Translations under genes and position numbers: made by a program
Notes under the pieces: model-generated
Databases searched by the model: none
Seen by the model: only the letters and a program-made list of their open reading frames with translations
Told to the model about the DNA's origin: nothing
Origin: Actinomadura sp. NBRC 104425
GTDB taxonomy: Bacteria; Actinomycetota; Actinomycetes; Streptosporangiales; Streptosporangiaceae
Assembly (NCBI RefSeq): GCF_030269545.1
Contig: NZ_BSTN01000020.1
Span: forward strand, 30,923-94,922
Direction: 5' to 3'
Length of the DNA: 64,000 nucleotides
Shown here: positions 1 to 64,000 of the stretch, piece by piece
Layout: the number at the start of each line of letters is the position of its first letter
How positions within the stretch are numbered: position 1 is the first letter of the stretch

Positions 1-2
1 CA

Positions 3-193
3 CCCCCAGCGGCTACGGCGGCGTAAGCACGCCATTCCAGACGTCAGTCGCCCTGCGGAAAGCTCGACAGGTGCAACCGCACCAGCACCGCGCCAGCTGC
101 CGCCGCACCAACACAGCCCCCACACAGCACACACCAGCGTTCGGACCCCCAGCGGCTACGGCGGCGTGGGCACGCCGTTCCAAACGTGAGTCG
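3..193. repeat. Imperfect 48-bp direct repeat in intergenic DNA
   Basis: Bases 3-50 and 146-193 are about 90% identical (5 differences in 48) and begin with CCCCCAGCGGCTACGGCGGC. They lie in the roughly 400 bp downstream of the minus-strand glycosyltransferase gene. I see no convincing gene in 1-396; the reading frames there look like high-GC shadows. The repeat may be a decayed small element or the edge of a longer tandem array that starts before the window. Confidence 0.6.
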
Positions 194-396
194 GGTTGCG
201 TAGAGCTGGGCGGGTGTGGCCGCGTCGGCATCCGAGCCTGGTGACGCCCTACCAACGCGGCGCCCGGCCGCCGCAAGGTGCACCCGGGGGGCGTCGGCGA
301 TGCGGGCATGCCGTCTGGGCGTGGGGCACGGCTGTGTTGTGCGGCTGTTCGGTTGTCTCAGGGCGCGACGGTGACGCGGTTCTTCGAAGGGTGCGG

Positions 397-1851
397 TCAG
401 GTTGTTTTGAGGGGGCGGAGGCTGTTGAGGCGGGGGGACAGGCGGAAGGCGTCGGGGGCCTCGTCGAGGACGCCTCCTGCGGGGTCGTCGTCGCCGTCGG
501 CGCGGACCGGGTCGCCGGAGGGGCGCAGGATGTCGCGGACGACCAGCACGGCGAGCAGCAGAACCGTGACGAAGCGGGCGAGTAGGGCGACGTAGTAGGC
601 GTTGGTGTCGATGCCCTCGGTGGGCAGGTCGAAGCCCAGCAGCGTCGAGAGCGTCGCGGACAGTCCGGCGCCGTCCACGCGGAGGGACACCGACAGCAGG
701 TACCACCAGATGCCGAAGAAGTAGACGAGCTCACCGGCCTGCCACAGCAGGTAGGCGGGGAGGCGGGGGCGGGCCAGCGCCACCAGGGGCAGCAGCCACA
801 GCACGTACTGGGGCGACCACACCTTGTTGGGCAGCATGAACGCGATGAGGACGAGCAGCATCAACTGGGGCAGGCGCGGACGGCGGGGTGCGGCCAGCGC
901 CAGCACGCCGATGGCCAGGGCGAGCAGCGCGAACGTTGCGCTGCCCACCAGGTTGAGCTGGTCGCGTTCGGCCACGCCCTCCAGGCCGTGGTCCTGGAGG
1001 ATGAAGAAGATGGAGCCCCAGTCGATGCCCCGGGTGCGGCTGAAGGAGTAGAAGGTCAGCCAGCCGTCCCAGGCGAACAGCATCACCGGCAGGTTCACCG
1101 CCAGCCAACTCGCGGCGGTGCCGACCAGCAGGCGTCCCAAGGCCCGCCACCGGCCGGCACGCACGCACAGTAGGACGAAGGGCCACAGGAACAGCACCGG
1201 GTAGAACTTCGCGGCGATCGCAAGGCCGAGCAGCACGCCCGCGAGCGCCGGAGCGCGACGCGACCACGCCGCCACCGCCAGCGCCGTCAGGCCGACGGCC
1301 AGCAGGTCCCAGTTGATGTAGGCGGTGAGCAGCAGCGACGGGGACAGCGCCACCATCAGGCCCGCGCGCAGCGAGCGCTGCCCCGCGGCGTAGGCGGTGG
1401 CCAGCACGGTGACGACCGCCAGCGCCGCCAGCAGCACGACGGTGACGTTGTAGAACGCCATGCCGCGCCCGTCGGCGCCGAACGGCTGGACCAGCCAGTT
1501 CACCACCTGCATGAACGCGCCGCTCAGCACCGGGTACTCGACGTAGTGGAAGGTGTCGCCGGCGAACGAGTCGAAGTAGGGGATCTTGTTTTCGTTCAGG
1601 CCGCGCACGAAGTACAGCGGGTAGATGTCGGTGTAGCAGGCGCGCGTCGTCGTCCTGACGAAGTCGAACCCGGCGGTCGCGCACGGCTGCTTCTGCAGCC
1701 AGCCCAGCAGGCACACCAGGCTCGTCACGCCGGTCAGCACGGGCACCAGGCCGCGCAGGCGGCCGCCCGCGCCGGACGGGGCGGGCGCGGCGGGGTTCTC
1801 CGCGCTCACCTCGCGGTCGGCGTACCCATCCGCGGAAGAAGACGGCGACAT
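397..1851 (-). CDS. GT-C type membrane glycosyltransferase (GT87-like)
   Basis: Predicted 484-residue polytopic membrane protein. A short cytoplasmic N-terminus is followed by a first hydrophobic segment near residue 35, an extracytoplasmic loop with a YVEYP motif (EYP motifs are usual in polyprenyl-phosphate-dependent mannosyltransferases of family GT87), then many closely spaced hydrophobic helices. Members use a polyprenyl-phosphate sugar to glycosylate lipids or exported proteins; donor and acceptor here are unknown. ATG at 1851 has no strong ribosome-binding site. It lies just downstream of and co-directional with the adjacent PBP gene (70 bp apart), so it may be read through from it. 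The family call is firm for fold, weak for substrate. Confidence 0.75.
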   Translation of the reverse strand: MSPSSSADGYADREVSAENPAAPAPSGAGGRLRGLVPVLTGVTSLVCLLGWLQKQPCATAGFDFVRTTTRACYTDIYPLYFVRGLNENKIPYFDSFAGDTFHYVEYPVLSGAFMQVVNWLVQPFGADGRGMAFYNVTVVLLAALAVVTVLATAYAAGQRSLRAGLMVALSPSLLLTAYINWDLLAVGLTALAVAAWSRRAPALAGVLLGLAIAAKFYPVLFLWPFVLLCVRAGRWRALGRLLVGTAASWLAVNLPVMLFAWDGWLTFYSFSRTRGIDWGSIFFILQDHGLEGVAERDQLNLVGSATFALLALAIGVLALAAPRRPRLPQLMLLVLIAFMLPNKVWSPQYVLWLLPLVALARPRLPAYLLWQAGELVYFFGIWWYLLSVSLRVDGAGLSATLSTLLGFDLPTEGIDTNAYYVALLARFVTVLLLAVLVVRDILRPSGDPVRADGDDDPAGGVLDEAPDAFRLSPRLNSLRPLKTT

Positions 1852-1921
1852 GGTCGCACACTATGGCACGCGGGCCCGGCCCCTCGCGAAGTACGTGAAA
1901 AGGGCCGGGCTCACGTGGCCG

Positions 1922-4507
1922 TCAGTCGTTCGACCCGAAGTTCGGTTCGGTCGACTCGCACCGGGGGTGGTAGGGGTGCGCGTTGCACCACCACCGCGGC
2001 GGCGGGTCGGACGGGGGGATGTTCGGGTTGCAGCCGACCGGCATGCCGAACCGGTTGCACGGGACCTGCCCGTTCGGCGGCGTGGCCGTGTCGCTCGGCG
2101 AGGGGGACGGCGACAGCGGCGTGCAGTTTCCGTCCGGGCCCTCCTCCTGCCCGGGCGGGCAGGTCTGCGAGGGAGAGGGGGTCGGCGTCGGGCTGGGGCT
2201 GGGCGGGGGCGGCGTGTCCCACGCCTTGGCGGCGGTGTCGCTGTAGGTGGGCTGCGGGAAGGTCTCCGGCTGCAGGTGCTCCCCGGCGATGACCTTCTCC
2301 ATGAAGTTCTTCCAGATCTTCGCCGGGACGGTGCCGCCGTAGATGCTGTTGCCTTGGAACCCGGGGATGCCGGTGATGGGCTTCTGGCCGTTCTTGTTGA
2401 ACATCGTCACGGCCGTGGACAGCTGCGGGATGTAGCCCACGAACCACGCCGCGGCGTTCTTGTCGGTGGTGCCGGTCTTGCCGGCGACCTGGCGGCCGTC
2501 GCTGAGCTGCGCATTGGTGGCGGTGCCGCTGGTGACGACCTTGCGCATCGCGTAGGTGGCCTGGGCGGCCTGGTCCTGGGTGAGGATCCGCTCGCCCTTG
2601 TCCTTGCCCCACGGCAGCGGAATCGTCCGGTACGTGCCGTCCTCGGTCTTCACCTGCACTTTCCTGATCAGGTGGGGGGTGACGGACGTGCCGCCGTTGG
2701 CGAACGCCGCGTACCCGGCCGCCTGGTACACCGCCGGGATGTTGGCGATGCCCAGGGACAGGCCGCCGACGTTGCGGTGCGGGTCGATGTAGCGCTTGGG
2801 GATGCCGAACTCCTCGGCGGTCTCGGCCACCCGGTCGAGGCCGAGCTTGAGGCCGAGCTTGACGTAGGCGGTGTTGACCGACTTCTCGGTGGCGGTGACC
2901 AGGTCGATCACGCCCATCGGCGGGTCGCCCTCGTCGTTGTTGACGGTGTAGCAGCTGGACGAGACGGGGTGGCTCTCGCCGCTGCCGTCGAAGCACTGCG
3001 GCGAGTGGCCGTCGATGGTCGACTTGATGCTCTGCCCGCTCTTGAGGGCGGTGGCCAGCACGTACGGCTTGAACGACGAGCCGACCTGGGCGCCGGGGGT
3101 GAAGACGGTGTCGACCTGGCTGCGTTTGGGGTCGCCGCCGTAGAACGCCTTGATCTCGCCGTTCTCCGGGTCGACGGCGATCAGCCCGGTGCCGATGTTC
3201 TTCGGCCAGTTCTTCACGCCGGCCTCGGCCATCGCCTGCCGGGCGTAGGACATCCAGCGGGGGTCGAGGCTGGTGGTGATGCGCAGACCGGCGTTCTCCA
3301 CGTCGTCCGGCAGGCCCTTGATCTGCCGGAGCTCGTCCATCACGCGTTCCTTGATGAACCCGGTCTGGTTGGTCTGCTTGGTGTCGGTCCACTCGCGTTC
3401 GGTGAGCGGGAACTTCTGCCGCTGCCGGTCGGCCTTCGACAGCTTGCCCATCTCGACCATGCCGTCCAGGACGTAGTTCCAGCGGGCGCGCAGTGCCCGG
3501 TTGGCCTCGTCGTTGCCCTGGGTCTTGAAGTAGGTGGGCCGCTGGATCATCGCGGCCAGCAGGGCGCCCTCGGCGACGGTCAGCTTGCTGACGTCCTTGT
3601 GGAAGTAGGCCCGGGCCGCGGCCTGGATGCCGTTGGCCTGGCGGCCGAAGTAGACCGTGTTGAGGTACATCTCCAGGATCTTGTCCTTGGAGAGCTTCTC
3701 ACCGATCTTAAGTGAAACGAAGATCTCTTTGATCTTGCGGCTGAGGGTGCGGTCCTGGCTGAGACCCTTGTAATAGTTTCGGGCCAGCTGCTGGGTGATC
3801 GTGGAGCCACCCTGGGTGTCGCCGCCGATCGCGGTCTTGAACACGGCGCGGGTCAGGCCCTTGGGGGACACGCCGAGGCTCTCCTGGTAGAAGCCGCGGT
3901 CCTCGGCGGCGAGCACGGCGTTGCGGACGTGCTCGGGCACCTTGTCCAGCGGGACCGATTCGCGGTGCGCGCCGAGCCGGACGATCGGGGTCTTGCCGTC
4001 GGCGTAGAGGATGGCCGAGCCCTCGTCGGTCACGCCGTCCTGCGGCTTGGTGGGCATCGGCGTCATCGTGTAGCCGACCGCGAACAGCGTCACCCCGGCG
4101 AGGAAGACGAGCGCCGTGAGCCCGGCGAGGATCTTCCAGGACGGGACGTAGCGCCGCCACCCGGTCTTGGGGGGCTTGCCGGGGCGGGCGTGCCTGCGTC
4201 CTCCGCCGCCGGGGCCCGGTCCGCCCGGACCTCCGGGGCCGCCCGGCCCGCCGGGTTGCCACGGCGGCCCCCCGCCGGGTATCGGAGCGGCCGCGGCCCT
4301 GTGCCCCGGGTGCGGGGCGCCGCGCCGTCTTCGCCCCGGTGTTCCGCGCGCCGAGACTCTTCCGCCCGGTCTTCCCCCCGATCCCGAGGCGGGACCCAGG
4401 TCCGGCGCACCGCCGCCCGACGCCCCCGCCCCGCCGGGCGGGTAGGAGCCCGACCGCCGTGCCGGGCCCTCTCCGTATTCCGGTCCGTACTGGCTTCGGT
4501 AGCTCAC
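1922..4507 (-). CDS. Class A penicillin-binding protein (transglycosylase/transpeptidase), copy 1
   Basis: 861 residues. Residues 1-115 are a Gly/Pro/Arg-rich cytoplasmic tail, 126-147 a single membrane anchor, then a GT51 glycosyltransferase domain with AEDRGFY (catalytic Glu near 202) and GGSTITQQLARN, then a transpeptidase domain with SSFK (nucleophile Ser), SVN and KTGTT. The C-terminus is a Pro/Ser/Thr-rich tail with several Cys. It polymerises lipid II and cross-links peptidoglycan outside the membrane. The start is GTG at 4507, preceded by TGAGGTCGC; the same bases precede the neighbouring paralogue. All three transpeptidase motifs are intact, so the enzyme is probably active. Confidence 0.95.
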   Translation of the reverse strand: MSYRSQYGPEYGEGPARRSGSYPPGGAGASGGGAPDLGPASGSGGRPGGRVSARGTPGRRRRGAPHPGHRAAAAPIPGGGPPWQPGGPGGPGGPGGPGPGGGGRRHARPGKPPKTGWRRYVPSWKILAGLTALVFLAGVTLFAVGYTMTPMPTKPQDGVTDEGSAILYADGKTPIVRLGAHRESVPLDKVPEHVRNAVLAAEDRGFYQESLGVSPKGLTRAVFKTAIGGDTQGGSTITQQLARNYYKGLSQDRTLSRKIKEIFVSLKIGEKLSKDKILEMYLNTVYFGRQANGIQAAARAYFHKDVSKLTVAEGALLAAMIQRPTYFKTQGNDEANRALRARWNYVLDGMVEMGKLSKADRQRQKFPLTEREWTDTKQTNQTGFIKERVMDELRQIKGLPDDVENAGLRITTSLDPRWMSYARQAMAEAGVKNWPKNIGTGLIAVDPENGEIKAFYGGDPKRSQVDTVFTPGAQVGSSFKPYVLATALKSGQSIKSTIDGHSPQCFDGSGESHPVSSSCYTVNNDEGDPPMGVIDLVTATEKSVNTAYVKLGLKLGLDRVAETAEEFGIPKRYIDPHRNVGGLSLGIANIPAVYQAAGYAAFANGGTSVTPHLIRKVQVKTEDGTYRTIPLPWGKDKGERILTQDQAAQATYAMRKVVTSGTATNAQLSDGRQVAGKTGTTDKNAAAWFVGYIPQLSTAVTMFNKNGQKPITGIPGFQGNSIYGGTVPAKIWKNFMEKVIAGEHLQPETFPQPTYSDTAAKAWDTPPPPSPSPTPTPSPSQTCPPGQEEGPDGNCTPLSPSPSPSDTATPPNGQVPCNRFGMPVGCNPNIPPSDPPPRWWCNAHPYHPRCESTEPNFGSND

Positions 4508-4777
4508 GCGACCTCATCAGGTAGTTGCTCTGCCGCCGTCGTCAGCGAATGTACCTTCGGGCGCCGCGCCGACGACCAGCCGCCGACGGCCGCACGGCGG
4601 GAGGACCTGTGCGCCCGCGGCCGTTCGGGGTCTGCCATTGTGCGCGGTTCACTCCTGCTCGGTGTCGAGGGCCCTGCGTCGTCCGAGGGTACTGCGCACG
4701 TCGGTACGCGCGCGGCGTCATGACGGGGCGGCAGCCGCAGGGGCGCGCGGACGAGCGGAACGTCGCCCCGGCACGGC

Positions 4778-4818
4778 GAACGGCCCCGGCCCGGGGGTCG
4801 CCCGGGGCGGGGCCGTTC
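4778..4818 (-). terminator. Strong hairpin between the two PBP genes
   Basis: An 18-bp stem with one mismatch (4778-4795 with 4801-4818) and a 5-base loop, rich in G-C, lies just downstream of the PBP copy 2 stop codon. There is no long T-run on either side. It probably ends transcription of the upstream minus-strand PBP gene. Confidence 0.7.
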
Positions 4819-4834
4819 GCGGTGGGTCATGGCG

Positions 4835-7657
4835 CTATGGCCTTGATCTTGTGTAGGTCAGCGGTGTCGACTGCTGCTGCGGCTTCGGATCGGTCGGATC
4901 GTTCGAGTCGTCGTCATCGTCGTCGCCGCCATCCTGGCACTCCGGACGGTTCGGGAAGTACTTGCAGATCTGGTCGGTGCCCTGCGTCGGCGTCGACGTG
5001 GGGGTGCAGTTGTTGCCGTTGCCGTTACCGTTGCCCGGGCACGGCGTCGGGGTCGTCGGAGTCGTCTGCTGGGCGCACTTCGCGTTGTTCTGGTTGCGCG
5101 GGTCGCTGCAGTCGGGCTCCTCCGTCTCGCGGTCCTCGGGCGTCGCGCTCGCCGTCGGCGTGGGCGTCGTCTTGCCGAACGACTGCTGGCTGCCGCCGAA
5201 CGCCGGCGGCGCGAACTGCTCGGGCGTGGTGCCCTGCGCGACCGCCGCGGTGTAGGCGTGCCAGATTCGTGCGGGGACGGCACCACCGGAGATTTCGCCC
5301 AGGCCGGGGATGTACAACGTCTTCTTCTTGTCGTTGAACATCGTCACGGCCGTGGACAGCTTCGGGTTCGCGGTGAAGCCGATGAACCAGGTCGCCACGT
5401 TCTTCTCCGTGGTACCGGTCTTGCCGGCCACCGGCCGGTCGGACAGCGCCGCGGCCGTCGCGGTACCGCCCGGCTTGACGACCTGCTGCATCGCGTAGGT
5501 GACGTCGCGGGTGACGGTCTCGCTGAACACGCCCGTGCGCTTCTTCCAGCTCAGCTCCTTGTACTTGCCCGCGTTGTCCTTGGTGCGGACCTCCCGGACG
5601 ACGTGCGGCTGGTAGTACGTGCCGCCGTTGGCGAACACCGCGTACCCGGCCGCCTGCTCGATGGGCCGGATGTCGTTGATGCCCAGCGCCAGACCGGCCT
5701 GGTTCTTGTACGGCTCGACCAGGTCGGACGAGATGCCCACGCTCTCGGCCGTCTCGGCCACGTTCGGCACGCCGACCTTCAGCGCCAGCTGCACGAACCC
5801 GGTGTTGCTCGACTCCTGGATGGCCTTGACCAGGTCGATCGCGGCCGGACCGGAGTGGCTGTTGCGGATCGGGGCGAGCGCGCCGGGCGTGCCGGCGGCC
5901 ACGACCTGGCCGCTGCCGTTGAACGACACGCCGGAGCGGTTCTCCACCGTGGTCCGCAGGCTCCAGCCGTTCTTCAGCGCGGTGGCCAGCACGTACGGCT
6001 TCATCGCCGAGCCCGCCTGGGCCGAGCCCGCCCACACGTTGTCGAACGACTGCTTGAGGTAGTCGGGTCCGCCGTAGATGGCCTCGACCTCGCCGTTGGT
6101 GGTGTTGACCGAGGTCAGGCCCAGCCGCACATGCTGCTTGAGCAGCTTCTCGGGGTCGACGCCGGGGACCGACTTCTCCACGGCCTGCTTGGCCGCGATC
6201 ATCTTCTTGCGGTCGAAGGTGGTGATGACGCGCAGGCCGTTGCGGATGACCTCGTCCTCGGTGATCCCCTGGTCGCGCTGCAGCTCGCGCAGCGCCCGCT
6301 TGATCATGTAGCCGTTCTGGCCGCCGAAGGTGGCGGTGCCGCCGATCTCCTTGGTCTCCGGCAGGCGCTGGCTGTACTTGGCGTAGTCGGCGTCGCTCAG
6401 CTTGCCCATTTTGCGCATGCCGTCGAGCACGTAGAGGTAGCGCGCCTGGGTCTCCTTGACGGCCTCGGGGTCGTCGCTGCGCGGGTCGAACCGGCCCGGC
6501 TGCTGGATGATGGCGGCCAGCAGCGCCCCCTCGTCCGGCGTCAGCTTGCTGACGTCCTTGCCGAAGTAGCTCTTGGCCGCCGCCTGGATCCCGTAGGAGT
6601 TGCGGCCGAAGTAGATGGTGTTCAGGTACAGCTCAAGGATCTTGTCCTTGCTGCCCAGCTTGTCCTCCAGTTTCAAGGAGATGAACATCTCCTTGAACTT
6701 TCGGCTCATCGTCTGCTCGGGCGTCAGGTAGTAGTTCTTGGCGAGCTGCTGGGTGATGGTCGAACCGCCCTGCGTCTCACCGCCGGTGAGGTTGTTCCAC
6801 ACCGCCCGGGTGATGCCCTTTATCGAGAATCCGCTGTCGGTGTAGAAGGTGCGGTTCTCCGCCGCGATCGCCGCGTAGCGGACGTGCTCCGGGATCTGGT
6901 CGAAGGTGACCGGCACCCGGTTCGTACCCAACCGGCCGATCTCGGTCTTGCCGTCCCGGTAGTAGAAGATCGCCGCGGTCTTGGTGGCCTCCTCGTTGCC
7001 CTGGTCGGGCACCGGCGTCTTGGCGTACGCGATGCCGATCAGCGCGGCGAGGCTGAGGAAACTGAACAGGCCGCCGCCCACCACCAGCTTCCACGAGGGC
7101 AGGAACCGGCGCCAGCCGTAGGGGCGGGAGCGCAGATGGTCGTACCACCTGCGTTCGCGGTCCTCCGGGTCGCGGGGACCGCGCCCGCGTCCGCCGGGCC
7201 CGCCGGGGCCGCCGCCGTGCCTGCCCGGCCCTCCCGGGCCTCGCCCCCCCGGACCGCCCGGACCGCCGGGGCCGCGTCCACCCGGTCCTCCGCGTCCGCC
7301 CGGACCTCCGCGTCCACCCGGACCGCCGGGGCGGCCCGGACCGCCGGGCGCGCCGGGCATGCCGCTGGCGGCGCGGCGCGGTCCGCCGCCACCGGCTCCC
7401 GGGGGCATCCGGCCCGCGCTGTGGCGTCCCGGAGCGCCCTGCGGCCTACCCATGCCGCCGCCCGGTCCGCCTGGTACGCCTCGCCCGCCGGGACCACGAC
7501 CCGGCTGCGGCGGGCGGCCCGGCATGCCGGAGCCGGCGTTGCCGCCGTTCGGCATGCCCTGCCTGCTGGGCATCCCGGGCCGGCCGGAGCGGGGACCGTT
7601 CTGCCCGCCCGGCCACTGCGACCCGGGTCCTGGTCGGGGCTGGCTTGGAATACTCAC
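4835..7657 (-). CDS. Class A penicillin-binding protein, copy 2 with long Gly/Pro/Arg tail
   Basis: 940 residues. Residues 1-165 are extremely Gly/Pro/Arg-rich repeats, followed by a membrane anchor near 191-211. The GT51 domain carries AAENRTFY (catalytic Glu near 267 kept; the usual Asp after it is Asn) and GGSTITQQLAKN. The transpeptidase domain has SAMK, SSN and KTGTT, all intact. A Cys-containing, Pro/Thr-rich C-terminal tail ends with an Asp run. Same role as the downstream paralogue: peptidoglycan polymerisation and cross-linking at the outer face of the membrane. GTG start at 7657 shares its initiation sequence with copy 1. The disordered tail may recruit divisome or polarisome partners (inference). 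Confidence 0.95.
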   Translation of the reverse strand: MSIPSQPRPGPGSQWPGGQNGPRSGRPGMPSRQGMPNGGNAGSGMPGRPPQPGRGPGGRGVPGGPGGGMGRPQGAPGRHSAGRMPPGAGGGGPRRAASGMPGAPGGPGRPGGPGGRGGPGGRGGPGGRGPGGPGGPGGRGPGGPGRHGGGPGGPGGRGRGPRDPEDRERRWYDHLRSRPYGWRRFLPSWKLVVGGGLFSFLSLAALIGIAYAKTPVPDQGNEEATKTAAIFYYRDGKTEIGRLGTNRVPVTFDQIPEHVRYAAIAAENRTFYTDSGFSIKGITRAVWNNLTGGETQGGSTITQQLAKNYYLTPEQTMSRKFKEMFISLKLEDKLGSKDKILELYLNTIYFGRNSYGIQAAAKSYFGKDVSKLTPDEGALLAAIIQQPGRFDPRSDDPEAVKETQARYLYVLDGMRKMGKLSDADYAKYSQRLPETKEIGGTATFGGQNGYMIKRALRELQRDQGITEDEVIRNGLRVITTFDRKKMIAAKQAVEKSVPGVDPEKLLKQHVRLGLTSVNTTNGEVEAIYGGPDYLKQSFDNVWAGSAQAGSAMKPYVLATALKNGWSLRTTVENRSGVSFNGSGQVVAAGTPGALAPIRNSHSGPAAIDLVKAIQESSNTGFVQLALKVGVPNVAETAESVGISSDLVEPYKNQAGLALGINDIRPIEQAAGYAVFANGGTYYQPHVVREVRTKDNAGKYKELSWKKRTGVFSETVTRDVTYAMQQVVKPGGTATAAALSDRPVAGKTGTTEKNVATWFIGFTANPKLSTAVTMFNDKKKTLYIPGLGEISGGAVPARIWHAYTAAVAQGTTPEQFAPPAFGGSQQSFGKTTPTPTASATPEDRETEEPDCSDPRNQNNAKCAQQTTPTTPTPCPGNGNGNGNNCTPTSTPTQGTDQICKYFPNRPECQDGGDDDDDDSNDPTDPKPQQQSTPLTYTRSRP

Positions 7658-7795
7658 GCGACCTCATCAACGGGGGGTACGGATGGTGCGTCGTCCGAAG
7701 ATTACTGTGCACGCTGATGAGCGGGAGACGGCTGTGCACGATCCGCTCGTCCGGCCCTGCGCCGGCGCGCCGGGCGGAACGCGTGACCCGGAGAG

Positions 7796-8179
7796 CTATC
7801 CCCGCTGGCCGCGGGGCTCGTCTCCGTGCCCGAGGACGTATGACACCGTTAGATGGTTCCAGGCGCAACCCTGGCATACCTCGACAACGAAGACCCGGAA
7901 TTCGCCATATTCCCGGGCCATCTCCGCCAGTTCGGACGTCGCCTTGACGCGGCCCGCATACCGTCCGAGTTCGTCCCCGTACACATAGGTGACATGGGTG
8001 AGGCGCTCGCGCCGGCAGACCGGGCAGCGCTTGTCGGTGGGCTCGCCGTGGTACTTGGCCGCGCGCAGCAGGTAGGGATGCGCGTCGCAGGCGTCGTCCC
8101 GGGCCAGCCGGCCGGACCGCAGCTCGGCCAGCGCCGCCCGCTTCGCCAGGCCGTAGTCGACGACCAGGCGCGGCCTCAT
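7796..8179 (-). CDS. DUF5318 family zinc-ribbon protein
   Basis: 127 residues from ATG at 8179, chosen because GGAGGA lies 8 bases upstream and homologues begin with the same MRPRLVVDYGLAKRAAL-type sequence; the open frame extends further upstream without support. The core has two Cys pairs (CPVC and CQGC) spaced like a zinc ribbon. Function is unknown; the family is a conserved actinobacterial gene next to class A PBPs and a PadR regulator near the origin. It is transcribed divergently from padR and shares its operator-bearing intergenic region, so the two may be co-regulated. Confidence 0.8.
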   Translation of the reverse strand: MRPRLVVDYGLAKRAALAELRSGRLARDDACDAHPYLLRAAKYHGEPTDKRCPVCRRERLTHVTYVYGDELGRYAGRVKATSELAEMAREYGEFRVFVVEVCQGCAWNHLTVSYVLGHGDEPRGQRG

Positions 8180-8349
8180 CGGCGGTTCCTCCGCCCCGAC
8201 ATGCCAGCAGCGTATGTCGCCCCGGCACGCCAGGAAAGATCGCAAACCGGTACGGAAGGTAACGAAACCCCCTCCTGCCAGGAGGTGGACGTACGGATTT
8301 CCAGGGTTGGGCCACTTGCCAGGATGCGTGGGAGCTACGTATCTTTGCG

Positions 8350-8381
8350 ATGTATCGAATCGATACATTGACTCGATACAT
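8350..8381. promoter_or_regulatory. Palindromic operator with an extra half-site (probable PadR site)
   Basis: ATGTATCGA - A - TCGATACAT (8350-8368) is a perfect 9-bp inverted repeat around one central base. After a 4-base spacer the right half-site TCGATACAT is repeated at 8373-8381. It sits in the divergent region between the DUF5318 gene and padR, and its AT-rich ATGTAT/ATACAT ends stand out from the GC-rich surroundings. PadR-family dimers commonly bind such ATGTAT-type dyads; binding here is inferred. Confidence 0.8.
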
Positions 8382-8487
8382 CCCGCGGTCCGGACGGCAC
8401 CGGCCGACGGCCGACCGACCGGGGCCGCGGCGCCTCTCGGGACCTCCCCGAGAGGCGGGAACATCGACCGGCGACCCGGGGGGCGCG

Positions 8488-9105
8488 ATGGCAGGCAAGA
8501 GGGGCTCCGGCGTGCTGGAGCTCGCCGTGCTCGGCCTGCTCAACGAGTCCCCCATGCACGGCTACGAGCTGCGCAAGCGGCTCAACGCCCTGCTCGGCAT
8601 GTTCCGCGCGTTCTCCTACGGCTCGCTCTACCCGTGCCTCAAGCAACTGCTGGCCAACGGGCTGATCGTCGAGGACCGGCCGGAGGAGCCGAACGTGGCG
8701 ATCGCCCTGCAGAGCCGCCGGTCGAAGATCGTCTACAGGCTCACCGCCGAGGGCAAGGAGCGACTGCAGCACCTGCTCACCGAGACCGGGCCGGCGACAT
8801 GGGAGGACGAGGGCTTCGGCGTGCGCTTCGCCTTCTTCTCCCATACCCGCGCCGACGTCCGGCTTCGGATCCTCGAAGGCCGGCGCAGCCGGCTGGAGGA
8901 ACGGCTGGAGAGACTGCGCGCCGCGCTGGCGCGGACCCGGGAACGGGTCGACCACTACACGCTTGAGCTGCAAAACCACGGGCTCGAGTCGGTCGAACGC
9001 GAGGTCCGGTGGCTCAACGAGCTCATCGGACGCGAGCGGGCGGCACAGGAGAACGCGAGCACTTCGGATAGAAACCAGGACGCGCCCCGGCGCGACGGCC
9101 GCTGA
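8488..9105 (+). CDS. PadR family transcriptional regulator
   Basis: 205 residues from ATG at 8488, where the conserved protein begins (MAGKRGSGVLELAVLGLL); the frame is open upstream but that part does not resemble the family. Residues 8-80 form the PadR winged helix (HGYELRKRL, then YGSLYPCLKQL and the wing), followed by a long C-terminal helical dimerisation segment (about 120-190) with many Arg/Glu pairs. It lies 68 bp before ino1 in the same direction, so it may control ino1 as well as itself through the upstream dyad. The ligand is unknown. Confidence 0.9.
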   Translation: MAGKRGSGVLELAVLGLLNESPMHGYELRKRLNALLGMFRAFSYGSLYPCLKQLLANGLIVEDRPEEPNVAIALQSRRSKIVYRLTAEGKERLQHLLTETGPATWEDEGFGVRFAFFSHTRADVRLRILEGRRSRLEERLERLRAALARTRERVDHYTLELQNHGLESVEREVRWLNELIGRERAAQENASTSDRNQDAPRRDGR

Positions 9106-9173
9106 CACCGCGGCCGCTGCACCGGGGACGGGTGTGACGACCCCGCGTCCCGTAGCAGAGAAGGAGCAACCGG

Positions 9174-10253
9174 ATGGGTTCGGTGCGCGTGGCCATCGTC
9201 GGAGTGGGCAACTGCGCCGCTTCGCTCGTCCAGGGCGTCGAGTACTACAAGGACGCTGACCCGGACACGAAGGTGCCAGGTCTCATGCACGTCCGGTTCG
9301 GCGACTACCACGTCCGCGACGTGGAGTTCGTCGCGGCCTTCGACGTGGACGCCAAGAAGGTCGGCATGGACCTGTCCGACGCCATCACCGCCAGCGAGAA
9401 CAACACGATCAAGATCTGCGACGTGCCGCCGACCGGTGTCGTGGTGCAGCGCGGCCACACCTACGACGGGCTGGGCGAGTACTACCGCGACATGATCGAG
9501 GAGTCCAGCCAGGAGCCGGTGGACGTCGTCAAGGTGCTCAAGGACACCAAGGCCGACGTGCTGGTGTCCTACCTGCCGGTCGGCTCGGAGGAGGCCGACC
9601 GCTTCTACGCCCAGTGCGCCCTGGACGCGGGCGTGGCGTTCGTCAACGCCCTGCCGGTGTTCATCGCCTCCGACCCCGAGTGGGCGGAGAAGTTCACCAA
9701 GGCGGGCGTCCCGATCGTCGGCGACGACATCAAGTCGCAGATCGGCGCGACCATCACCCACCGGGTGATGGCCAAGCTGTTCGAGGACCGCGGAGTCGAG
9801 CTGCAGCGCACCTACCAGCTCAACTTCGGCGGCAACATGGACTTCATGAACATGCTGGAGCGCAGCCGGCTCCAGTCCAAGAAGATCTCCAAGACGCAGT
9901 CGGTGACCTCCCAGGTGCCGCGCGAGATGGCCAAGAGCGACGTGCACATCGGCCCGTCCGACCACGTGCCGTGGCTGGACGACCGCAAGTGGGCGTACGT
10001 GCGGCTGGAGGGCAAGGCGTTCGGCGACGTCCCGCTGAACCTGGAGTACAAGCTGGAGGTCTGGGACTCCCCCAACTCCGCCGGCGTCATCATCGACGCG
10101 ATCCGCGCCGCCAAGATCGCCAAGGACCGCGGCATCGGCGGCCCGATCCTGTCGGCCAGCTCCTACTTCATGAAGTCCCCGCCCGTGCAGTACGACGACA
10201 ACCGCGCGCGCGAGGCCGTGGAGGAGTTCATCCGCGGCGAGGTCGAGCGCTGA
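9174..10253 (+). CDS. ino1: Inositol-3-phosphate (1L-myo-inositol-1-phosphate) synthase
   Basis: 359 residues, the usual length of the short actinobacterial form. It converts D-glucose 6-phosphate to 1L-myo-inositol 1-phosphate with internally recycled NAD, feeding phosphatidylinositol and mycothiol synthesis. The N-terminal Rossmann motif is [10 protein letters not shown] (residues 8-17); conserved stretches [21 protein letters not shown] and LNFGGNMDF follow. A good ribosome-binding site (AGAAGGAGC) precedes the ATG. The gene is followed at once by a strong terminator, so it ends its transcription unit, possibly together with padR upstream. Confidence 0.97.
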
Positions 10254-10270
10254 CCCTCGCACGCTGAGAC

Positions 10271-10314
10271 GCCGAACGGCCGCCCGGACCGTAGGGCGGC
10301 CGTTCGGCTTTTCC
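10271..10314 (+). terminator. Intrinsic terminator of ino1
   Basis: A perfect 15-bp stem, GCCGAACGGCCGCCC (10271-10285) with its complement at 10294-10308, has an 8-base loop and is followed by TTTTCC. It starts 17 bases after the ino1 stop codon. Confidence 0.95.
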
Positions 10315-10564
10315 GGCTCGAGAAAAGGAGAAGCGGACACGACACGCCCGCCCGGCGCGCGCCGGACCGCCGTTGCGCCCGCGGTCGGGGAAGATGGTCC
10401 ACCGGCGGAGCGGTCAGGGCTTGAGCACGGCGGTTTTTCGCCGTCTTCAAGCATGTCTTTACATGACGAAAATGCCGATGTAGCGGACGTTGTCACGCTC
10501 TGGTCCTACTGTTGCACCGTCAGTGATTGTGCGTACCGTTCCAGTGGCCGACTGGAGGACTTGG

Positions 10565-12346
10565 ATGGCACGCGAGCTGGGAAAAGTGACGGCGGGACTG
10601 GCCGGGCTGGCCATGGGCCTGACGGCGTGCGGCGCAAGCGGATCGGGCCGCGTCGCGGACGGCCCGCCGCGCGACGGCGGCACGCTGCGCGTCGTCGGCT
10701 CGTCCGACGTGTCGCACCTCGACACCGCCGCCGCCAACGGTGTCGGCGCGTACGGGCTGAACCGCACCTACGCGCGGACGCTGCTCGGCACCAAGGCGTC
10801 CAACGACTTCAGCGAGACCCTGCCCGTCCGGGCGGACATGGCGGTGCAGGTGCCCACCCGCGAGAACGGCGGCATCAGCGAGGACGGCCGCACCTACACG
10901 CTCAGGCTGCGCGAGGGCGTGCTGTGGAACACCCGGCCGCCGCGCCCGGTCACCGCCGAGGACTTCGTCCGGGGCTTCAAGCGGCTGTGCAACCCCGCGG
11001 CCCCGGCGCCGGGGCGGGGCTACTACACCTCCACCATCCGCGGCATGGACGAGTTCTGCCGGGGCTTCGCCCGCGTCAGGGCCGACGACGCCGGAGCCAT
11101 CGCCGCGTACCAGAACTCGCACGACATCGCCGGGATCCAGGCCAGGGACGCGCACACGCTGGTGTTCACGCTGCGCGAGCCGGCCAGCGACTTCCTCAAC
11201 CTGCTGGCGCTGCCGTACACCGCCGCGGCCCCCAGGGAGTACGACGCGTACGTCCCCGACAGCCCCGAGTTCCGGCAGCACACCATCTCCGACGGCCCGT
11301 ACCAGATCACCTCCTACCGGCCGGGCATGTCGTACCTGCTGACCCGCAACCCGGTGTGGCGGCGCGAGACCGATCCGCTGCGCGAACGCCACGTCGAGAA
11401 GATCCAGATCACGCTCGGGCAGGACTCCCCCGCCACCGTCCAGCAGCAGCTGGAGCAGGGCACCGCCGACCTGGCCTGGGACCAGCCGGTCCCCACCGCC
11501 GCGATCCCCCGGCTGCGGGCGCGGCGGGACGAGCGGTTCGCCATCCACCGCGCGCCCAGCAGCAGCCCGTACCTGGTGTTCAACACCCGCAGCCCGAACA
11601 ACCGCGGCGCGCTCGGCCGCCGCGAGGTGCGGCAGGCCCTGCAGTACGCCATCGACCGCACCGCACTCGTCAAGATCGTGGGCGGGCCGGAGGCGGCCGA
11701 GCCGCTGCACACGGTGATCCCGCCGGGCTCCTCCGGGTACGCCGCCGCCAACCGGTATCCGACGCCGGGCGATGCGGGCGACCCGGCGCGCTGCCGCCGG
11801 CTGCTGGCGGCGGCGGGGTATCCGGACGGCCTGGCGCTGAAGTTCCCGTACCGCACCAACAGCGTGCACAAGCTGATCGCCGAGTCGATCCGGCAGAACC
11901 TGGCGGCGTGCGGGGTGCGGGCCGAGCTGATCCCCGACACCGGCGGCGACTTCTACGGCAAGACGATCTCCACGCCGGAGCGGACGGAGGCCGGCCAATG
12001 GGACCTCGCCGCCCCCGGCTGGACGCCCGACTGGTACGGCAACAACGGCCGCACCGTCGTGCAGCCCCTGTTCGACGGGCGCGTCTACGGCCCGAACTCC
12101 ACCAACTACGGCGGCTACCACAACCCGCGGGTCAACGCCCTGATCGACGCCGCGCTGACCGCCCCCGACGCCGCCCGCGCCGCCGGGTACTGGCAGCGCG
12201 CCGACGACCTGATCATGCGGGACGCGGCGATCGTCCCGCTGCTGAACCGCGCCCACACCATCTACCGCTCCGCCCGCGTCCGCGGCGCGGCCTTCCTGCC
12301 GACGGCGGCGGGCTACGACTACACCCGCCTCTGGCTGGCCGACTGA
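10565..12346 (+). CDS. Peptide/solute-binding lipoprotein of an ABC transporter (SBP family 5)
   Basis: 593 residues from ATG at 10565, chosen for the TGGAGGAC site just before it and because a signal peptide then begins directly. The lipobox LTAC puts the lipid-modified Cys near residue 22. The mature protein has the DppA/OppA fold sequence marks: GGTLRVV at the start, a Trp-rich central part, and QWDLAAPGWTPDWYGNN near residue 480. It should bind an oligopeptide or similar solute outside the membrane. No permease or ATPase genes lie beside it, so it is an orphan binding protein or serves a distant transporter. Confidence 0.88.
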   Translation: MARELGKVTAGLAGLAMGLTACGASGSGRVADGPPRDGGTLRVVGSSDVSHLDTAAANGVGAYGLNRTYARTLLGTKASNDFSETLPVRADMAVQVPTRENGGISEDGRTYTLRLREGVLWNTRPPRPVTAEDFVRGFKRLCNPAAPAPGRGYYTSTIRGMDEFCRGFARVRADDAGAIAAYQNSHDIAGIQARDAHTLVFTLREPASDFLNLLALPYTAAAPREYDAYVPDSPEFRQHTISDGPYQITSYRPGMSYLLTRNPVWRRETDPLRERHVEKIQITLGQDSPATVQQQLEQGTADLAWDQPVPTAAIPRLRARRDERFAIHRAPSSSPYLVFNTRSPNNRGALGRREVRQALQYAIDRTALVKIVGGPEAAEPLHTVIPPGSSGYAAANRYPTPGDAGDPARCRRLLAAAGYPDGLALKFPYRTNSVHKLIAESIRQNLAACGVRAELIPDTGGDFYGKTISTPERTEAGQWDLAAPGWTPDWYGNNGRTVVQPLFDGRVYGPNSTNYGGYHNPRVNALIDAALTAPDAARAAGYWQRADDLIMRDAAIVPLLNRAHTIYRSARVRGAAFLPTAAGYDYTRLWLAD

Positions 12347-12414
12347 CCGCCCCGCCCGCGGGCCCGCAGGACGCGCTGCCATAAGGTGGACGATCTACCG
12401 CGTAGAGTGATCGG

Positions 12415-13701
12415 GTGAGGGCCAGCGAGCTGCGAGCGATCCTGCGCGGACGGGACTTTTGCCGCCTGTACGGCACCCGGCTCGCGTCGCAGCTCACCGA
12501 CGGCGTCTTCCAGGTCGCGCTCGCCGGATACGTGTTCTTCTCGCCCGAGCGGCAGACGACGGCGGGCAAGGCCGCGGCTGCGTTCGCGGTGACGCTGCTG
12601 CCGTACTCGGCGCTCGGGCCGTTCGCCGGGGTGCTGATCGACCGGTGGCGGCGGCGGCGCATCCTGATCTGGACGCCGGTCGTCCGGGCGCTGCTCACGG
12701 TGCTCGTCGCGGCGCTGGTGGCGGCCGGGCAGGACGGCGCGGTGTTCTTCGTGACGGTGCTGGTCGTGCTGGGCGTCAACCGGTTCTTCCTGGCGGCGCT
12801 GTCGGCCGCGCTGCCGCACGTCGTACGGCGCGAGCACCTGGTGACGGCCAACGCGTTCGCCGTGACGTCCGGCACCGTGATCGCGTTCGCCGGCGCGGGC
12901 CTGGGCTATCTGATGCGGCGGATGTTCGGCCCGCACGACGATGGAACGGCGCTGATCCTGCTGGGCGCGGCGGCGCTGTGGGTGGCGGCGGCGCTGGTCG
13001 CCACATCGCTGCCGCGGCGGCTGCTCGGCCCGCACCTGGAACGGGCCGCCCCGCACACCCGCGAGGCCCTCGGCAACGTGCTGCACGGCCTCGTCGACGG
13101 GGCCCGGCACATGCTCGGCAACGGCCCGGCGGCGCTGTCGCTGGCGGCGATCTCCGTGCACCGCTTCCTGTACGGGATCGTGCTGATCATGACGTTGCTG
13201 CTGTGCCGCTACCACTTCACCACCGACCCGGACGCGGGCATGGCCGCGTTCGCGCTCATGCTGGGCGTGTCGGGCGCCGGGTACTTCGCCGCCGCGCTGG
13301 TCACGCCGCCGGTGGTGCGGCGCGTCGGCAAGGCCGCGTGGACCGTCTGGCTGCTGGCGGGGGGCGGCGTGGTGCTGCTGGTCCTCGGCCTGCCGTTCGC
13401 CCAGGGGCCGTGGGTGGTGGGCGCGTTCCTGCTGGGGGTGGTGTCGCAGGGTGTGAAGCTGTGCGTGGACACGACCCTGCAGGAGTCGATCGAGGACGCC
13501 TACCGCGGCCGGGTGTTCGCCGTCTACGACATGCTGTTCAACGCCACGTTCGCCGCGGCCGCGGCCGTCGCCGCCACCTGGCTCCCCGCGGACGGCGTGT
13601 CCTACGCGACCCTCGTCGCCGTCGTGGCCGCCTACCTGCTGGCCGCGGTCGCCTTCCGCACCTGCGCGGCCCGCCTCTCCCGCGTCCCCACCACCACCTG
13701 A
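12415..13701 (+). CDS. Major facilitator superfamily transporter
   Basis: 428 residues starting with GTG at 12415. About twelve hydrophobic segments are seen, with the MFS loop 2-3 signature DRWRRRRIL near residue 80 (the GxxxDRxxRR motif). It resembles the actinobacterial MFS permease found near inositol synthase and cca genes; substrate unknown. It lies 68 bp after the binding-lipoprotein gene in the same direction and may be co-transcribed with it. No clear ribosome-binding site is seen before the GTG. Confidence 0.85.
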   Translation: MRASELRAILRGRDFCRLYGTRLASQLTDGVFQVALAGYVFFSPERQTTAGKAAAAFAVTLLPYSALGPFAGVLIDRWRRRRILIWTPVVRALLTVLVAALVAAGQDGAVFFVTVLVVLGVNRFFLAALSAALPHVVRREHLVTANAFAVTSGTVIAFAGAGLGYLMRRMFGPHDDGTALILLGAAALWVAAALVATSLPRRLLGPHLERAAPHTREALGNVLHGLVDGARHMLGNGPAALSLAAISVHRFLYGIVLIMTLLLCRYHFTTDPDAGMAAFALMLGVSGAGYFAAALVTPPVVRRVGKAAWTVWLLAGGGVVLLVLGLPFAQGPWVVGAFLLGVVSQGVKLCVDTTLQESIEDAYRGRVFAVYDMLFNATFAAAAAVAATWLPADGVSYATLVAVVAAYLLAAVAFRTCAARLSRVPTTT

Positions 13702-13710
13702 CCCCGCCAG

Positions 13711-14066
13711 GGCAGCACACCCTGCGCCCAACAGAATCCGCCCGCCTCGAACGGCACGGGCCTGCGCTCAGGCAGCACGTCCCGAACCCAAGCAGCACAG
13801 CCTGGCCTGCCCCCAAGCACCTCGGCCTGCCCCCAAGCACCTCGGCCTGCCCCCAAGCACCTCGGCCCGCGCCCAAACGGCGCACGCCGCCCCTCAAAGC
13901 GGCACGACCTGCCCCTGAGCGGTACGACCTGCCCCTGAGCGGTACGACCTGCCCCCAAGCGGCACGGCCCGCATCCAGCGACACGACCTGTGCTCAAGTG
14001 GCACAGCCCGTCGCCCCAAGCAGTTCCGCCCGTGCCCAAGCGAATTCGCTCTGCGCCCAAGTGGTC
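13711..14066. repeat. Minisatellite of about 18 degenerate 20-bp units
   Basis: The whole space between the MFS gene and bioA is filled by a degenerate tandem repeat with a consensus near CCTGCCCCCAAGCGGCACGA. The best-kept parts are three copies of CCTGCCCCCAAGCACCTCGG (about 13806-13865) and two of CCTGCCCCTGAGCGGTACGA (about 13908-13947). Units diverge towards both ends. A 20-bp period is not a multiple of three and no frame is maintained with coding character, so I regard it as non-coding. Confidence 0.85.
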
Positions 14067-14071
14067 GGGGG

Positions 14072-15385
14072 TCAGAGGGATTCAGCGATGGCGTACATGG
14101 CGTCGGCGATGCGCTCGGTCTCCTCGGCCGTGCACACGTACGGCGGCATGGTGTAGACGAGGCGGCCGAACGGGCGCAGCCACACCCCGTGGTCCATGGC
14201 GATCTTCTGGACGGCGGGGACGTCCACGGGTTCGCGCGCCTCGATGACGCCGATCGCGCCGAGCACCCGCACGTCCCGCACCCCGGGCAGGTCCTCAGCG
14301 CCGTCCAGGCACGCGGTCAGCACGGCCTCGATGGTGTCGACCTCGTCCCGCCAGTCGCGCGACAGCAGCAGGTCGATGGACGCCGACGCCACCGCCGCCG
14401 CCAGCGGGTTGGCCATGAAGGTGGGGCCGTGCATGAGGACGCCCGCCTCGCCCGTGGTGATGCCGTGCGCCACCCGGTCGCTGCACAGCGTCGCGGCCAT
14501 CGTCATGTACCCGCCGGTGAGGGCCTTGCCGACGCACATGATGTCCGGGGCGATCTCGGCGTGGTTGCAGCCCCACATCTCGCCGGTGCGGCCGAACCCG
14601 GTGGCGATCTCGTCCAGGATCAGCAGCAGGTCGTGCTCGTCGGCCAGCTCGCGCAGCGCCCGCAGGTACTCGGGGGCGTAGAAGCGCATGCCGCCCGCGC
14701 CCTGCACGATCGGCTCGACGATGATCCCGGCCAGCTCGCCTTCGTGCGCGGCGGCCAGTGCGGCCAGCTCGTCCAGGTACGCCTGATCGGGTTCGGCGAG
14801 GTAGCCGAGCGGGGGCGGCGGCGCGAACACGTGCCGGGCCAGCACGTCGGTGAACAGCTGGTGCATGCCGTTGACGGGATCGCACACGGCCATGTCGCCG
14901 AAGGTGTCGCCGTGGTAGCCGCCGCGGACGGTCAGCAGCCGGTGCCGTCCGGGCCGCCCCTGCGACCGCCAGTACTGCAGTGCCATCTTGATGGCGACCT
15001 CGACCGCCACCGAACCGGAGTCGGCGAAGAACACCTTGGTCAGCGGCTCGGGCGTCAGCTCGACGAGCCGTTCGGCCAGCCGCACCGCCCCGGGGTGGGT
15101 CAGCCCGCCGAACATCACGTGCGCCATCCGGCCCAGCTGCCCGGTGACGGCGGCGTTGAGCTCGGGGTGGTTGTAGCCGTGGATGGCCGACCACCACGAC
15201 GACATCCCGTCGATCAGTTCGGTGCCGTCGGCGAGGGTGAGCCGCACCCCGGATGCGGACACCACGATCTCGGGCGGCACGGCGGCGGGCATCGGCGCGT
15301 ACGGGTGCCAGATGTGGTCGCGGTCGAAGGCCTGCAGCCGTTCGATCTCCGCGGGGCTCATCCGCCCCAGCCTGACCTCGATCAC
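14072..15385 (-). CDS. bioA: Adenosylmethionine-8-amino-7-oxononanoate aminotransferase
   Basis: 437 residues. This PLP enzyme of biotin synthesis converts 7-keto-8-aminopelargonate to 7,8-diaminopelargonate with S-adenosylmethionine as amino donor. BioA marks are HIWHPYAPM (residues 24-32), [31 protein letters not shown] and GKALTGGYM with the PLP lysine. The start is GTG at 15385, overlapping the cca stop in GTGATCG; an ATG 8 codons on is possible. No other biotin genes are in the window, so bioA stands alone, translationally coupled to cca. Confidence 0.94.
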
Positions 15386-16947
15386 GCGCGTCCGCCCTCG
15401 GCCGTGCGGGTCTCGGCGTCGTCCCGGCCGGCGGACGCGGCGTCCCCGCCCGCCGCCCGGCCGTCGGAGCTCTCACCGGCGGGGACGGGCAGGCCCTCGG
15501 CCTCGGCCCAGCGGAGCAGCTCCTGCGTGGCGGCCTCCTTGCCGATCACACCGCGGTCCAGCCGCAGGTCGAGCAGGAACTTGTACGCCTTGCCGACCAG
15601 CGGGCCCGGCGAGATGCCCAGGACGCGCTGGATCTCGTTGCCGTCCAGCTCCGGGCGCAGCTTGGCGAGCTCCTCCTCCGCCGCGAGCCGCTCGATGCGG
15701 GCCTCCAGGTCGTCGTAGGTGCGGCGGAGGCGTTCGGCCTTGCGGCGGTTGCGGGTGGTGCAGTCGGCCCGGGTGAGCTTGTGCAGCCGCGGCAGCAGGT
15801 GCCCGGCGTCGCGCACGTACCGGCGGACGGCCGAATCGGTCCACTCGCCCGTCCCGTACCCGTGGAAGCGCAGGTGCAGTTCGACCAGGCGGGACACGTC
15901 GGCGACGACGTCCTTGGGGTAGCGCAGCTCGGTCAGCCGCTTGCGGGCCATCTTGGCGCCGACGACCTCGTGGTGGTGGAACGACACCCGGCCGCCCGGC
16001 TCGAACCGGCGCGTCTTGGGCTTGCCGATGTCATGCAGCAGCGCCGCCAGCCGCAGCACCAGGTCGGGCCCGTCCTCCTCCTGGGCGATCGCCTGCTCCA
16101 GGACGATCAGCGAGTGCTCGTAGACGTCCTTGTGCCGGTGGTGCTCGTCGATCTCCAGGCGCAGCTTGGGCAGTTCCGGCAGGACGTGGGCGGCCAGGCC
16201 GGTGTCGACCAGCAGCGCCAGCCCCTGCCGTGGGTGCGCGCCGCACAGCAGCTTGGACAGCTCGTCGCGGACGCGTTCCGCCGACACGATCTCGATGCGT
16301 CCGGCCATGTCGGTCATGGCCCGCACCACCTCGGGCGCGACGGTGAAGCCGAGCTGGGCGGCGAAGCGGGCGGCGCGCAGCATCCGCAGCGGGTCGTCGC
16401 TGAAGGAGTCCTCCGGGCGGCCGGGCGTGCGCAGCACCTTGCGCTCCAGGTCGGCCAGGCCGCCGAACGGGTCGACGAACTCGTGCCCGGGCAGCCGGGC
16501 CGCCATCGCGTTGACGGCGAAGTCGCGGCGGCGCAGGTCCTCCAGCAGCGAGGTGCCGTAGGAGACCTGCGGCTTGCGGGACCTGGGGTCGTAGGACTCG
16601 CTGCGGTAGGTGGTGATCTCCAGCTGGTGGTCGCCCTTGCGCAGGCCGACGGTGCCGAACTCGATGCCGATCGTCCAGACGTGGTCGGCCCAGCCGCGGA
16701 TGATCTCCAGGACGCGCTGCGGCGGGGCGTCGGTGGTGAAGTCCAGGTCCTTGCCGACGCGGCGCAGCAGGGCGTCCCGCACCGGACCGCCGACCAGCGC
16801 CAGCTCGTGTCCGGCGGCCCGGAAGCGCTCGCCCAGTTCGTCGGCGAGCGGCGCGACCCGGCGCAGCAGCTCGGTGATGGCCGCCCGTTGCCGCGGGGAC
16901 GGCTGTGTCGGCTGCTGCTGGGTCACATTCTGGTCGGGCACGGCCAT
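15382..16947 (-). CDS. cca: CCA tRNA nucleotidyltransferase
   Basis: 521 residues. It adds or repairs the 3'-terminal CCA of tRNAs. The N-terminal class II nucleotidyltransferase domain has [13 protein letters not shown] (residues 50-62) and the metal-binding DLDFTTD; the tRNA-binding neck and body contain the [11 protein letters not shown] motif; an HD domain (LLHDIGKP) is C-terminal. The extra C-terminal tail is Ala/Asp/Arg-rich. ATG at 16947. It shares 4 bases with bioA downstream. In actinobacteria cca normally sits close to murJ and sigM, as here, though in this window it is divergent from them. Confidence 0.95.
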
Positions 16948-17293
16948 CGAGCGTATTTCCTTGGTTGAGGACTGACAAAAGAATTTGTTCGGCGCCCGGG
17001 AGGCGACTCGGGAAAACTTCCTGCGGAATGCGCGAGGAACTCTTCCCGTCGCGCGGTCCCCGGGTTACGTTCTGGGCACCCCGGGGGACGCCCGCGCACA
17101 CCACCGCAGCCTCCCGTACGACCAAAGGTAGCGGGGCACGCCGGGGCGCGGCCCACCGCAGGGGTCGGCCGCTCAGAGGATTATCCCGGCTCGTCCGGGT
17201 ACGAGGTGAATCTCCCGGTGTGGGGGTGTACGGGGGCGCAGATGAAGCGGAGCGCGGGGCCGGCGGCGGGGTCCCCGCAGGACGGAGCAGGAC
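16948..17293. other. Divergent intergenic region between cca and the YbaK-like gene
   Basis: 346 bp without a convincing gene; it must carry the promoters of cca (minus) and of the deacylase gene (plus). A GGAG lies about 10 bases before the plus-strand start. I see no strong operator, hairpin or RNA motif. Confidence 0.6.
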
Positions 17294-17818
17294 ATGAAGG
17301 ACGCTCTCACCATCCATCGCGCGCTGCTCGAACGGGAGACGACGCACCAGATCGTGCGGCTGCCCGTAGCGATCACACACGCCGATGAGCTGCCGAGGGC
17401 GCTCGGCCTGCCGGCGCGGCGGTGCCTGGTGACGCGCGTCTACACGTGCGACGACGTCCGCCCCGAACGCCGTTTTCTCACCGGGGTGGTCGTGGCGGCG
17501 GGAGACCTGCCGCCCGCCGAGGCCGTACGCCGCGCGGTCGGCGCCCGCCTGATCCGCCCGGCCCGGCCGGACCTGGTGAACGCGGTCACCGAGTACGCCG
17601 CCGGCCTGGTGTGCCCGCTCCTCCTGCCGGAGGGGATGCCGCTGCTGGTCGACCAGTCCGTGGTGAACGCCAATCCGCTCGACGAGGTCGTCTACGCCGC
17701 CACCGGCGAGCCGTCGACGGCGCTCGCCATCCGCTGCCTGGATCTGTACGCGATCAGCGGCGCCAAGCCCGTCGCGTTCCCGTCCGTGCAGACCGGCGCC
17801 GCGCCTACCTCCGTCTGA
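17294..17818 (+). CDS. YbaK/ProX-type aminoacyl-tRNA deacylase
   Basis: 174 residues resembling the YbaK/EbsC and prolyl-tRNA-synthetase-associated editing domain, which hydrolyses mischarged tRNAs in the cytoplasm. Visible family traits are the N-terminal segment ending in CLVTRVYTCDD, the RRAVGARLIRPA region that covers the usual K/R-rich substrate wall, and the C-terminal VYAATGEPSTALAIR stretch matching the conserved GxGSxxxxI turn. Substrate (Cys- or Ala-tRNA-Pro) cannot be told. The position beside cca fits a tRNA-quality role. Confidence 0.75.
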   Translation: MKDALTIHRALLERETTHQIVRLPVAITHADELPRALGLPARRCLVTRVYTCDDVRPERRFLTGVVVAAGDLPPAEAVRRAVGARLIRPARPDLVNAVTEYAAGLVCPLLLPEGMPLLVDQSVVNANPLDEVVYAATGEPSTALAIRCLDLYAISGAKPVAFPSVQTGAAPTSV

Positions 17819-18106
17819 CCGTCCGCAACGGCCTCCGCGTCCCGCGTCCCGTCCGGCACCCGGAGGAGTCAGGAACGATCGAGGTTCACACGCGCGTTGC
17901 TGGGAAGTAGGCGCAATAGCTCCGTTGATCACCTCCGCAACTAGGGGCGTCATGTGCGGGTTTGCAAGGGAATCGGGCGAAGAGACGGGAGGAAGGTCTG
18001 ACGGCAGCCGTCACGCGGCTACCATCAAGCGCGTGATGCGGGACGATGACGCCCGCTGTCTTCAGGCGAGGCCTCCTGCTGCAGGCGGCCATCGGGTGGA
18101 CATGGC

Positions 18107-20506
18107 GTGAGAACGGTCAAACGCGCGGCCTGGCTGGCCGTACTGGTGTCCTGCGTTTCTGCGGTCACGGCGCCCGCGCTGGCGGCCGCGCCCAAGGCAC
18201 CGAGGACGGCGCACAGTTCCCCGAACCGGCCGCAGAACCCGGTGACGGCCCAGGGCGCGGCACAGACACAAGGGGCGTCGCAGGCGCAGGCCGCGTCGCA
18301 GGCGCAAACTACGTTGCAGACGCAGACCGCGTTGCAGACGCAGACCGCGTCGCAACAGGCCGGCAAGCAGCAGTCGCAGGTCACGCTCGCGCTGTCCAAG
18401 GTGACCCCGTCGGCCATCACCGCGTCCGGCAAGAACTCCAGGTTCACGCTGACCGGCACCGTCCGGAACAACTCCGGGCACACGCTCGCCGGGCTGTCCG
18501 TCCGGCTGCGTTACAGCTCCCACCGCATCACCAGCAGGGGCGAACTCGCCCAGTACGCGTCCGCCTCGCCGTCCAGGCTGCCGGGCGCCACCACGCCGCG
18601 CCCGCTGCCCCAGGCCGCCGCGGCGAACGGCACCCAGACGTGGAAGCTCAGCGGCAACGCGGCCGCGGTCGGCATGCGGCAGTTCGGCGTCTACCCGGTC
18701 GGCGTCGAGGTCATCAACTCCTCCCAGCAGGTCCTCGCCGGCTTCACCACGTTCCTCACCTTCGCCGGCAACGCCGGCGGCACCCAGCCGCTGTCGGTCG
18801 CCTGGGTGTGGCCGCTCATCGACAGCCAGCACCGCGCCAACGACAGCACCTTCATCGACAACCGGCTCGCCACCGACCTCACCCGCGGCCGGCTCAGCAC
18901 CCTCGTCGACGCGGCCGCCGCGACCACCACGCCCATCACCTGGGCGATCGACCCGGCGCTGCTGGACGACGTCCAGGCGATGAGCCAGACCTACCTCGTC
19001 AAGCGGCCCGGCGCCTCCGGCAAGGGCACCCGCACGCCCGCCAACCCGGCCGCCCGGCAGTGGATCGACAAGCTGAAGAGGGCGTCCAAGGACGACCCGT
19101 ACTTCGTCCTCCCCTACGCCGACCCCGACGCCGTCGCGCTCGTCCGGTACGGCGACTCCATGGCCCGGCACCTCGACATCGCCTACAAGAACACCGCCGT
19201 GGCCGCCGAGGTCCTCGGCCGTGCGCCGACGGTGAAGGTCGCCTGGCCGCCGTCCGGCATGGCCGGCCCGGACACGCTGAACGCGCTGTCCCGCTACGGG
19301 CAGATCGGCACAGACGGGGCGTTCCTGCTGAGCAACTCGGCGTTCCAGGAGAACGCGCAGGGCTACACCCGCAGCGCCACCACCGCGGTGCAGACCAAGC
19401 AGGGCATGCGCCGCGTGCTCACCTACGACGACACGATCAACGACATCGTCAGCTCGGGCACCCGGTCCCCCGGGGCGGCGGCCCTCGCCGAACAGCGCTT
19501 CCTCGCCGAGACCGCCATGATCACGGCGGAGGCGCCGAACCTCCGGCGCACCCTGGTCGTCGTCCCCGACCGGCACTGGAACCCCTCCCCCGAGTTCGCC
19601 CAGAGGATCCTCGCCCAGACCAAGTCGGCGCCGTGGCTGAAGGCGGTCGATCTTCAGACGGCCATCAAGGCCAAGCCGCAGGCGCGGGTCTTCACCGGTT
19701 ACCCCGACGCCTACGAGGTTTACGAGCTCGGCCCCACCTACCTGGAGCAGGTACGCAAGATCGCGCGGGACGTCGCCCTGTTCTCCCAGGTGACGGCCGA
19801 ACCCGTGCGGATCGACTACACCAGGGCCGTGCTGCGCCTGGAGTCGGCCGCCTGGCGCGGGCACGGCATACGCGCCCGGGCGGCACGCGAGGAGCTCGCC
19901 CGCGAACTCGGCGCGGACAAGGCCGGAGTGAAGATCATTCCGTCCCAGAACGCCCTGGCGGGCAGTTCGGGCCGGATCCTGGTCAGCGTCGCCAACAACC
20001 TGCGCGACCAGAACATCAAGGTCCGCCTGGAGGTGACCAGCGAGAACAGCGCCAAGCTGCAGATCGGCCGGTTCCCCGCCGAGGACCTGGTGCTCGAACT
20101 CGGCCCCGGCGAGAAGGTCAGCCGCAAGATCCCCGTGCAGGCGGCCGGCAACGGCAACTTCCGGGTCCGGCTGCGCCTGATCACGGCCGAGGGCAGGGTG
20201 TTCGGCACGGAAGAGATCACGGTGCGCACCACGGGATACGGGCGGCTGGCCCTGCTCATCACCGGCAGCTCGCTTGCCGTACTCTTCGTGGGCGTCGGAG
20301 TGCGGGCCATGCGAGCAAGGCGCCGCCGGAAAGCGGAGGCAGGCGGTGACGGGTCGACAGGAGCGGAACCAGCACCCATCGGGGCCATGGCCCCGGCATC
20401 CGGGGTCCCCGGAACACCCGGCGCCCCCGAAGCCGGAGCAGGCTCCGCCTCCCCCGCCCGAGACGGCCACCCAGGCAACCCCCCCACCTTCACCGGCAAC
20501 CCCTGA
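18107..20506 (+). CDS. DUF6049 family exported membrane-anchored protein
   Basis: 799 residues from GTG at 18107. A signal peptide (VKRAAWLAVLVSCVSAVTAP, cleaved after ALA) is followed by a Gln/Ala/Thr-rich low-complexity stretch (about 45-90) made of repeated QTQTA-like units, then a large extracytoplasmic domain and a C-terminal membrane helix (LALLITGSSLAVLFVGVGVRA) with a basic cytoplasmic end. Function is unknown; the family is conserved directly upstream of murJ in actinobacteria, which suggests a cell-envelope role. Its 3' end overlaps the murJ start by about 160 bp in another frame. Confidence 0.85.
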   Translation: MRTVKRAAWLAVLVSCVSAVTAPALAAAPKAPRTAHSSPNRPQNPVTAQGAAQTQGASQAQAASQAQTTLQTQTALQTQTASQQAGKQQSQVTLALSKVTPSAITASGKNSRFTLTGTVRNNSGHTLAGLSVRLRYSSHRITSRGELAQYASASPSRLPGATTPRPLPQAAAANGTQTWKLSGNAAAVGMRQFGVYPVGVEVINSSQQVLAGFTTFLTFAGNAGGTQPLSVAWVWPLIDSQHRANDSTFIDNRLATDLTRGRLSTLVDAAAATTTPITWAIDPALLDDVQAMSQTYLVKRPGASGKGTRTPANPAARQWIDKLKRASKDDPYFVLPYADPDAVALVRYGDSMARHLDIAYKNTAVAAEVLGRAPTVKVAWPPSGMAGPDTLNALSRYGQIGTDGAFLLSNSAFQENAQGYTRSATTAVQTKQGMRRVLTYDDTINDIVSSGTRSPGAAALAEQRFLAETAMITAEAPNLRRTLVVVPDRHWNPSPEFAQRILAQTKSAPWLKAVDLQTAIKAKPQARVFTGYPDAYEVYELGPTYLEQVRKIARDVALFSQVTAEPVRIDYTRAVLRLESAAWRGHGIRARAAREELARELGADKAGVKIIPSQNALAGSSGRILVSVANNLRDQNIKVRLEVTSENSAKLQIGRFPAEDLVLELGPGEKVSRKIPVQAAGNGNFRVRLRLITAEGRVFGTEEITVRTTGYGRLALLITGSSLAVLFVGVGVRAMRARRRRKAEAGGDGSTGAEPAPIGAMAPASGVPGTPGAPEAGAGSASPARDGHPGNPPTFTGNP

Positions 20507-23153
20507 CCGGCCCGTTCCCGGCGGGGGTCACGGCCCCGCCCAAGGGCAGCCTCCCTTCGGCTGGGGCCGGCATCCCGTACCCGGGCAACACACCCCCGGC
20601 CCCCACCCGACCTCCGGGGGCCGGCACGGGGCCGGATTCGAGGGCGCCCAGCGTTCGCCCGCCCCCGGGCAGAACGCCGCCCCCGGGCAGAACGCCGCCC
20701 CCGGGCAGAACGCCGCCCCCGGGCAGAACGAGCAGCCCCGGCCACTGTCCCCTCAGCCGCCCGCAGGCTCCACGCCGTGGGGCACCCCGCCTCCGGCGAC
20801 CGCGGGCCCTAAACCTGGACGAACCACACCTCCCATGGGCTATCCCCCGTCACCACCACCCAACCCGGGCCCTTACCGGCCCGCCCCGTCGGCACAAGGC
20901 TCCTCGGCACCTGGCGGACAGTTCCCGCCCGAGCCCCCGTCGCCGCCGCAGCCGCAGCAGCCGGGCCCCGGGGCGCCAGGTATGCCCGGAGCCGCGCCCG
21001 GCCCGTCGGCCCCACCCGCGGCCGCGCACGGTGCCGGTGGCGCGTCCCGTCCTCCGGCGGCACCGGGGCCGTACCTGTCCGGCTCGTCTCCGTCCGGGCA
21101 GGGGGCCCTGGGGCCGCAGGGGCCTCGCCCTGGCGGCTTCGCCAACGGTGGGGCGGGGTCCCCGAACTGGGGGGCGCCCCCCGAAACCGCGCCGGCGGCA
21201 CAGGGAAGGTGGGCGCCAGAGGGCTCGGCCCCCGGATGGCCGCAGCCCATGAACGCCGGCTCCGGCGAACCAAACCCCGCGGATTTCAGTCCCACAGGTA
21301 TGACCCCGGCAGGACAGAACCGCCCAAGCCCGGGGTGGGGCGGGCAGCAGCACGCCCCCGGCCCGGGGGCGTACCAACCCCCGTACCCTGCTGCGGCCGG
21401 CGGCGCTCCCCAGCCGCACGGCCCCGGGCCGGTGCCTCCGGACCCGGCGGGTCCCACGTCCACCGACCCCGGCCAGGCCGCCCCGACCGCCGAGGCGGTC
21501 GCCGAGGAGGAGCAGCCGTCCGGCAAGGGCGGCGGCCTGCTGAAGTCCAGCGCGATCATGGCGCTGGGGACGCTGGCGTCCCGGATCACCGGCTTCCTGC
21601 GCACCGCCGTGATCGTCGCCGCGCTCGGCACCGGCGTGCTCGCCAACGCCTACAACACCGCCAACACCATTCCCAACCAGGTCTACGACCTGCTGCTCGG
21701 CGGCATCCTGACCAGCGTCATCGTCCCGCTGCTGGTGCGCGCCAAAGAACGCGACCGCGCCTACGGCGAGCAGTACGAGCAGCGCATGTTCACCCTCGCG
21801 GTGATCGGCCTAGCCGTCCTGACCGTGGTGTCGGTGCTGATGGCGCCGCTGTTCATCGACATCCTCGCCGGCAGCTACACCGGCGACCAGCGGCGGGTGG
21901 CCGTGCTGTTCACCCAGTTCTTCCTGCCGCAGATCTTCTTCTACGGGGTCGGCGCGTTCGCCGGGGCGATCCTCAACACCCGCGGCAGCTTCGGCGCTCC
22001 CATGTGGGCGCCGGTGCTCAACAACATCGTGGTGATCGCGGTCGGCGGCGCGTTCCTGATGCTGTCCTCCGGCCGGGTCGACCCGTCCAACATCTCCGAC
22101 ACCCAGTTCATGCTGCTGGCGATCGGCACCACCGGCGGGATCGTCCTGCAGACGGTCGCGCTGTGGCCGTCGCTGCGCAAGGTCGGCTTCCGGTGGCGGC
22201 CCCGCCTGGACTTCAAGCGCGGCGAGATCGGCCAGGTCGGGCGGATGGCCGGGTGGACGCTGATGTACGTCGTCGCCACGCAGGTCGCGCTGGCCGTGGT
22301 GACCGCCCTGGCCAACCGGGCCGGCGACCGCGGCGTGGCCGAGGGGCTCGGCGAAGGGTACGGCTACACCCCGTACTTCAACGCCTACCAGCTCTTCCAG
22401 CTCCCGTACGCGATCGTCGGCGTCTCGGTGATCACGGCGCTGCTGCCCCGCATGAGCCGGTTCGCCGCCGAGGGCAAGCACGCCGACGTCCGCGCCGCCT
22501 TCGCCGGCGGCCTGCGGCTCTCCTCGGTGATCATCCTGCCCGCGGCGGCGCTGATGCTGGTGCTCGGCCCGGAGATCACCACCGTGCTGTTCGCGCACGG
22601 CAACACCTCCGACTCCGACGCGCTGGTCATCGCGCGCGTCATGCAGATGTTCGCGATCGCGCTGGTGCCGTTCTCGGTGTACCAGCTGATGATGCGGGTC
22701 TTCTACGCGATGCAGGACACCCGCACCCCCGCGTTCATCAGCGTGGCCGTCGTGACCACCAACATCGGCATGGCGCTGACCATGTACAACGTGCTGCCCA
22801 CCGACAAGATCGTCATGGGCATCGCGGGCGGCTACGCGCTCGCCCAGGTCATCGGCACGCTGATCAGCTGGATGATCCTTCGGCGCCGGCTGGGCGGCAT
22901 GGACGGGCGCCGCATCGCCGGCGCCTACCTCAAGCTCATCGTCGCCCTGTGGCCGCTGATCGGCTTCGCCTACGCCGCGCACGCCATCACCGAGGCCGCC
23001 CTCGGCACCGGCCTGACCCCCGGCCTGATCGCCCTGGTCGTCGGCAGCGCGGGCGGGGGCCTGCTCTACCTCGTCTTCGCCCGGCTGCTGCGCGTCGACG
23101 AGGTCCAGACGATGACCGGAATGCTCACCAGCCGCCTCCCCGGCCGCCGCTGA
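20346..23153 (+). CDS. murJ: Lipid II flippase MurJ (MviN) with long Pro/Gly-rich N-terminus
   Basis: 935 residues from GTG at 20346, chosen because GGAGG lies 6 bases upstream; the frame opens earlier without a ribosome-binding site. Residues 1-390 are Pro/Gly/Ala-rich and presumably cytoplasmic, with four tandem APGQN units at about 108-127. The rest is a MATE-like MviN domain of about 14 helices starting near SSAIMALGTLASRITGFLRT, with conserved ANAYNTANTIPNQVYDLLLGG. It exports lipid II to the outer face of the membrane for the PBPs. Unlike the mycobacterial protein it carries no C-terminal pseudokinase; that is a separate gene downstream. Confidence 0.93.
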   Translation: MTGRQERNQHPSGPWPRHPGSPEHPAPPKPEQAPPPPPETATQATPPPSPATPDRPVPGGGHGPAQGQPPFGWGRHPVPGQHTPGPHPTSGGRHGAGFEGAQRSPAPGQNAAPGQNAAPGQNAAPGQNEQPRPLSPQPPAGSTPWGTPPPATAGPKPGRTTPPMGYPPSPPPNPGPYRPAPSAQGSSAPGGQFPPEPPSPPQPQQPGPGAPGMPGAAPGPSAPPAAAHGAGGASRPPAAPGPYLSGSSPSGQGALGPQGPRPGGFANGGAGSPNWGAPPETAPAAQGRWAPEGSAPGWPQPMNAGSGEPNPADFSPTGMTPAGQNRPSPGWGGQQHAPGPGAYQPPYPAAAGGAPQPHGPGPVPPDPAGPTSTDPGQAAPTAEAVAEEEQPSGKGGGLLKSSAIMALGTLASRITGFLRTAVIVAALGTGVLANAYNTANTIPNQVYDLLLGGILTSVIVPLLVRAKERDRAYGEQYEQRMFTLAVIGLAVLTVVSVLMAPLFIDILAGSYTGDQRRVAVLFTQFFLPQIFFYGVGAFAGAILNTRGSFGAPMWAPVLNNIVVIAVGGAFLMLSSGRVDPSNISDTQFMLLAIGTTGGIVLQTVALWPSLRKVGFRWRPRLDFKRGEIGQVGRMAGWTLMYVVATQVALAVVTALANRAGDRGVAEGLGEGYGYTPYFNAYQLFQLPYAIVGVSVITALLPRMSRFAAEGKHADVRAAFAGGLRLSSVIILPAAALMLVLGPEITTVLFAHGNTSDSDALVIARVMQMFAIALVPFSVYQLMMRVFYAMQDTRTPAFISVAVVTTNIGMALTMYNVLPTDKIVMGIAGGYALAQVIGTLISWMILRRRLGGMDGRRIAGAYLKLIVALWPLIGFAYAAHAITEAALGTGLTPGLIALVVGSAGGGLLYLVFARLLRVDEVQTMTGMLTSRLPGRR

Positions 23154-23891
23154 CCCACCCCCGGCCGCCGCCGCCCAGGCCGGCGGCGGCCGGGCCTCAC
23201 GTCCATCGCCCTCTGCCTCGGCGCCCGCTCACGTGCGGGCCCACGCTGCTGGCCGAACTGCCGGCGACACCCGAAACGATGCGGCAGATCGAGCCCACCA
23301 ACACATGGAGCGGATGGTGCGGCGTACGGCGGGGCTGGATGACGTCGGTGGGGGCGCCCCGCCAAGGTTGGATGCGGGGCGGGCATGCGTCCTCCCGCCC
23401 ATCGAGCGGCGTCACGTCGGTGGCTCGGCCCTGGTCACCGGGACGCGGGGAGGGCGTGTCGCTTCGTCCGGCGGCTCGTCAGCGGGAGAAGGGCGGGGGC
23501 CTGCTCAGGGCTCAGGGGCGCCGCGGCCGAGCGGCACCGAATTTCGGACGGTAGAGATAGGTATCTACGGACAGACCCCACACCGGGGAGGTCGGAACGG
23601 CGAAGGGACGGCGGGTGCGTGACGTTGCCTAGAGCTGGGGCGACACAGGTCCGTCACCGGGTGACATATGTCGGTCGGTGGTGACCTACAGACCAGGAAT
23701 AGATCACGGGTATAGCGTGGCAAAGTACACGGCACGCACGCCGATAACGCCGTCGCTGATCTGTGTAACCACTACCATGATGGGGACTACGGCTTGCGGG
23801 GCGACACCCTGGGGAACGCAAAGAGGAGGGTCGGAGGCGTAAGCTGCCACGCCACGAACATGGATTCTGACCACCTGCGCAGGACGTTGCC
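23154..23891. other. 738-bp intergenic region between murJ and the pseudokinase gene
   Basis: No convincing coding frame. Some pyrimidine/purine skew near 23160-23230, then from about 23560 a less GC-rich stretch that likely holds the promoter of the pseudokinase gene. A small perfect dyad GTCACC-G-GGTGAC lies at 23652-23664 and a further GGTGAC follows at 23679-23684; this may be a regulator site. A GGGAAC (23812-23817) resembles an ECF -35 element but the best -10 match is spaced too far. Confidence 0.5.
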
Positions 23892-25529
23892 GTGAGCACG
23901 TCAGTCATAGAGCCCGGAACCCGTCTGGCCGGCCGCTACCGGCTGGAGGAGCGCATCAGCGACTCGGGCGGGTCCGCACAGTGGAAGGCCATCGACGAGA
24001 TCCTGGCGCGAGCCGTGGCCGTCCGGACCTTCGACCCCGAGTTCCCTCGCGTCGCCGAGGTGGTCAGGTCCGCCCGCGCCGCGGCTCGGCTCACCGACCC
24101 ACGCCTCACCCAGGTCTTCGACGCCGACGACAGCGGCGAGAGCGCGTACGTGGTCAGCGAGTGGGTCTCCGGCGAGACGCTGGAGCAGATGCTGGCGAAG
24201 GCGCCGCTGGAACCCGGCCGCGCCGCGACGCTGCTGTACGAGGCGGCCGAGGCGATCGCCGCCGCGCACGCCGCCGGGCTGTCGCACCTGTGCCTGTCCC
24301 CCCGCGACCTGGTGTGGACGACCGGAGGGACGGTCAAGCTGCTCGGCGTGGCCACCACGGCCGCGCTGGCCGACGTCCGCTCCGCCGAGCCCGCGCGCGA
24401 TGACGTCCGCGGGCTCGGCGGCCTGCTGTACGCGGCGCTGACCGCGCACTGGCCGGGCGACCCCAAGCTGTCCGCGCTGCCCGCCGCACCGGTGGCGGAC
24501 GGCGTGGTGCGGGCCCCCCGGCAGGTCCAGGCGGGCATCTCGCACGCCGTGGACGCCATCGTGTGCCGTGCCCTCGGCCTGCCGGTGCCGGGGCAGGAAC
24601 CGCTCACCTCCCCCGCAGACTTCGCCAAGGCGATGCGCGGCGTGCCCCGCACGCCGCTGCCGCTGTTCGCAGGGCTCGGCGGCGTCCACTCGCCGGCGCC
24701 GTCCGCGCCCACCCGTCCCGCGCCCCCGCCCGGCGCCCACGCGGCCACCACGCGCGCCGCCCGGCCGACCGCCCCCGCGTCGCACCGCCAGGCGCCGCAG
24801 CAGCCTCGGCAACGCGGCGCCGCCCCGGCACCCGCGCCGCACGCGCCCCGTGCGCGGCACGACTCCGTTCCGCCGACGTCCCCGGTCGGCCTCCAGGGGA
24901 CGGGTTCCGCATCGCGCAGTCCGCTCAACCGCGCCCTGCTGGGCGTCGCCGCGGCCGCCGCCACCGTCATCGTCGGGCTCAGCGCGTGGGCCATCGGCAA
25001 CCTCGGCGGCTCCTCCGACGACGGCACCAGCAAGGCCGGTGTGACCGACCCGGGCCGTCCCACCGCCTCCCCGTCGCCGACGGCGACCAAACTCGAGGCC
25101 CAGGGCGCCTCCGCTTTGGAGGACCCCAAGCGCGGCAGCCACGACACGTCCATCGGCAAGAACCCGGAGGCCGTGCTGGACGGCAAGTCCAGCACCCAGT
25201 GGCAGACCCAGACCTACACGTCGAGCAACTTCGGCAACCTGTCCAACGGTTTCGGCGTGGTTCTCGACATGGGCAAACAGGTCAAGGTCGACCATGTGGT
25301 GGTCGACGCGCCGGTGAGCGCCTCCGTCCCCATCCAGCTGCGCATCGGCGACAGCAACAGCCTCGGCGCCCTGCGGGTGGTGGGGCAGCAAGAGGGCAGC
25401 GGCCAGTTCACCATCAAGGCCACCCGGGAGGCTCGCGGGCAATATGTCCTGATTTGGTTTACTACTCCCGTGCCGCCGGGTTTCAAGGCCAAGCTCAACG
25501 ACGTCACCGTTTACGGCACCGCGGGCTGA
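23892..25529 (+). CDS. Membrane pseudokinase with C-terminal discoidin-like domain (partner of MurJ)
   Basis: 545 residues, GTG start. Residues 12-260 have a Ser/Thr kinase fold (GRYRLEERIS glycine-loop region), but the catalytic elements are missing: the VAIK lysine is Arg in AVAVRTF, the HRD motif is replaced by HLCLSPRDL, and DFG is replaced by LLGVAT. A Pro/Ala-rich linker (270-345), a membrane helix near 353-375 and an extracytoplasmic beta-rich domain (about 415-545, with NFGNLSNGFGVVLDMGK) follow. In Mycobacterium the same pseudokinase and outer domain are fused to MurJ and recruit FhaA when phosphorylated; here the module is a separate gene after murJ, so the same role is inferred. 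Confidence 0.88.
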   Translation: MSTSVIEPGTRLAGRYRLEERISDSGGSAQWKAIDEILARAVAVRTFDPEFPRVAEVVRSARAAARLTDPRLTQVFDADDSGESAYVVSEWVSGETLEQMLAKAPLEPGRAATLLYEAAEAIAAAHAAGLSHLCLSPRDLVWTTGGTVKLLGVATTAALADVRSAEPARDDVRGLGGLLYAALTAHWPGDPKLSALPAAPVADGVVRAPRQVQAGISHAVDAIVCRALGLPVPGQEPLTSPADFAKAMRGVPRTPLPLFAGLGGVHSPAPSAPTRPAPPPGAHAATTRAARPTAPASHRQAPQQPRQRGAAPAPAPHAPRARHDSVPPTSPVGLQGTGSASRSPLNRALLGVAAAAATVIVGLSAWAIGNLGGSSDDGTSKAGVTDPGRPTASPSPTATKLEAQGASALEDPKRGSHDTSIGKNPEAVLDGKSSTQWQTQTYTSSNFGNLSNGFGVVLDMGKQVKVDHVVVDAPVSASVPIQLRIGDSNSLGALRVVGQQEGSGQFTIKATREARGQYVLIWFTTPVPPGFKAKLNDVTVYGTAG

Positions 25530-25799
25530 CCCGATCATCGTCGGCCACCGGACCGTCCGCACATGGTGACCTGTGTCGGCGCCGGTCGGCCGAATGCCGT
25601 CGGCGGCACGAGATATCCATCGTTGCGGTCCGCGTAGTCAAGCTCGAACGAGCTGTGACGGTGACGGTGCCAGTCGGTATCGTGCCTCTGAGCAGATTGT
25701 CCCCTCCCCCCAGGATTTCGTGGTGTCGACCCGAGTTGGCAGGATCGATCGCACTTACCCGACACGGATCGGTGGTGCCGCGAGTGAGAGCAGGCGCTC
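25530..25799. other. Intergenic region before sigM
   Basis: 270 bp without a supported gene. It presumably contains the sigM promoter; I could not identify a convincing ECF-type -35/-10 pair. Confidence 0.4.
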
Positions 25800-26420
25800 A
25801 TGGCGTCGATGAGCATGAGCGTCAACGAGGTACCGGACAAGGAACTGCTCGCACGGCACGTCAACGGCGACCCGCACGCGTTCTCCGAACTGGTGAAACG
25901 CCACCGCGACCGGATGTGGGCGGTCGCCATGCGGACGCTGGGCGACCCGGAGGAGGCCGCGGACGCCCTCCAGGACGCCTGCCTGTCCGCTTTCCGCGCG
26001 GCGGCGCGGTTCCGCGGCGACGCGGCCGTCACCACCTGGCTGCACCGCATCGTCGTCAACGCCTGCCTCGACCGCGTACGCCGCAAATCGGTGCGCCCGG
26101 CCACGCCCATGGGCGACGACGCCACGTTCGACGCCGTGGCGCCCAAGATGCCGGACCCGACCGACGCCCACGGGGTGGCGCTGGACGTGCATTCCGCGTT
26201 GGCACAGTTGCCGTTCGAGCAGCGCGCGGCCCTGGTGCTCGTCGACATGATGGGCTACTCGGTGGACGACGCCGCGCAGGTCATGGAGGTGCCACCGGGA
26301 ACGATCAAGAGCCGCTGCGCCCGTGGACGGGCCCGGCTCGCCCCGCTGCTGGCGCACCATAGGAACCGTAAGGGGCGTAAAAACGTCGGAGGTGTGGAAG
26401 GAGGTGGCACGCCCAGATGA
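25800..26420 (+). CDS. sigM: ECF RNA polymerase sigma factor SigM
   Basis: 206 residues. Region 2 (about 22-90) has the family pattern FSELVKRHRDRMWAVAMRTL, DPEEAADALQDACLSAF and TTWLHRIVVNACLDRVRR; region 4 (about 135-185) has LPFEQRAALVLVDMMGYSVD and GTIKSRCARGRARL, the recognition helix. In actinobacteria SigM lies between the murJ/pseudokinase pair and trxBA and directs envelope-stress genes. It overlaps the anti-sigma gene downstream by 4 bases (ATGA), giving coupled translation. Start at the first of two close ATG codons (25800); the second, 9 bases on, is equally possible. Confidence 0.93.
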   Translation: MASMSMSVNEVPDKELLARHVNGDPHAFSELVKRHRDRMWAVAMRTLGDPEEAADALQDACLSAFRAAARFRGDAAVTTWLHRIVVNACLDRVRRKSVRPATPMGDDATFDAVAPKMPDPTDAHGVALDVHSALAQLPFEQRAALVLVDMMGYSVDDAAQVMEVPPGTIKSRCARGRARLAPLLAHHRNRKGRKNVGGVEGGGTPR

Positions 26421-27202
26421 ACCCCGCCCACCTAAGCTACGACACCCTGGCCGACCTGGCCGAGGGCCTTCTCGACGACGATCAGGCCGCCTCCGTCACC
26501 GCGCACCTCGACACCTGTGCCGAATGCCGGAAACGCTCGGACGAGCTGTCTGATGTCTCCCGGATTCTGGCGGAGGCACCCGTACCGTCCATGCCCGCCG
26601 ACCTTGCTGCCCGCATCGACTCGGCCATCGCCGCGGAGTCGATGCACAGCGCGGCCGTGGTGAGCTTGGCACAGCGGCGCGGCAGGCGGCACTGGCGGAT
26701 CCTGTCGGCGGCCGCCGCGGCGGTGGTCGTGGTCGGCGGCGGAGGGATGGTCGGATATCAGCTGCTCGGCGCCTCGTCGGACGCCAAGCACCAGACCGCG
26801 GCGAGCACGCCGGTGCAGGACCCGCCCGACCGAAGATCGCACTCCCCCGGTGCGGCGCCGGCGCCGAACACCGTGCAGAGCCCCGGCTACACCGTCCTGC
26901 GCAGCGGCACGGACTACCGCGCGGGAACGCTCGTCCGGCAGATCACCGGGCTGGTCGGCAACGGGGGCCGCCAGCTCATGCTCTCCGGCGGCGAACCGGA
27001 CGGCAGGCTCTCCCAATGCGTCAACCGAATAGCCCAGGGCAAGATCCCCAAGGTGGTGGACGTGGCGACATACGAAGGCCGACCAGCCACGGTGATCGCC
27101 TTGCCCACCGGCGGATCCGACGGCCTGGACGTCTGGGTGGTGGGGCCCGGATGTTCATCCGGTCAAACGGATCTGATCAAACACGAGAAAACAGAGCGCT
27201 GA
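26417..27202 (+). CDS. Zinc-containing anti-sigma factor of SigM
   Basis: 261 residues. The N-terminal ZAS/zf-HC2 domain has HLDTCAEC (His and two Cys of the HxxxCxxC zinc motif, near residues 33-40), then a membrane helix at about 92-115 (ILSAAAAAVVVVGGGGMVGYQL) and an extracytoplasmic domain of about 145 residues with a Pro/Ser-rich linker. It should hold SigM inactive at the membrane. The ATGA overlap with sigM and the shared operon agree with that. The signal it senses is not evident. Confidence 0.9.
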   Translation: MNPAHLSYDTLADLAEGLLDDDQAASVTAHLDTCAECRKRSDELSDVSRILAEAPVPSMPADLAARIDSAIAAESMHSAAVVSLAQRRGRRHWRILSAAAAAVVVVGGGGMVGYQLLGASSDAKHQTAASTPVQDPPDRRSHSPGAAPAPNTVQSPGYTVLRSGTDYRAGTLVRQITGLVGNGGRQLMLSGGEPDGRLSQCVNRIAQGKIPKVVDVATYEGRPATVIALPTGGSDGLDVWVVGPGCSSGQTDLIKHEKTER

Positions 27203-27209
27203 TCGCGGG

Positions 27210-27236
27210 GGCCGACCAGATGGGTCGGCCGTTTTT
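27210..27236 (+). terminator. Intrinsic terminator of the sigM operon
   Basis: GGCCGACC (27210-27217) pairs with GGTCGGCC (27223-27230) around a 5-base loop and is followed by GTTTTT. It starts 7 bases after the anti-sigma stop codon. Confidence 0.92.
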
Positions 27237-27269
27237 AGGTCTAGAGCCCCTACGCCCCCTCGATGCCCT

Positions 27270-27318
27270 GTAGAGAAGGCCCACGGTCATAGGGGGTGCG
27301 ACCGTGGGCCTTCTCTAC
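27270..27318. terminator. Perfect 19-bp inverted repeat, likely bidirectional terminator
   Basis: GTAGAGAAGGCCCACGGTC (27270-27288) and its exact complement (27300-27318) surround an 11-base loop. It follows the sigM operon terminator by 33 bases and lacks a T-run. It could be a second terminator or the trace of a mobile element end. Confidence 0.7.
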
Positions 27319-27376
27319 TGCTTACGGGCCGCCAGACCGGTTGACGTTCGAGGACGCCGCCTGCGTCCAGGCCTCC

Positions 27377-27603
27377 TGGGGCCTGTCTCGAAGTGTGATG
27401 AGTGGCGGCATGTCGCACGCCGGACGCAGTGAGGCATCGCGGCCGCGATCTGCGAACCGGCCGATCAGGCGGGCGGCCGGTATCGGCGCGGCGTGCGCGG
27501 TGGCCGACCACCCGGGTTCGGCAAACTCGCCGTCCGCTACCAGGCCACCGTCCACATCGCCACCAACAACGAACGGCTCCGGCCAACTTTGAAACACGCC
27601 CTA
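27377..27603. mobile_element. 227-bp MITE-like element derived from an IS5-family transposon, copy 1
   Basis: Nearly identical over its whole length to 32813-33039 and in the same orientation. The ends are imperfect inverted repeats (here TGGGGCCTGTCTCGAA, originally TAGGGC..., against TAGGGCGTGTTTCAAA as complement of the right end), with a TA at the outer edge. The right part, read on plus, encodes PPGFGKLAVRYQATVHIATN, matching the C-terminus of IS5-family transposases; the rest of the transposase is gone. Confidence 0.85.
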
Positions 27604-27915
27604 GACCGCATGGACCAACTGCCCGCCGTGCTGCGCAGCAGCGCCCGGCCTACACGCCCGAGGGGAGGCCGGCCGCACCGGACCGCAGGCTCGCCGTCCA
27701 AGCCGTGTGCTGCCGTAGCCGTCCTCAACCACGGCTACGAACTGCCGTCGACGTCGGCGAGCGCAGCGGCGAGACCTCCCGCTCGACCCCGTGCAGGCGA
27801 CGTGACCGGGACGGACGGTGACGAGCCGCCGACCTGCACGAGCGCGGCACATGACTCAGCCCGCCCACGCTGGCAGGGTCCACCGGTTCCCGACCGGCAA
27901 GCCCCCTACGCATCC
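27604..27915. other. Intergenic DNA between MITE copy 1 and the hydrolase gene
   Basis: About 310 bp in which overlapping frames exist on both strands but none has a start site, conserved motif or composition that I can support as a gene. Confidence 0.5.
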
Positions 27916-28485
27916 CTAGAAGTCGGAGAGGAACTCCAGGGCCACTGCCCAAGCCTCTTCCGCCGCATCCCGGTCATAGTCGGGCAGATCAGGGTCGGTG
28001 AACAGATGCCCAGCGCCCGGATACCGGAACACCTCCACATCAGCTCCAGCCCGACGCATACGCAGATACCAGGCGTTCAGCCAGTCCACCGGCTCGTAGG
28101 TGTCCGGGTCGGCGACGTGCAGCTGCACCGGAATGTCGGTGGACGCGTCGTCCGCCATGTCGGAGGTGCCGTGCATGAGCAGCAGCCCGCGCGCCTTCTC
28201 GTCGGCGAGGGCGAGATTCTGGGCCAGGGCCGCCCCGAGGGAGAACCCCGCGTACACGAGGCCCTCCTGCGACAACGGCGCCGCAGCCGCCACCGCGCGC
28301 TTGAGCAGCTCGTCCCGGCCGATCTCCTCCTTGATCTCGATGCCCTCCTCCGGGGTGTCCACGACGCGCCCGTCATACAGATCCGGGATATGCACCTCAT
28401 GCCCGGCAGCGCGCAACCGGTCGGCCGCCTGGTGGACAGCGGGCCGCAGCCCGTACATCGAGTGCAAGAGCAGAATCCTCGCCAT
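27916..28485 (-). CDS. Dienelactone hydrolase family protein
   Basis: 189 residues from ATG at 28485 (a TTG two codons upstream is less likely). An alpha/beta-hydrolase fold with the nucleophile elbow GFSLGAA (Ser where classical dienelactone hydrolase has Cys), an acidic residue in HVADPDTYEP and the catalytic His in GAGHLFTDP. Such proteins hydrolyse lactone or ester bonds in the cytoplasm; the substrate is not known. No partner genes flank it: insertion-sequence debris lies on both sides, so it stands alone. No clear ribosome-binding site. Confidence 0.85.
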   Translation of the reverse strand: MARILLLHSMYGLRPAVHQAADRLRAAGHEVHIPDLYDGRVVDTPEEGIEIKEEIGRDELLKRAVAAAAPLSQEGLVYAGFSLGAALAQNLALADEKARGLLLMHGTSDMADDASTDIPVQLHVADPDTYEPVDWLNAWYLRMRRAGADVEVFRYPGAGHLFTDPDLPDYDRDAAEEAWAVALEFLSDF

Positions 28486-28584
28486 GGCCAAAGCCTATGG
28501 TCAGCCGCCCCCACGGCCGGAGCCCCCGGTAGCCCCGACCGCGTCACGACACCGACGAGCGCCCCCAGACTCACCGAAACGACC

Positions 28585-28905
28585 AGGGCGTGTCCGATGG
28601 ATCATGGTCGATCCGCAGCAGTGCGGTGACCGAGGGAACCCGGTCCGGTAGTGGCAGGCGAGCTCGGCGCAGCGGATGGCCGGCATCACGCCGCCATTCG
28701 AGTCGGCCGACACGCGCTCGACCACGTTGCGGCGCCGGCAGGGCGGCAGCATCGAGACAGGCGGGCGCCCCACTGACCGGCGCGTCGGCAGACGGCGGCG
28801 GCGATGCCCCGGGGCTGCGACAGGCGGCGGACACCCCACGGCTGCCGCCCACCCCACATGCGAGATCAACCACAGCGAAAGCTCAAGATCCAACGGACAC
28901 GCCCT
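28585..28905. mobile_element. 321-bp MITE-like element with 19-bp terminal inverted repeats
   Basis: AGGGCGTGTCCGATGGATC (28585-28603) matches the complement of 28887-28905 with one mismatch. On the minus strand the interior encodes a stretch like RRRNVVERVSADSNGGVMP, corresponding to the KRRNVVERCFNRLKQWRGIA segment of IS5-family transposases, followed by ELACHYRTGF. It is therefore an internally deleted IS5-type element. Its terminal GGGCGTGT is shared with the 227-bp elements, so they may be relatives. Confidence 0.8.
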
Positions 28906-29725
28906 AGGTGTGTTGTTCGGGCAGGTTGGTGACGCGGTCGGCTGGGGGTTTGTCCTGCGATGCCGGTGTGGGGTCGGTGCGGGTGTACCAGTGGAGCCAG
29001 TCACCGAAGGCGGCCTGTCGTCCGGTTTTCTGAGGTGTAGGGCTGGTGGCAGAGCCCGTTTCTCCAGCAGGGTGCGGTGGAAGCGTCCGCCCCTGCCGTT
29101 GGTCTGGGGCCGCCAGGGCCGGGTCCAGCACGGCCGGATTCCCAACTCGGCGCAGGTGGCGCGCCAGGTCGTCTTGGTGCAGGCCCCGGGCGTTGTCGGT
29201 CAGGACGCGTCGGATGGTGATGCCGCGGGCGGCGAACCAGGCCGCCGCACGGACCAGAAACCCGGCGCAGGTGGCCGCACTCTCATCGGCCAGGACCTCG
29301 GTATAGGCCAGGCGGGAGTGCTCCGTCCGGGGCGGTGTGCGGGTAGAGGTAGCCGATGCCGTCGCGGTGTTGGCGCGGCCCGCGGCACGCTTCAGGGGGC
29401 CTTGTGCCCGCCGCCGTCCGGGGGTGCGGCCGAGCTTCTCAACGTCGATGTCGATGTGGACCAGGTCGCCGGGGTGTTGGTGCTGGTGGCGGGGTGGGTT
29501 GCCGGTGGCCCGGTCGCACGCCGCCAGGGGCGCCACGCCGTGCCGCACCAGGATGCGGTACGCGGTCGAGGGCGCGATGCCGGTGCGGGCGGGTCGGGAC
29601 CGGGCCGATGCGATGCGCCCGCCGCAGAGCGATCACCTGCGCCTCGACGTGCGGCGGCGTCCGGTGGGGACTGCGATGCGGCCGACTGGAACGGTCGTGC
29701 ATGCCGACCTCGCCGAGTTGCCGAG
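28905..29725 (-). pseudogene. IS481-family transposase remnant (left half of an inverted pair)
   Basis: Read on minus it runs from MHDRSSRPHR near 29700 through GDLVHIDIDVEKLGRTP (first catalytic Asp), VLTDNARG (second Asp) to DRVTNLPEQHT at the end. At least two frameshifts interrupt it, and the segment with the third catalytic residue, where KVERYHRTLL is expected, is in another frame. The outer end TAGGTGTGTTGTTCGGGCAG matches the outer end of the plus-strand copy. Cannot encode an active transposase. Confidence 0.85.
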
Positions 29726-29734
29726 TACTGACCA

Positions 29735-30670
29735 TGGACGTTGGTGACGGCGACACAGTCTGGTCGCTGCGACGGGCCGCCGAACGATTCCAGGTCTCGG
29801 CCACCACCGCCGAACGCTGGGCCGACCGGTACCGACGACAGGGCGCAGCGGGCATGGGCGCCCCTCCCAGCGGTCCGCGAACCAGCCTCCGGCGCACGCC
29901 CCGGCGGATCGTGCGCGCCCGTGTCCGCCACTGGCTTGGCCCTGGCCCGCATCGCCGCCCGCCTGGGCCTGCCCCCTCCACGGTGCACCGCGTCCTGACC
30001 CGCTACGGCTGCCCGCCACTGGCCCATCTGGACCGGGCCACCGGCCGGCCCGTGCGCCGCTACGAACACCCGCCCGGTGACCTGGTGCACGTGGACGTCA
30101 AGAAGCTGGGCAACATCCCCGACGGCGGCGGCCACCGCGTGCACGGCCGCGCCATCGGCAGGCGCAACAGCGCGGCCCACCGCGATCCGGCCCGGCCCCG
30201 CACGGTCCCCGGCCGCCCCAACCTCGGTTACAGGTACCTGCACACCGCCATCGACGACCACTGCCGCCCGGCCCTGCACTGAGATCCTGCCGGATGAGAC
30301 CAAGGAGTCGGCCGCCGCGTTTGTGGACTCATGGCAGGCCTTCTTCGCCGCCGGGATCACCGTGCGCCGCGTGCCGGCCGACAACGGCTCGTGCTACCGC
30401 TCGCGGCTGTGGCGGGACCCCCTGGCCGCCGCCGGAATCGCGCACAAGCGCACTCGCCCGTTTCGGCCGCAGACCAATGGCAAGGTCGAGCGCTACCACC
30501 GCACCCTGCTGGACGAATGGGCCTACGCCCGCCCCTGCACCCGTGAGAGCGAACGCCGCGCCGCGCTTGCGCCCTGGCTGCACATGTACAACCATCACCG
30601 CGGCCACACCGCACTCGGCGGCCTCCCACCCCGCCAGCCGCGTCACCAACCTGTCCGAACAGCACACCTA
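29735..30670 (+). pseudogene. IS481-family transposase remnant (right half of an inverted pair)
   Basis: Encodes RRAAERFQVSATTAERWADR (helix-turn-helix), GDLVHVDVKKLGNIPDGGGH (first Asp), then after a frameshift near 30282 ADNGSCYRSRLWRD (second Asp) and NGKVERYHRTLLDEW (Glu), ending in SRVTNLSEQHT after another frame change. The terminal 31 bases are an inverted copy (2-3 differences) of 28905-28935. The N-terminus lacks the usual start. Together the two remnants form a head-to-head arrangement of 1.77 kb. Confidence 0.87.
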
Positions 30671-30779
30671 GCACCCGCAGCATCCGCACCACCACACGAA
30701 CCAACGCCCCCGACGACATAGCACCACCGCCCGTCATCTTCTTCGTGTCCCCGGTAGATGGGGATCTTGGCCGCCGCGG

Positions 30780-30994
30780 AGACGCATACGCACGGCACGC
30801 CGTTCGAGACGGCGCGGTGCGCGAGCCCCTGTGCGGACGACTCGAGCGATCGGCCACCCCGACAGCGCCTTGGGCACGGTGGCAGTCGACTTAGCTACCC
30901 TGCGGTGGCGGCCACAGCGGTCGGTGTCCGTCCGCGACAGCGGACCAGGCGTGGGCCGCCCCGGCACGGTCGGCAGGGCGTTGCGGTGGGACAC
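30780..30994 (-). pseudogene. IS481 transposase N-terminal fragment
   Basis: On minus the frame from 30994 begins MSHRNALPTV, the usual N-terminus of IS481 transposases (MSHRNARLT), and in the next frame ADRSSRPHRGSRTAP at about 30857 matches the conserved HDRSSRPHRTP. No further transposase sequence follows, so this is a short, frameshifted relic beside the inverted IS481 pair. Confidence 0.6.
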
Positions 30995-31220
30995 GAAGGA
31001 CTCCGACGGGCGGTGCCGATCTCGGCCGACTCACCCCACGCCACGAAATCCTCCCCATTCCAACCGTTACCAACGCCCGTGGTCATCACGGCCAGGCCGT
31101 CGTCGCCCCCGGCGGCCAGCCCCCACTGGCGCGCCAGCAGCTCGGCGATGTGTCACAGAGGGCCCATGTGGCTGCGTCTGTGGTAACAGCGGTCGGGCTC
31201 AGGGCCGCGCTGCCCAGGCC
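30995..31220. other. Intergenic DNA upstream of trxB
   Basis: No supported gene; the first unambiguous signal is the sigma-R-type promoter at 31221. Confidence 0.5.
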
Positions 31221-31247
31221 GGGAATCCCCGGGCCCTAGGATCGGTT
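31221..31247 (+). promoter_or_regulatory. Sigma-R-type promoter of trxBA
   Basis: GGGAAT (31221-31226), an 18-base spacer, then GTT (31245-31247). This is an exact match to the published Streptomyces SigR consensus GGGAAT-N18-GTT, which drives trxBA on disulfide stress. The start point would be near 31255, giving an untranslated leader of about 150 bases. No sigR gene is in the window. Confidence 0.85.
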
Positions 31248-31403
31248 GACGCGACTGGCAGGCCGGGGCACGCGCTCTGAGCGTCGAGCACCGAAAGGTA
31301 CGAATACGCACAAGGGGCATGATGTTGCGGAGGGCGCGTACAACACCGTGGCGGTCACGGCATCGTCCTGCACCTGAGGCGAGCAGAGGAGAGGCGCAGA
31401 ACA

Positions 31404-32381
31404 GTGAGCGACGTGCGTAACGTCATCATCATCGGGTCGGGCCCGGCGGGGTACACGGCCGCGATCTACGCCGCCCGCGGCGACCTGAAGCCGCTGGTGT
31501 TCGAGGGTTCGGTGTCCGCCGGCGGTGCGCTGATGAACACCACCGAGGTGGAGAACTTCCCCGGCTTCCCCGACGGCATCCTGGGCCCGGACCTCATGGA
31601 CAACCTCCGCAAGCAGGCCGAGCGGTTCGGCGCCGAACTGGTGACCGACGACGTCACCGAGGTCGACCTGACCGCCGACCCCAAGATCGTCAAGGTGGGT
31701 GACGAGGTCTACCGCGCCAAGGCCGTGATCATCGCGACCGGCTCCGGGTACCGCAAGCTCGGCCTCGAGGGCGAGGAGCGGCTGTCGGGGCGGGGCGTGT
31801 CCTGGTGCGCCACCTGTGACGGGTTCTTCTTCCGCGACCAGGACATCGCGGTGGTCGGCGGCGGCGACACGGCCATGGAGGAGGCCATCTTCCTGACCCG
31901 CTTCGCCCGGTCGGTCACCGTGATCCACCGCCGCGACCAGCTGCGCGCCAGCAAGATCATGCAGGACCGGGCGTTCGCCAACGACAAGATCCGCTTCATG
32001 TGGGACAGCCAGGTCGTGGAGATCCTGGGCGACGACCGCCTGACCGGCGTGCGTGTGCGCAACACCCGGACGGGCGAGGAGTCCACGCTGGACGTGACGG
32101 GGCTGTTCATCGCGATCGGGCACGATCCGCGCAGCGAGCTGTTCGCCGGGCAGTTGGACACCGACGCCGACGGGTACCTGGTCGTGCAGTCCCCGACCAC
32201 CAAGACCAAGATTCCTGGCGTGTTCGCCGCCGGGGACGTGGTCGACCACGTCTACCGCCAGGCCATCACCGCCGCCGGCACCGGGTGCGCCGCCGCCATC
32301 GACGCCGAACGCTGGCTGCAGGAGCACGGACAGGCCGAGACCGTGCCGCAGGATCCGGCCGAGCTCACCCATCAGGGCTGA
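31404..32381 (+). CDS. trxB: Thioredoxin-disulfide reductase
   Basis: 325 residues, GTG start preceded by GAGGAGAGG. FAD-binding [16 protein letters not shown] at residues 11-26, the redox-active CATC in [11 protein letters not shown] (about 134-146), the NADPH-binding [12 protein letters not shown] (about 152-163) and the C-terminal FAD-contact [10 protein letters not shown] are all intact. It passes electrons from NADPH to thioredoxin. It lies 44 bp before trxA and both are served by the sigma-R-type promoter upstream. Confidence 0.97.
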
Positions 32382-32425
32382 GCCGACGAGGCGGTCCGCC
32401 ACCTGACGAACACTGAGGAGACGCC

Positions 32426-32740
32426 ATGAAAGCCGTGACCGACGCGGACTTCGACACCGAAGTCCTCAAGAGCGACAAGCCCGTCCTGGTCGACTTCTGG
32501 GCGGAATGGTGCGCACCGTGCCGAATGGTGGCCCCCATCCTGGAGGAGATCTCGACCGAGCACGGCGACAAGCTTGAGATCGTCAAGATGGACATCGACC
32601 AGAACCCCAAGGTGCCGCAGCGGTACGGCATCGTGAGCATCCCGGCTCTGTTCGTGTTCAAGGACGGCCAGATCGCCCACCAGATCACTGGGACCAAGCC
32701 GAAGTCCGCGCTCCTGCGCGAACTCGCCGACTTCATCTGA
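32426..32740 (+). CDS. trxA: Thioredoxin
   Basis: 104 residues, normal length. The active site is WCAPC (residues 28-32; the common form is WCGPC) within FWAEWCAPCRMVAPIL, and the cis-Pro is in IVSIPALFVF. Ribosome-binding site GAGGAG lies before the ATG. It reduces protein disulfides with electrons from TrxB directly upstream. Followed by a strong terminator. Confidence 0.97.
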   Translation: MKAVTDADFDTEVLKSDKPVLVDFWAEWCAPCRMVAPILEEISTEHGDKLEIVKMDIDQNPKVPQRYGIVSIPALFVFKDGQIAHQITGTKPKSALLRELADFI

Positions 32741-32766
32741 TCCTCGCCCTCCCGCGGCGAGCGCAA

Positions 32767-32810
32767 GGCGGCGGGCCCCGTCCTGGCATTCCGGGACGGG
32801 GCCCGCCGCC
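32767..32810 (+). terminator. Hairpin terminator of trxBA
   Basis: A perfect 17-bp stem (32767-32783 with 32794-32810) around a 10-base loop lies 26 bases after the trxA stop. Only ATT follows, because the 227-bp element copy 2 is inserted immediately downstream at 32813. Confidence 0.9.
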
Positions 32811-32812
32811 AT

Positions 32813-33039
32813 TAGGGCCTGTCTCGAAGTGTGATGAGTGGCGGCATGTCGCACGCCGGACGCAGTGAGGCATCGCGGCCGCGATCTGCGAACCGGCCGA
32901 TCAGGCGGGCGGCCGGTATCGGCGCGGCGTGCGCGGTGGCCGACCACCCGGGTTCGGCAAACTCGCCGTCCGCTACCAGGCCACCGTCCACATCGCCACC
33001 AACAACGAACCGCTCTGGCCAACGTTGAAACACGCCCTA
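32813..33039. mobile_element. 227-bp MITE-like element, copy 2
   Basis: Direct-oriented, same-length and almost identical partner of 27377-27603. Here both edges keep the full TAGGGC...GCCCTA form, so a TA target duplication is intact. It abuts the trxA terminator. Interior again encodes the C-terminal IS5-family segment FGKLAVRYQATVHIATNNE. Confidence 0.88.
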
Positions 33040-33126
33040 GCACAGTTGCACGCTGACGCCCGCCGCCATGCCGACGCCGGCGTTCCTCGTCAGGTCCAGG
33101 GTGGCGTGCAACTCCGGAGGCGAGAC

Positions 33127-33389
33127 ATGATCTCGTGGGCTGCCCGGCGCCGTCGTGCTCTCGCTGTGCGCGCTCGTCAGCGGATGCGGAACGGACGCCA
33201 AGCCCAGCGTTCCACCGCCCACGGCGCACAGCGCGCCGAGGTTGCCCTCACCGCCCACCAGACGCGCACACCGCCGGGGGCGTCCGCCAGGTCGACGACC
33301 TGCCGGACACTTTGCGCAGGTTCGCGACAAGGTGGGCGGTGGTGGTCTCGGACGCGCTGCTCACCAGCACGCCGTCCAAGATGCGCTGA
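33127..33389 (+). pseudogene. Possible remnant of a small lipoprotein gene
   Basis: A good ribosome-binding site (GGAGGCGAG) precedes ATG at 33127, but the lipoprotein signal (LPGAVVLSLCALVSGCGTD with a lipobox-like VSGC) is in the next frame, and a later segment (VRQVDDLPDTLRRFATRWAV) is in a third. Two frameshifts would be needed to join them. I do not recognise a family. It could also be chance in GC-rich DNA. Confidence 0.3.
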
Positions 33390-33618
33390 ATATCAAGGCG
33401 TCTAGCCAAGACGCGCGGCGCGGATACCCCACAAGGCAGACGCGCGGCCGCCCGACTCCTCCCACTGTGCGATCACTGTGCCGGAAGGTGCATGACTCCA
33501 ACCTCAGGCCATGACCCACCGGGGACCGGTTCGGCAGCCTCCGGCAACAGCTCTGAAGACCGAGCAGTTGCGGAAGGTGCCGACCTCCGCGGCAACCGCA
33601 CTGGCTGACATGACCAAG

Positions 33619-33632
33619 GTTTCTTGTGAAAC
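33619..33632. promoter_or_regulatory. Degenerate parS-like site
   Basis: GTTTCTTGTGAAAC differs from the ParB-binding palindrome GTTTCACGTGAAAC at the two central-left bases. Near-consensus parS sites are often scattered around the trxA-parB region of actinobacteria, which makes this plausible, but a two-mismatch site may bind weakly. Confidence 0.5.
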
Positions 33633-33817
33633 ATTTCTGGACGCGCCTGAGGGCGAGTCATGCGGAGGTAACTTCCGTAGATCTTCTCTCGTCAGAGCCA
33701 GTTGGTCCCGCAGCCCATCGGTGTGCAGCTCCCCCACCACCCATCACGCGCCCGAGCTGAGCATGCCGGCCGCATTGGAAGCGGGTAGGCACCCCCTGGT
33801 CCGCAGCAGGCTCGCCC

Positions 33818-34740
33818 AGATCATGTTTCGAAGTAGGTGGAGCCATTCATTGATGGCGGTGATCTCGAAACGGCCCGGTAGCGGACGGAGAGCGGGTTCG
33901 TAGCGGGTGGCCCCGTCCCGCTGGCGCTCAAAGCGGCTGAGACCGCACCCCACGGCATGGCGGCCGCGGTAGTCGGCCGCATCGACGGCGGGTAGACGAC
34001 CACCGCCGCCGCCCTGCCGCTGCGGGTGCCGGACCTGGTCGCCCGAACCGGGATCGCAGCGGCGCCACGGCGACACAGGTGGGCACAGATCGCCCGGTAG
34101 GCCTTGTCCGCCCGCACCAGATCCGGCCGCACCAGATCCGGCCGCACCAGATCCGGCCGCACCAGATCCGGCCGCATTAGATCCGGCCGCATTAGATCCG
34201 GCCGGGCCCTGAGACACCCCGGTCCGGGGCGGCCCTGATGCCGGCCATCACCGCCTCGACATGCGGAGCATCCCCGCGCTGCCGGCCGTCACCACCGGCG
34301 ACAACGGCATCTGCCTCCTGCTCGCAGGGTGGCAATGCACCTTGGTCGCCAGCCCACGCGGGAGCGGCCCAGTGATCGCCCGGCTCGGCAGCCGTGCCGT
34401 CAGGCGGTTCGCGCTGCAGGTCGTCTCGCCGCCGAGCCCGGCGGCGTGCTGACGCACCCGCATGATGGTGGGAGCGACGCTCACCTGCCCGCCGAAAGGC
34501 CCGGCACCGTCCGCCGACCCGCAGGACGGCCAGGATGCACGCCAAGACGCCCTCGCGTTGCCAGCGGCGGAACAGCCCGTGGACCGCCTGCCAGGAGTCG
34601 TGGCACTCGGGCACGTCCCGCAACGGTGCGCCGGTGCGCACCCGCCGGCGGATCCCGTCGATGAGCTGCCGTTTGGTCCGCTTGGACGGTCGCCCTCGGC
34701 CGCCGGGCGGCCGACAGCAGCGCCCTACCCCCCGACTGAC
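33818..34740 (-). pseudogene. Degraded IS5-family transposase
   Basis: On minus, the N-terminal part reads GRPSKRTKRQLIDGIRRRVR, TGAPLRDVPECHDSWQAV and LFRRWQREGV (typical IS5 start), the middle has ADKAYRAICAHLCRRGAAAI after an expanded repeat, and the end reads FEITAINEWLHLLR. The pieces lie in different frames. The acidic DDE residues cannot be lined up in one frame. Two WLVFPV-encoding repeats (about 34755-34770 and 34848-34862) lie just upstream. Confidence 0.8.
34115..34204. repeat. Six tandem 15-bp units inside the IS5 remnant
   Basis: Four copies of CACCAGATCCGGCCG followed by two of CATTAGATCCGGCCG, exactly 15 bp apart. On the minus strand each encodes R-P-D-L-V/M, so the pentapeptide just before the conserved ADKAY motif of the transposase has been expanded in frame. 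Confidence 0.93.
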
Positions 34741-34993
34741 AGGCCGGCGCTCACCACCGGGAACACCAACCACCGCCGGACCCGCTCGCCGGCCAGGCGG
34801 GCACGCCACTGCGGCAGGCCGGCCAGCGCCTCGCATGCCATCTGTACCGGAAACACCAACCACCCAGTCGTCTCCGAGCAGGCGGTGGACCAGCCGCGCG
34901 CCCTGCCCCAGGGCGGGCGGTCGCGCCCCCGCTCGCACATGCCCCCGGGCCAGCCGCCTGCGGCAAGGAGTACGACAAGCCCCTCAGAGGCGC

Positions 34994-35611
34994 TCAGACT
35001 GGTCGAAGGGCGCCTTCCGGTGTCATGGAGCCGAGAAGCCTTTCCAGAGCCACCTCGACGTCTTCACGCCATGACAGAGCCGACTTGAGCTCCAGGCGCA
35101 GCCTCGGATAGCGGTGATGCGGCCGGACGGTCTTGAAGCCGACCGAAAGGAGGTAGTCGGCGGGCACCATACAGGCGCCGTCTTCCCCCTTCAGATCTCC
35201 GAAAGCCTCGATGGCCTTGACCGCACGCCGCGTGAGGTCCTTGGCGACGCCCTGGACGAGCATCCGTCCCAGTCCCCCACCGGCGAACTCCGGCAGGATG
35301 TGGGCGGTCATCAGCAGCACGGCGTCGGCACTCACCGGGCTGGTGGGGAAGGCGACGGAACGCGGCACGTATAGCGGCGGCGCGTACATGACGAAACCTG
35401 CCGGCACGTCATCCACGTAAACGATCTTTCCGCAGCTGCCCCACTCCAGCAGCGTGGAGGAAATCCACGCCTCTTTTTCCAGCCCCGGGTCGCCCGTGTC
35501 CATTGCGCGGTCCCGGCTGACCGGGTCGAGCTCCCAGAAAACGCAGCGGCGGCAGCGACGCGGGAGGTCGTCGAGATTGTCCAACGTGATGTTGACGAGA
35601 CGACGCGACAC
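34994..35611 (-). CDS. GNAT-family N-acetyltransferase
   Basis: 205 residues from GTG at 35611, chosen because AGGGGGG lies about 10 bases upstream and the conserved part (LVNITLDNLDDLPRRCRRCVFWELDP) starts there; the longer frame has no family character. The acetyl-CoA loop is in LPEFAGGGLGRMLVQGVAKD. A Cys-x-x-Cys (RRCRRCVFW) near residue 20 is usual in this family. It matches the acetyltransferase conserved beside trxA/parB in actinobacteria; the substrate is unknown. Confidence 0.82.
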   Translation of the reverse strand: MSRRLVNITLDNLDDLPRRCRRCVFWELDPVSRDRAMDTGDPGLEKEAWISSTLLEWGSCGKIVYVDDVPAGFVMYAPPLYVPRSVAFPTSPVSADAVLLMTAHILPEFAGGGLGRMLVQGVAKDLTRRAVKAIEAFGDLKGEDGACMVPADYLLSVGFKTVRPHHRYPRLRLELKSALSWREDVEVALERLLGSMTPEGALRPV

Positions 35612-36117
35612 CGGATCGGCACCCCCCTGAAGCTCGTTCGGCCGGTCCGTCTCTGTGGCGCGGTTCGGAACCGGTGAACGAGCGTGCTCGCTGCGGGGCT
35701 TGCTGTGCGGAGCGCCACTTCGCGGAAAATCCCGGCAACGTTCCGGGACCCTGAGGCATCGTATCGAACAGCGGGCTTCTTCCCGTCGCGGTCGGCGGTC
35801 GGCGTTTGGTACGCGGGGCAACGTTGGGCAAAGATGCCTCGATCATTCGTCGAGGGGGCTGTGTTCCGGGTTTCGGACGGGTACACGATGTCCTCCTATC
35901 GGTGCCCCGGACCATCCGTCCCGTCGCCGCTGGAAGGGACCGAGGGCCCATGACCACGGGGTCTCGGCTTCGGCCACACGGGGAGAGGACCATCCGGGCA
36001 GCAACGGCGCTGCCCGGACCCTCGACTCCGGGCGGCGCCCGCTCGGGGGTTCCGCCACGTTCGCCCAAGGCCATGCCGTAGGTTTCTGGGTTATCCGATC
36101 ACCCTTGGAGGTGCCTC
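35612..36117. other. Divergent intergenic region between GNAT and aminotransferase genes
   Basis: 506 bp with no supported gene; several frames are open on the plus strand, including one running into the aminotransferase gene, but they have no ribosome-binding site or family similarity I can see. It must contain promoters for both flanking genes. Confidence 0.55.
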
Positions 36118-37413
36118 GTGGAACAGCACTCGCGAACAGACGCCTACATCGACCGCTACGCCGCCCGCGCCACCGGCATGGTGCCTTCGGAGATCCGGGC
36201 TCTGTTCGCGGTGGCCGACCGTCCCGAGGTGGTCTCTCTCGCCGGTGGAATGCCGTATGTGTCCGCTCTGCCGTTGGACAGAATCGGCGAGATGATCGGC
36301 GAACTGGTGGCCCGCAACGGCGCGCAGGTACTGCAGTACTCCTCGGCGCAGGGCGACCCGGTCCTCCGCGAGCTGATCTGCGAGGTGATGCAGCTGGAGG
36401 GCATTCGCGCCAATCCCGACGACGTGGTCGTGACGATGGGCGCCCAGCAGGCCCTCGACCTCCTCACGAAGATCTTCGTGGATCCGGGTGACGTGGTGCT
36501 GGCCGAGGCCCCCTCCTACGTCGGTGCCTTGGGCACGTTCGCCGCCTATCAGGCCGACGTCGTCCATGTTCCGCTCGACGAGGGCGGGCTGATCCCGTCC
36601 GCCCTGCGTGAGGCCCTGGAGCGTCTGCGCCGTGAGGGACGCCGGGTGAAGTTCCTCTACACGGTGCCCACCTTCCAGAACCCCGCAGGGGTGACGCTCA
36701 CCCACGCGCGGCGTGTTCAGGTTTTGGAGATCTGCGCCGAATACGACGTGCTCGTCATCGAGGACAACCCGTACGGTCTGCTGGGCTTCGACGGGGAGCC
36801 GATGCGGGCGCTGCGCGCGGACGACCCCGAACGCGTCATCTACCTCGGCTCGTTCTCCAAGACGATCGCGTCCGGGCTGCGGGTGGGCTGGGCGCTGGCT
36901 CCCCATGCGGTGCGGGCCAAACTGGTGCTGGCCGCCGAGTCCGCCATCCTCTGCCACTCCAACCTCTCGCAGCTCGCCGTGCGGGAGTACCTGACGACCC
37001 AGCCGTGGCGCGAGCAGATCAAGGACTTCCGGGTCATGTACCGGGAGCGCCGCGACGCGATGTTGGACGCTCTCGACACCCTGATGCCGAAGGACTGCAC
37101 CTGGACCCGGCCGTCCGGCGGCTTCTTCGTCTGGCTCACCGTCCCCGAAGGCCTGGACACCAAGGCGATGGCCCCCCGCGCCATCGCCGAACGCGTCGCG
37201 TACGTGCCCGGCACCGGCTTCTACTCCAACGGGGACGGTCGACGCCACTTGAGACTGTCGTACTGCTACCCCGAACCGCACCGCATCCGTGAGGGTGTCC
37301 GTCGGCTCGCAGGGGTGTTGGAGGAGGAGCTTCGCCTGCGAGACACTTTCGGAGGCGTGACCCCTGACGCGGCGTCCGGTGGCGTCGACACCCCGGGCCC
37401 CGGTCTGGTCTGA
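36118..37413 (+). CDS. PLP-dependent aminotransferase, class I/II (LysN/MocR-catalytic-domain type)
   Basis: 431 residues, GTG start preceded by TTGGAGGTGC. Fold-type I aminotransferase resembling 2-aminoadipate aminotransferases: SLAGGMPYVSALPLD near the start, QYSSAQGDPVLRELI, TVPTFQNPAGVTLT, IEDNPYGLLGFDG and the PLP lysine in YLGSFSKTIASGLRVGW. No N-terminal GntR helix-turn-helix, so it is an enzyme and not a MocR regulator. It precedes a D-Ala-D-Ala-ligase-type gene, and the pair is common next to parB in this group; a role in D-amino acid or wall precursor supply is only inferred. Confidence 0.9.
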   Translation: MEQHSRTDAYIDRYAARATGMVPSEIRALFAVADRPEVVSLAGGMPYVSALPLDRIGEMIGELVARNGAQVLQYSSAQGDPVLRELICEVMQLEGIRANPDDVVVTMGAQQALDLLTKIFVDPGDVVLAEAPSYVGALGTFAAYQADVVHVPLDEGGLIPSALREALERLRREGRRVKFLYTVPTFQNPAGVTLTHARRVQVLEICAEYDVLVIEDNPYGLLGFDGEPMRALRADDPERVIYLGSFSKTIASGLRVGWALAPHAVRAKLVLAAESAILCHSNLSQLAVREYLTTQPWREQIKDFRVMYRERRDAMLDALDTLMPKDCTWTRPSGGFFVWLTVPEGLDTKAMAPRAIAERVAYVPGTGFYSNGDGRRHLRLSYCYPEPHRIREGVRRLAGVLEEELRLRDTFGGVTPDAASGGVDTPGPGLV

Positions 37414-37428
37414 CGGAACTTCGTCGGG

Positions 37429-37460
37429 AACGCCGGCTCCCCTGCTGGGGCCGGCGTTTT
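37429..37460 (+). terminator. Intrinsic terminator after the aminotransferase gene
   Basis: AACGCCGG (37429-37436) pairs with CCGGCGTT (37451-37458), with an inner CCCC-TGCT-GGGG stem, followed by TTCC. It lies before the ligase gene, so the ligase needs read-through or its own promoter. Confidence 0.85.
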
Positions 37461-37484
37461 CCGTTCAACGGGAAAGGCAGTGGT

Positions 37485-38426
37485 GTGGAACTCGGACACG
37501 TGGTCGTCCTCGCCGGCGGGCTGTCGTACGAGCGGGAGGTCTCGTTGCGTTCCGGTCGGCGCGTCGCGGACGCGCTGCGCGCCCTCGACATCCCTGTCGA
37601 ACTGCGCGACACCGACGCGACGCTCCTGGACGCGCTGGCCACCGATCCCCCGGACGTGGTGTTCCCCGTCCTGCACGGGGCGGCCGGAGAGGACGGCTCG
37701 ATCCGAGATGTCCTAGAGCTCCTTGGTGTCCCGTACGTTGGTGCGCGACCGGATGCTTGCCGGGTCGCCTGGGACAAGCCCACCGCCAAGGCGGTCGTCG
37801 CCCGCGCCGGTCTGTCCACTCCGGCATCCGTGGCGCTACCGAAGGAGATCTTCCACGACCTGGGCGCCGCGTCGGTACTCGACCGGATCGTGGACCGCAT
37901 GGGGCTGCCGCTCATGGTCAAGCCCACCCGCGGCGGCTCAGCCCTGGGCGCCTCCGTCGTCCGTGACGCCGACGAACTCCCCGCCGCCATGGTGGGCTGC
38001 TTCGCCTACGGTGACACGGCTCTGGTCGAGCGGTACGTCGAGGGCACAGAGGTGGCGGTCAGCGTGATCGAACGTGACGGCGAACCGTATCCGCTGCCCG
38101 CCGTTGAGATCGTCGCGGCCGGCGGGCGCTATGACTACACCGCGCGCTACGACGCAGGCGACACCGAGTTCGTCACCCCCGCCCGCCTCTCCCCCGAGAC
38201 CGCCGAACGAGTCACCGCCGCCGCGGTCACCGCCCACCGCGCCCTCGGACTGCGTGACCTGTCCCGCACCGATCTGATCGTGGACTCTTCAGGAGAAGTC
38301 CACTTCTTGGAAGTCAACGTCGCCCCAGGAATGACCGAGACCAGCCTGCTCCCCCGCGCCATCGCTGCCGCAGGCCTGGACCTTTCCCAGGTCTGCCGCG
38401 ACCTCCTCGCCCAACGTTTCACGTGA
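37485..38426 (+). CDS. D-alanine--D-alanine ligase family ATP-grasp protein
   Basis: 313 residues, GTG start after GGAAAGGCAG. Marks of the family: LAGGLSYEREVSLRSG (residues 9-24), VLHGAAGEDGSIRDVLELLG, the ATP-grasp lysine in MVKPTRGGSALG, ERYVEGTEVAVSVI and the metal-binding LEVNVAPGMTETSL at the end. It joins two amino acids with ATP hydrolysis; the family ligates D-Ala or close analogues for peptidoglycan. It is a little shorter than classical Ddl (about 340-370), and a second, true ddl elsewhere is likely. Its last codons contain a parS site. Confidence 0.88.
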   Translation: MELGHVVVLAGGLSYEREVSLRSGRRVADALRALDIPVELRDTDATLLDALATDPPDVVFPVLHGAAGEDGSIRDVLELLGVPYVGARPDACRVAWDKPTAKAVVARAGLSTPASVALPKEIFHDLGAASVLDRIVDRMGLPLMVKPTRGGSALGASVVRDADELPAAMVGCFAYGDTALVERYVEGTEVAVSVIERDGEPYPLPAVEIVAAGGRYDYTARYDAGDTEFVTPARLSPETAERVTAAAVTAHRALGLRDLSRTDLIVDSSGEVHFLEVNVAPGMTETSLLPRAIAAAGLDLSQVCRDLLAQRFT

Positions 38427-38429
38427 AAC
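38416..38429. promoter_or_regulatory. parS centromere site (ParB-binding)
   Basis: GTTTCACGTGAAAC is a perfect 14-bp palindrome identical to the actinobacterial parS core; it overlaps the stop codon of the ligase gene. ParB loads on such sites near the origin to segregate the chromosome. It confirms an origin-proximal location, yet parA/parB themselves are not in the window. Confidence 0.93.
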
Positions 38430-38974
38430 ATCGCCGCCCCGCGCAGCCTCCCGCCCTAAACCTCCAGCAGCCCCGGCACCTTGACCGCTTTTGGGTATGC
38501 GCACCCTGGAGACCTCCGGCCAGTACGGCCCCCTCCGCCTTGGACGCCATCACAGCCTCAGAACGTCAAGGTGCCCGCTCACAAATCGCCGACCAGGACC
38601 AGAGCGACGCGGTGGACCGGCCGAGTGAACTCGCGACATAGTCCTTCGCTCTGCGCGATGACTTCTGGAGAGCCGACGGCGCTGGCCGCTGGGCCGGTCC
38701 AATAATCCGCTTCCCCCAAGCAGTGGCAGCGATTACCCCTCACACCCGTGCCCGCCAGCCGACCTCCTCCGGACGGCAGCCCTCGCCTCCAGGTGCATGC
38801 ATGACGACCGCTCGCCCGGAGCAGCACGACCGGATGCTGTCGGCTTCCGGCAACCTGGAACACTGGGCCCGCCCGCGGCCGTCGGCGCTACGCCTTGGGC
38901 GGTTCTTGAACGGCAAGAGGGCCTTCTGATTGCGGTGTGGATTGCGACATCTACCACCGACGTCCAGGAGGCCC
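38430..38974. other. Non-coding region after parS
   Basis: About 545 bp without a supported gene; composition is mixed and reading frames on both strands are short. This is where core gene order stops and accessory DNA begins. Confidence 0.5.
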
Positions 38975-39155
38975 TCGCGTCCCACCGCAACGCCCCTTTG
39001 ACCCCGACCGGACGCCTGCGCCCGCCCCGGTGTGTCGTGGAGGACGGCCGACCACTGCGCCGGACAGCTGAACGCTTCGGCGCCGGTCACACCACCGCCG
39101 CACGGTGGGCCGCCCGCCGCAGTTGGGCGCCGCCGGCATGCACGACCGCACCCAG
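38975..39155 (+). pseudogene. IS481 transposase N-terminal fragment
   Basis: Encodes ASHRNAPLTPTGRLR, then VVEDGRPLRRTAERFGAGHT with TAARWAAR, the helix-turn-helix N-terminus of IS481 transposases, and breaks off near the GMHDR motif. Sequence then switches directly to an IS256-type remnant, so one element was truncated by insertion or recombination with the other. Confidence 0.65.
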
Positions 39156-40285
39156 CCGCCCCCTTCAACGCGATCTGCGGCGCCGGCTACGGGCAGCGCT
39201 CGGACGAACGGGTCAACCGCCGCAACGGCTACCGGGAACGGACGTGGGACACCCGCGCCGGCACGGTCGAACTGGCGATCCCGAAGCTGCGCAGCGGGTC
39301 GTACTTCCCCGAGTGGCTGCCGAGCGGCGCCGCCGGACCGACCAGGCCCTGATCAGCGTGGTGGCCACCTCGTATCTGCTGGGGGTGTCCACGCGGCGGG
39401 TGGACAGGCTGGTGGAGCAGATGGGCATCCAGGGCATCTGGCAAAAGCCAGGTGTCGGAGATGTCGAAGGTGCTGGACGCCCAAGTGGCCGCGTTCCGCA
39501 ACCGGCCCCTGGAAGGTGGGCCGTATGCGTTCGTGTGGCTGGACGCCCTCACCCAGAAGGTGCGTGAGGGCGGCCGGATCGTCAACGTGCACGTGCTGGT
39601 GGCGACCGGTGTCAACGCCGACGGGCACCGCGAGATCCTGGGGGTCGAGGTGGCCTCGGCCGAGGACGGCGCCGGGTGGGTGGCGTTCCTGCGCGGGTTG
39701 GTCGCCCGCGGCCTGTCGGGGGTGCAGCTGGTGGTCTCCGACGCCCACGTCGGGCTGGTCGAGGCGGTGGGGGCGACGCTGCCGGGGGCGTCCTGGCAGC
39801 GGTGCCGCACCCACTACCTGCGCAACCTGCTGACCAAGGTGCCCAGGTCGGCTCAGCCGTGGGTGGCGACGCTGGTGCGCACGATCTTCGACCAGCCCGC
39901 CGCCGGAAAGGTGCACGCCCAGCACGCCCGCGTGGTGGAATCGCTGGAGGCCAAGCACCCCGAGGCGGCGCAGCATCTGGACGAGGCCCGTGACGACCTG
40001 TTGGCCTTCACCGGCTTCCCTCGGCAGGTCTGGCGGCAGATCTGGTCGAACAACCCGCAGGAGCGGTTGAACAAGGAGATCCGGCGGCGAACCGACGTGG
40101 TCGGGATCTTCCCCGACCGCACCGCGGTCCTCCGCCTCGTCGGCGCCGTGCTGATGGAGCAGACCGACGAGTGGACCGAGGGTCGCCGCTACATGGGCCT
40201 GGAGTTCCTCGCCAAAGCCAGACTGCGGGTGATTGACGGCGGCCCTTGCGGGGACGAGACCGACCAGCAGGCGATCACTGCTTAA
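39156..40285 (+). pseudogene. IS256-family (mutator-type) transposase, frameshifted
   Basis: Three consecutive frames are needed: CGAGYGQRSDERVNRRNGYR with VELAIPKLRSGSYFP (39172-39350), then RRTDQALISVVATSYLLGVS (about 39330-39450), then 277 residues from 39452 (SEMSKVLDAQVAAFRNRPL, the DALTQKVREGG region with the first Asp, VSDAHVGLVEAV with the second, and SNNPQERLNKEIRRRTDVVG with the Glu). The long last part has intact DDE residues, but the 5' frameshifts and missing N-terminal DNA-binding part make it a pseudogene. Confidence 0.88.
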
Positions 40286-40645
40286 CCGGCAGAAACAGGA
40301 TCACGCGGAGGCCGACTCATACACCACTCCGCTGGACGTGACCCGCGGCCCCGGCCGGCGACCGTCGACGCCACGGTGGCCGCTGCGACAGGCGGAGAGG
40401 CTAAACACCTGTGGAGACTGGATAAGACCACCGCTCGCGGTGGCGCAGGTCGGTGAAACAGGAACCCACCGAGGTGCCGCATGAGCGGCACGGTAGGAAT
40501 CCCCGCCCTTCAGGGCCGGGAGGACGTCAAGCCTGCTCCGGTCCCGTCAGGCCCCCGCCAGCGTCCCATCTCCCAGCCGGTTCCGGCCACGGGGGCCGCG
40601 TGCAACGACCACTCGGACCGTTGCGGACTGCGCTGTGATGCTTAG
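40286..40645. other. Intergenic DNA with an IS200/IS605-type end
   Basis: 360 bp with no gene. At 40491-40531 the sequence TAGGAATCCCCGCCCTTCA, then GGGCCGGGAGGACGTCAA, looks like the subterminal hairpin end of actinobacterial IS200/IS605 elements carrying tnpB (stem 40501-40508 with 40513-40520, imperfect). No tnpB is attached. Confidence 0.5.
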
Positions 40646-42409
40646 ATGCGAAAGCCAAGGTCGATCCGATACGCATGGCAGCGGCTACGCGGCAGAGCAG
40701 GGGGGCGGCGCCGAGGCGGCCGCGCAGCAGTTCCAGGTGGAGGACGTCGAACAGTTCGTCGCAGGCGTTGGGGCCGCGCAGTTCGACGTGGAGCGGCTGC
40801 GGCCTGGCCGACCCTGACGTTCGCGGTCCTGGTGGTGCTGGTCGGTAGCGCTGTGGCAGTGCTTCTGTGGCGGGGGCCGTGGTGGTTCGACGGCAAGTAC
40901 CTCGACAAGGCCGACTACAAGTCCGCAGCCGGAGCGCTGATCAGCAGTTTCCGCGCCGCCGTGACACAGGTCTTGCTCGGCCTCGGCGCCCTGGTGGCGT
41001 TGTGGTTCACCTGGCGCAACTACCGGCTCACCCGCCGGGGCCAGGTCACGGACCGCTTCATCAAGGCGCTGGAGCGCTTGGGGTCGTCCGAGATGTATGT
41101 CCGCTACGGCGGGGTGTTGGCCCTGGAGCAGATCGTGCAGGATGCACCTGATCAGGCAACCCACGCCACTCAGGTTCTGGTGGCGTTCGTCCGGGACCGC
41201 GCCCCGACCTGCCGCCGCCCCGAGAAGGGCCCCTCCCTGGGACGCCGTCCGCCCCTGCCGGACGAGCCGGAAGCCGATGTGCAGGCCGCACTCACCACAC
41301 TGACCCGACCCGGGGCCCGCCAGCACGTCGACCACAACGCGGCTCCCCTCGACCTCACCAACCGGCACCTGACCGGCGCCCGGCTCAACGGCGCGGACCT
41401 GACCGACGCCATGCTCGACGACGCGGACCTGAGCGGCGCCATGCTCAACAGAGGGAACCTGACCGGCGCCGCGCTCATCAAGGCGGACCTGAGCGGCGCC
41501 ATGCTCAACGGAGCGGACCTGACCAGCGCCGTGCTCTACAAGGCGGACCTGACCGGCGCCCGCCTCAATGATGCAAACCTGACCGGCGCCCACCTCAATG
41601 ACGCAAACCTGACCGACGCCGCGCTCATCAAGGCGGAACTGACCGGCGCCTACCTCATTGACGCAAACCTGACCAACGCCGTACTCAATGACGCAAACCT
41701 GACCGACGCCATACTCGACCGCGCGAACCTGACCCGCGCCCGGCTCAACGGAGTGGACCTGACCGACGCCGCGCTCACCGTCGCGGACCTGACCGACGCC
41801 ATGCTCAACGGAGCGGACCTGACCAGCGCCGTGCTCTACAAGGCGGACCTGACCGGCGCCCGCCTCGATGACGCGGACCTGACCGACGCCGCGCTCATCG
41901 AGGCGGACCTGACCGGCGCCCGCCTCAATGATGCAAACCTGACCGGCGCCCACCTCAATGACGCAAACCTGACCGACGCCGCGCTCATCAAGGCGGAACT
42001 GACCGGCGCCTACCTCATTGACGCAAACCTGACCAACGCCGTACTCAATGACGCAAACCTGACCGACGCCATACTCGACCGCGCGAACCTGACCCGCGCC
42101 CGGCTCAACGGAGTGGACCTGACCGACGCCGTGCTCACCGTCGCGGACCTGACAGACGCCATGCTCAACAGAGCGAATTTGACCGGCGCCATGCTCAACA
42201 GAGCGAACCTGACCGGCGCCATGCTCGTCGGAGCGGACCTGACCGGCGCCGTGCTGGACGGCGCGGACCTGAGCCGGACGCATGTCGCGGTGGAACAAGT
42301 GGTGGCGGCACGGCTGGGCGCGACAACCCGGCTACCTCCCGCCGTAGCGGCTGATCCGCGGGTAGTCGAACGGATCAAGCAGGTAGAGGCCGAGCGGAAA
42401 CGGTCGTGA
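40646..42409 (+). CDS. Membrane-anchored pentapeptide-repeat protein with internal 360-bp duplication
   Basis: 587 residues. The N-terminus is Arg-rich (1-50), followed by two hydrophobic segments (about 55-75 and 98-122), a cytoplasmic part with YRLTRRGQVTDRFIKALERL and RYGGVLALEQIVQDAP, then from residue 235 to 560 about 60 tandem pentapeptides of the A(D/N)LTG/D-A-x-L-x type forming a right-handed beta-helix. Lines 41581-41760 and 41941-42120 are identical in DNA, a 360-bp-offset duplication. Such membrane pentapeptide proteins are frequent in actinobacteria; function is unknown, with anchoring or signalling most often proposed. Start is ATG at 40646 without a clear ribosome-binding site. 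Confidence 0.85.
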   Translation: MRKPRSIRYAWQRLRGRAGGRRRGGRAAVPGGGRRTVRRRRWGRAVRRGAAAAWPTLTFAVLVVLVGSAVAVLLWRGPWWFDGKYLDKADYKSAAGALISSFRAAVTQVLLGLGALVALWFTWRNYRLTRRGQVTDRFIKALERLGSSEMYVRYGGVLALEQIVQDAPDQATHATQVLVAFVRDRAPTCRRPEKGPSLGRRPPLPDEPEADVQAALTTLTRPGARQHVDHNAAPLDLTNRHLTGARLNGADLTDAMLDDADLSGAMLNRGNLTGAALIKADLSGAMLNGADLTSAVLYKADLTGARLNDANLTGAHLNDANLTDAALIKAELTGAYLIDANLTNAVLNDANLTDAILDRANLTRARLNGVDLTDAALTVADLTDAMLNGADLTSAVLYKADLTGARLDDADLTDAALIEADLTGARLNDANLTGAHLNDANLTDAALIKAELTGAYLIDANLTNAVLNDANLTDAILDRANLTRARLNGVDLTDAVLTVADLTDAMLNRANLTGAMLNRANLTGAMLVGADLTGAVLDGADLSRTHVAVEQVVAARLGATTRLPPAVAADPRVVERIKQVEAERKRS

Positions 42410-42458
42410 TCGCTGGCGCGTGGTACGGCAACGGCGCATGACGCGGGCCGGTAACGGC

Positions 42459-42492
42459 AACGGCCCGCACTCCACCAGGAGTGCGGGCCGTT
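42459..42492. terminator. Perfect 15-bp hairpin after the pentapeptide gene
   Basis: AACGGCCCGCACTCC (42459-42473), loop ACCA, then its exact complement (42478-42492). No T-run follows, but the location 50 bases after the stop codon of the plus gene and before a convergent minus gene suggests a bidirectional terminator. Confidence 0.85.
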
Positions 42493-42568
42493 CAACCGAC
42501 CGCTAGGGACAGCCCTGCGCCCCGTGCCGCCTGTTCGCGTTCCGTCCGGACCGGCCGTAGACCCGGAC

Positions 42569-42610
42569 GGTTCAGATTCGGGTTCGGGTTCAGATTCGGG
42601 TTCGGGTTCA
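42569..42610. repeat. Hexanucleotide microsatellite
   Basis: Seven tandem hexamers GGTTCA/GATTCG/GGTTCG in order, beginning directly at the stop codon of the minus-strand HTH gene. Similar GGTTCG/GAGTTC hexamers recur within that gene at about 42828-42905, where they encode the Glu-Leu/Pro-Glu tract. Confidence 0.9.
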
Positions 42611-43427
42611 CGAAGCCGCCCGGTTCACCCGGGCGCGGGCTTCCACAAGCCGGTTGTACGCCGTCGTCCGCGCCAACCCCAGCTCGTCCTGAACCACGGC
42701 CAGCGACACGTTCTCGTACCCTCGCGCGCGGATCAGCGCCACCACTTCACGAACCTGCGCCTCCTTGGCCGCGGCACGCTTCGACACGTCGTTCCGCTGG
42801 TCACCGCCGGGTTCACGTTCCGGTTCCACATGCGGTTCAGGTTCGGCGGGCCAGCCGGTTCCAGTTCCGATTCCGGTTCGAGTTCGAGTTCGGGTTCGAG
42901 TTCGGGTTTGACCTGCGGAACCTGAACCTGTTCTGCAACCGGCTGTTGTACCTGAACGGCCCGCGGTGACCGAACGACAGGCGCAGCCGGCCGCGGTGTA
43001 CCGGCGAACGCCTGAGAAATCTCGGTGACCGGAACGTCCAACCCGAACCGGTTCAGGTAGCTGCGCACCCGCGCGCGTCCGCGCCGAGCGCCACCAGCTC
43101 GTCCTCCCTGAGACCCCTCAACGGCGACGCCACCGCCGACGGCAACGGCACCGACCGCGCCGAAGGAGACGACGGCGCGGTGTCGAACAGGTCGTCGGCC
43201 ATCGCCACCCGCCGCAACTCCTTCTCATCCGTCGCGGTCACCTCCGCCGCCCGCTCACGCAGAACCGCCGACGACACGTCCGAAACCACAGCCCCGAACG
43301 CCGCGAACGCCGCCGCGCCCAAGCTGCACGCCACACCGATCGGGCCCGCCTTAACCAAGTTCGCGACCACACTGACCAGCAACGGCAGGATGATCAGCGC
43401 CCACAGGGCGAGGTTCTGCCGCGACAT
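42608..43427 (-). pseudogene. Frameshifted membrane protein with C-terminal helix-turn-helix
   Basis: Three overlapping frames read as one protein. From ATG at 43427: RQNLALWALIILPLLVSVVA and GVACSLGAAAFAAFGAVV (two membrane segments), then a linker to ADAR near 43075; after a frameshift RSYLNRFGLDVPVTEISQAF, a Gln/Val/Pro-rich and Glu-Pro-Leu repeat tract; after a second shift near 42830 SKRAAAKEAQVREVVALIR and LAVVQDELGLARTTAYNRLV, a helix-turn-helix. The layout (membrane N-terminus, HTH C-terminus) resembles Spd-type proteins of actinomycete conjugative elements, but I cannot confirm the family. The shifts fall near GC-rich or hexamer repeats, so slippage or sequence error is possible. Confidence 0.6.
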
Positions 43428-43431
43428 GTCC

Positions 43432-44049
43432 CTAGTACCGGAGCAGGTCCGCCAGGACGGCGAGGCACAGCCGGTCGTCCAGGTCCGCGGCGGCGCCGGT
43501 CTCCAGCCAGGCCCCGGCGGCGCGCAGCGCCTCCCGTGACGCCTCCAGCGAGCGCGCCCCGGCCGTGGCCAGGCTGACGGAGAACCATGTCGCCGCAACG
43601 CCCGGATCGGCGTCCCCGGACACCGCGCGCTGCACCGACAGCGCCTCCTCCCAGAGCGGCACGGCCTCATCCGGACGGCCCCGCCGGACGGCGATGTCGC
43701 CCAGCGCCAGTAGGTGCCGGGCGAGCGCGGGGTCGGGTCCGAACGTCAGGCTCCTGGCGGCCTCGACGGCCTGCCGGTAGGCGCGGTCGGCCATGTCGAG
43801 GTCGCCTGCGCCCACCGCCAAATCGCCCCATCCGGACCAGACCGCTGCCGTCCACGAGCTCGCCGGCTGCCGCGCCCACACGTCCAGGGAGGCCCGGTAC
43901 TGCGCTGCCGCTTCGTTGCGCAGCGTCTGGGCGGCATGCGACAGGGCCTGTGCGAGCACGCACGCGGCCGCCCCCACATCCGGGTGCGCCGGTCCGCGCA
44001 GGCTATGTAGGACGGTGAGCCGCTCACGCAACGGCGCGATCGCCGCCAC
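43432..44049 (-). CDS. TPR-like repeat protein, possibly N-terminally truncated
   Basis: 205 residues from GTG at 44049. Helical tetratricopeptide-like repeats: PDVGAAACVLAQALSHAAQT, GDLDMADRAYRQAVEAARSL, ALARHLLALGDIAVRRGRPD with EAVPLWEEAL, and a final helical part. Coding character continues upstream of the GTG (GLLSPRDPVAAIAPLRERL) into the divergent gene, and it stops 4 bp before the membrane/HTH gene. This suggests loss of an N-terminal part of a longer regulator or effector with TPRs. Function unknown. Confidence 0.65.
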   Translation of the reverse strand: MAAIAPLRERLTVLHSLRGPAHPDVGAAACVLAQALSHAAQTLRNEAAAQYRASLDVWARQPASSWTAAVWSGWGDLAVGAGDLDMADRAYRQAVEAARSLTFGPDPALARHLLALGDIAVRRGRPDEAVPLWEEALSVQRAVSGDADPGVAATWFSVSLATAGARSLEASREALRAAGAWLETGAAADLDDRLCLAVLADLLRY

Positions 44050-44117
44050 GGGGTCCCGGGGGCTCAGCAGGCCGGCGAAGACTGGCCGCCGCGAACGGAG
44101 GCCCCCTCGCCGAAGGT

Positions 44118-45002
44118 TTGGAGGCCCATCCCCTGCGGAGCGCCCGCAGGGCCCACCGGCTGCGGGTGGAATGCGCAGACGCCGAACGGCGCGCGCGGTT
44201 CGTACGGCGGCTGGCCGGCATCCCCGACGTCCGGGTCGCCGAGGAGGAGGAGACGGGCGGCGAGATCGCGACGATCACCCTGGATGAGACGGGCTTTCTG
44301 CTCCGCGACGCCGCGAGGCTGCCGCTCTACCCCGCCCCCAGGCCGGCGGACCTCGCGTCGATCGCGCGGCTGCGGGAGGACATCGCCCATCTAGGCAACG
44401 CGGTGCGGTTGCGCGAACTGGCCCCGGGGGCGGACCGCCTCACCGTGCCCGTCGCCTTCACCGCGTCCCTCGTGGGCGGCACCGCGGACCTGTCCGCCGG
44501 CGACCCGGTCGCGCACGTCGGCGACAGGATCCGGCTCCGGGTGCGCAACGACGCCGACGGCGGGCGCCCCGTCTACGCCAACGTGCTCGACCTCGGCGTC
44601 GCCGGGCGGATCAGCGTCCTGAACGTCGCCGAACCCTCCGGGATCGAGCTGCTCCCCGGGCAGGAGCACGCGGTCGGCGCCGACCCCGGCGGATACGAAC
44701 CGGGTCTGCCCCTGACCTGGCCCGCCCTGCTGCCGGTGGACTCGCCGCGGTTCGAGACGCTCGTGGCCGTGTTCTCCGACCAGCCGCAGGACCTTCGGGG
44801 GCTGGCCCAGCCGGGCGTGAGCCACAGGAGCCGGCAGTCCCCGGTGTGGCGGGAGCTGGCGTGGCTGCTGCGCCCGTACAGGCGCGACCTGGCGGGCCCG
44901 AGCCTCCCCTCGGTTCGGTACGCGTTCGTCCATGTCCCCTTCGTGCTGTGTCCCGGCGGTCTGAACTGCTCCCACCGCACAGCACCCGGTGCCCGACGCT
45001 AG
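44118..45002 (+). CDS. DUF4384-like protein, remnant of a larger (possibly caspase-like) protein
   Basis: 294 residues if started at TTG 44118; coding character continues upstream to about 44061 (RLAAANGGPLAEGLEAHPLR) without a start or ribosome-binding site. The C-terminal half (RIRLRVRNDADGGRPVYANV, LDLGVAGRISVLNVAEPSGI, LLPGQEH) looks like the DUF4384 domain that often follows a caspase-type (peptidase C14) domain in actinobacteria. No catalytic domain is present. It abuts, head to head, a likewise truncated TPR gene. Probably non-functional, but the frame is intact. Confidence 0.55.
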   Translation: MEAHPLRSARRAHRLRVECADAERRARFVRRLAGIPDVRVAEEEETGGEIATITLDETGFLLRDAARLPLYPAPRPADLASIARLREDIAHLGNAVRLRELAPGADRLTVPVAFTASLVGGTADLSAGDPVAHVGDRIRLRVRNDADGGRPVYANVLDLGVAGRISVLNVAEPSGIELLPGQEHAVGADPGGYEPGLPLTWPALLPVDSPRFETLVAVFSDQPQDLRGLAQPGVSHRSRQSPVWRELAWLLRPYRRDLAGPSLPSVRYAFVHVPFVLCPGGLNCSHRTAPGARR

Positions 45003-45157
45003 GAGCAGACCACGACCGGGCGGGACGCGTAGCCCGCGACAGCCACCCCGCACGGCGGCACGGGCCGACAGGTCTCGACATCAAACCCGATTCCGACACA
45101 CCGCCTCGACCTGCGAGTGCACAGCCGACCAGACAGCCACCGGCCTTCGCGTACCTG

Positions 45158-45177
45158 CCCCGGCCTTCAGGCCGGGG
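45158..45177. mobile_element. Subterminal hairpin of an IS200/IS605-type element (left end)
   Basis: CCCCGGCC - TTCA - GGCCGGGG, a perfect 8-bp stem, immediately downstream of the tnpA remnant. Y1 transposases recognise such hairpins at element ends. The element's other end is missing. Confidence 0.65.
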
Positions 45178-45189
45178 TTGGCCGCGCCT

Positions 45190-45568
45190 TCAGCCCGGTC
45201 GCCGCTGCTGCTCGACGTACTGCCGGACGATCTCCAGTGGCGCGCCGCCGCATGATGCGGCCAAGTACAAAGGCGACCACAGGTGATTGCGATGCGTCCG
45301 GACCCGGTAGTGCTTGCGCAGCAGCCGGGACGACACACCCTTCAGCGAGTTCACCAGCGTCGCCACCGCAACCTTCGGCGGGTACTCCACCAGCAGGTGA
45401 ACGTGATCATCCTCGCTGTTCATCTCGACCAGGTGCGCTTGGAAGTCGGGTGCACACCTTGGCGAACACCCCCCGCAGGAAGCCCAGGTGATCACCTGCC
45501 GGCACCCCACGTCGGTACCTGGTCACGAAGACCGTGAACACCAAGCGCGGAAACGCAATGCCTGCCGC
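45190..45568 (-). pseudogene. tnpA: IS200/IS605 Y1 transposase (TnpA), frameshifted
   Basis: Read on minus: RLVFTVFVTRYRRGVPAGDH with LGFLRGVFAKVC in one frame, then after a frameshift near 45450 FQAHLVEMNSEDDHVHLLVE with the HUH motif HVH, VNSLKGVSSRLLRKHY, and the catalytic Tyr in EIVRQYVEQQRRPG at the end. Family length is about 130-140 residues. The single frameshift disables it. It is divergent from the tnpB remnant, the IS605 arrangement. Confidence 0.87.
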
Positions 45569-45607
45569 GCCGATAGTCCTCGGTCTGGCTGATAGACCAA
45601 TGCTGGA

Positions 45608-45796
45608 ATGATCGGCGTGCAGCTTCGGTACAACTTCCGCCTCTACCCGACGCCTGGTCAGCGCGTGGCGCCGGCCAAAGGTTCGGGTGCGCGCGGGTGG
45701 TGTACAACGACGGGCTGCGTACACTGCAGGACGCCCACGAGCAAGGGCTGCCGTACATCAGGGACGCAGACCTGCAACGCCGGGTGCTCACCGAGG
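45608..45796 (+). pseudogene. tnpB: TnpB (RNA-guided nuclease family) N-terminal remnant
   Basis: Encodes VQLRYNFRLYPTPGQRVA and, after a frameshift, GCARVVYNDGLRTLQDAHEQ then GLPYIRDADLQRRVLTEA, the conserved N-terminus of actinobacterial TnpB proteins. The similarity stops at 45796, exactly where the 180-bp CRISPR leader copy begins. No RuvC or zinc-finger part remains. Confidence 0.85.
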
Positions 45797-45976
45797 CCTC
45801 TCCCTCCAGTCGTCTGATCCAGATGCACGGTCACGGCGGCGACCGCGGTAGGCGGCGTACATGACCGGTGGCCCATCTGCTGCGGCGTCCACCTCGGCCC
45901 CCCGCCGCCACTGAGTTGTTATTTCCAACCGAATGAAAACCCGGCTTCGCGGTCATAGACTCGCAGGTCAGCAAGT
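45797..45976 (+). promoter_or_regulatory. CRISPR leader of array 1
   Basis: 180 bp nearly identical to 52181-52369 before array 2. The 60 bases next to the first repeat (ATTTCCAACCGAATGAAAA ... GGTCAGCAAGT) are AT-richer than the surroundings and are also found, diverged, before array 3. In type I-E systems the leader carries the transcription start and the spacer-integration signal. Confidence 0.85.
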
Positions 45977-46614
45977 GTCGGCCCCGCGCACGCGGGGATG
46001 GTCCCCAGGACTGCACGGACTCGATCTCCCGCTTGCTGTCGGCCCCGCGCACGCGGGGATGGTCCCCCCCGCCACCGTGGGTGGCGATCATGCCCTTCGT
46101 CGGCCCCGCGCACGCGGGGATGGTCCCACGCGGCAACGATCACGGCACGCTCCCGTGTGGTCGGCCCCGCGCACGCGGGGATGGTCCTCTGACGCTCGCG
46201 TCCGGGTGGGGCGCCGACGGGTCGGCCCCGCGCACGCGGGGATGGTCCACGGCGTATCACACGTCGGCATGGACGTTTGCGGTCGGCCCCGCGCACGCGG
46301 GGATGGTCCCGGGGCCACGGGATCGGTGAAGGTGGCGTTCCAGTCGGCCCCGCGCACGCGGGGATGGTCCCGGGAGGGGCCTGCCGGTGCGGATGTGCAC
46401 CACGTCGGCCCCGCGCACGCGGGGATGGTCCTCTTCAAGACGACCGCACGCTGCCCCACTCCCGGTCGGCCCCGCGCACGCGGGGATGGTCCGCCCTCCA
46501 GCTCAGCGTCGTCGGCCGTGCCGGTGTCAGCCCCGCGCACGTGGGGATGGTCCCTGCAGGTCCACCAGTGCCGTGGCGAGAATGGCGTCGGCCCCGCGCA
46601 CGCGGGGATGCTCC
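45977..46614 (+). CRISPR. CRISPR array 1, type I-E-like, 11 repeats and 10 spacers
   Basis: 28-bp repeats (GTCGGCCCCGCGCAC then GCGGGGATGGTCC; self-complementary CCCCGCGCACGCGGGG core) spaced exactly 61 bp from 45977 to 46614, spacers 33 bp. The last two repeats carry changes (46526: CAG/GTG variants; 46587: ATGCTCC), as expected at the leader-distal end. The long frames that read SAPRTRGWS or RPRARGDGP repeats are artefacts of the array. No cas gene is seen on either side. Confidence 0.98.
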
Positions 46615-46644
46615 ACCATTCGGATGACCGAACAGCACAGGGTG

Positions 46645-47270
46645 GGCTAGAGAGCGCTGTAGCAGATGAACCGGCCCCCGTTCGGCACCGGGTCCTCAGT
46701 CGCATTGCGTTCAACTGGACGGTGCATAGCGCGTCGGCCGAGCCGCGCCCCTGGCCGAGCGTAGCGGTCACCCGGGGCGTGTCGGTCACCTCCGGTGCGG
46801 GTCAACGTTGCAGATACGACGAGCGCGGTCGCCGATGCGCTTGGCCCATCGCGACAGTTCGGTTCCGGGGACAGCACCACGTCTTGGCGGAGTGTGCGCT
46901 CATGGAGGCCGTTGAGGGAGGCTTCGAGGAATGGGCAGGCGCGCCCTGTCAGATAGTGCATTTGAGCGAGCAGGCCACCCAAGTGATCGGGTTCCTTGCG
47001 GTGGTATTCACAGTGGGCTCGGCGGGTGAAGTTGGCGTGCAGCTCGGCCTCCAGTCCGGGCCACGCGTGGGGGGATGGCACGGGGCCTGGTCCAGCCGAT
47101 CTTGCTCGATGGTCTTCTCGTGCAGTTCGTTCGACAGGCGGGCGCGCTGCTCGCCGTGCGGACGCACGTCCGCATCGGCTCGTCGGAGTCGCGGCCAGCG
47201 ATCGGGGCCCGGATGTGCGCGGCGTTGGCGCGCAGCCGAGCCACCTGTGTCAAGGCCACCGTGCGCCAGT
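46645..47270 (-). pseudogene. Probable degraded hypothetical gene
   Basis: Read on minus in three frames: VALTQVARLRANAAHIRAPI, then ADVRPHGEQRARLSNELHEK with TIEQDRLDQ, then WPGLEAELHANFTRRAHCEY, HRKEPDHLGGLLAQMHYLTG and RACPFLEASLNGLHERTLRQ. The segments have coding-like helical composition and follow one another in order, so I infer one gene with at least two frameshifts. I do not recognise a family. It follows ssb in the same direction. Confidence 0.45.
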
Positions 47271-47500
47271 GCTCCAGCGGATCCGCGTCGGGTCGGCCGG
47301 TGTCGGCAGGACAGTCGACATGGGGCTCGGTACCGGTGTCGTGGTGGGCGGGGTCGGTGCCAGTTGGTCACGGTCGTGGTCTCCCGGGCATGAGACGGCG
47401 CTGCGGCCCGCACGGGACGGGCCACAGCGCACAGAGAGGGTGGGGGCGTGGCGTGGATCGGCACAGTCGTGCCGACCGGGATGCGGTTGCGGCCGGTGGT

Positions 47501-47992
47501 CTAGAACGGCGGTTCGTCGTCGGTGCCGGCGCTCGAAGACGACGCCCACGGGTCTTCGGCGGGCGTCCGGGGAGCATCGGCCGTGCCCGCCGCGTCGCCG
47601 AAGCTGCCGGTGGTGGTGTGGCGTTGGATCCTGGTCACCTTGGCAATGGCGTTGCGCAGGGACGGGCCGACGTCGAGGACATCGATCTCGTACACGGTGC
47701 GGGGAGTGCCGTCCTTGGCCTCGTAGGACCGCTGCCGCAGACGGCCGTGCACGATCACTCGATCGCCCCTCGCCAGGCCCGACTCGATCAGGTTCTCGCC
47801 GGTCTGACGCCACGCCGAGCAGGTGATGAACAGCGAATCGCCGTCCCGCCACTCGCCCGTCTGGCGGTCGAACAGGCGGGAGGTCGAGGCCACCCGGAAG
47901 GTGGCGATGGCCTGCCCGGTGGGCGTGAACCTCAACGCGGGCTCCTGCACCAGGTTGCCCACCAGGGTGATCTCGGTGTCTCCAATGGCCAT
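47501..47992 (-). CDS. ssb: Single-stranded DNA-binding protein (accessory copy)
   Basis: 163 residues from ATG at 47992 (GGAGGG 7 bases upstream). OB-fold SSB with [40 protein letters not shown] and [20 protein letters not shown], and the acidic protein-interaction tip DDEPPF at the C-terminus. The chromosomal ssb normally sits between rpsF and rpsR; this copy lies among plasmid-like genes between CRISPR arrays, so it is probably an accessory, mobile-element-derived SSB. Last intact gene of a six-gene minus-strand run. Confidence 0.95.
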
Positions 47993-48101
47993 GGCTGATC
48001 CCTCCGACAGGTACAGGTCGCCAGAGACGACAGCGACGAAAGAAGGAAGAGCCCGCCCTCGAAGGGGCGGGCCCGTGGAGCAGACGCGGTGGGCATGTTG
48101 C

Positions 48102-48482
48102 TCACTGCGCCGCATCGCGGATCGCAGGGGCGAGGGCGGGCTCGTACGGCGCCAGGACGTCGGTGCGCACCATGACGATGCGGCGCTGCTTCACCAGGCG
48201 GAGCACGGCGACCTCGCCGATGTTCATGCGGGTGGTGGTGTAGAGGTACTGGCCGACGGTTCCCTTCTCCACCCGGCGCAGCGGACGCCGATGGCGGGAC
48301 CGGGGACCGAAGTTCGGACAGGTGGCGACCACGCGCAGCAGCTGCCCGGGAACGAAGGTGGTCCGCGCTCCAGAGGTCCGTCGATGCGGTGACGAAGCGG
48401 GACGTGGAGGGGGCGGTGTGGGGCGGCCGGAAGCGGCCGAGCCGTGGGCTCCCCTGAACAGCCGCGCGCGCCGATCGTCCAT
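48102..48482 (-). CDS. Hypothetical basic protein
   Basis: About 126 residues from ATG at 48482; the start is uncertain and a later one near [18 protein letters not shown] is possible. The C-terminal 80 residues look coding ([40 protein letters not shown]); the N-terminal part is Arg/Pro/Ser-rich. No family recognised. Position between ssb and other island genes, same strand. Confidence 0.5.
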
Positions 48483-48589
48483 AGGCCGTCGCCGCGGTGG
48501 CAGGGTGCCCCGGGACGGGTTGCCGGTGCGGTGCGGGGCAGGGCTGCGGTCGCCACGAACTCGAGCGGTGCTCGTCGTGTTCGCGGAGG

Positions 48590-49090
48590 TCATGCGACTC
48601 CCCCTGAGCCGGATGTCGATGCTCCGGGCTTCCATGAGCGATCGAAGGCCGGCTCGGCGATCAGCCTGTCGGCGGCCTCGTCGACACGGCGTTCGGCGTC
48701 GTCCGGCAACGCGTCGTGGTCGCCGTGCCGGATCCTGTCCCGGCGGTCGAGCTCGGACAGCAGCTCGTCCAGCCGCGCGGCGCGGTCGGTTTCGCTCATG
48801 GCCGGGGCGAACGGGCGCAGCTCGGCCAGCGCCTGGTCCTGCCGCAGCTCGTCCTCCCGGCACAGGTCGGCGATGTGCCGGACGTGCCTGCGGGCGGCGG
48901 TGAGGCGGGCGCGGGCCAGCGCGTCCTCGTCGAGACGCCAGGCGGTGACGGTGCGGACCAGTGGAGCGGCTTCGACGCCGTACTCCAGGAACTCCGCGAC
49001 CGTCTCCAGCGCGGCGGCCTCGTCGCGGACGGGGACGATCGTGGTCTCCCCGTCACGGGTGACACGGACAGCAAACTCGGTAGCGGTCAT
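48590..49090 (-). CDS. Hypothetical helical protein
   Basis: 166 residues from ATG at 49090, with CGGAGACG before it. The N-terminus (MTATEFAVRVTRDGETTIVP) suggests a small beta unit, followed by helices with many Arg/Asp/Glu (LREDELRQDQALAELRPFAP-type, AARLDELLSELDRRDRIRHG). No enzyme motif, signal peptide or membrane segment. Family not recognised. It lies between DUF932 and ssb genes on the same strand. Confidence 0.65.
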   Translation of the reverse strand: MTATEFAVRVTRDGETTIVPVRDEAAALETVAEFLEYGVEAAPLVRTVTAWRLDEDALARARLTAARRHVRHIADLCREDELRQDQALAELRPFAPAMSETDRAARLDELLSELDRRDRIRHGDHDALPDDAERRVDEAADRLIAEPAFDRSWKPGASTSGSGGVA

Positions 49091-49231
49091 CGGGTCGTCT
49101 CCGAGAGATGTCGAGAAGGACAGGCGGCGGCCCCGTCGAGACCAGGAAGCGAAGGCGAGGTGCCGACGGGGCCGCGTGCGCCGTGCGGTGCGGCCCGGAG
49201 AGCATCCGGGCCGCACCGCACGGGACGACGG

Positions 49232-50260
49232 TCAGCGGGTGAACACGCCGTCCAGAACGCGGTCCAGGAGGGTGAGGGTGTCGCGGTCGAGCTGATCGAA
49301 CTCGCCGGTGACGGCGCGCAGCATGTTGCGCTCGGCCCGGTGCGCGCCGCGGACGGACTGCTCGTGATGGGTGTAGGTGTTGACCGCCGCGACCACCCCG
49401 TAGGCGGTTCCGCGCCAGGGGCTGACCCGCGGATCGTGCCGCCAGAGGGCGGTCAGCGCCTCGCGGCGGCGTTCGGCCAGGGTCCGGCTGCGGCCCTGCT
49501 CGGGCGGCACCGGAACGAGCTCGGCCAGGAACCGGTCCCACTGACGGTCGGTGACCTCGATCCGGCACAGGGCCCTGACCTGGGCGGCGAAGTCTTCGGC
49601 GACCCGGTGCACGATGCCCAGCGCCTCCCGCGCCTTGGTGATCCGCCCCAGGGAGTTCGACGAGTGCTTGATCTTGATCTGCCAGGCGCCGGACTCGTTC
49701 AGCGCCGCCGACAGGGTGTTGTCGCAGACCACCACGGTCGCGCCGCGCCGATAGGTCGTCCTGAGAGACCCGTCCAGCGAGGAGGCCGCCAGCAGGAACG
49801 GCCGGAAGTCCACCCCCTCGTCGGTGGTGCACGTCTCGGGCACCTCGACCTGCACCCAGGCGATTGCGCCGCCGCGCAGCAGGCCGGCCGACCCGATCGC
49901 CAGATCGTCGTCCAGCAGGGTCGCCACGTTGTCGACCAGCCACTGGGCGTAGTCGTGGATCTGGTAGCCCTGCTTGAAGACGCCCAGGATGGCGCCGGTG
50001 TCGGGCCGGATGATGGCCTTGCGCGCGGGGTCGGTGACCCGGGTGACCCCGTCCTCGGTGATGAAGGCGCTCTCCACGGTGCCCTCGACCGGCTGCCAGC
50101 CGAACAGGCGGCGGATCACGTCCCTCACCGGAATCGGGCCGGGATAGTGGTTGGGCTCCCCGCCCTGCTCGCTGGCGCGGTAATGCCAGGCGTGCCCGCG
50201 CTGGTCGGTGAACCCGATCAGCGTGTTCTGGTTCAGCCACTGCAGGCTTTCCCGTGACAT
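49232..50260 (-). CDS. DUF932 (phage/plasmid-like) protein
   Basis: 342 residues from ATG at 50260 (AAGGAAGGG upstream). Typical DUF932 features: N-terminal MSRESLQWLNQNTLIGFTDQ, ILGVFKQGYQIHDYAQWLVD, FRPFLLAASSLDGSLRTTYR with VCDNTLSAAL, IKIKHSSNSLGRITKAREAL, and the C-terminal YGVVAAVNTYTHHEQSVRGA. Members are common on phages, plasmids and integrative elements and are of unknown function. It strengthens the view that 47-52 kb is a mobile-element-derived segment. Confidence 0.88.
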   Translation of the reverse strand: MSRESLQWLNQNTLIGFTDQRGHAWHYRASEQGGEPNHYPGPIPVRDVIRRLFGWQPVEGTVESAFITEDGVTRVTDPARKAIIRPDTGAILGVFKQGYQIHDYAQWLVDNVATLLDDDLAIGSAGLLRGGAIAWVQVEVPETCTTDEGVDFRPFLLAASSLDGSLRTTYRRGATVVVCDNTLSAALNESGAWQIKIKHSSNSLGRITKAREALGIVHRVAEDFAAQVRALCRIEVTDRQWDRFLAELVPVPPEQGRSRTLAERRREALTALWRHDPRVSPWRGTAYGVVAAVNTYTHHEQSVRGAHRAERNMLRAVTGEFDQLDRDTLTLLDRVLDGVFTR

Positions 50261-50350
50261 CCGGATCCCTTCCTTTCGGTGGACATGGAAAAGCCCGCCG
50301 CCTGGGGAGACGGCGGCGGGAGGACCAAGAAGCCGATCAGCTGCGACGGT

Positions 50351-50953
50351 TCACGGCGAACCTTCGCCGTCACCCCATCCGCCGCTGAGAGCGTCCAAGA
50401 AGGCGGTGTCGCTGGGCAGTTCGGCCAGTGACCAGCCGGTGACCAGCGCGACGGGGTAGTAGGTGGACGACGCGACCCACTGCGGGCTGTCGGCGGCCCG
50501 GTGGGCGAACCGTCCCTTGCCGTGCGGGGTGGTCTGGAGACCGCGGTAGACCTCGAACGTCTCGGCGTCCAGGTCGATCACGTATCCCCACTCGGCGTAC
50601 AGCGAGTCCAGCGGGAAGTCGCCGACGTCCTCGATAACCCCCACCTCGAGCATCAGGTGGGGCCGGCCTTCGGTCCGGCGCAGCAGCATGTGCCAGTCGT
50701 CCAGCCGACCGGTGGCCGCACCAGGGCCGAGATACCTGGTCAGGCGGGCGATGTCGGCCGGGGTCGGCTCGCTGTCGGGGTCCACCACGCGCAGCGCGCG
50801 GGCGCGCTCGCGCAGGGCGTCGATGCTGTCACTGGCGGCTCGCAGCCAGCTGAGGACCTCGAGGCCGAGCCCTTGGGGATAGCTGTCCCACTGGTTGTAG
50901 GCGGTCTTCTCGGTGGCGTCGACGACGAAGGTGATGAACCCTCTGGTTCCCAC
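50351..50953 (-). CDS. Hypothetical protein of actinomycete mobile islands
   Basis: 200 residues from GTG at 50953, preceded by AAAGGAGGGCTG. Begins GTRGFITFVVDATEKTAYNQ with WDSYPQGLG, then a helical part, and GYVIDLDAETFEVYRGLQTT. No catalytic motif or membrane segment. I recall related hypothetical proteins beside DUF932 and DUF4192 genes, but cannot give a function. Same strand as, and 90 bp from, the DUF932 gene. Confidence 0.75.
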   Translation of the reverse strand: MGTRGFITFVVDATEKTAYNQWDSYPQGLGLEVLSWLRAASDSIDALRERARALRVVDPDSEPTPADIARLTRYLGPGAATGRLDDWHMLLRRTEGRPHLMLEVGVIEDVGDFPLDSLYAEWGYVIDLDAETFEVYRGLQTTPHGKGRFAHRAADSPQWVASSTYYPVALVTGWSLAELPSDTAFLDALSGGWGDGEGSP

Positions 50954-51028
50954 CAGCCCTCCTTTCCGCGTAGTGAGTCGACGTAGTGGTGAGGGCCGCC
51001 GCGACCTGCGAGGTTCACGGCGGCCGGG

Positions 51029-52078
51029 TCAGTTGGCGGGGCGGTTGTCGGTGGCGGCGTACATGTCGGCCAGCTCCTCCGGTGTCATCCGGAGGCGGAC
51101 CGCGTCCGGGGAGACGCCAGCGGCCAGCACGTCGCGCAGCAGAGCGGCCATGGAATAGCCGGGGTCGGCGGCGCGCGCACGATCCAGGGCGACGTTGGCC
51201 AACGCGCCGTCCCCGCTGATGTAGGCCGCGTACGCCAGCAGGCTGGCCGGTGCGGCCGCGTACGGCTCCTCGACCCGGCGCAGCACGTCCCGCCAGAAGT
51301 CCACGTGGCGCAGCAGCACCGACCTGTCATCGTCGTCGATGCGGATCCACGCCTCGTCTCGCACCCGCAGGCAGGTCAGCAGGACGCCGAGCCGGGCGAC
51401 CTCCGAGTCGCTCGGCGCCGGCCCCTGGGCGCGCACTCGTTCGGCCAGCTCGGTCACCAGCGGGATCCCCTCGGTGATCATGCGGTGGCGGGTCTCGGCA
51501 GGGGCACTGCGGGACGCGCGCAGATACCGCTGCTCCCAGACGGCGGTGGCCTGCCGCACGGCCTGGCGGGCAGGGCCGGTCACCGCGGCGACCGACGCGG
51601 CCAGCGCGGCCCGGTCGGGAAAGGCCGCCAGGCCGCGGGTGACGGCGTCCACCGCCGCAGCGCTGGTCGACGGGTCATAGGGGCGGCCCTCGGGCGGGCA
51701 GCATCCGCCGGTGCAGGTGAGGGACCACCACCGTCCCTCGTGCACGCGAAACGCGTCGATGACCTCCACACCGCAGGCGGACACCAGTCCGGTGACCGCC
51801 GTGGCGACCGGAACGACGCGTTCGCTGGGCCCGTACCCGACCAGCAGCGCCCGGGCGATCCGGTTACGTTGCGCAAGGCGGGCCAAGTGCTCGGCCACCG
51901 CATCGACGGTGTCCTCGTCGCTCGCGGCGGGCAGGTCGACGCGGTATGCCACGGTGCGCTGAAAGCCCGTTCCGACCATCACCAGGTCTTCGGAGGGGAC
52001 GAAACCGAGGAGGTAGGGCACCAGGGCGATGGCGTCCGCGGCCGTCCGCACGACGATGGGTGTCGAGGACAGGGGCAT
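51029..52078 (-). CDS. DUF4192 family protein
   Basis: 349 residues from ATG at 52078, with AAGGAGCG before it; the frame opens further upstream into the CRISPR leader without support. Family marks: IVVRTAADAIALVPYLLGFV with PSEDLVMVG at the start, a central WWSLTCTGGCCPPEG Cys-containing loop, and the C-terminal YAAAPASLLAYAAYISGDGA then ANVALDRARAADPGYSMAAL. DUF4192 proteins are widespread in actinobacteria, on chromosomes and large plasmids; function unknown. First gene of the minus-strand run between arrays 1 and 2. Confidence 0.88.
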   Translation of the reverse strand: MPLSSTPIVVRTAADAIALVPYLLGFVPSEDLVMVGTGFQRTVAYRVDLPAASDEDTVDAVAEHLARLAQRNRIARALLVGYGPSERVVPVATAVTGLVSACGVEVIDAFRVHEGRWWSLTCTGGCCPPEGRPYDPSTSAAAVDAVTRGLAAFPDRAALAASVAAVTGPARQAVRQATAVWEQRYLRASRSAPAETRHRMITEGIPLVTELAERVRAQGPAPSDSEVARLGVLLTCLRVRDEAWIRIDDDDRSVLLRHVDFWRDVLRRVEEPYAAAPASLLAYAAYISGDGALANVALDRARAADPGYSMAALLRDVLAAGVSPDAVRLRMTPEELADMYAATDNRPAN

Positions 52079-52180
52079 CTTCCACGCTCCTTCGCTCAAC
52101 GGGGGCGAAATGAAAGCGCCCCGTCCCTGCAGGAACGGGGCGCGTCGATGAACTGGCCGACTCAAGGTTCGTCGTGTCAG

Positions 52181-52369
52181 CCTCTCCCTCCAGTCGTCTG
52201 ATCCAGATGCACGGTCACGACGGCGACCGCGGTAGGCGGCGTACGTGACCGGATGGCCCATCTGCTGCGGCGTCCAGATCGGACCACCTCGGCCTCGCCG
52301 CCACTGAGTTGCTATTTCCAACCGAATGAAAAACCGGCTTCGCCGTCATAGACTTGCAGGTCAGCAAGT
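52181..52369 (+). promoter_or_regulatory. CRISPR leader of array 2
   Basis: 189 bp near-identical to the leader of array 1 (45797-45976) apart from a short insertion and point changes. The homology starts abruptly at CCTCTCCCTCCAGTCGTCTG, which lies 102 bases before the DUF4192 start codon on the opposite strand. Confidence 0.85.
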
Positions 52370-52824
52370 GTCGGCCCCGCGCACGCGGGGATGGTCCCCA
52401 CGGCCTGCCCGACGAGCTGGGCGCCAGAGTGTCGGCCCCGCGCACGCGGGGATGGTCCGCCTTACCGAGACTGATGGTCTTAACGATTTTCGTCGGCCCC
52501 GCGCACGCGGGGATGGTCCCCAGGTCATCCCTGGTGAGCACATCGCCCGTGATGTCGGCCCCGCACACGCGGGGATGGTCCCCTGATCGTGAACTCGGGC
52601 GAGGCGGCCACCCAGTCGGCCCCGCGCACGCGGGGATGGTCCCTGCTGGCGTTCGTCCGGCGGACGCTCGGCGCCGTCGGCCCCTCGCACGCGGGGATGG
52701 TCCCGTGCTCGGCGCGACGTGCGCGCTCGGTGCGGGTCGGCCCCGCGCACGCGGGGATGGTCCTCGTGGCAGTCCCGTGCGCTGTGGGCGCTGATGGTCG
52801 ACCCCGCGCACGCGGAGACGGTTA
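52370..52824 (+). CRISPR. CRISPR array 2, 8 repeats and 7 spacers
   Basis: Repeats as in array 1, starting at 52370, 52431, 52492, 52554, 52615, 52676, 52736 and 52797. Two spacers deviate in length (34 and 32 bp). Repeats 4 (CCGCACACG) and 6 (CCCCTCGCACG) carry single changes and the last (GTCGACCCCGCGCAC, GCGGAGACGGTTA) is strongly degenerate, marking the leader-distal end. Confidence 0.97.
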
Positions 52825-52944
52825 CCGCAGCGGTGGGAGTTGACCGTTGGTTGGCCCTTCTACGGTCGGCAAGAGGCCTGAGGGCTCTGCGTGATCGTCG
52901 CGACCACGGTCACGTGCACGTCCTCCTTATCTGCGCTGTCGGGA

Positions 52945-53076
52945 GAGGGTGGCTTCCTCTCCCGGTTCGGCGGAAGCCCGCCTCGCCGGGGCGGCGAACC
53001 GCAACCCCCCGCGGGTTGCGGTTCGCGCCACGGTGAGGCAAGCTGCGCCGCCGGGTTGAGAGAGGAAGCCACCCTC
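52945..53076. repeat. Nested inverted repeats, about 130 bp
   Basis: Outer arms GAGGGTGGCTTCCTCTC (52945-52961) and the exact complement (53060-53076). Inside, a perfect 14-bp stem (52994-53007 with 53013-53026) with a 5-base loop. It lies between the end of array 2 and the small gene at 53212. It could be a structured RNA, a miniature element or a strong terminator for the minus-strand operon that ends at 53212. Confidence 0.8.
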
Positions 53077-53211
53077 CTCGCAGGCAGCCGAGACCAGGAT
53101 CTGGACGGCGAGTTGCTCTCTAGGCAGCTCACCGTCGAGCAGCACCGTGTCGGCGGGCAGTTTGTCGACCGTTGCCGCACAGTGGGTTCCGGATGCGATG
53201 TGATGAGTCGG

Positions 53212-53424
53212 CTACGCGGAACGGCGTTCTTCCAGCGCCCACTTGCGGCGCCACTTGGCGGCGATGGCCGCGTTCTCCTCGGGGGTGCCGTTGAGCTCTT
53301 CGTCCACGACGGCGTCGGCGCGCAAGTCCGCGTAACGCGGATCGTCCGGGGTGATCTCGGAGGCGCCGCATCCGGCGTCGTGCGGCAGCAGCAACCGTCC
53401 GCCCTTGAGCACCGCCTGCGCCAT
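53212..53424 (-). CDS. Small acidic/basic protein, second gene of a metalloprotease operon
   Basis: 70 residues from ATG at 53424, sharing one base with the stop codon of the upstream gene (TGATG), so translation is coupled. Sequence begins AQAVLKGGRLLLPHDAGCGA, contains TPDDPRYADLRADAVVDEEL and ends in a basic helix (AAIAAKWRRKWALEERRSA). No recognised family, no membrane segment. Its size and coupling to an HExxH protein suggest a dedicated partner (substrate, inhibitor or regulator), which is inference. Confidence 0.7.
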   Translation of the reverse strand: MAQAVLKGGRLLLPHDAGCGASEITPDDPRYADLRADAVVDEELNGTPEENAAIAAKWRRKWALEERRSA

Positions 53425-54074
53425 CACACCTCCAGCCCGAAGTGCCTCACATAGTACCTGGCGACGATTTCGGCGACCGGCTCGTGGCCGCTCAGAGTCC
53501 GGATGAGCCTGGGGAACTGCCCGGTGATGACCAGCGCCCAGGCCTCCGCCCACCACTCCAGCGGATCGAGCCAGCGGTCCACGATCAGCAGCGGCCGGCA
53601 GCGAAACATGATCGTCTCCCACTCGGCGGACTCGGCCGCTCGGCGACGGCGCTCCATGACGTGGCCGATCTCATGATCGACAAGGGAGGCGCTCACATGG
53701 TCGCCGGTGCCGACGGCCATGGTGCGGGTTTCCCAGTCGGTCACGCCCGGCACCTGGTCCCACGTCGTGCTCGTCCCCGGACGGACGGGCTGCCCGGCGA
53801 GGCGACCGAAATGGTCCAGTCCTGGGACAGGGCCGATCCCGACCCACAGCCCACCGGTGAGCGCCTCGGCGACCTGCGAGGCGATCGGGCCGGGCAGTGC
53901 CGCGAGCCGATCGATCGCCGCGATCACCTCGTCGGGTGGATTGCCGCGGGCCGGATCCCACTGCCGGCGCACGACCCGCTCCAAAACCCCGAGGTGACGA
54001 CGCCCGTCCCTGGGCAGCAGGTCGACGTCGGCAGGGTGCGGGTCACACCAGTACGGCTCATGGGGCGTGTCCAT
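53424..54074 (-). CDS. Putative zinc metallopeptidase (HEIGH motif)
   Basis: 216 residues from ATG at 54074, chosen because GAGG lies 5 bases upstream and the conserved-looking part begins there; the frame continues into the CRISPR leader. The only recognisable motif is HEIGH (in LVDHEIGHVMERRR, near residue 140), the HExxH zinc-binding signature of zincins. A second half with LDPLEWWAEAWALVITGQFP may supply the third ligand (Glu or His). No signal peptide, so likely cytoplasmic. Family not identified. It is coupled to a 70-residue gene and lies between CRISPR arrays 2 and 3, divergent from array 3. Confidence 0.7.
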   Translation of the reverse strand: MDTPHEPYWCDPHPADVDLLPRDGRRHLGVLERVVRRQWDPARGNPPDEVIAAIDRLAALPGPIASQVAEALTGGLWVGIGPVPGLDHFGRLAGQPVRPGTSTTWDQVPGVTDWETRTMAVGTGDHVSASLVDHEIGHVMERRRRAAESAEWETIMFRCRPLLIVDRWLDPLEWWAEAWALVITGQFPRLIRTLSGHEPVAEIVARYYVRHFGLEV

Positions 54075-54139
54075 CGCCGCCTCATGCTGCCAGAACTGCG
54101 ACGCGGTGGTACCTGCGAGGCTGCCGCCCCGGCCGAGGG

Positions 54140-54200
54140 TTGGCAAATCCAACTAAATGAAAACTGAGCTTCGCCGATATAGACTCCCAGGTCAGCAAGT
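54140..54200 (+). promoter_or_regulatory. CRISPR leader of array 3
   Basis: About 60 bp (GGCAAATCCAACTAAATGAAA ... GGTCAGCAAGT without the long dots part) is a diverged version of the leader core before arrays 1 and 2. The longer 180-bp homology of leaders 1 and 2 is absent. It lies within the 126 bases upstream of the divergent metallopeptidase gene, so the two promoters probably overlap. Confidence 0.75.
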
Positions 54201-54899
54201 GTCGGCCCCGCGCACGCGGGGATGGTCCGGTCCCTCTCGCCAACGTGTGGGCCGACAGCGAGTCGGCCCCGCGCACGCGGGGATGGTCCGTCGGTGCGCC
54301 GGTACGTCGATGAGCTGGTGAAGTCGGCCCCGCGCACGCGGGGATGGTCCGACCGTCGACATGAGCGTGTTCGTCGCGCCGTAGTCGGCCCCGCGCACGC
54401 GGGGATGGTCCCTGTACCGGCAGGGCCGGGTAGCGTGGCGTGACGTCGGCCCCGCGCACGCGGGGATGGTCCCATCCAGACCGGCGTCGCATGCTGGGTG
54501 CCGATGTCGGCCCCGCGCACGCGGGGATGGTCCCGTGTGCTGGATCGTCTCGGTCTCACGCCTGAGGTCGGCCCCGCGCACGCGGGGATGGTCCTCGAGC
54601 TGACGGACTCGCTCAGGAGGGACGGCTGTCGGCCCCGCGCACGCGGGGATGGTCCCCGGACCGGCGGCCGCAGACGTCACCAGCGTCGGTCGGCCCCGCG
54701 CACGCGGGGATGGTCCTGGCCGCGCTACTGGTACCAGGTCCAGGAGTACGTCGGCCCCGCGCACGCGGGGATGGTCCCGAGTACATGGACTACATGAACC
54801 ACCACTACCCGTCGGCCCCGCGCACGCGGGGATGATCCGCGGGTCGAACGCCGCTGGGCCGGGCTGGCCGAGTCGGCCCCGCGCACGCGGGGATGGTTT
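54201..54899 (+). CRISPR. CRISPR array 3, 12 repeats and 11 spacers
   Basis: Twelve repeats at exact 61-bp steps from 54201 to 54872, 28 bp each, spacers all 33 bp. Ten repeats are identical; the eleventh ends GATGATCC and the twelfth GATGGTTT, marking the leader-distal end. It is the longest and most regular of the three arrays and has the same orientation as the others. Confidence 0.98.
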
Positions 54900-54912
54900 C
54901 CGGTCGAGTTGA

Positions 54913-54951
54913 CCCACCGTGACGCACGCGGTCGTCGTGCGTCACGGTGGG
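54913..54951. terminator. Perfect 16-bp hairpin between array 3 and copA
   Basis: CCCACCGTGACGCACG (54913-54928), a 7-base loop, then its exact complement (54936-54951). It lies 6 bases after the copA stop codon (minus) and 14 bases after the last CRISPR repeat (plus), so it could end both transcripts. Confidence 0.88.
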
Positions 54952-54956
54952 GGCGG

Positions 54957-58190
<3,234 letters not shown>

Positions 58191-58257
58191 CGCCGTTCTC
58201 CTCATCGCAGGCGGCCCGCGACGCGCGAGCCGATGGCGACGACGGTCGCGGCGCCCC

Positions 58258-58329
58258 CTGTCCGCCCGCTGCCCACTGGCTGTCCGGGCGTCGGGCCCGG
58301 GGCGTGGACGGCCGACAGGAGGCGGACAG
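58258..58329. promoter_or_regulatory. Inverted CTGTCCGC/GCGGACAG motif set in the copA-copZ divergent region
   Basis: CTGTCCGCC at 58258-58266, CTGTCCGG at 58280-58287 and GGCGGACAG at 58321-58329. The outer two form an inverted repeat 54 bases apart. The same three elements in the same order occur at 63385-63465. They do not look like the classical CsoR or CueR operator. A shared regulator is inferred only. Confidence 0.45.
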
Positions 58330-58442
58330 CGCCGCCGTGCAGGCTGCCTCGCATCCCGCCGGAGAGCCGCTCCCCGGCACCGGCAAGACCCTTCAGCCGT
58401 GCCGGTCCGCCCAGGGCCGTCTGAGAACACGCGGAGAAAGCC

Positions 58443-58640
58443 ATGAACGAGCTCGTACTGTCCGTCCCCGGCATCAGCTGCGGCCACTGCGTCAACGCCA
58501 TCACCGCCGAGGTCGGCGCGGTCCCCGGCGTCACCGCCGTCCAGGTGGACCTGGCCTGTCAGACCGTGCGGGTCACCGGCGAGGCCGACGAGGCGGCGGT
58601 CCGCCGGGCCGTCCGCGAGGCCGGCTACGACGCCGTCTGA
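58443..58640 (+). CDS. copZ: CopZ-like heavy-metal (copper) chaperone
   Basis: 65 residues, a single HMA domain (beta-alpha-beta-beta-alpha-beta) with the metal site GISCGHC (Cys 12 and 15). It begins MNELVLSVPGISCGHCVNAI and ends VREAGYDAV, normal length for CopZ. It would carry Cu(+) to the divergent CopA ATPase. AGAAAGCC precedes the ATG at 58443. Confidence 0.93.
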   Translation: MNELVLSVPGISCGHCVNAITAEVGAVPGVTAVQVDLACQTVRVTGEADEAAVRRAVREAGYDAV

Positions 58641-58735
58641 CCCCTGCGACGCAGACCCACGGATTCTGACGGACGGGCCGGGCGGACCACGGTCGCCTGG
58701 CCCTCCCCGCCCGCGTACCCCCAAGGAGCCGAACC

Positions 58736-59809
58736 GTGAACGCCCCCCTCGACACACTGATCATCGGCGGCGGCCAGGCCGGTCTGGCGCTGGGCCACTA
58801 CCTGCGCCGCGCCGGCCTGGACTTCGCCATCGTCGACGCCCACCCCCGGGTGGGCGAGTCGTGGCGGCGGCGCTGGGACTCCCTGACGCTGTTCACCCCC
58901 CGCCGCTACGACGCCCTGCCCGGCCTGCCCTTCCCCGGCGACCCGGACGGGCACCCCGGCAAGGACGAGGTCGCCGACTACCTGGAGCGGTACGCGGCGC
59001 ACTTCGACCTGCCGATGCACCTGAACTCCCGCGTCGAGGCCGTGCACCCGGGCCCGGACGGCGGGTTCGAGGTCCAGACCTCCGCCGCGTCCTACACCGC
59101 CGCCCGGGTCGTGATCGCCAGCGGCGCCTTCCACACCCCCCGCGTCCCCGGCTTCGCCGCCGACCTGGCCGAGGACGTCGTCCAACTCCACAGCACCGGC
59201 TACCGCAACCCGGCGCAGCTTCCCGACGGGAACGTGGCGGTGGTCGGCGGCGGCAACACCGGCGTGCAGATCGCCGGCGAACTCGCCGACCACGGCCGCC
59301 GGGTCGCGCTGTCGGCCGCCGCGCTCGGTTCGGCCCTGCCGCAGCGCCTGCTCGGCCGGGACGTGTTCTGGTGGTTCTCCCGTCTGGGCACGATGCGGCT
59401 GAGCGGCGACAGCCTGCTGGGACGCCGTCTCAAGGCGCAGAACACCATCATCGGCACCGACCTGAAGCACCTTCTCGGCCGGGTCACCCGGTTGGACCGC
59501 GCCGTCGGCGCCGACAACCGCGAACTCGTCCTGGCCGATGGCGCCCGCCACCGCGTCGACGCGGTGGTGTGGGCGACCGGGTTCCGCCCGCACTACCCCT
59601 GGCTGCACGTGCCGGTCCTGGACGAGTCCGGCGCCCCGGTCCACGAGGGCGGCGTGACGGCCTGGCCGGGCCTGTACTTCCTCGGCCTTCCCTGGCAGCG
59701 CACCCGCGGCTCCGCCGTCCTCGGCTGGGTCGCCCGCGACGCCAAGACCATCGCCGACCTGCTCCTTTCGACGCCCGCCGCGCGATCGGCCCGGCCCGCC
59801 CCGGCCTGA
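58736..59809 (+). CDS. CzcO-like FAD/NAD(P)-dependent flavoprotein monooxygenase
   Basis: 357 residues, GTG start preceded by AAGGAGCCGAACC. FAD-binding GGGQAGLALGHYLRRAG (residues 11-27), GESWRRRWDSLTLFTPRRYD (the usual FAD contact), the NADPH-binding GGGNTGVQIAGELAD (about 163-177) and the C-terminal ATGFRPHYPWL are all intact. Proteins of this type were named CzcO from heavy-metal loci, but their substrates are mostly unknown; many are Baeyer-Villiger-like or N-hydroxylating. It follows copZ by 95 bp in the same direction. Confidence 0.9.
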   Translation: MNAPLDTLIIGGGQAGLALGHYLRRAGLDFAIVDAHPRVGESWRRRWDSLTLFTPRRYDALPGLPFPGDPDGHPGKDEVADYLERYAAHFDLPMHLNSRVEAVHPGPDGGFEVQTSAASYTAARVVIASGAFHTPRVPGFAADLAEDVVQLHSTGYRNPAQLPDGNVAVVGGGNTGVQIAGELADHGRRVALSAAALGSALPQRLLGRDVFWWFSRLGTMRLSGDSLLGRRLKAQNTIIGTDLKHLLGRVTRLDRAVGADNRELVLADGARHRVDAVVWATGFRPHYPWLHVPVLDESGAPVHEGGVTAWPGLYFLGLPWQRTRGSAVLGWVARDAKTIADLLLSTPAARSARPAPA

Positions 59810-59823
59810 CGCGCACGCGCTCG

Positions 59824-59850
59824 CGGCCCGGCCCGTCCTCGGCCGGGCCG
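59824..59850 (+). terminator. 10-bp GC hairpin after the CzcO-like gene
   Basis: CGGCCCGGCC (59824-59833), loop CGTCCTC, GGCCGGGCCG (59841-59850), 14 bases after the stop codon. No T-run. Confidence 0.6.
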
Positions 59851-60062
59851 TCCTGCTTGACCGGCCCCGCCGCGCGGGGCGCGGCGCGGTTCGGCGGGCT
59901 CGGGCGGATCCTGGAGCATCCGGCTTTTCCGCCCCATCCGCGCAGGTGACACGGTTGGGCGTGCCCTAGCATGGCCTGCACACTCGGCCGGTCGGCATCG
60001 GGTGACGGTGGCGAGAACGAGGAACGGCATGCGACGGACGTCCCGCCCGAACTGGATGCGGT

Positions 60063-63000
60063 ATGGCTGAGGCGACCTTCGGGGTGCTCGGCCCGGTCGA
60101 GGTCCGGGTGTCCGGCGGGCCCGCTGTCCGCCTGCCGCCGTCGGTGCGGGCGCTGCTGGCCCGGCTGGCGCTGGCCCCCGGCCGGGTGGTGTCGGTCGAG
60201 CAGCTGGTCGACGCGCTGTGGGGGGAGGACCTTCCGGCGGACGCCGCCAACGCCCTGCAGATCCGGGTGTCCAAGCTGCGCCGGGCCCTGGCGGGCGCCG
60301 GGGCGGACGGCGAGGTGCTCGTCACCCGGGCGCCCGGCTACCGGCTGGCGGTCGCCGCCGACTCCGTCGACGCCCACCGGTTCGAGCAGCTGGCGGGCCG
60401 GGCCCGCACCCAGGCGGCGGCCGACGAGACCGCCGCCTCGGTCGCCTCCTACGAGCAGGCGCTGGCACTGTGGCGCGGCCCCGCGCTGGCCGACGCCGGG
60501 GACACCGAGTGGGCCCGCGCCGAACGCACCCGCCTGGAGGAGCTGCGGCTCGGCGCCGTGGAGGACCGCCTGGAACTGCTGCTGCGGCTCGGCCGCCACC
60601 ACGAGGCCGTCGCCGACCTGGAACGGCTCGTCGCGGCCCATCCGCTGCGCGAGCGCCCGCACCGGCTGCTGATGCTCGCCCTGTACCGGGCCGGACGCCA
60701 GGCGGACGCTCTGGACGTCCACCGCGCCCTGCGCGACCGGCTGCTGGAGGACCTCGGCATCGACCCGTCCCCGGACCTGCAGGCCCTGGCGGAGGCCATC
60801 CTCCGCCAGCAGGTCCCCCCTGCCGGCCGGCACCCCGCCGCCCAGGGCGGTCCCCGGCCGCCGTCCGGCGCCGTGACGCCCGCGCCGGGCGCGGGGGCGT
60901 CCGCCGCGCCCGCGCCGGGCCCGGGCCGGCCCGCCGCCCGTCCGGCCGAGGCGGCCGGCGGGGGCGCGGACGCGGCACGGCACGACGTGGCGCTGCCCCG
61001 GCGGCTGTCGTCCCTCGTCGGGCGGCAGGACGACATCGCCACCGTGCTGCACCACCTCCGGCAGGCGAGCCTGGTGACGCTGACCGGTCCGGGCGGGGTG
61101 GGCAAGACCACCCTGGCGCTGGAGGCCGCCCGCCGGGCGGACGCGGAACTGGCCGCCCGGGTGCATCTGGTCCGGCTGGCCGCGCTCCCGCCCGGTGCGG
61201 ACGTCACGGCGCACTTCGCCGCCGAGCTCGGGGCGACCGGGGAGACGGACGCGATATCGGCCGAGGCCATCGCCGAGCACCTGGCGGGCGCGCGGACCGT
61301 GCTCGTGGTGGACAACTGCGAGCACGTCGTCGACAGCGCCGCGGCCCTGGTCGAGCGGCTCATCCAAAGCTGCCCCGACCTGCGGGTGCTGGCCACCAGC
61401 CGGGAGGCGCTGGCCGTCCCCGGGGAGCTGCAGATCGCGGTCAGCCCGCTCGCCGTCCCCGACGAGGCCGCGGACCCCCAGACCATCGCCGAGGCCGCCG
61501 CCGTGCGGCTGTTCCTCGACCGCGCCCGGGCCGTGAACCCCTCCTTCACCATGGACGACGCCACCGCGGCGGTGGTGGGCTCCATCTGCCGGGAACTGGA
61601 CGGCATGCCGCTGGCCATCGAGCTGGCCGCCGCCCGGGTGAAGGCGCTGCCGCCCGCGCAGATCGCCGCCCGGCTGCGGGACCGGTTCTCACTGCTGACC
61701 GGCGGCCCGCGCACCAGCGAGGCCCGCCACCGCACGCTGCGCGCCGTGCTCGACTGGAGTCACGAGCTGCTGACCGGGCCCGAACGCGGGCTGCTGCGGC
61801 GGCTGGCGGTCTTCCGGGGCGGCTGGACGCTGCCGGCGGCCGAGGCGGTCTGCGGGTTCGCCGACATCGGGCCGGAGGAGGTGGCCGACCTGCTGTTCCG
61901 GCTGATCGACCGGTCACTGGTGGTCCCCGACCCGGCCGCCGGACGGTTCCGGCTGCTGGCGACCGTCCACCAGTACGCGGCGGCCAGGCTCGCCGAGGCG
62001 GGCGAGACCGACGCCGTCCTGCGACGGCACCTGGACCACTACACCCGGCTGGCGGAGGAGCACTCCCCCCGCGTCCGCTTCGACGGCGACGCCTGGACGC
62101 TGCTGAAGGAGGAGCACGACAACCTCCGCGCGGCGATGGACCACGCGCTGCAGGGCGCGGAGGACGACCCCGGCCCCGCCCTGCGGCTGGCCTGCGCGCT
62201 CATCGGGTTCTGGAACTACGGGGCGCGTCACGAGGGAGTCCGCGCGCTGACCGCCCTGGTGGACGCCGGCAAGGGCACGACCGCCGCCCGGGCCTTGGCC
62301 CTGCAGGGCATCGGCCTGCTCCACGTCTACTACCCCACCCCCCGGTCGCGCGCCGCCGCCCGGGAGAGCCTCGCCCTGTTCGAGGAACTCGGGGACGACA
62401 AGAACGCGGCCGTCTCGCGCCTGGTGATCGCCTGGGAGGGCCAGTACCGGGGGGACGCCGAGCGGCAGCACGCCATGATCGAGCACAGCCGCGCCGTCCT
62501 CGGCGACGACGACCGCGGCTGGTGGCGGGCGATCACCCACTATGTGGAGGCCCTGCTGTACCTGCGGCTGGGCCGGTTCGCCGAGTCGGCCGCACAGTGG
62601 CGGCGCTGCCATGACCTGATGCTGGCGGCCGGCGACCACTTCATGGGCGGCGCGATCCTGGCCCACCTGGGCGTGGCGCTGCGGCAGACCGGCCGGCGGG
62701 AGGAGGCCCTGGCCGTGCTGGAGGAGTCCGTCGAGGACGCACGCGCCCGGTGGTCCCCGCACGGCCTGGCGTTCGCCCTCGTCCACCTCGCCCACACCCG
62801 CCTGGACCTGCACGAGACGGAGGCGGCGATCCCGCTGCTCGCCGAGGCCGTCGAGGTCGCCCGCAGCGTCCGCAACCCCCGCTGCCAGGCATGGGCCGCC
62901 TGGGGCCGCGCCCGCATCGCCATGGCCGGCGGCCGCCCCGAGACCGCCGCCGACGAGTGCCGCACCGCCCTGAAGCTGCTGGAGGACCGCGAGTTCCCCT

Positions 63001-63104
63001 GGGCCCGCGCACAGCTGTGGACGCTGATGGCCGAGACCGCCGAGGCCACCGGCCGCCCCGACGAGGCCGAGCACGCCCGCACCATGGCCGCCGCCGCCCG
63101 CTAG
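60063..63104 (+). CDS. SARP/AfsR-type transcriptional regulator with NB-ARC and TPR domains
   Basis: 1013 residues. N-terminal OmpR-like winged helix (GVLGPVEVRVSGGPAVRLPP to about 95) and BTAD domain (about 100-245), a Pro/Ala linker (255-305), an NB-ARC-type ATPase with Walker A GPGGVGKTTL (near residue 343) and VLVVDNCEHV, then DGMPLAIELAAARVKALPPA, and C-terminal TPR-like helices (about 640-1010). This is the AfsR layout: ATP/ADP-dependent activator binding DNA direct repeats, often controlling secondary metabolism. No biosynthetic genes are adjacent. ATG at 60063; a GTG-free, weak ribosome-binding region precedes it. Confidence 0.93.
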   Translation: MAEATFGVLGPVEVRVSGGPAVRLPPSVRALLARLALAPGRVVSVEQLVDALWGEDLPADAANALQIRVSKLRRALAGAGADGEVLVTRAPGYRLAVAADSVDAHRFEQLAGRARTQAAADETAASVASYEQALALWRGPALADAGDTEWARAERTRLEELRLGAVEDRLELLLRLGRHHEAVADLERLVAAHPLRERPHRLLMLALYRAGRQADALDVHRALRDRLLEDLGIDPSPDLQALAEAILRQQVPPAGRHPAAQGGPRPPSGAVTPAPGAGASAAPAPGPGRPAARPAEAAGGGADAARHDVALPRRLSSLVGRQDDIATVLHHLRQASLVTLTGPGGVGKTTLALEAARRADAELAARVHLVRLAALPPGADVTAHFAAELGATGETDAISAEAIAEHLAGARTVLVVDNCEHVVDSAAALVERLIQSCPDLRVLATSREALAVPGELQIAVSPLAVPDEAADPQTIAEAAAVRLFLDRARAVNPSFTMDDATAAVVGSICRELDGMPLAIELAAARVKALPPAQIAARLRDRFSLLTGGPRTSEARHRTLRAVLDWSHELLTGPERGLLRRLAVFRGGWTLPAAEAVCGFADIGPEEVADLLFRLIDRSLVVPDPAAGRFRLLATVHQYAAARLAEAGETDAVLRRHLDHYTRLAEEHSPRVRFDGDAWTLLKEEHDNLRAAMDHALQGAEDDPGPALRLACALIGFWNYGARHEGVRALTALVDAGKGTTAARALALQGIGLLHVYYPTPRSRAAARESLALFEELGDDKNAAVSRLVIAWEGQYRGDAERQHAMIEHSRAVLGDDDRGWWRAITHYVEALLYLRLGRFAESAAQWRRCHDLMLAAGDHFMGGAILAHLGVALRQTGRREEALAVLEESVEDARARWSPHGLAFALVHLAHTRLDLHETEAAIPLLAEAVEVARSVRNPRCQAWAAWGRARIAMAGGRPETAADECRTALKLLEDREFPWARAQLWTLMAETAEATGRPDEAEHARTMAAAAR

Positions 63105-63110
63105 CCTCCG

Positions 63111-63350
63111 CTAGCGCCGCACGTCGCCGCATCGGTGGCGGGAGAAACCCGCGGAGCGCAGCGCTTCCAGCAGCGCCGCCGGGGCCGCGTCCCCCCACAC
63201 GTGCAAAAGGCCCAGGGCGGCGTCGACCCGCAGCGACACGACGCCCGGGACGTCGCTGACCCGGCGGCTGACGAGGCGCACGCAGCGTCGGCACAACCCC
63301 CGCGGTATGACGATCTCCTGCTCTGCGGGTTGCCGGTGCTCCTCTGCCAT
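63111..63350 (-). CDS. Small HMA-like protein with CxxC
   Basis: 79 residues from ATG at 63350. IPRGLCRRCVRLVSRRVSDV with VPGVVSLRVDA..., then LLEALRSAGF resembles a degenerate heavy-metal-associated domain: the CRRC pair occupies the CxxC position, but the usual GMTC start is altered to RGLC. It is convergent with the SARP gene (7 bp between ends) and divergent from an ABC transporter gene. A copper or other metal role is likely but unproven. Confidence 0.75.
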   Translation of the reverse strand: MAEEHRQPAEQEIVIPRGLCRRCVRLVSRRVSDVPGVVSLRVDAALGLLHVWGDAAPAALLEALRSAGFSRHRCGDVRR

Positions 63351-63384
63351 GAGGTCGAGCCTGGCCGAGCGGGCTGGCGGGGCG

Positions 63385-63465
63385 CTGTCCGCACGCTGTC
63401 CGGCCTGCCCGTCCTGCCCGGCGGGCGGCCCGGGTCCGGCCAGCGGGCGGCCAGGGAGCGGACAG
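63385..63465. promoter_or_regulatory. Second CTGTCCGC/GCGGACAG motif set, HMA/ABC divergent region
   Basis: CTGTCCGC at 63385-63392, CTGTCCGG at 63396-63403 and GCGGACAG at 63458-63465, the same order and orientation as in the copA-copZ divergent region. It lies between the small HMA gene (minus) and the ABC ATPase gene (plus). Confidence 0.45.
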
Positions 63466-63535
63466 GGCCGTGGGCGAGGCTCCACGTCGACGCGAACGCC
63501 GCGTCTGCGCTTCCCCCGAACCGAAGGAGCCTCTC

Positions 63536-64000
63536 GTGACCGCAACCCTCACGGACGCACCGGCCCCGGCGCGGCCGACCGTCGCCGCGCAGGCCCGCGA
63601 TGTCGTCAAGGTCTACGGGCGCGGCGACACCGCCGTCCGGGCCCTGGACGGCGCCACCGTCTCGATCGACGCCGGCCGGTTCACCGCCGTCATGGGGCCG
63701 TCCGGATCCGGCAAGTCGACCCTGATGCACGTCATGGCGGGGCTGGACACCGCCGACTCCGGGCAGGTGCTGCTGGGCGGCACCGACCTGACCCGGCTGG
63801 ACGAGCGGCGGCGGACGCTGCTGCGCCGCGAGCGGGTCGGGTTCGTCTTCCAGAGCTTCAACCTGGTGCCCACCCTGACCGCGGCGGAGAACATCGCGCT
63901 GCCGCTGACGCTGGCGGGGCGCCGCGCCGACCGGGAGTGGACCGACGAACTGGTCGCCACCCTGGGGCTGGCGAAGCGGCTGCGGCACCGTCCGGCCGAG
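63536..64000 (+). CDS. ABC transporter ATP-binding protein, MacB/LolD type (cut by window end)
   Basis: First 155 residues from GTG at 63536, preceded by GAAGGAGCCTCTC. Walker A GPSGSGKST (about residues 60-68), the Q-loop FVFQSFNLVPTLTAAENIAL and LPLTLAGRRAD are typical of the MacB/LolD/FtsE class that works with FtsX-like permeases. The signature motif and Walker B lie beyond the window. The permease gene is expected next. The divergent HMA gene and the motif shared with the copper genes hint at a link with copper, but this is inference. Confidence 0.9.
   Translation, partial: MTATLTDAPAPARPTVAAQARDVVKVYGRGDTAVRALDGATVSIDAGRFTAVMGPSGSGKSTLMHVMAGLDTADSGQVLLGGTDLTRLDERRRTLLRRERVGFVFQSFNLVPTLTAAENIALPLTLAGRRADREWTDELVATLGLAKRLRHRPAE

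What the first reader, a model, noticed from the sequence alone, without database searches (positions are those of the whole stretch)
52825..54200. Coupled HExxH metallopeptidase and 70-residue partner wedged between two CRISPR arrays
Two minus-strand genes overlap by one base (TGATG). The first has a zincin HEIGH motif and no family I recognise; the second is a small protein of unknown family. The pair fills the space between arrays 2 and 3, and its promoter must overlap the array 3 leader. Protease-plus-small-partner operons occur in toxin-antitoxin and phage-defence systems (for example ImmA/IrrE types), so this could be an undescribed defence or regulatory module.
Basis: partly seen in the sequence, partly recalled or inferred. 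Interest (0 to 1): 0.62.

Follow-up and report, generated by a model that had tools for sequence, protein, structure and literature searches.

The report
Metallopeptidase and small partner gene pair
Two overlapping genes between CRISPR arrays encode a lethal-factor-fold zinc peptidase and its constant small partner, a spare copy of a gene pair that most related bacteria keep elsewhere in the genome; the CRISPR arrays are probably only neighbours.

Summary
In detail: a 216-aa HEIGH protein (P1, 53424-54074 minus) and a 70-aa protein (P2, 53212-53424 minus) overlap by one base (TGATG) between CRISPR arrays 2 and 3.

P1 is a gluzincin of the Pro-Pro endopeptidase/anthrax-lethal-factor (ATLF) fold: AlphaFold2 pTM 0.81, Foldseek E 1.1e-6 to PPEP-3, structural Z 16.7 to PPEP-2. 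E173 is invariant and fits as third zinc ligand. The catalytic Tyr of PPEPs is not at its usual place, and no signal peptide is evident.

The pair recurs: a P2-type gene directly follows every intact P1 gene whose downstream flank was read (46 of 46). In 28 of 28 congeners a longer P1 paralogue with its own P2 relative lies near bldC. P1-family genes are in 189 of 249 genomes of the order.

CRISPR linkage is probably incidental: 6 of 8 accessory pairs have no array nearby. Here three other array leaders carry broken copies of the P1 5' end, so array duplication dragged it along.

Phages carry relatives, some fused to MuF head proteins, each followed by a small overlapping ORF, as in published MuF toxin-immunity modules. 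Best guess: P2 restrains a cytosolic peptidase P1. No experiment tests this.

The parts
53424..54074 (-). P1: 216-aa ATLF/PPEP-fold gluzincin gene (stop included)
53212..53424 (-). P2: 70-aa constant small partner gene, start codon overlaps P1 stop by one base (TGATG)
53661..53675 (-). HEIGH zinc motif (H134-H138)
53556..53558 (-). codon of E173, putative third zinc ligand, invariant in 14 of 14
54083..54095 (-). TTCTGGCAGCATG, exact or in variant form 5-11 nt before accessory P1 start codons; role unknown
53916..54228 (.). P1 5' end plus array 3 leader and first repeat, duplicated at other CRISPR arrays of the genome
54140..54200 (+). leader core of array 3 (shared by 17 places in the genome)
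54201..54899 (+). CRISPR array 3, 12 repeats
52370..52824 (+). CRISPR array 2, 8 repeats
52945..53076 (.). inverted-repeat element (17-bp perfect arms) 3' of P2, single copy in the genome

Best explanation
P1-P2 is an accessory copy of a two-gene unit: a cytosolic zinc peptidase of the ATLF/PPEP fold, translated together with a small dedicated partner. Shown by computation: the P1 fold and the HExxH...E zinc site; the constant P1-P2 gene order; purifying selection against the nearest relatives; a homologous unit near bldC across the genus and in other genera; phage relatives, some MuF-fused, followed by a small overlapping ORF; CRISPR adjacency peculiar to this locus and one relative. Inferred: P2 binds P1 and restrains it (immunity or antidote-like), the TGATG coupling giving stoichiometric synthesis, and P1 cleaves a particular intracellular protein when released. 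The substrate is unknown. The CRISPR arrays play no part in the mechanism.
For: Fold: pLDDT 83, pTM 0.81; Foldseek PPEP-3 9g0j E 1.1e-6; Z 16.7, rmsd 2.7, 170 aligned to 6fpc; sequence profile, 9g0j E 1.9e-6. Zinc site. Pairing: 8 of 8 accessory loci, 28 of 28 congeneric core loci (4 of these 28 also fed the profile), 10 of 10 further loci. Homology of the two P2 kinds: hhalign probability 94, E 1.1e-7; the accessory-only P2 profile, with no core sequence in it, also hits 18 of those 28 core loci. BldC within the locus in 28 of 28. Phage gene order; Mx4 p46 has Phage_Mu_F and ATLF above Pfam cut-offs. [quoted passage not shown] Asymmetry: no intact P1 without P2 in 46 read, but 7 of 29 P2-profile loci have no P1 match beside them.
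Against: No experiment. The catalytic Tyr that PPEPs carry seven residues before the third ligand is absent there in 14 of 14, so activity is uncertain. No delivery domain and no known immunity family. Phage partner proteins are not detectably homologous to P2 (hhalign probability 0.1 to 0.7), apart from a marginal Mx4 p47 match (11.3 bits). The bldC-linked paralogue in most of the order looks like a housekeeping or developmental gene rather than a toxin. The asymmetry is thin: of the seven P1-less P2 loci, L062 ends about 270 bp past P2, and of the six others that I ran through my gene caller only L064 gave a called P2 gene.
Confidence: 0.45

Rival explanations
1. P2 is an adaptor, chaperone or activator (or substrate) of a regulated cytosolic peptidase; the core pair serves development or envelope biogenesis next to bldC and ccsB, and the accessory pair is a spare copy.
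For: Core pair near BldC in 28 of 28 and CcsB in 25 of 28 congeners, P1 family in 189 of 249 genomes of the order; constant pairing fits any obligate complex.
Against: Accessory pairs turn over, decay to fragments and lie among unrelated genes; P2 sometimes occurs without P1; MuF-fused phage relatives suggest a conflict origin. P2 has no Pro-Pro motif, which argues against a PPEP-type substrate (by reading).
Confidence: 0.35
2. P1 is a catalytically weak or dead zinc-site protein that works by binding, with P2 completing its surface.
For: No Tyr at the PPEP oxyanion position in 14 of 14; the loop there is shorter than in PPEP-3 in the profile alignment and of another length in core members.
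Against: Both histidines, the HExxH glutamate and E173 are invariant, which is hard to explain without zinc chemistry; other aromatic residues could take the Tyr role.
Confidence: 0.12
3. One reading: a defence or regulatory module functionally tied to the CRISPR arrays.
For: Lies between arrays; the 126 bp before the P1 ATG contain the array leader; the MAG DX1.bin85 locus L040 also has a leader and repeat about 350 bp past P2.
Against: No array found in 6 of 8 accessory loci (flanks of L041 and L042 are only about 1.7 kb on one side); geometry differs in L040; upstream of P1 in other loci there is no leader; no PADLOC match; 13 of 17 leaders in the genome have no P1 match beside them in the protein search.
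Confidence: 0.06

Closest known systems
Pro-Pro endopeptidases (PPEP-1, PPEP-2, PPEP-3; ATLF-like domain)
   Same: Overall fold over 170-187 residues, HExxH helix and downstream third-ligand Glu helix.
   Different: About 21% identity; no Tyr at third ligand minus 7; no hydrophobic N-terminal segment whereas PPEPs are extracellular (PMC12828418, passages); constant small partner gene; Pro-Pro specificity untested.
MuF polymorphic toxins of phages with ATLF metallopeptidase domain and downstream small ORF
   Same: Same peptidase family (profile hits) and same order: peptidase gene then small overlapping ORF.
   Different: P1 has no MuF or other delivery domain; the phage partner family shows no detectable homology to P2, Mx4 p47 being marginal.
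Tox-ALFMetallopeptidase of polymorphic toxin systems (Zhang et al. 2012, PMC3482391)
   Same: Anthrax-lethal-factor-like HExxH domain, listed for Actinobacteria among others (passages).
   Different: Those are domains of exported toxins, partner Imm-SuFu; P2 matches no Pfam family.
Mycobacteriophage 'metalloprotease/peptidase' gene 2 with gene 3
   Same: Peptidase of the same family, small gene overlapping by 1 or 4 nt.
   Different: Gly-rich N-terminus in Landor and Trooper; gene 3 protein not detectably related to P2.
ImmA/IrrE (M78) modules (features recalled)
   Same: HExxH peptidase with small partner.
   Different: Different fold match and no XRE-type partner recognised.

Membership tests
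ATLF/PPEP-like gluzincin (MEROPS M34-like; family label recalled) | Fold of PPEP/lethal factor catalytic domain | tested here: met
   Foldseek E 1.1e-6, prob 1.00; Z 16.7 over 170 residues
ATLF/PPEP-like gluzincin (MEROPS M34-like; family label recalled) | HExxH plus downstream Glu ligand | tested here: met
   H134, E135, H138, E173 invariant in 14 of 14; on two helices of the model; ligand geometry not measured
ATLF/PPEP-like gluzincin (MEROPS M34-like; family label recalled) | Pfam ATLF gathering score | tested here: not met
   13 bits against 27.4; 11 of 14 members hit, best E 0.014
Pro-Pro endopeptidase | Oxyanion Tyr seven residues before the third ligand | tested here: not met
   D, E, Q, P or G there in 14 of 14; another residue could substitute
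Pro-Pro endopeptidase | Extracellular | tested here: not met
   No hydrophobic N-terminal stretch (hydropathy only)
Pro-Pro endopeptidase | Cleaves between prolines | not testable with these tools
   needs an assay
MuF polymorphic toxin | MuF domain fused to the toxin domain | tested here: not met
   P0001 has no Phage_Mu_F hit; Mx4 p46 does
MuF polymorphic toxin | Small ORF directly downstream | tested here: met
   46 of 46 intact P1 genes read
ImmA/IrrE (Peptidase_M78) | M78 domain | tested here: not met
   no M78 hit for P0001 at E up to 1
Known anti-phage defence system | PADLOC model match | tested here: not met
   0 of 10 proteins incl. P1, P2, core pair
CRISPR-associated accessory module | Recurrent linkage to arrays or cas genes | tested here: not met
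   2 of 8 accessory loci near a repeat; some flanks short

The most novel reading that the evidence does not exclude
P1-P2 is a chromosomal peptidase-antidote module that shares descent with metallopeptidase effectors packed in phage heads; stray P2 genes in bacteria, and stray partner genes such as BeeGee gp36 near a phage integrase gene, act as immunity against such effectors, while the bldC-linked copy has been tamed into a developmental peptidase switch of the order.
Probability: 0.17. Interest if true: 0.78.

Novelty: new variant of a known kind. Interest (0 to 1): 0.5.

Why it matters
It gives a fold and a constant partner to a protein pair whose window copies reach no Pfam, NCBIfam, PADLOC or PHROGs family, shows that its closest relative is a conserved neighbour of the developmental regulator gene bldC across much of an order of actinomycetes, and ties it to phage peptidases. 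It makes a direct test possible: does the small protein inhibit, activate or feed the peptidase? It also warns that proximity to CRISPR arrays can arise by array duplication alone.

Tried and rejected
CRISPR-linked module: rejected as main reading after 6 of 8 accessory loci showed no array and P1 5' fragments were found beside three other leaders of the genome. Long-leader idea (P1 5' codons are part of a functional leader): not favoured, since most leaders lack that stretch. ImmA/IrrE: rejected. P2 as Pro-Pro substrate: P2 of the window has no Pro-Pro. Homology of phage partner genes to P2: looked for with three profile comparisons and with shuffles, not found, except Mx4 p47 at 11.3 bits (1 of 5000 shuffles as high; best unrelated of 78 small genes, 14 of them P2s, 4.2 bits). 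Viral-contig scans for relatives: three, none found. Viral structure library: no match at E 0.001 or better; the mycobacteriophage Pharaoh metalloprotease appears at E 0.77 with TM 0.60. P2 model (pLDDT 86.9, pTM 0.57): no PDB fold match (best E 2.9). Promoter, terminator and Rfam scans of the locus: nothing. Conserved motif TTCTGGCAGCATG: 3 exact copies in the genome, all before P1 5' ends; with up to one mismatch 6 against 4 for the reversed control, so only the exact copies and their position count. Plasmid search: one partial match, in a Nonomuraea record. Literature: searches (listings) turned up no paper on this pair or on a bldC-linked peptidase; PMC5576092, PMC3482391, PMC12828418 and PMC13118837 were seen as passages only, PMC5512222 as passages and section 8. 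Loose end: the partner hit in L027 starts 336 nt before the computed P1 end and was not looked into.

Full report
OBSERVATION. The two genes are at the stated place and overlap as described. P1 (216 aa) has HEIGH at residues 134-138. The pair lies between array 2 (52370-52824) and array 3 (54201-54899). The window is part of contig C20 of an unnamed 7.5-Mb genome; named relatives found by sequence are mostly Actinomadura, so Actinomadura is likely, by inference.

WHAT P1 IS. Pfam gives only ATLF below cut-off (11 of 14 family members hit it, best E 0.014). A profile of 14 homologues finds Pro-Pro endopeptidases in the PDB, best E 1.9e-6. The AlphaFold2 model (pLDDT 83.1, pTM 0.81) matches PPEP-3 at Foldseek E 1.1e-6 and PPEP-2 at Z 16.7 over 170 residues; lethal factor domains follow at Z about 13. 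H134, E135, H138 and E173 are invariant in 14 of 14. HEIGH is in helix 129-144 and E173 in helix 171-183. PPEP-3 has an oxyanion Tyr seven residues before its third ligand (Tyr190/Glu197; PMC12828418, passages); P1 and its core paralogues have D, E, Q, P or G there in 14 of 14. No hydrophobic N-terminal segment was seen. So the fold and zinc site are those of the family; membership among Pro-Pro endopeptidases proper is not met on two features, and activity is unproven.

THE PAIR RECURS. Seven other accessory loci (L040-L046) carry P1 at 50-83% identity followed at once by P2 at 41-81%. A longer paralogue (open frames mostly 310-380 aa, with an extra N-terminal part) is present in G000 itself and in all 35 congeners searched. 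Downstream of it lies a small gene that aligns with P2 by profile comparison (probability 94, E 1.1e-7). With a profile of core partners this gene is found in 28 of 28 congeneric loci L010-L037; four of the 28 also fed the profile. The accessory-only profile hits 18 of these 28. BldC is encoded within the same fetched stretch (at most 3.7 kb) in 28 of 28 and CcsB in 25 of 28. In ten loci of other genera chosen by P1 alone the partner is again next to it, 10 of 10 (an eleventh, L139, is the core copy of G000 already seen), including three (L137, L138, L140) without a close BldC. Order-wide, P1-family matches occur in 189 of 249 genomes and accessory-P2 profile matches in 36 of 249. Of 29 loci fetched for those P2 matches (of 42 matches listed), 22 have a P1 match beside P2, in a few cases partial or split, and 7 have none; several of the 7 are weak or near a contig end. 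In a class-wide sample 10 of 197 genomes matched, all of the window's own family.

SELECTION. Against the nearest relative dN/dS is 0.13 for P1 and 0.15 for P2; among the accessory pairs printed P2 reaches 0.97 and P1 0.73.

CRISPR. The leader core is found at 17 places and one type I-E Cse1 gene lies on contig C38. P1 5' ends lie beside four of these leaders: the intact gene here, and broken pieces at C36 (99.7% over 311 nt), C20:98.9k (91% over 314 nt) and C48 (82% over 329 nt). A fifth leader (C32:36289) shares 119 nt with this group. Arrays were thus copied with a stretch of the neighbouring gene. Upstream of P1 in the other species there is no leader, and six of eight accessory loci show no array. 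In MAG DX1.bin85 (L040) a leader with a repeat lies about 350 bp past P2, in another geometry. Adjacency is therefore best read as circumstance, with the caveat of short flanks in L041 and L042.

PHAGE RELATIVES. The core paralogue matches 19 phage records; the Landor protein then matches 105. In all 13 phage loci read the peptidase gene is followed by a small ORF overlapping by 1 or 4 nt; the peptidase domain was checked by profile in four of them, by tblastn in eight more, and not in Phishy. In Mx4 the peptidase is fused to a MuF head protein; Nyceirae gp08 and Phishy gp7, annotated as a head maturation protease and a MuF-like minor capsid protein, have the same place after the portal gene. 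MuF toxins with metallopeptidase domains and small downstream ORFs taken for immunity genes are described (PMC5576092, passages), and lethal-factor-like domains are listed as polymorphic toxins (PMC3482391, passages). The phage partner proteins of Gordonia and Mycobacterium phages form one family (Nyceirae gp09 to Keziacharles14 gp3, E 3e-3; aligned) but do not match P2. The shared thing is gene order, not proven partner homology.

MECHANISM. P1 is most likely a cytosolic zinc peptidase and P2 its stoichiometric partner made by coupled translation. The gene order of phage effectors with putative immunity genes, and the absence of any intact P1 without P2 in 46 read, favour P2 as restraint; conservation next to bldC fits a regulated cellular peptidase nearly as well. 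I give the restraint model 0.45 and the adaptor or activator model 0.35. None of this was tested at the bench.

NOVELTY. Fold and general arrangement are known kinds; a stand-alone pair without a delivery domain, with an unnamed partner family and a widespread bldC-linked paralogue, was not met in my literature searches, which cover only open papers.

Noticed in passing
genome G000: C20, C32, C36, C38, C48; window 45977-46614, 52370-52824, 54201-54899: About 17 CRISPR leader copies scattered over several contigs with one Cse1 gene: a much multiplied set of type I-E arrays, some copied together with flanking gene pieces.
   Followed up: partly
window 52945-53076: 17-bp perfect inverted repeat about 100 bp apart, 3' of P2; single copy in the genome.
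   Followed up: partly
window 47501-52078; L046 3472-9219: Single-strand binding protein, TIGR03299/DUF932 and DUF4192 genes between arrays 1 and 2; L046 has a protein resembling the DUF4192 one (by eye) about 5 kb from its P1-P2 pair.
   Followed up: no
L127 2501-2761 (Gordonia phage BeeGee gp36): A stand-alone relative (84% identity) of the Nyceirae partner protein gp09, without a peptidase gene beside it, about 2 kb before a tyrosine integrase gene and near an HTH gene.
   Followed up: partly
window 54083-54095; upstream of P1 in L040-L046: TTCTGGCAGCATG or variants stand 5-11 nt before accessory P1 start codons; could be promoter, operator or ribosome-site related.
   Followed up: partly
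L044 12226-12636: Second, broken P1 copy in the Thermomonospora echinospora locus, near a called gene that looks like a tyrosine recombinase (by eye).
   Followed up: no
L049 9563-10747, L050 7960-8250 and 16053-17261: Methyltransferase-like genes with VPRHLF/VPRHRF motifs beside three of the CRISPR arrays (lanthipeptide-type methyltransferase is my recollection, not a search result).
   Followed up: no
L062 1501-1695, L038 1501-1692: P2 left with only a short degenerate end of P1 before the contig end (read in L038), a decayed pair.
   Followed up: partly
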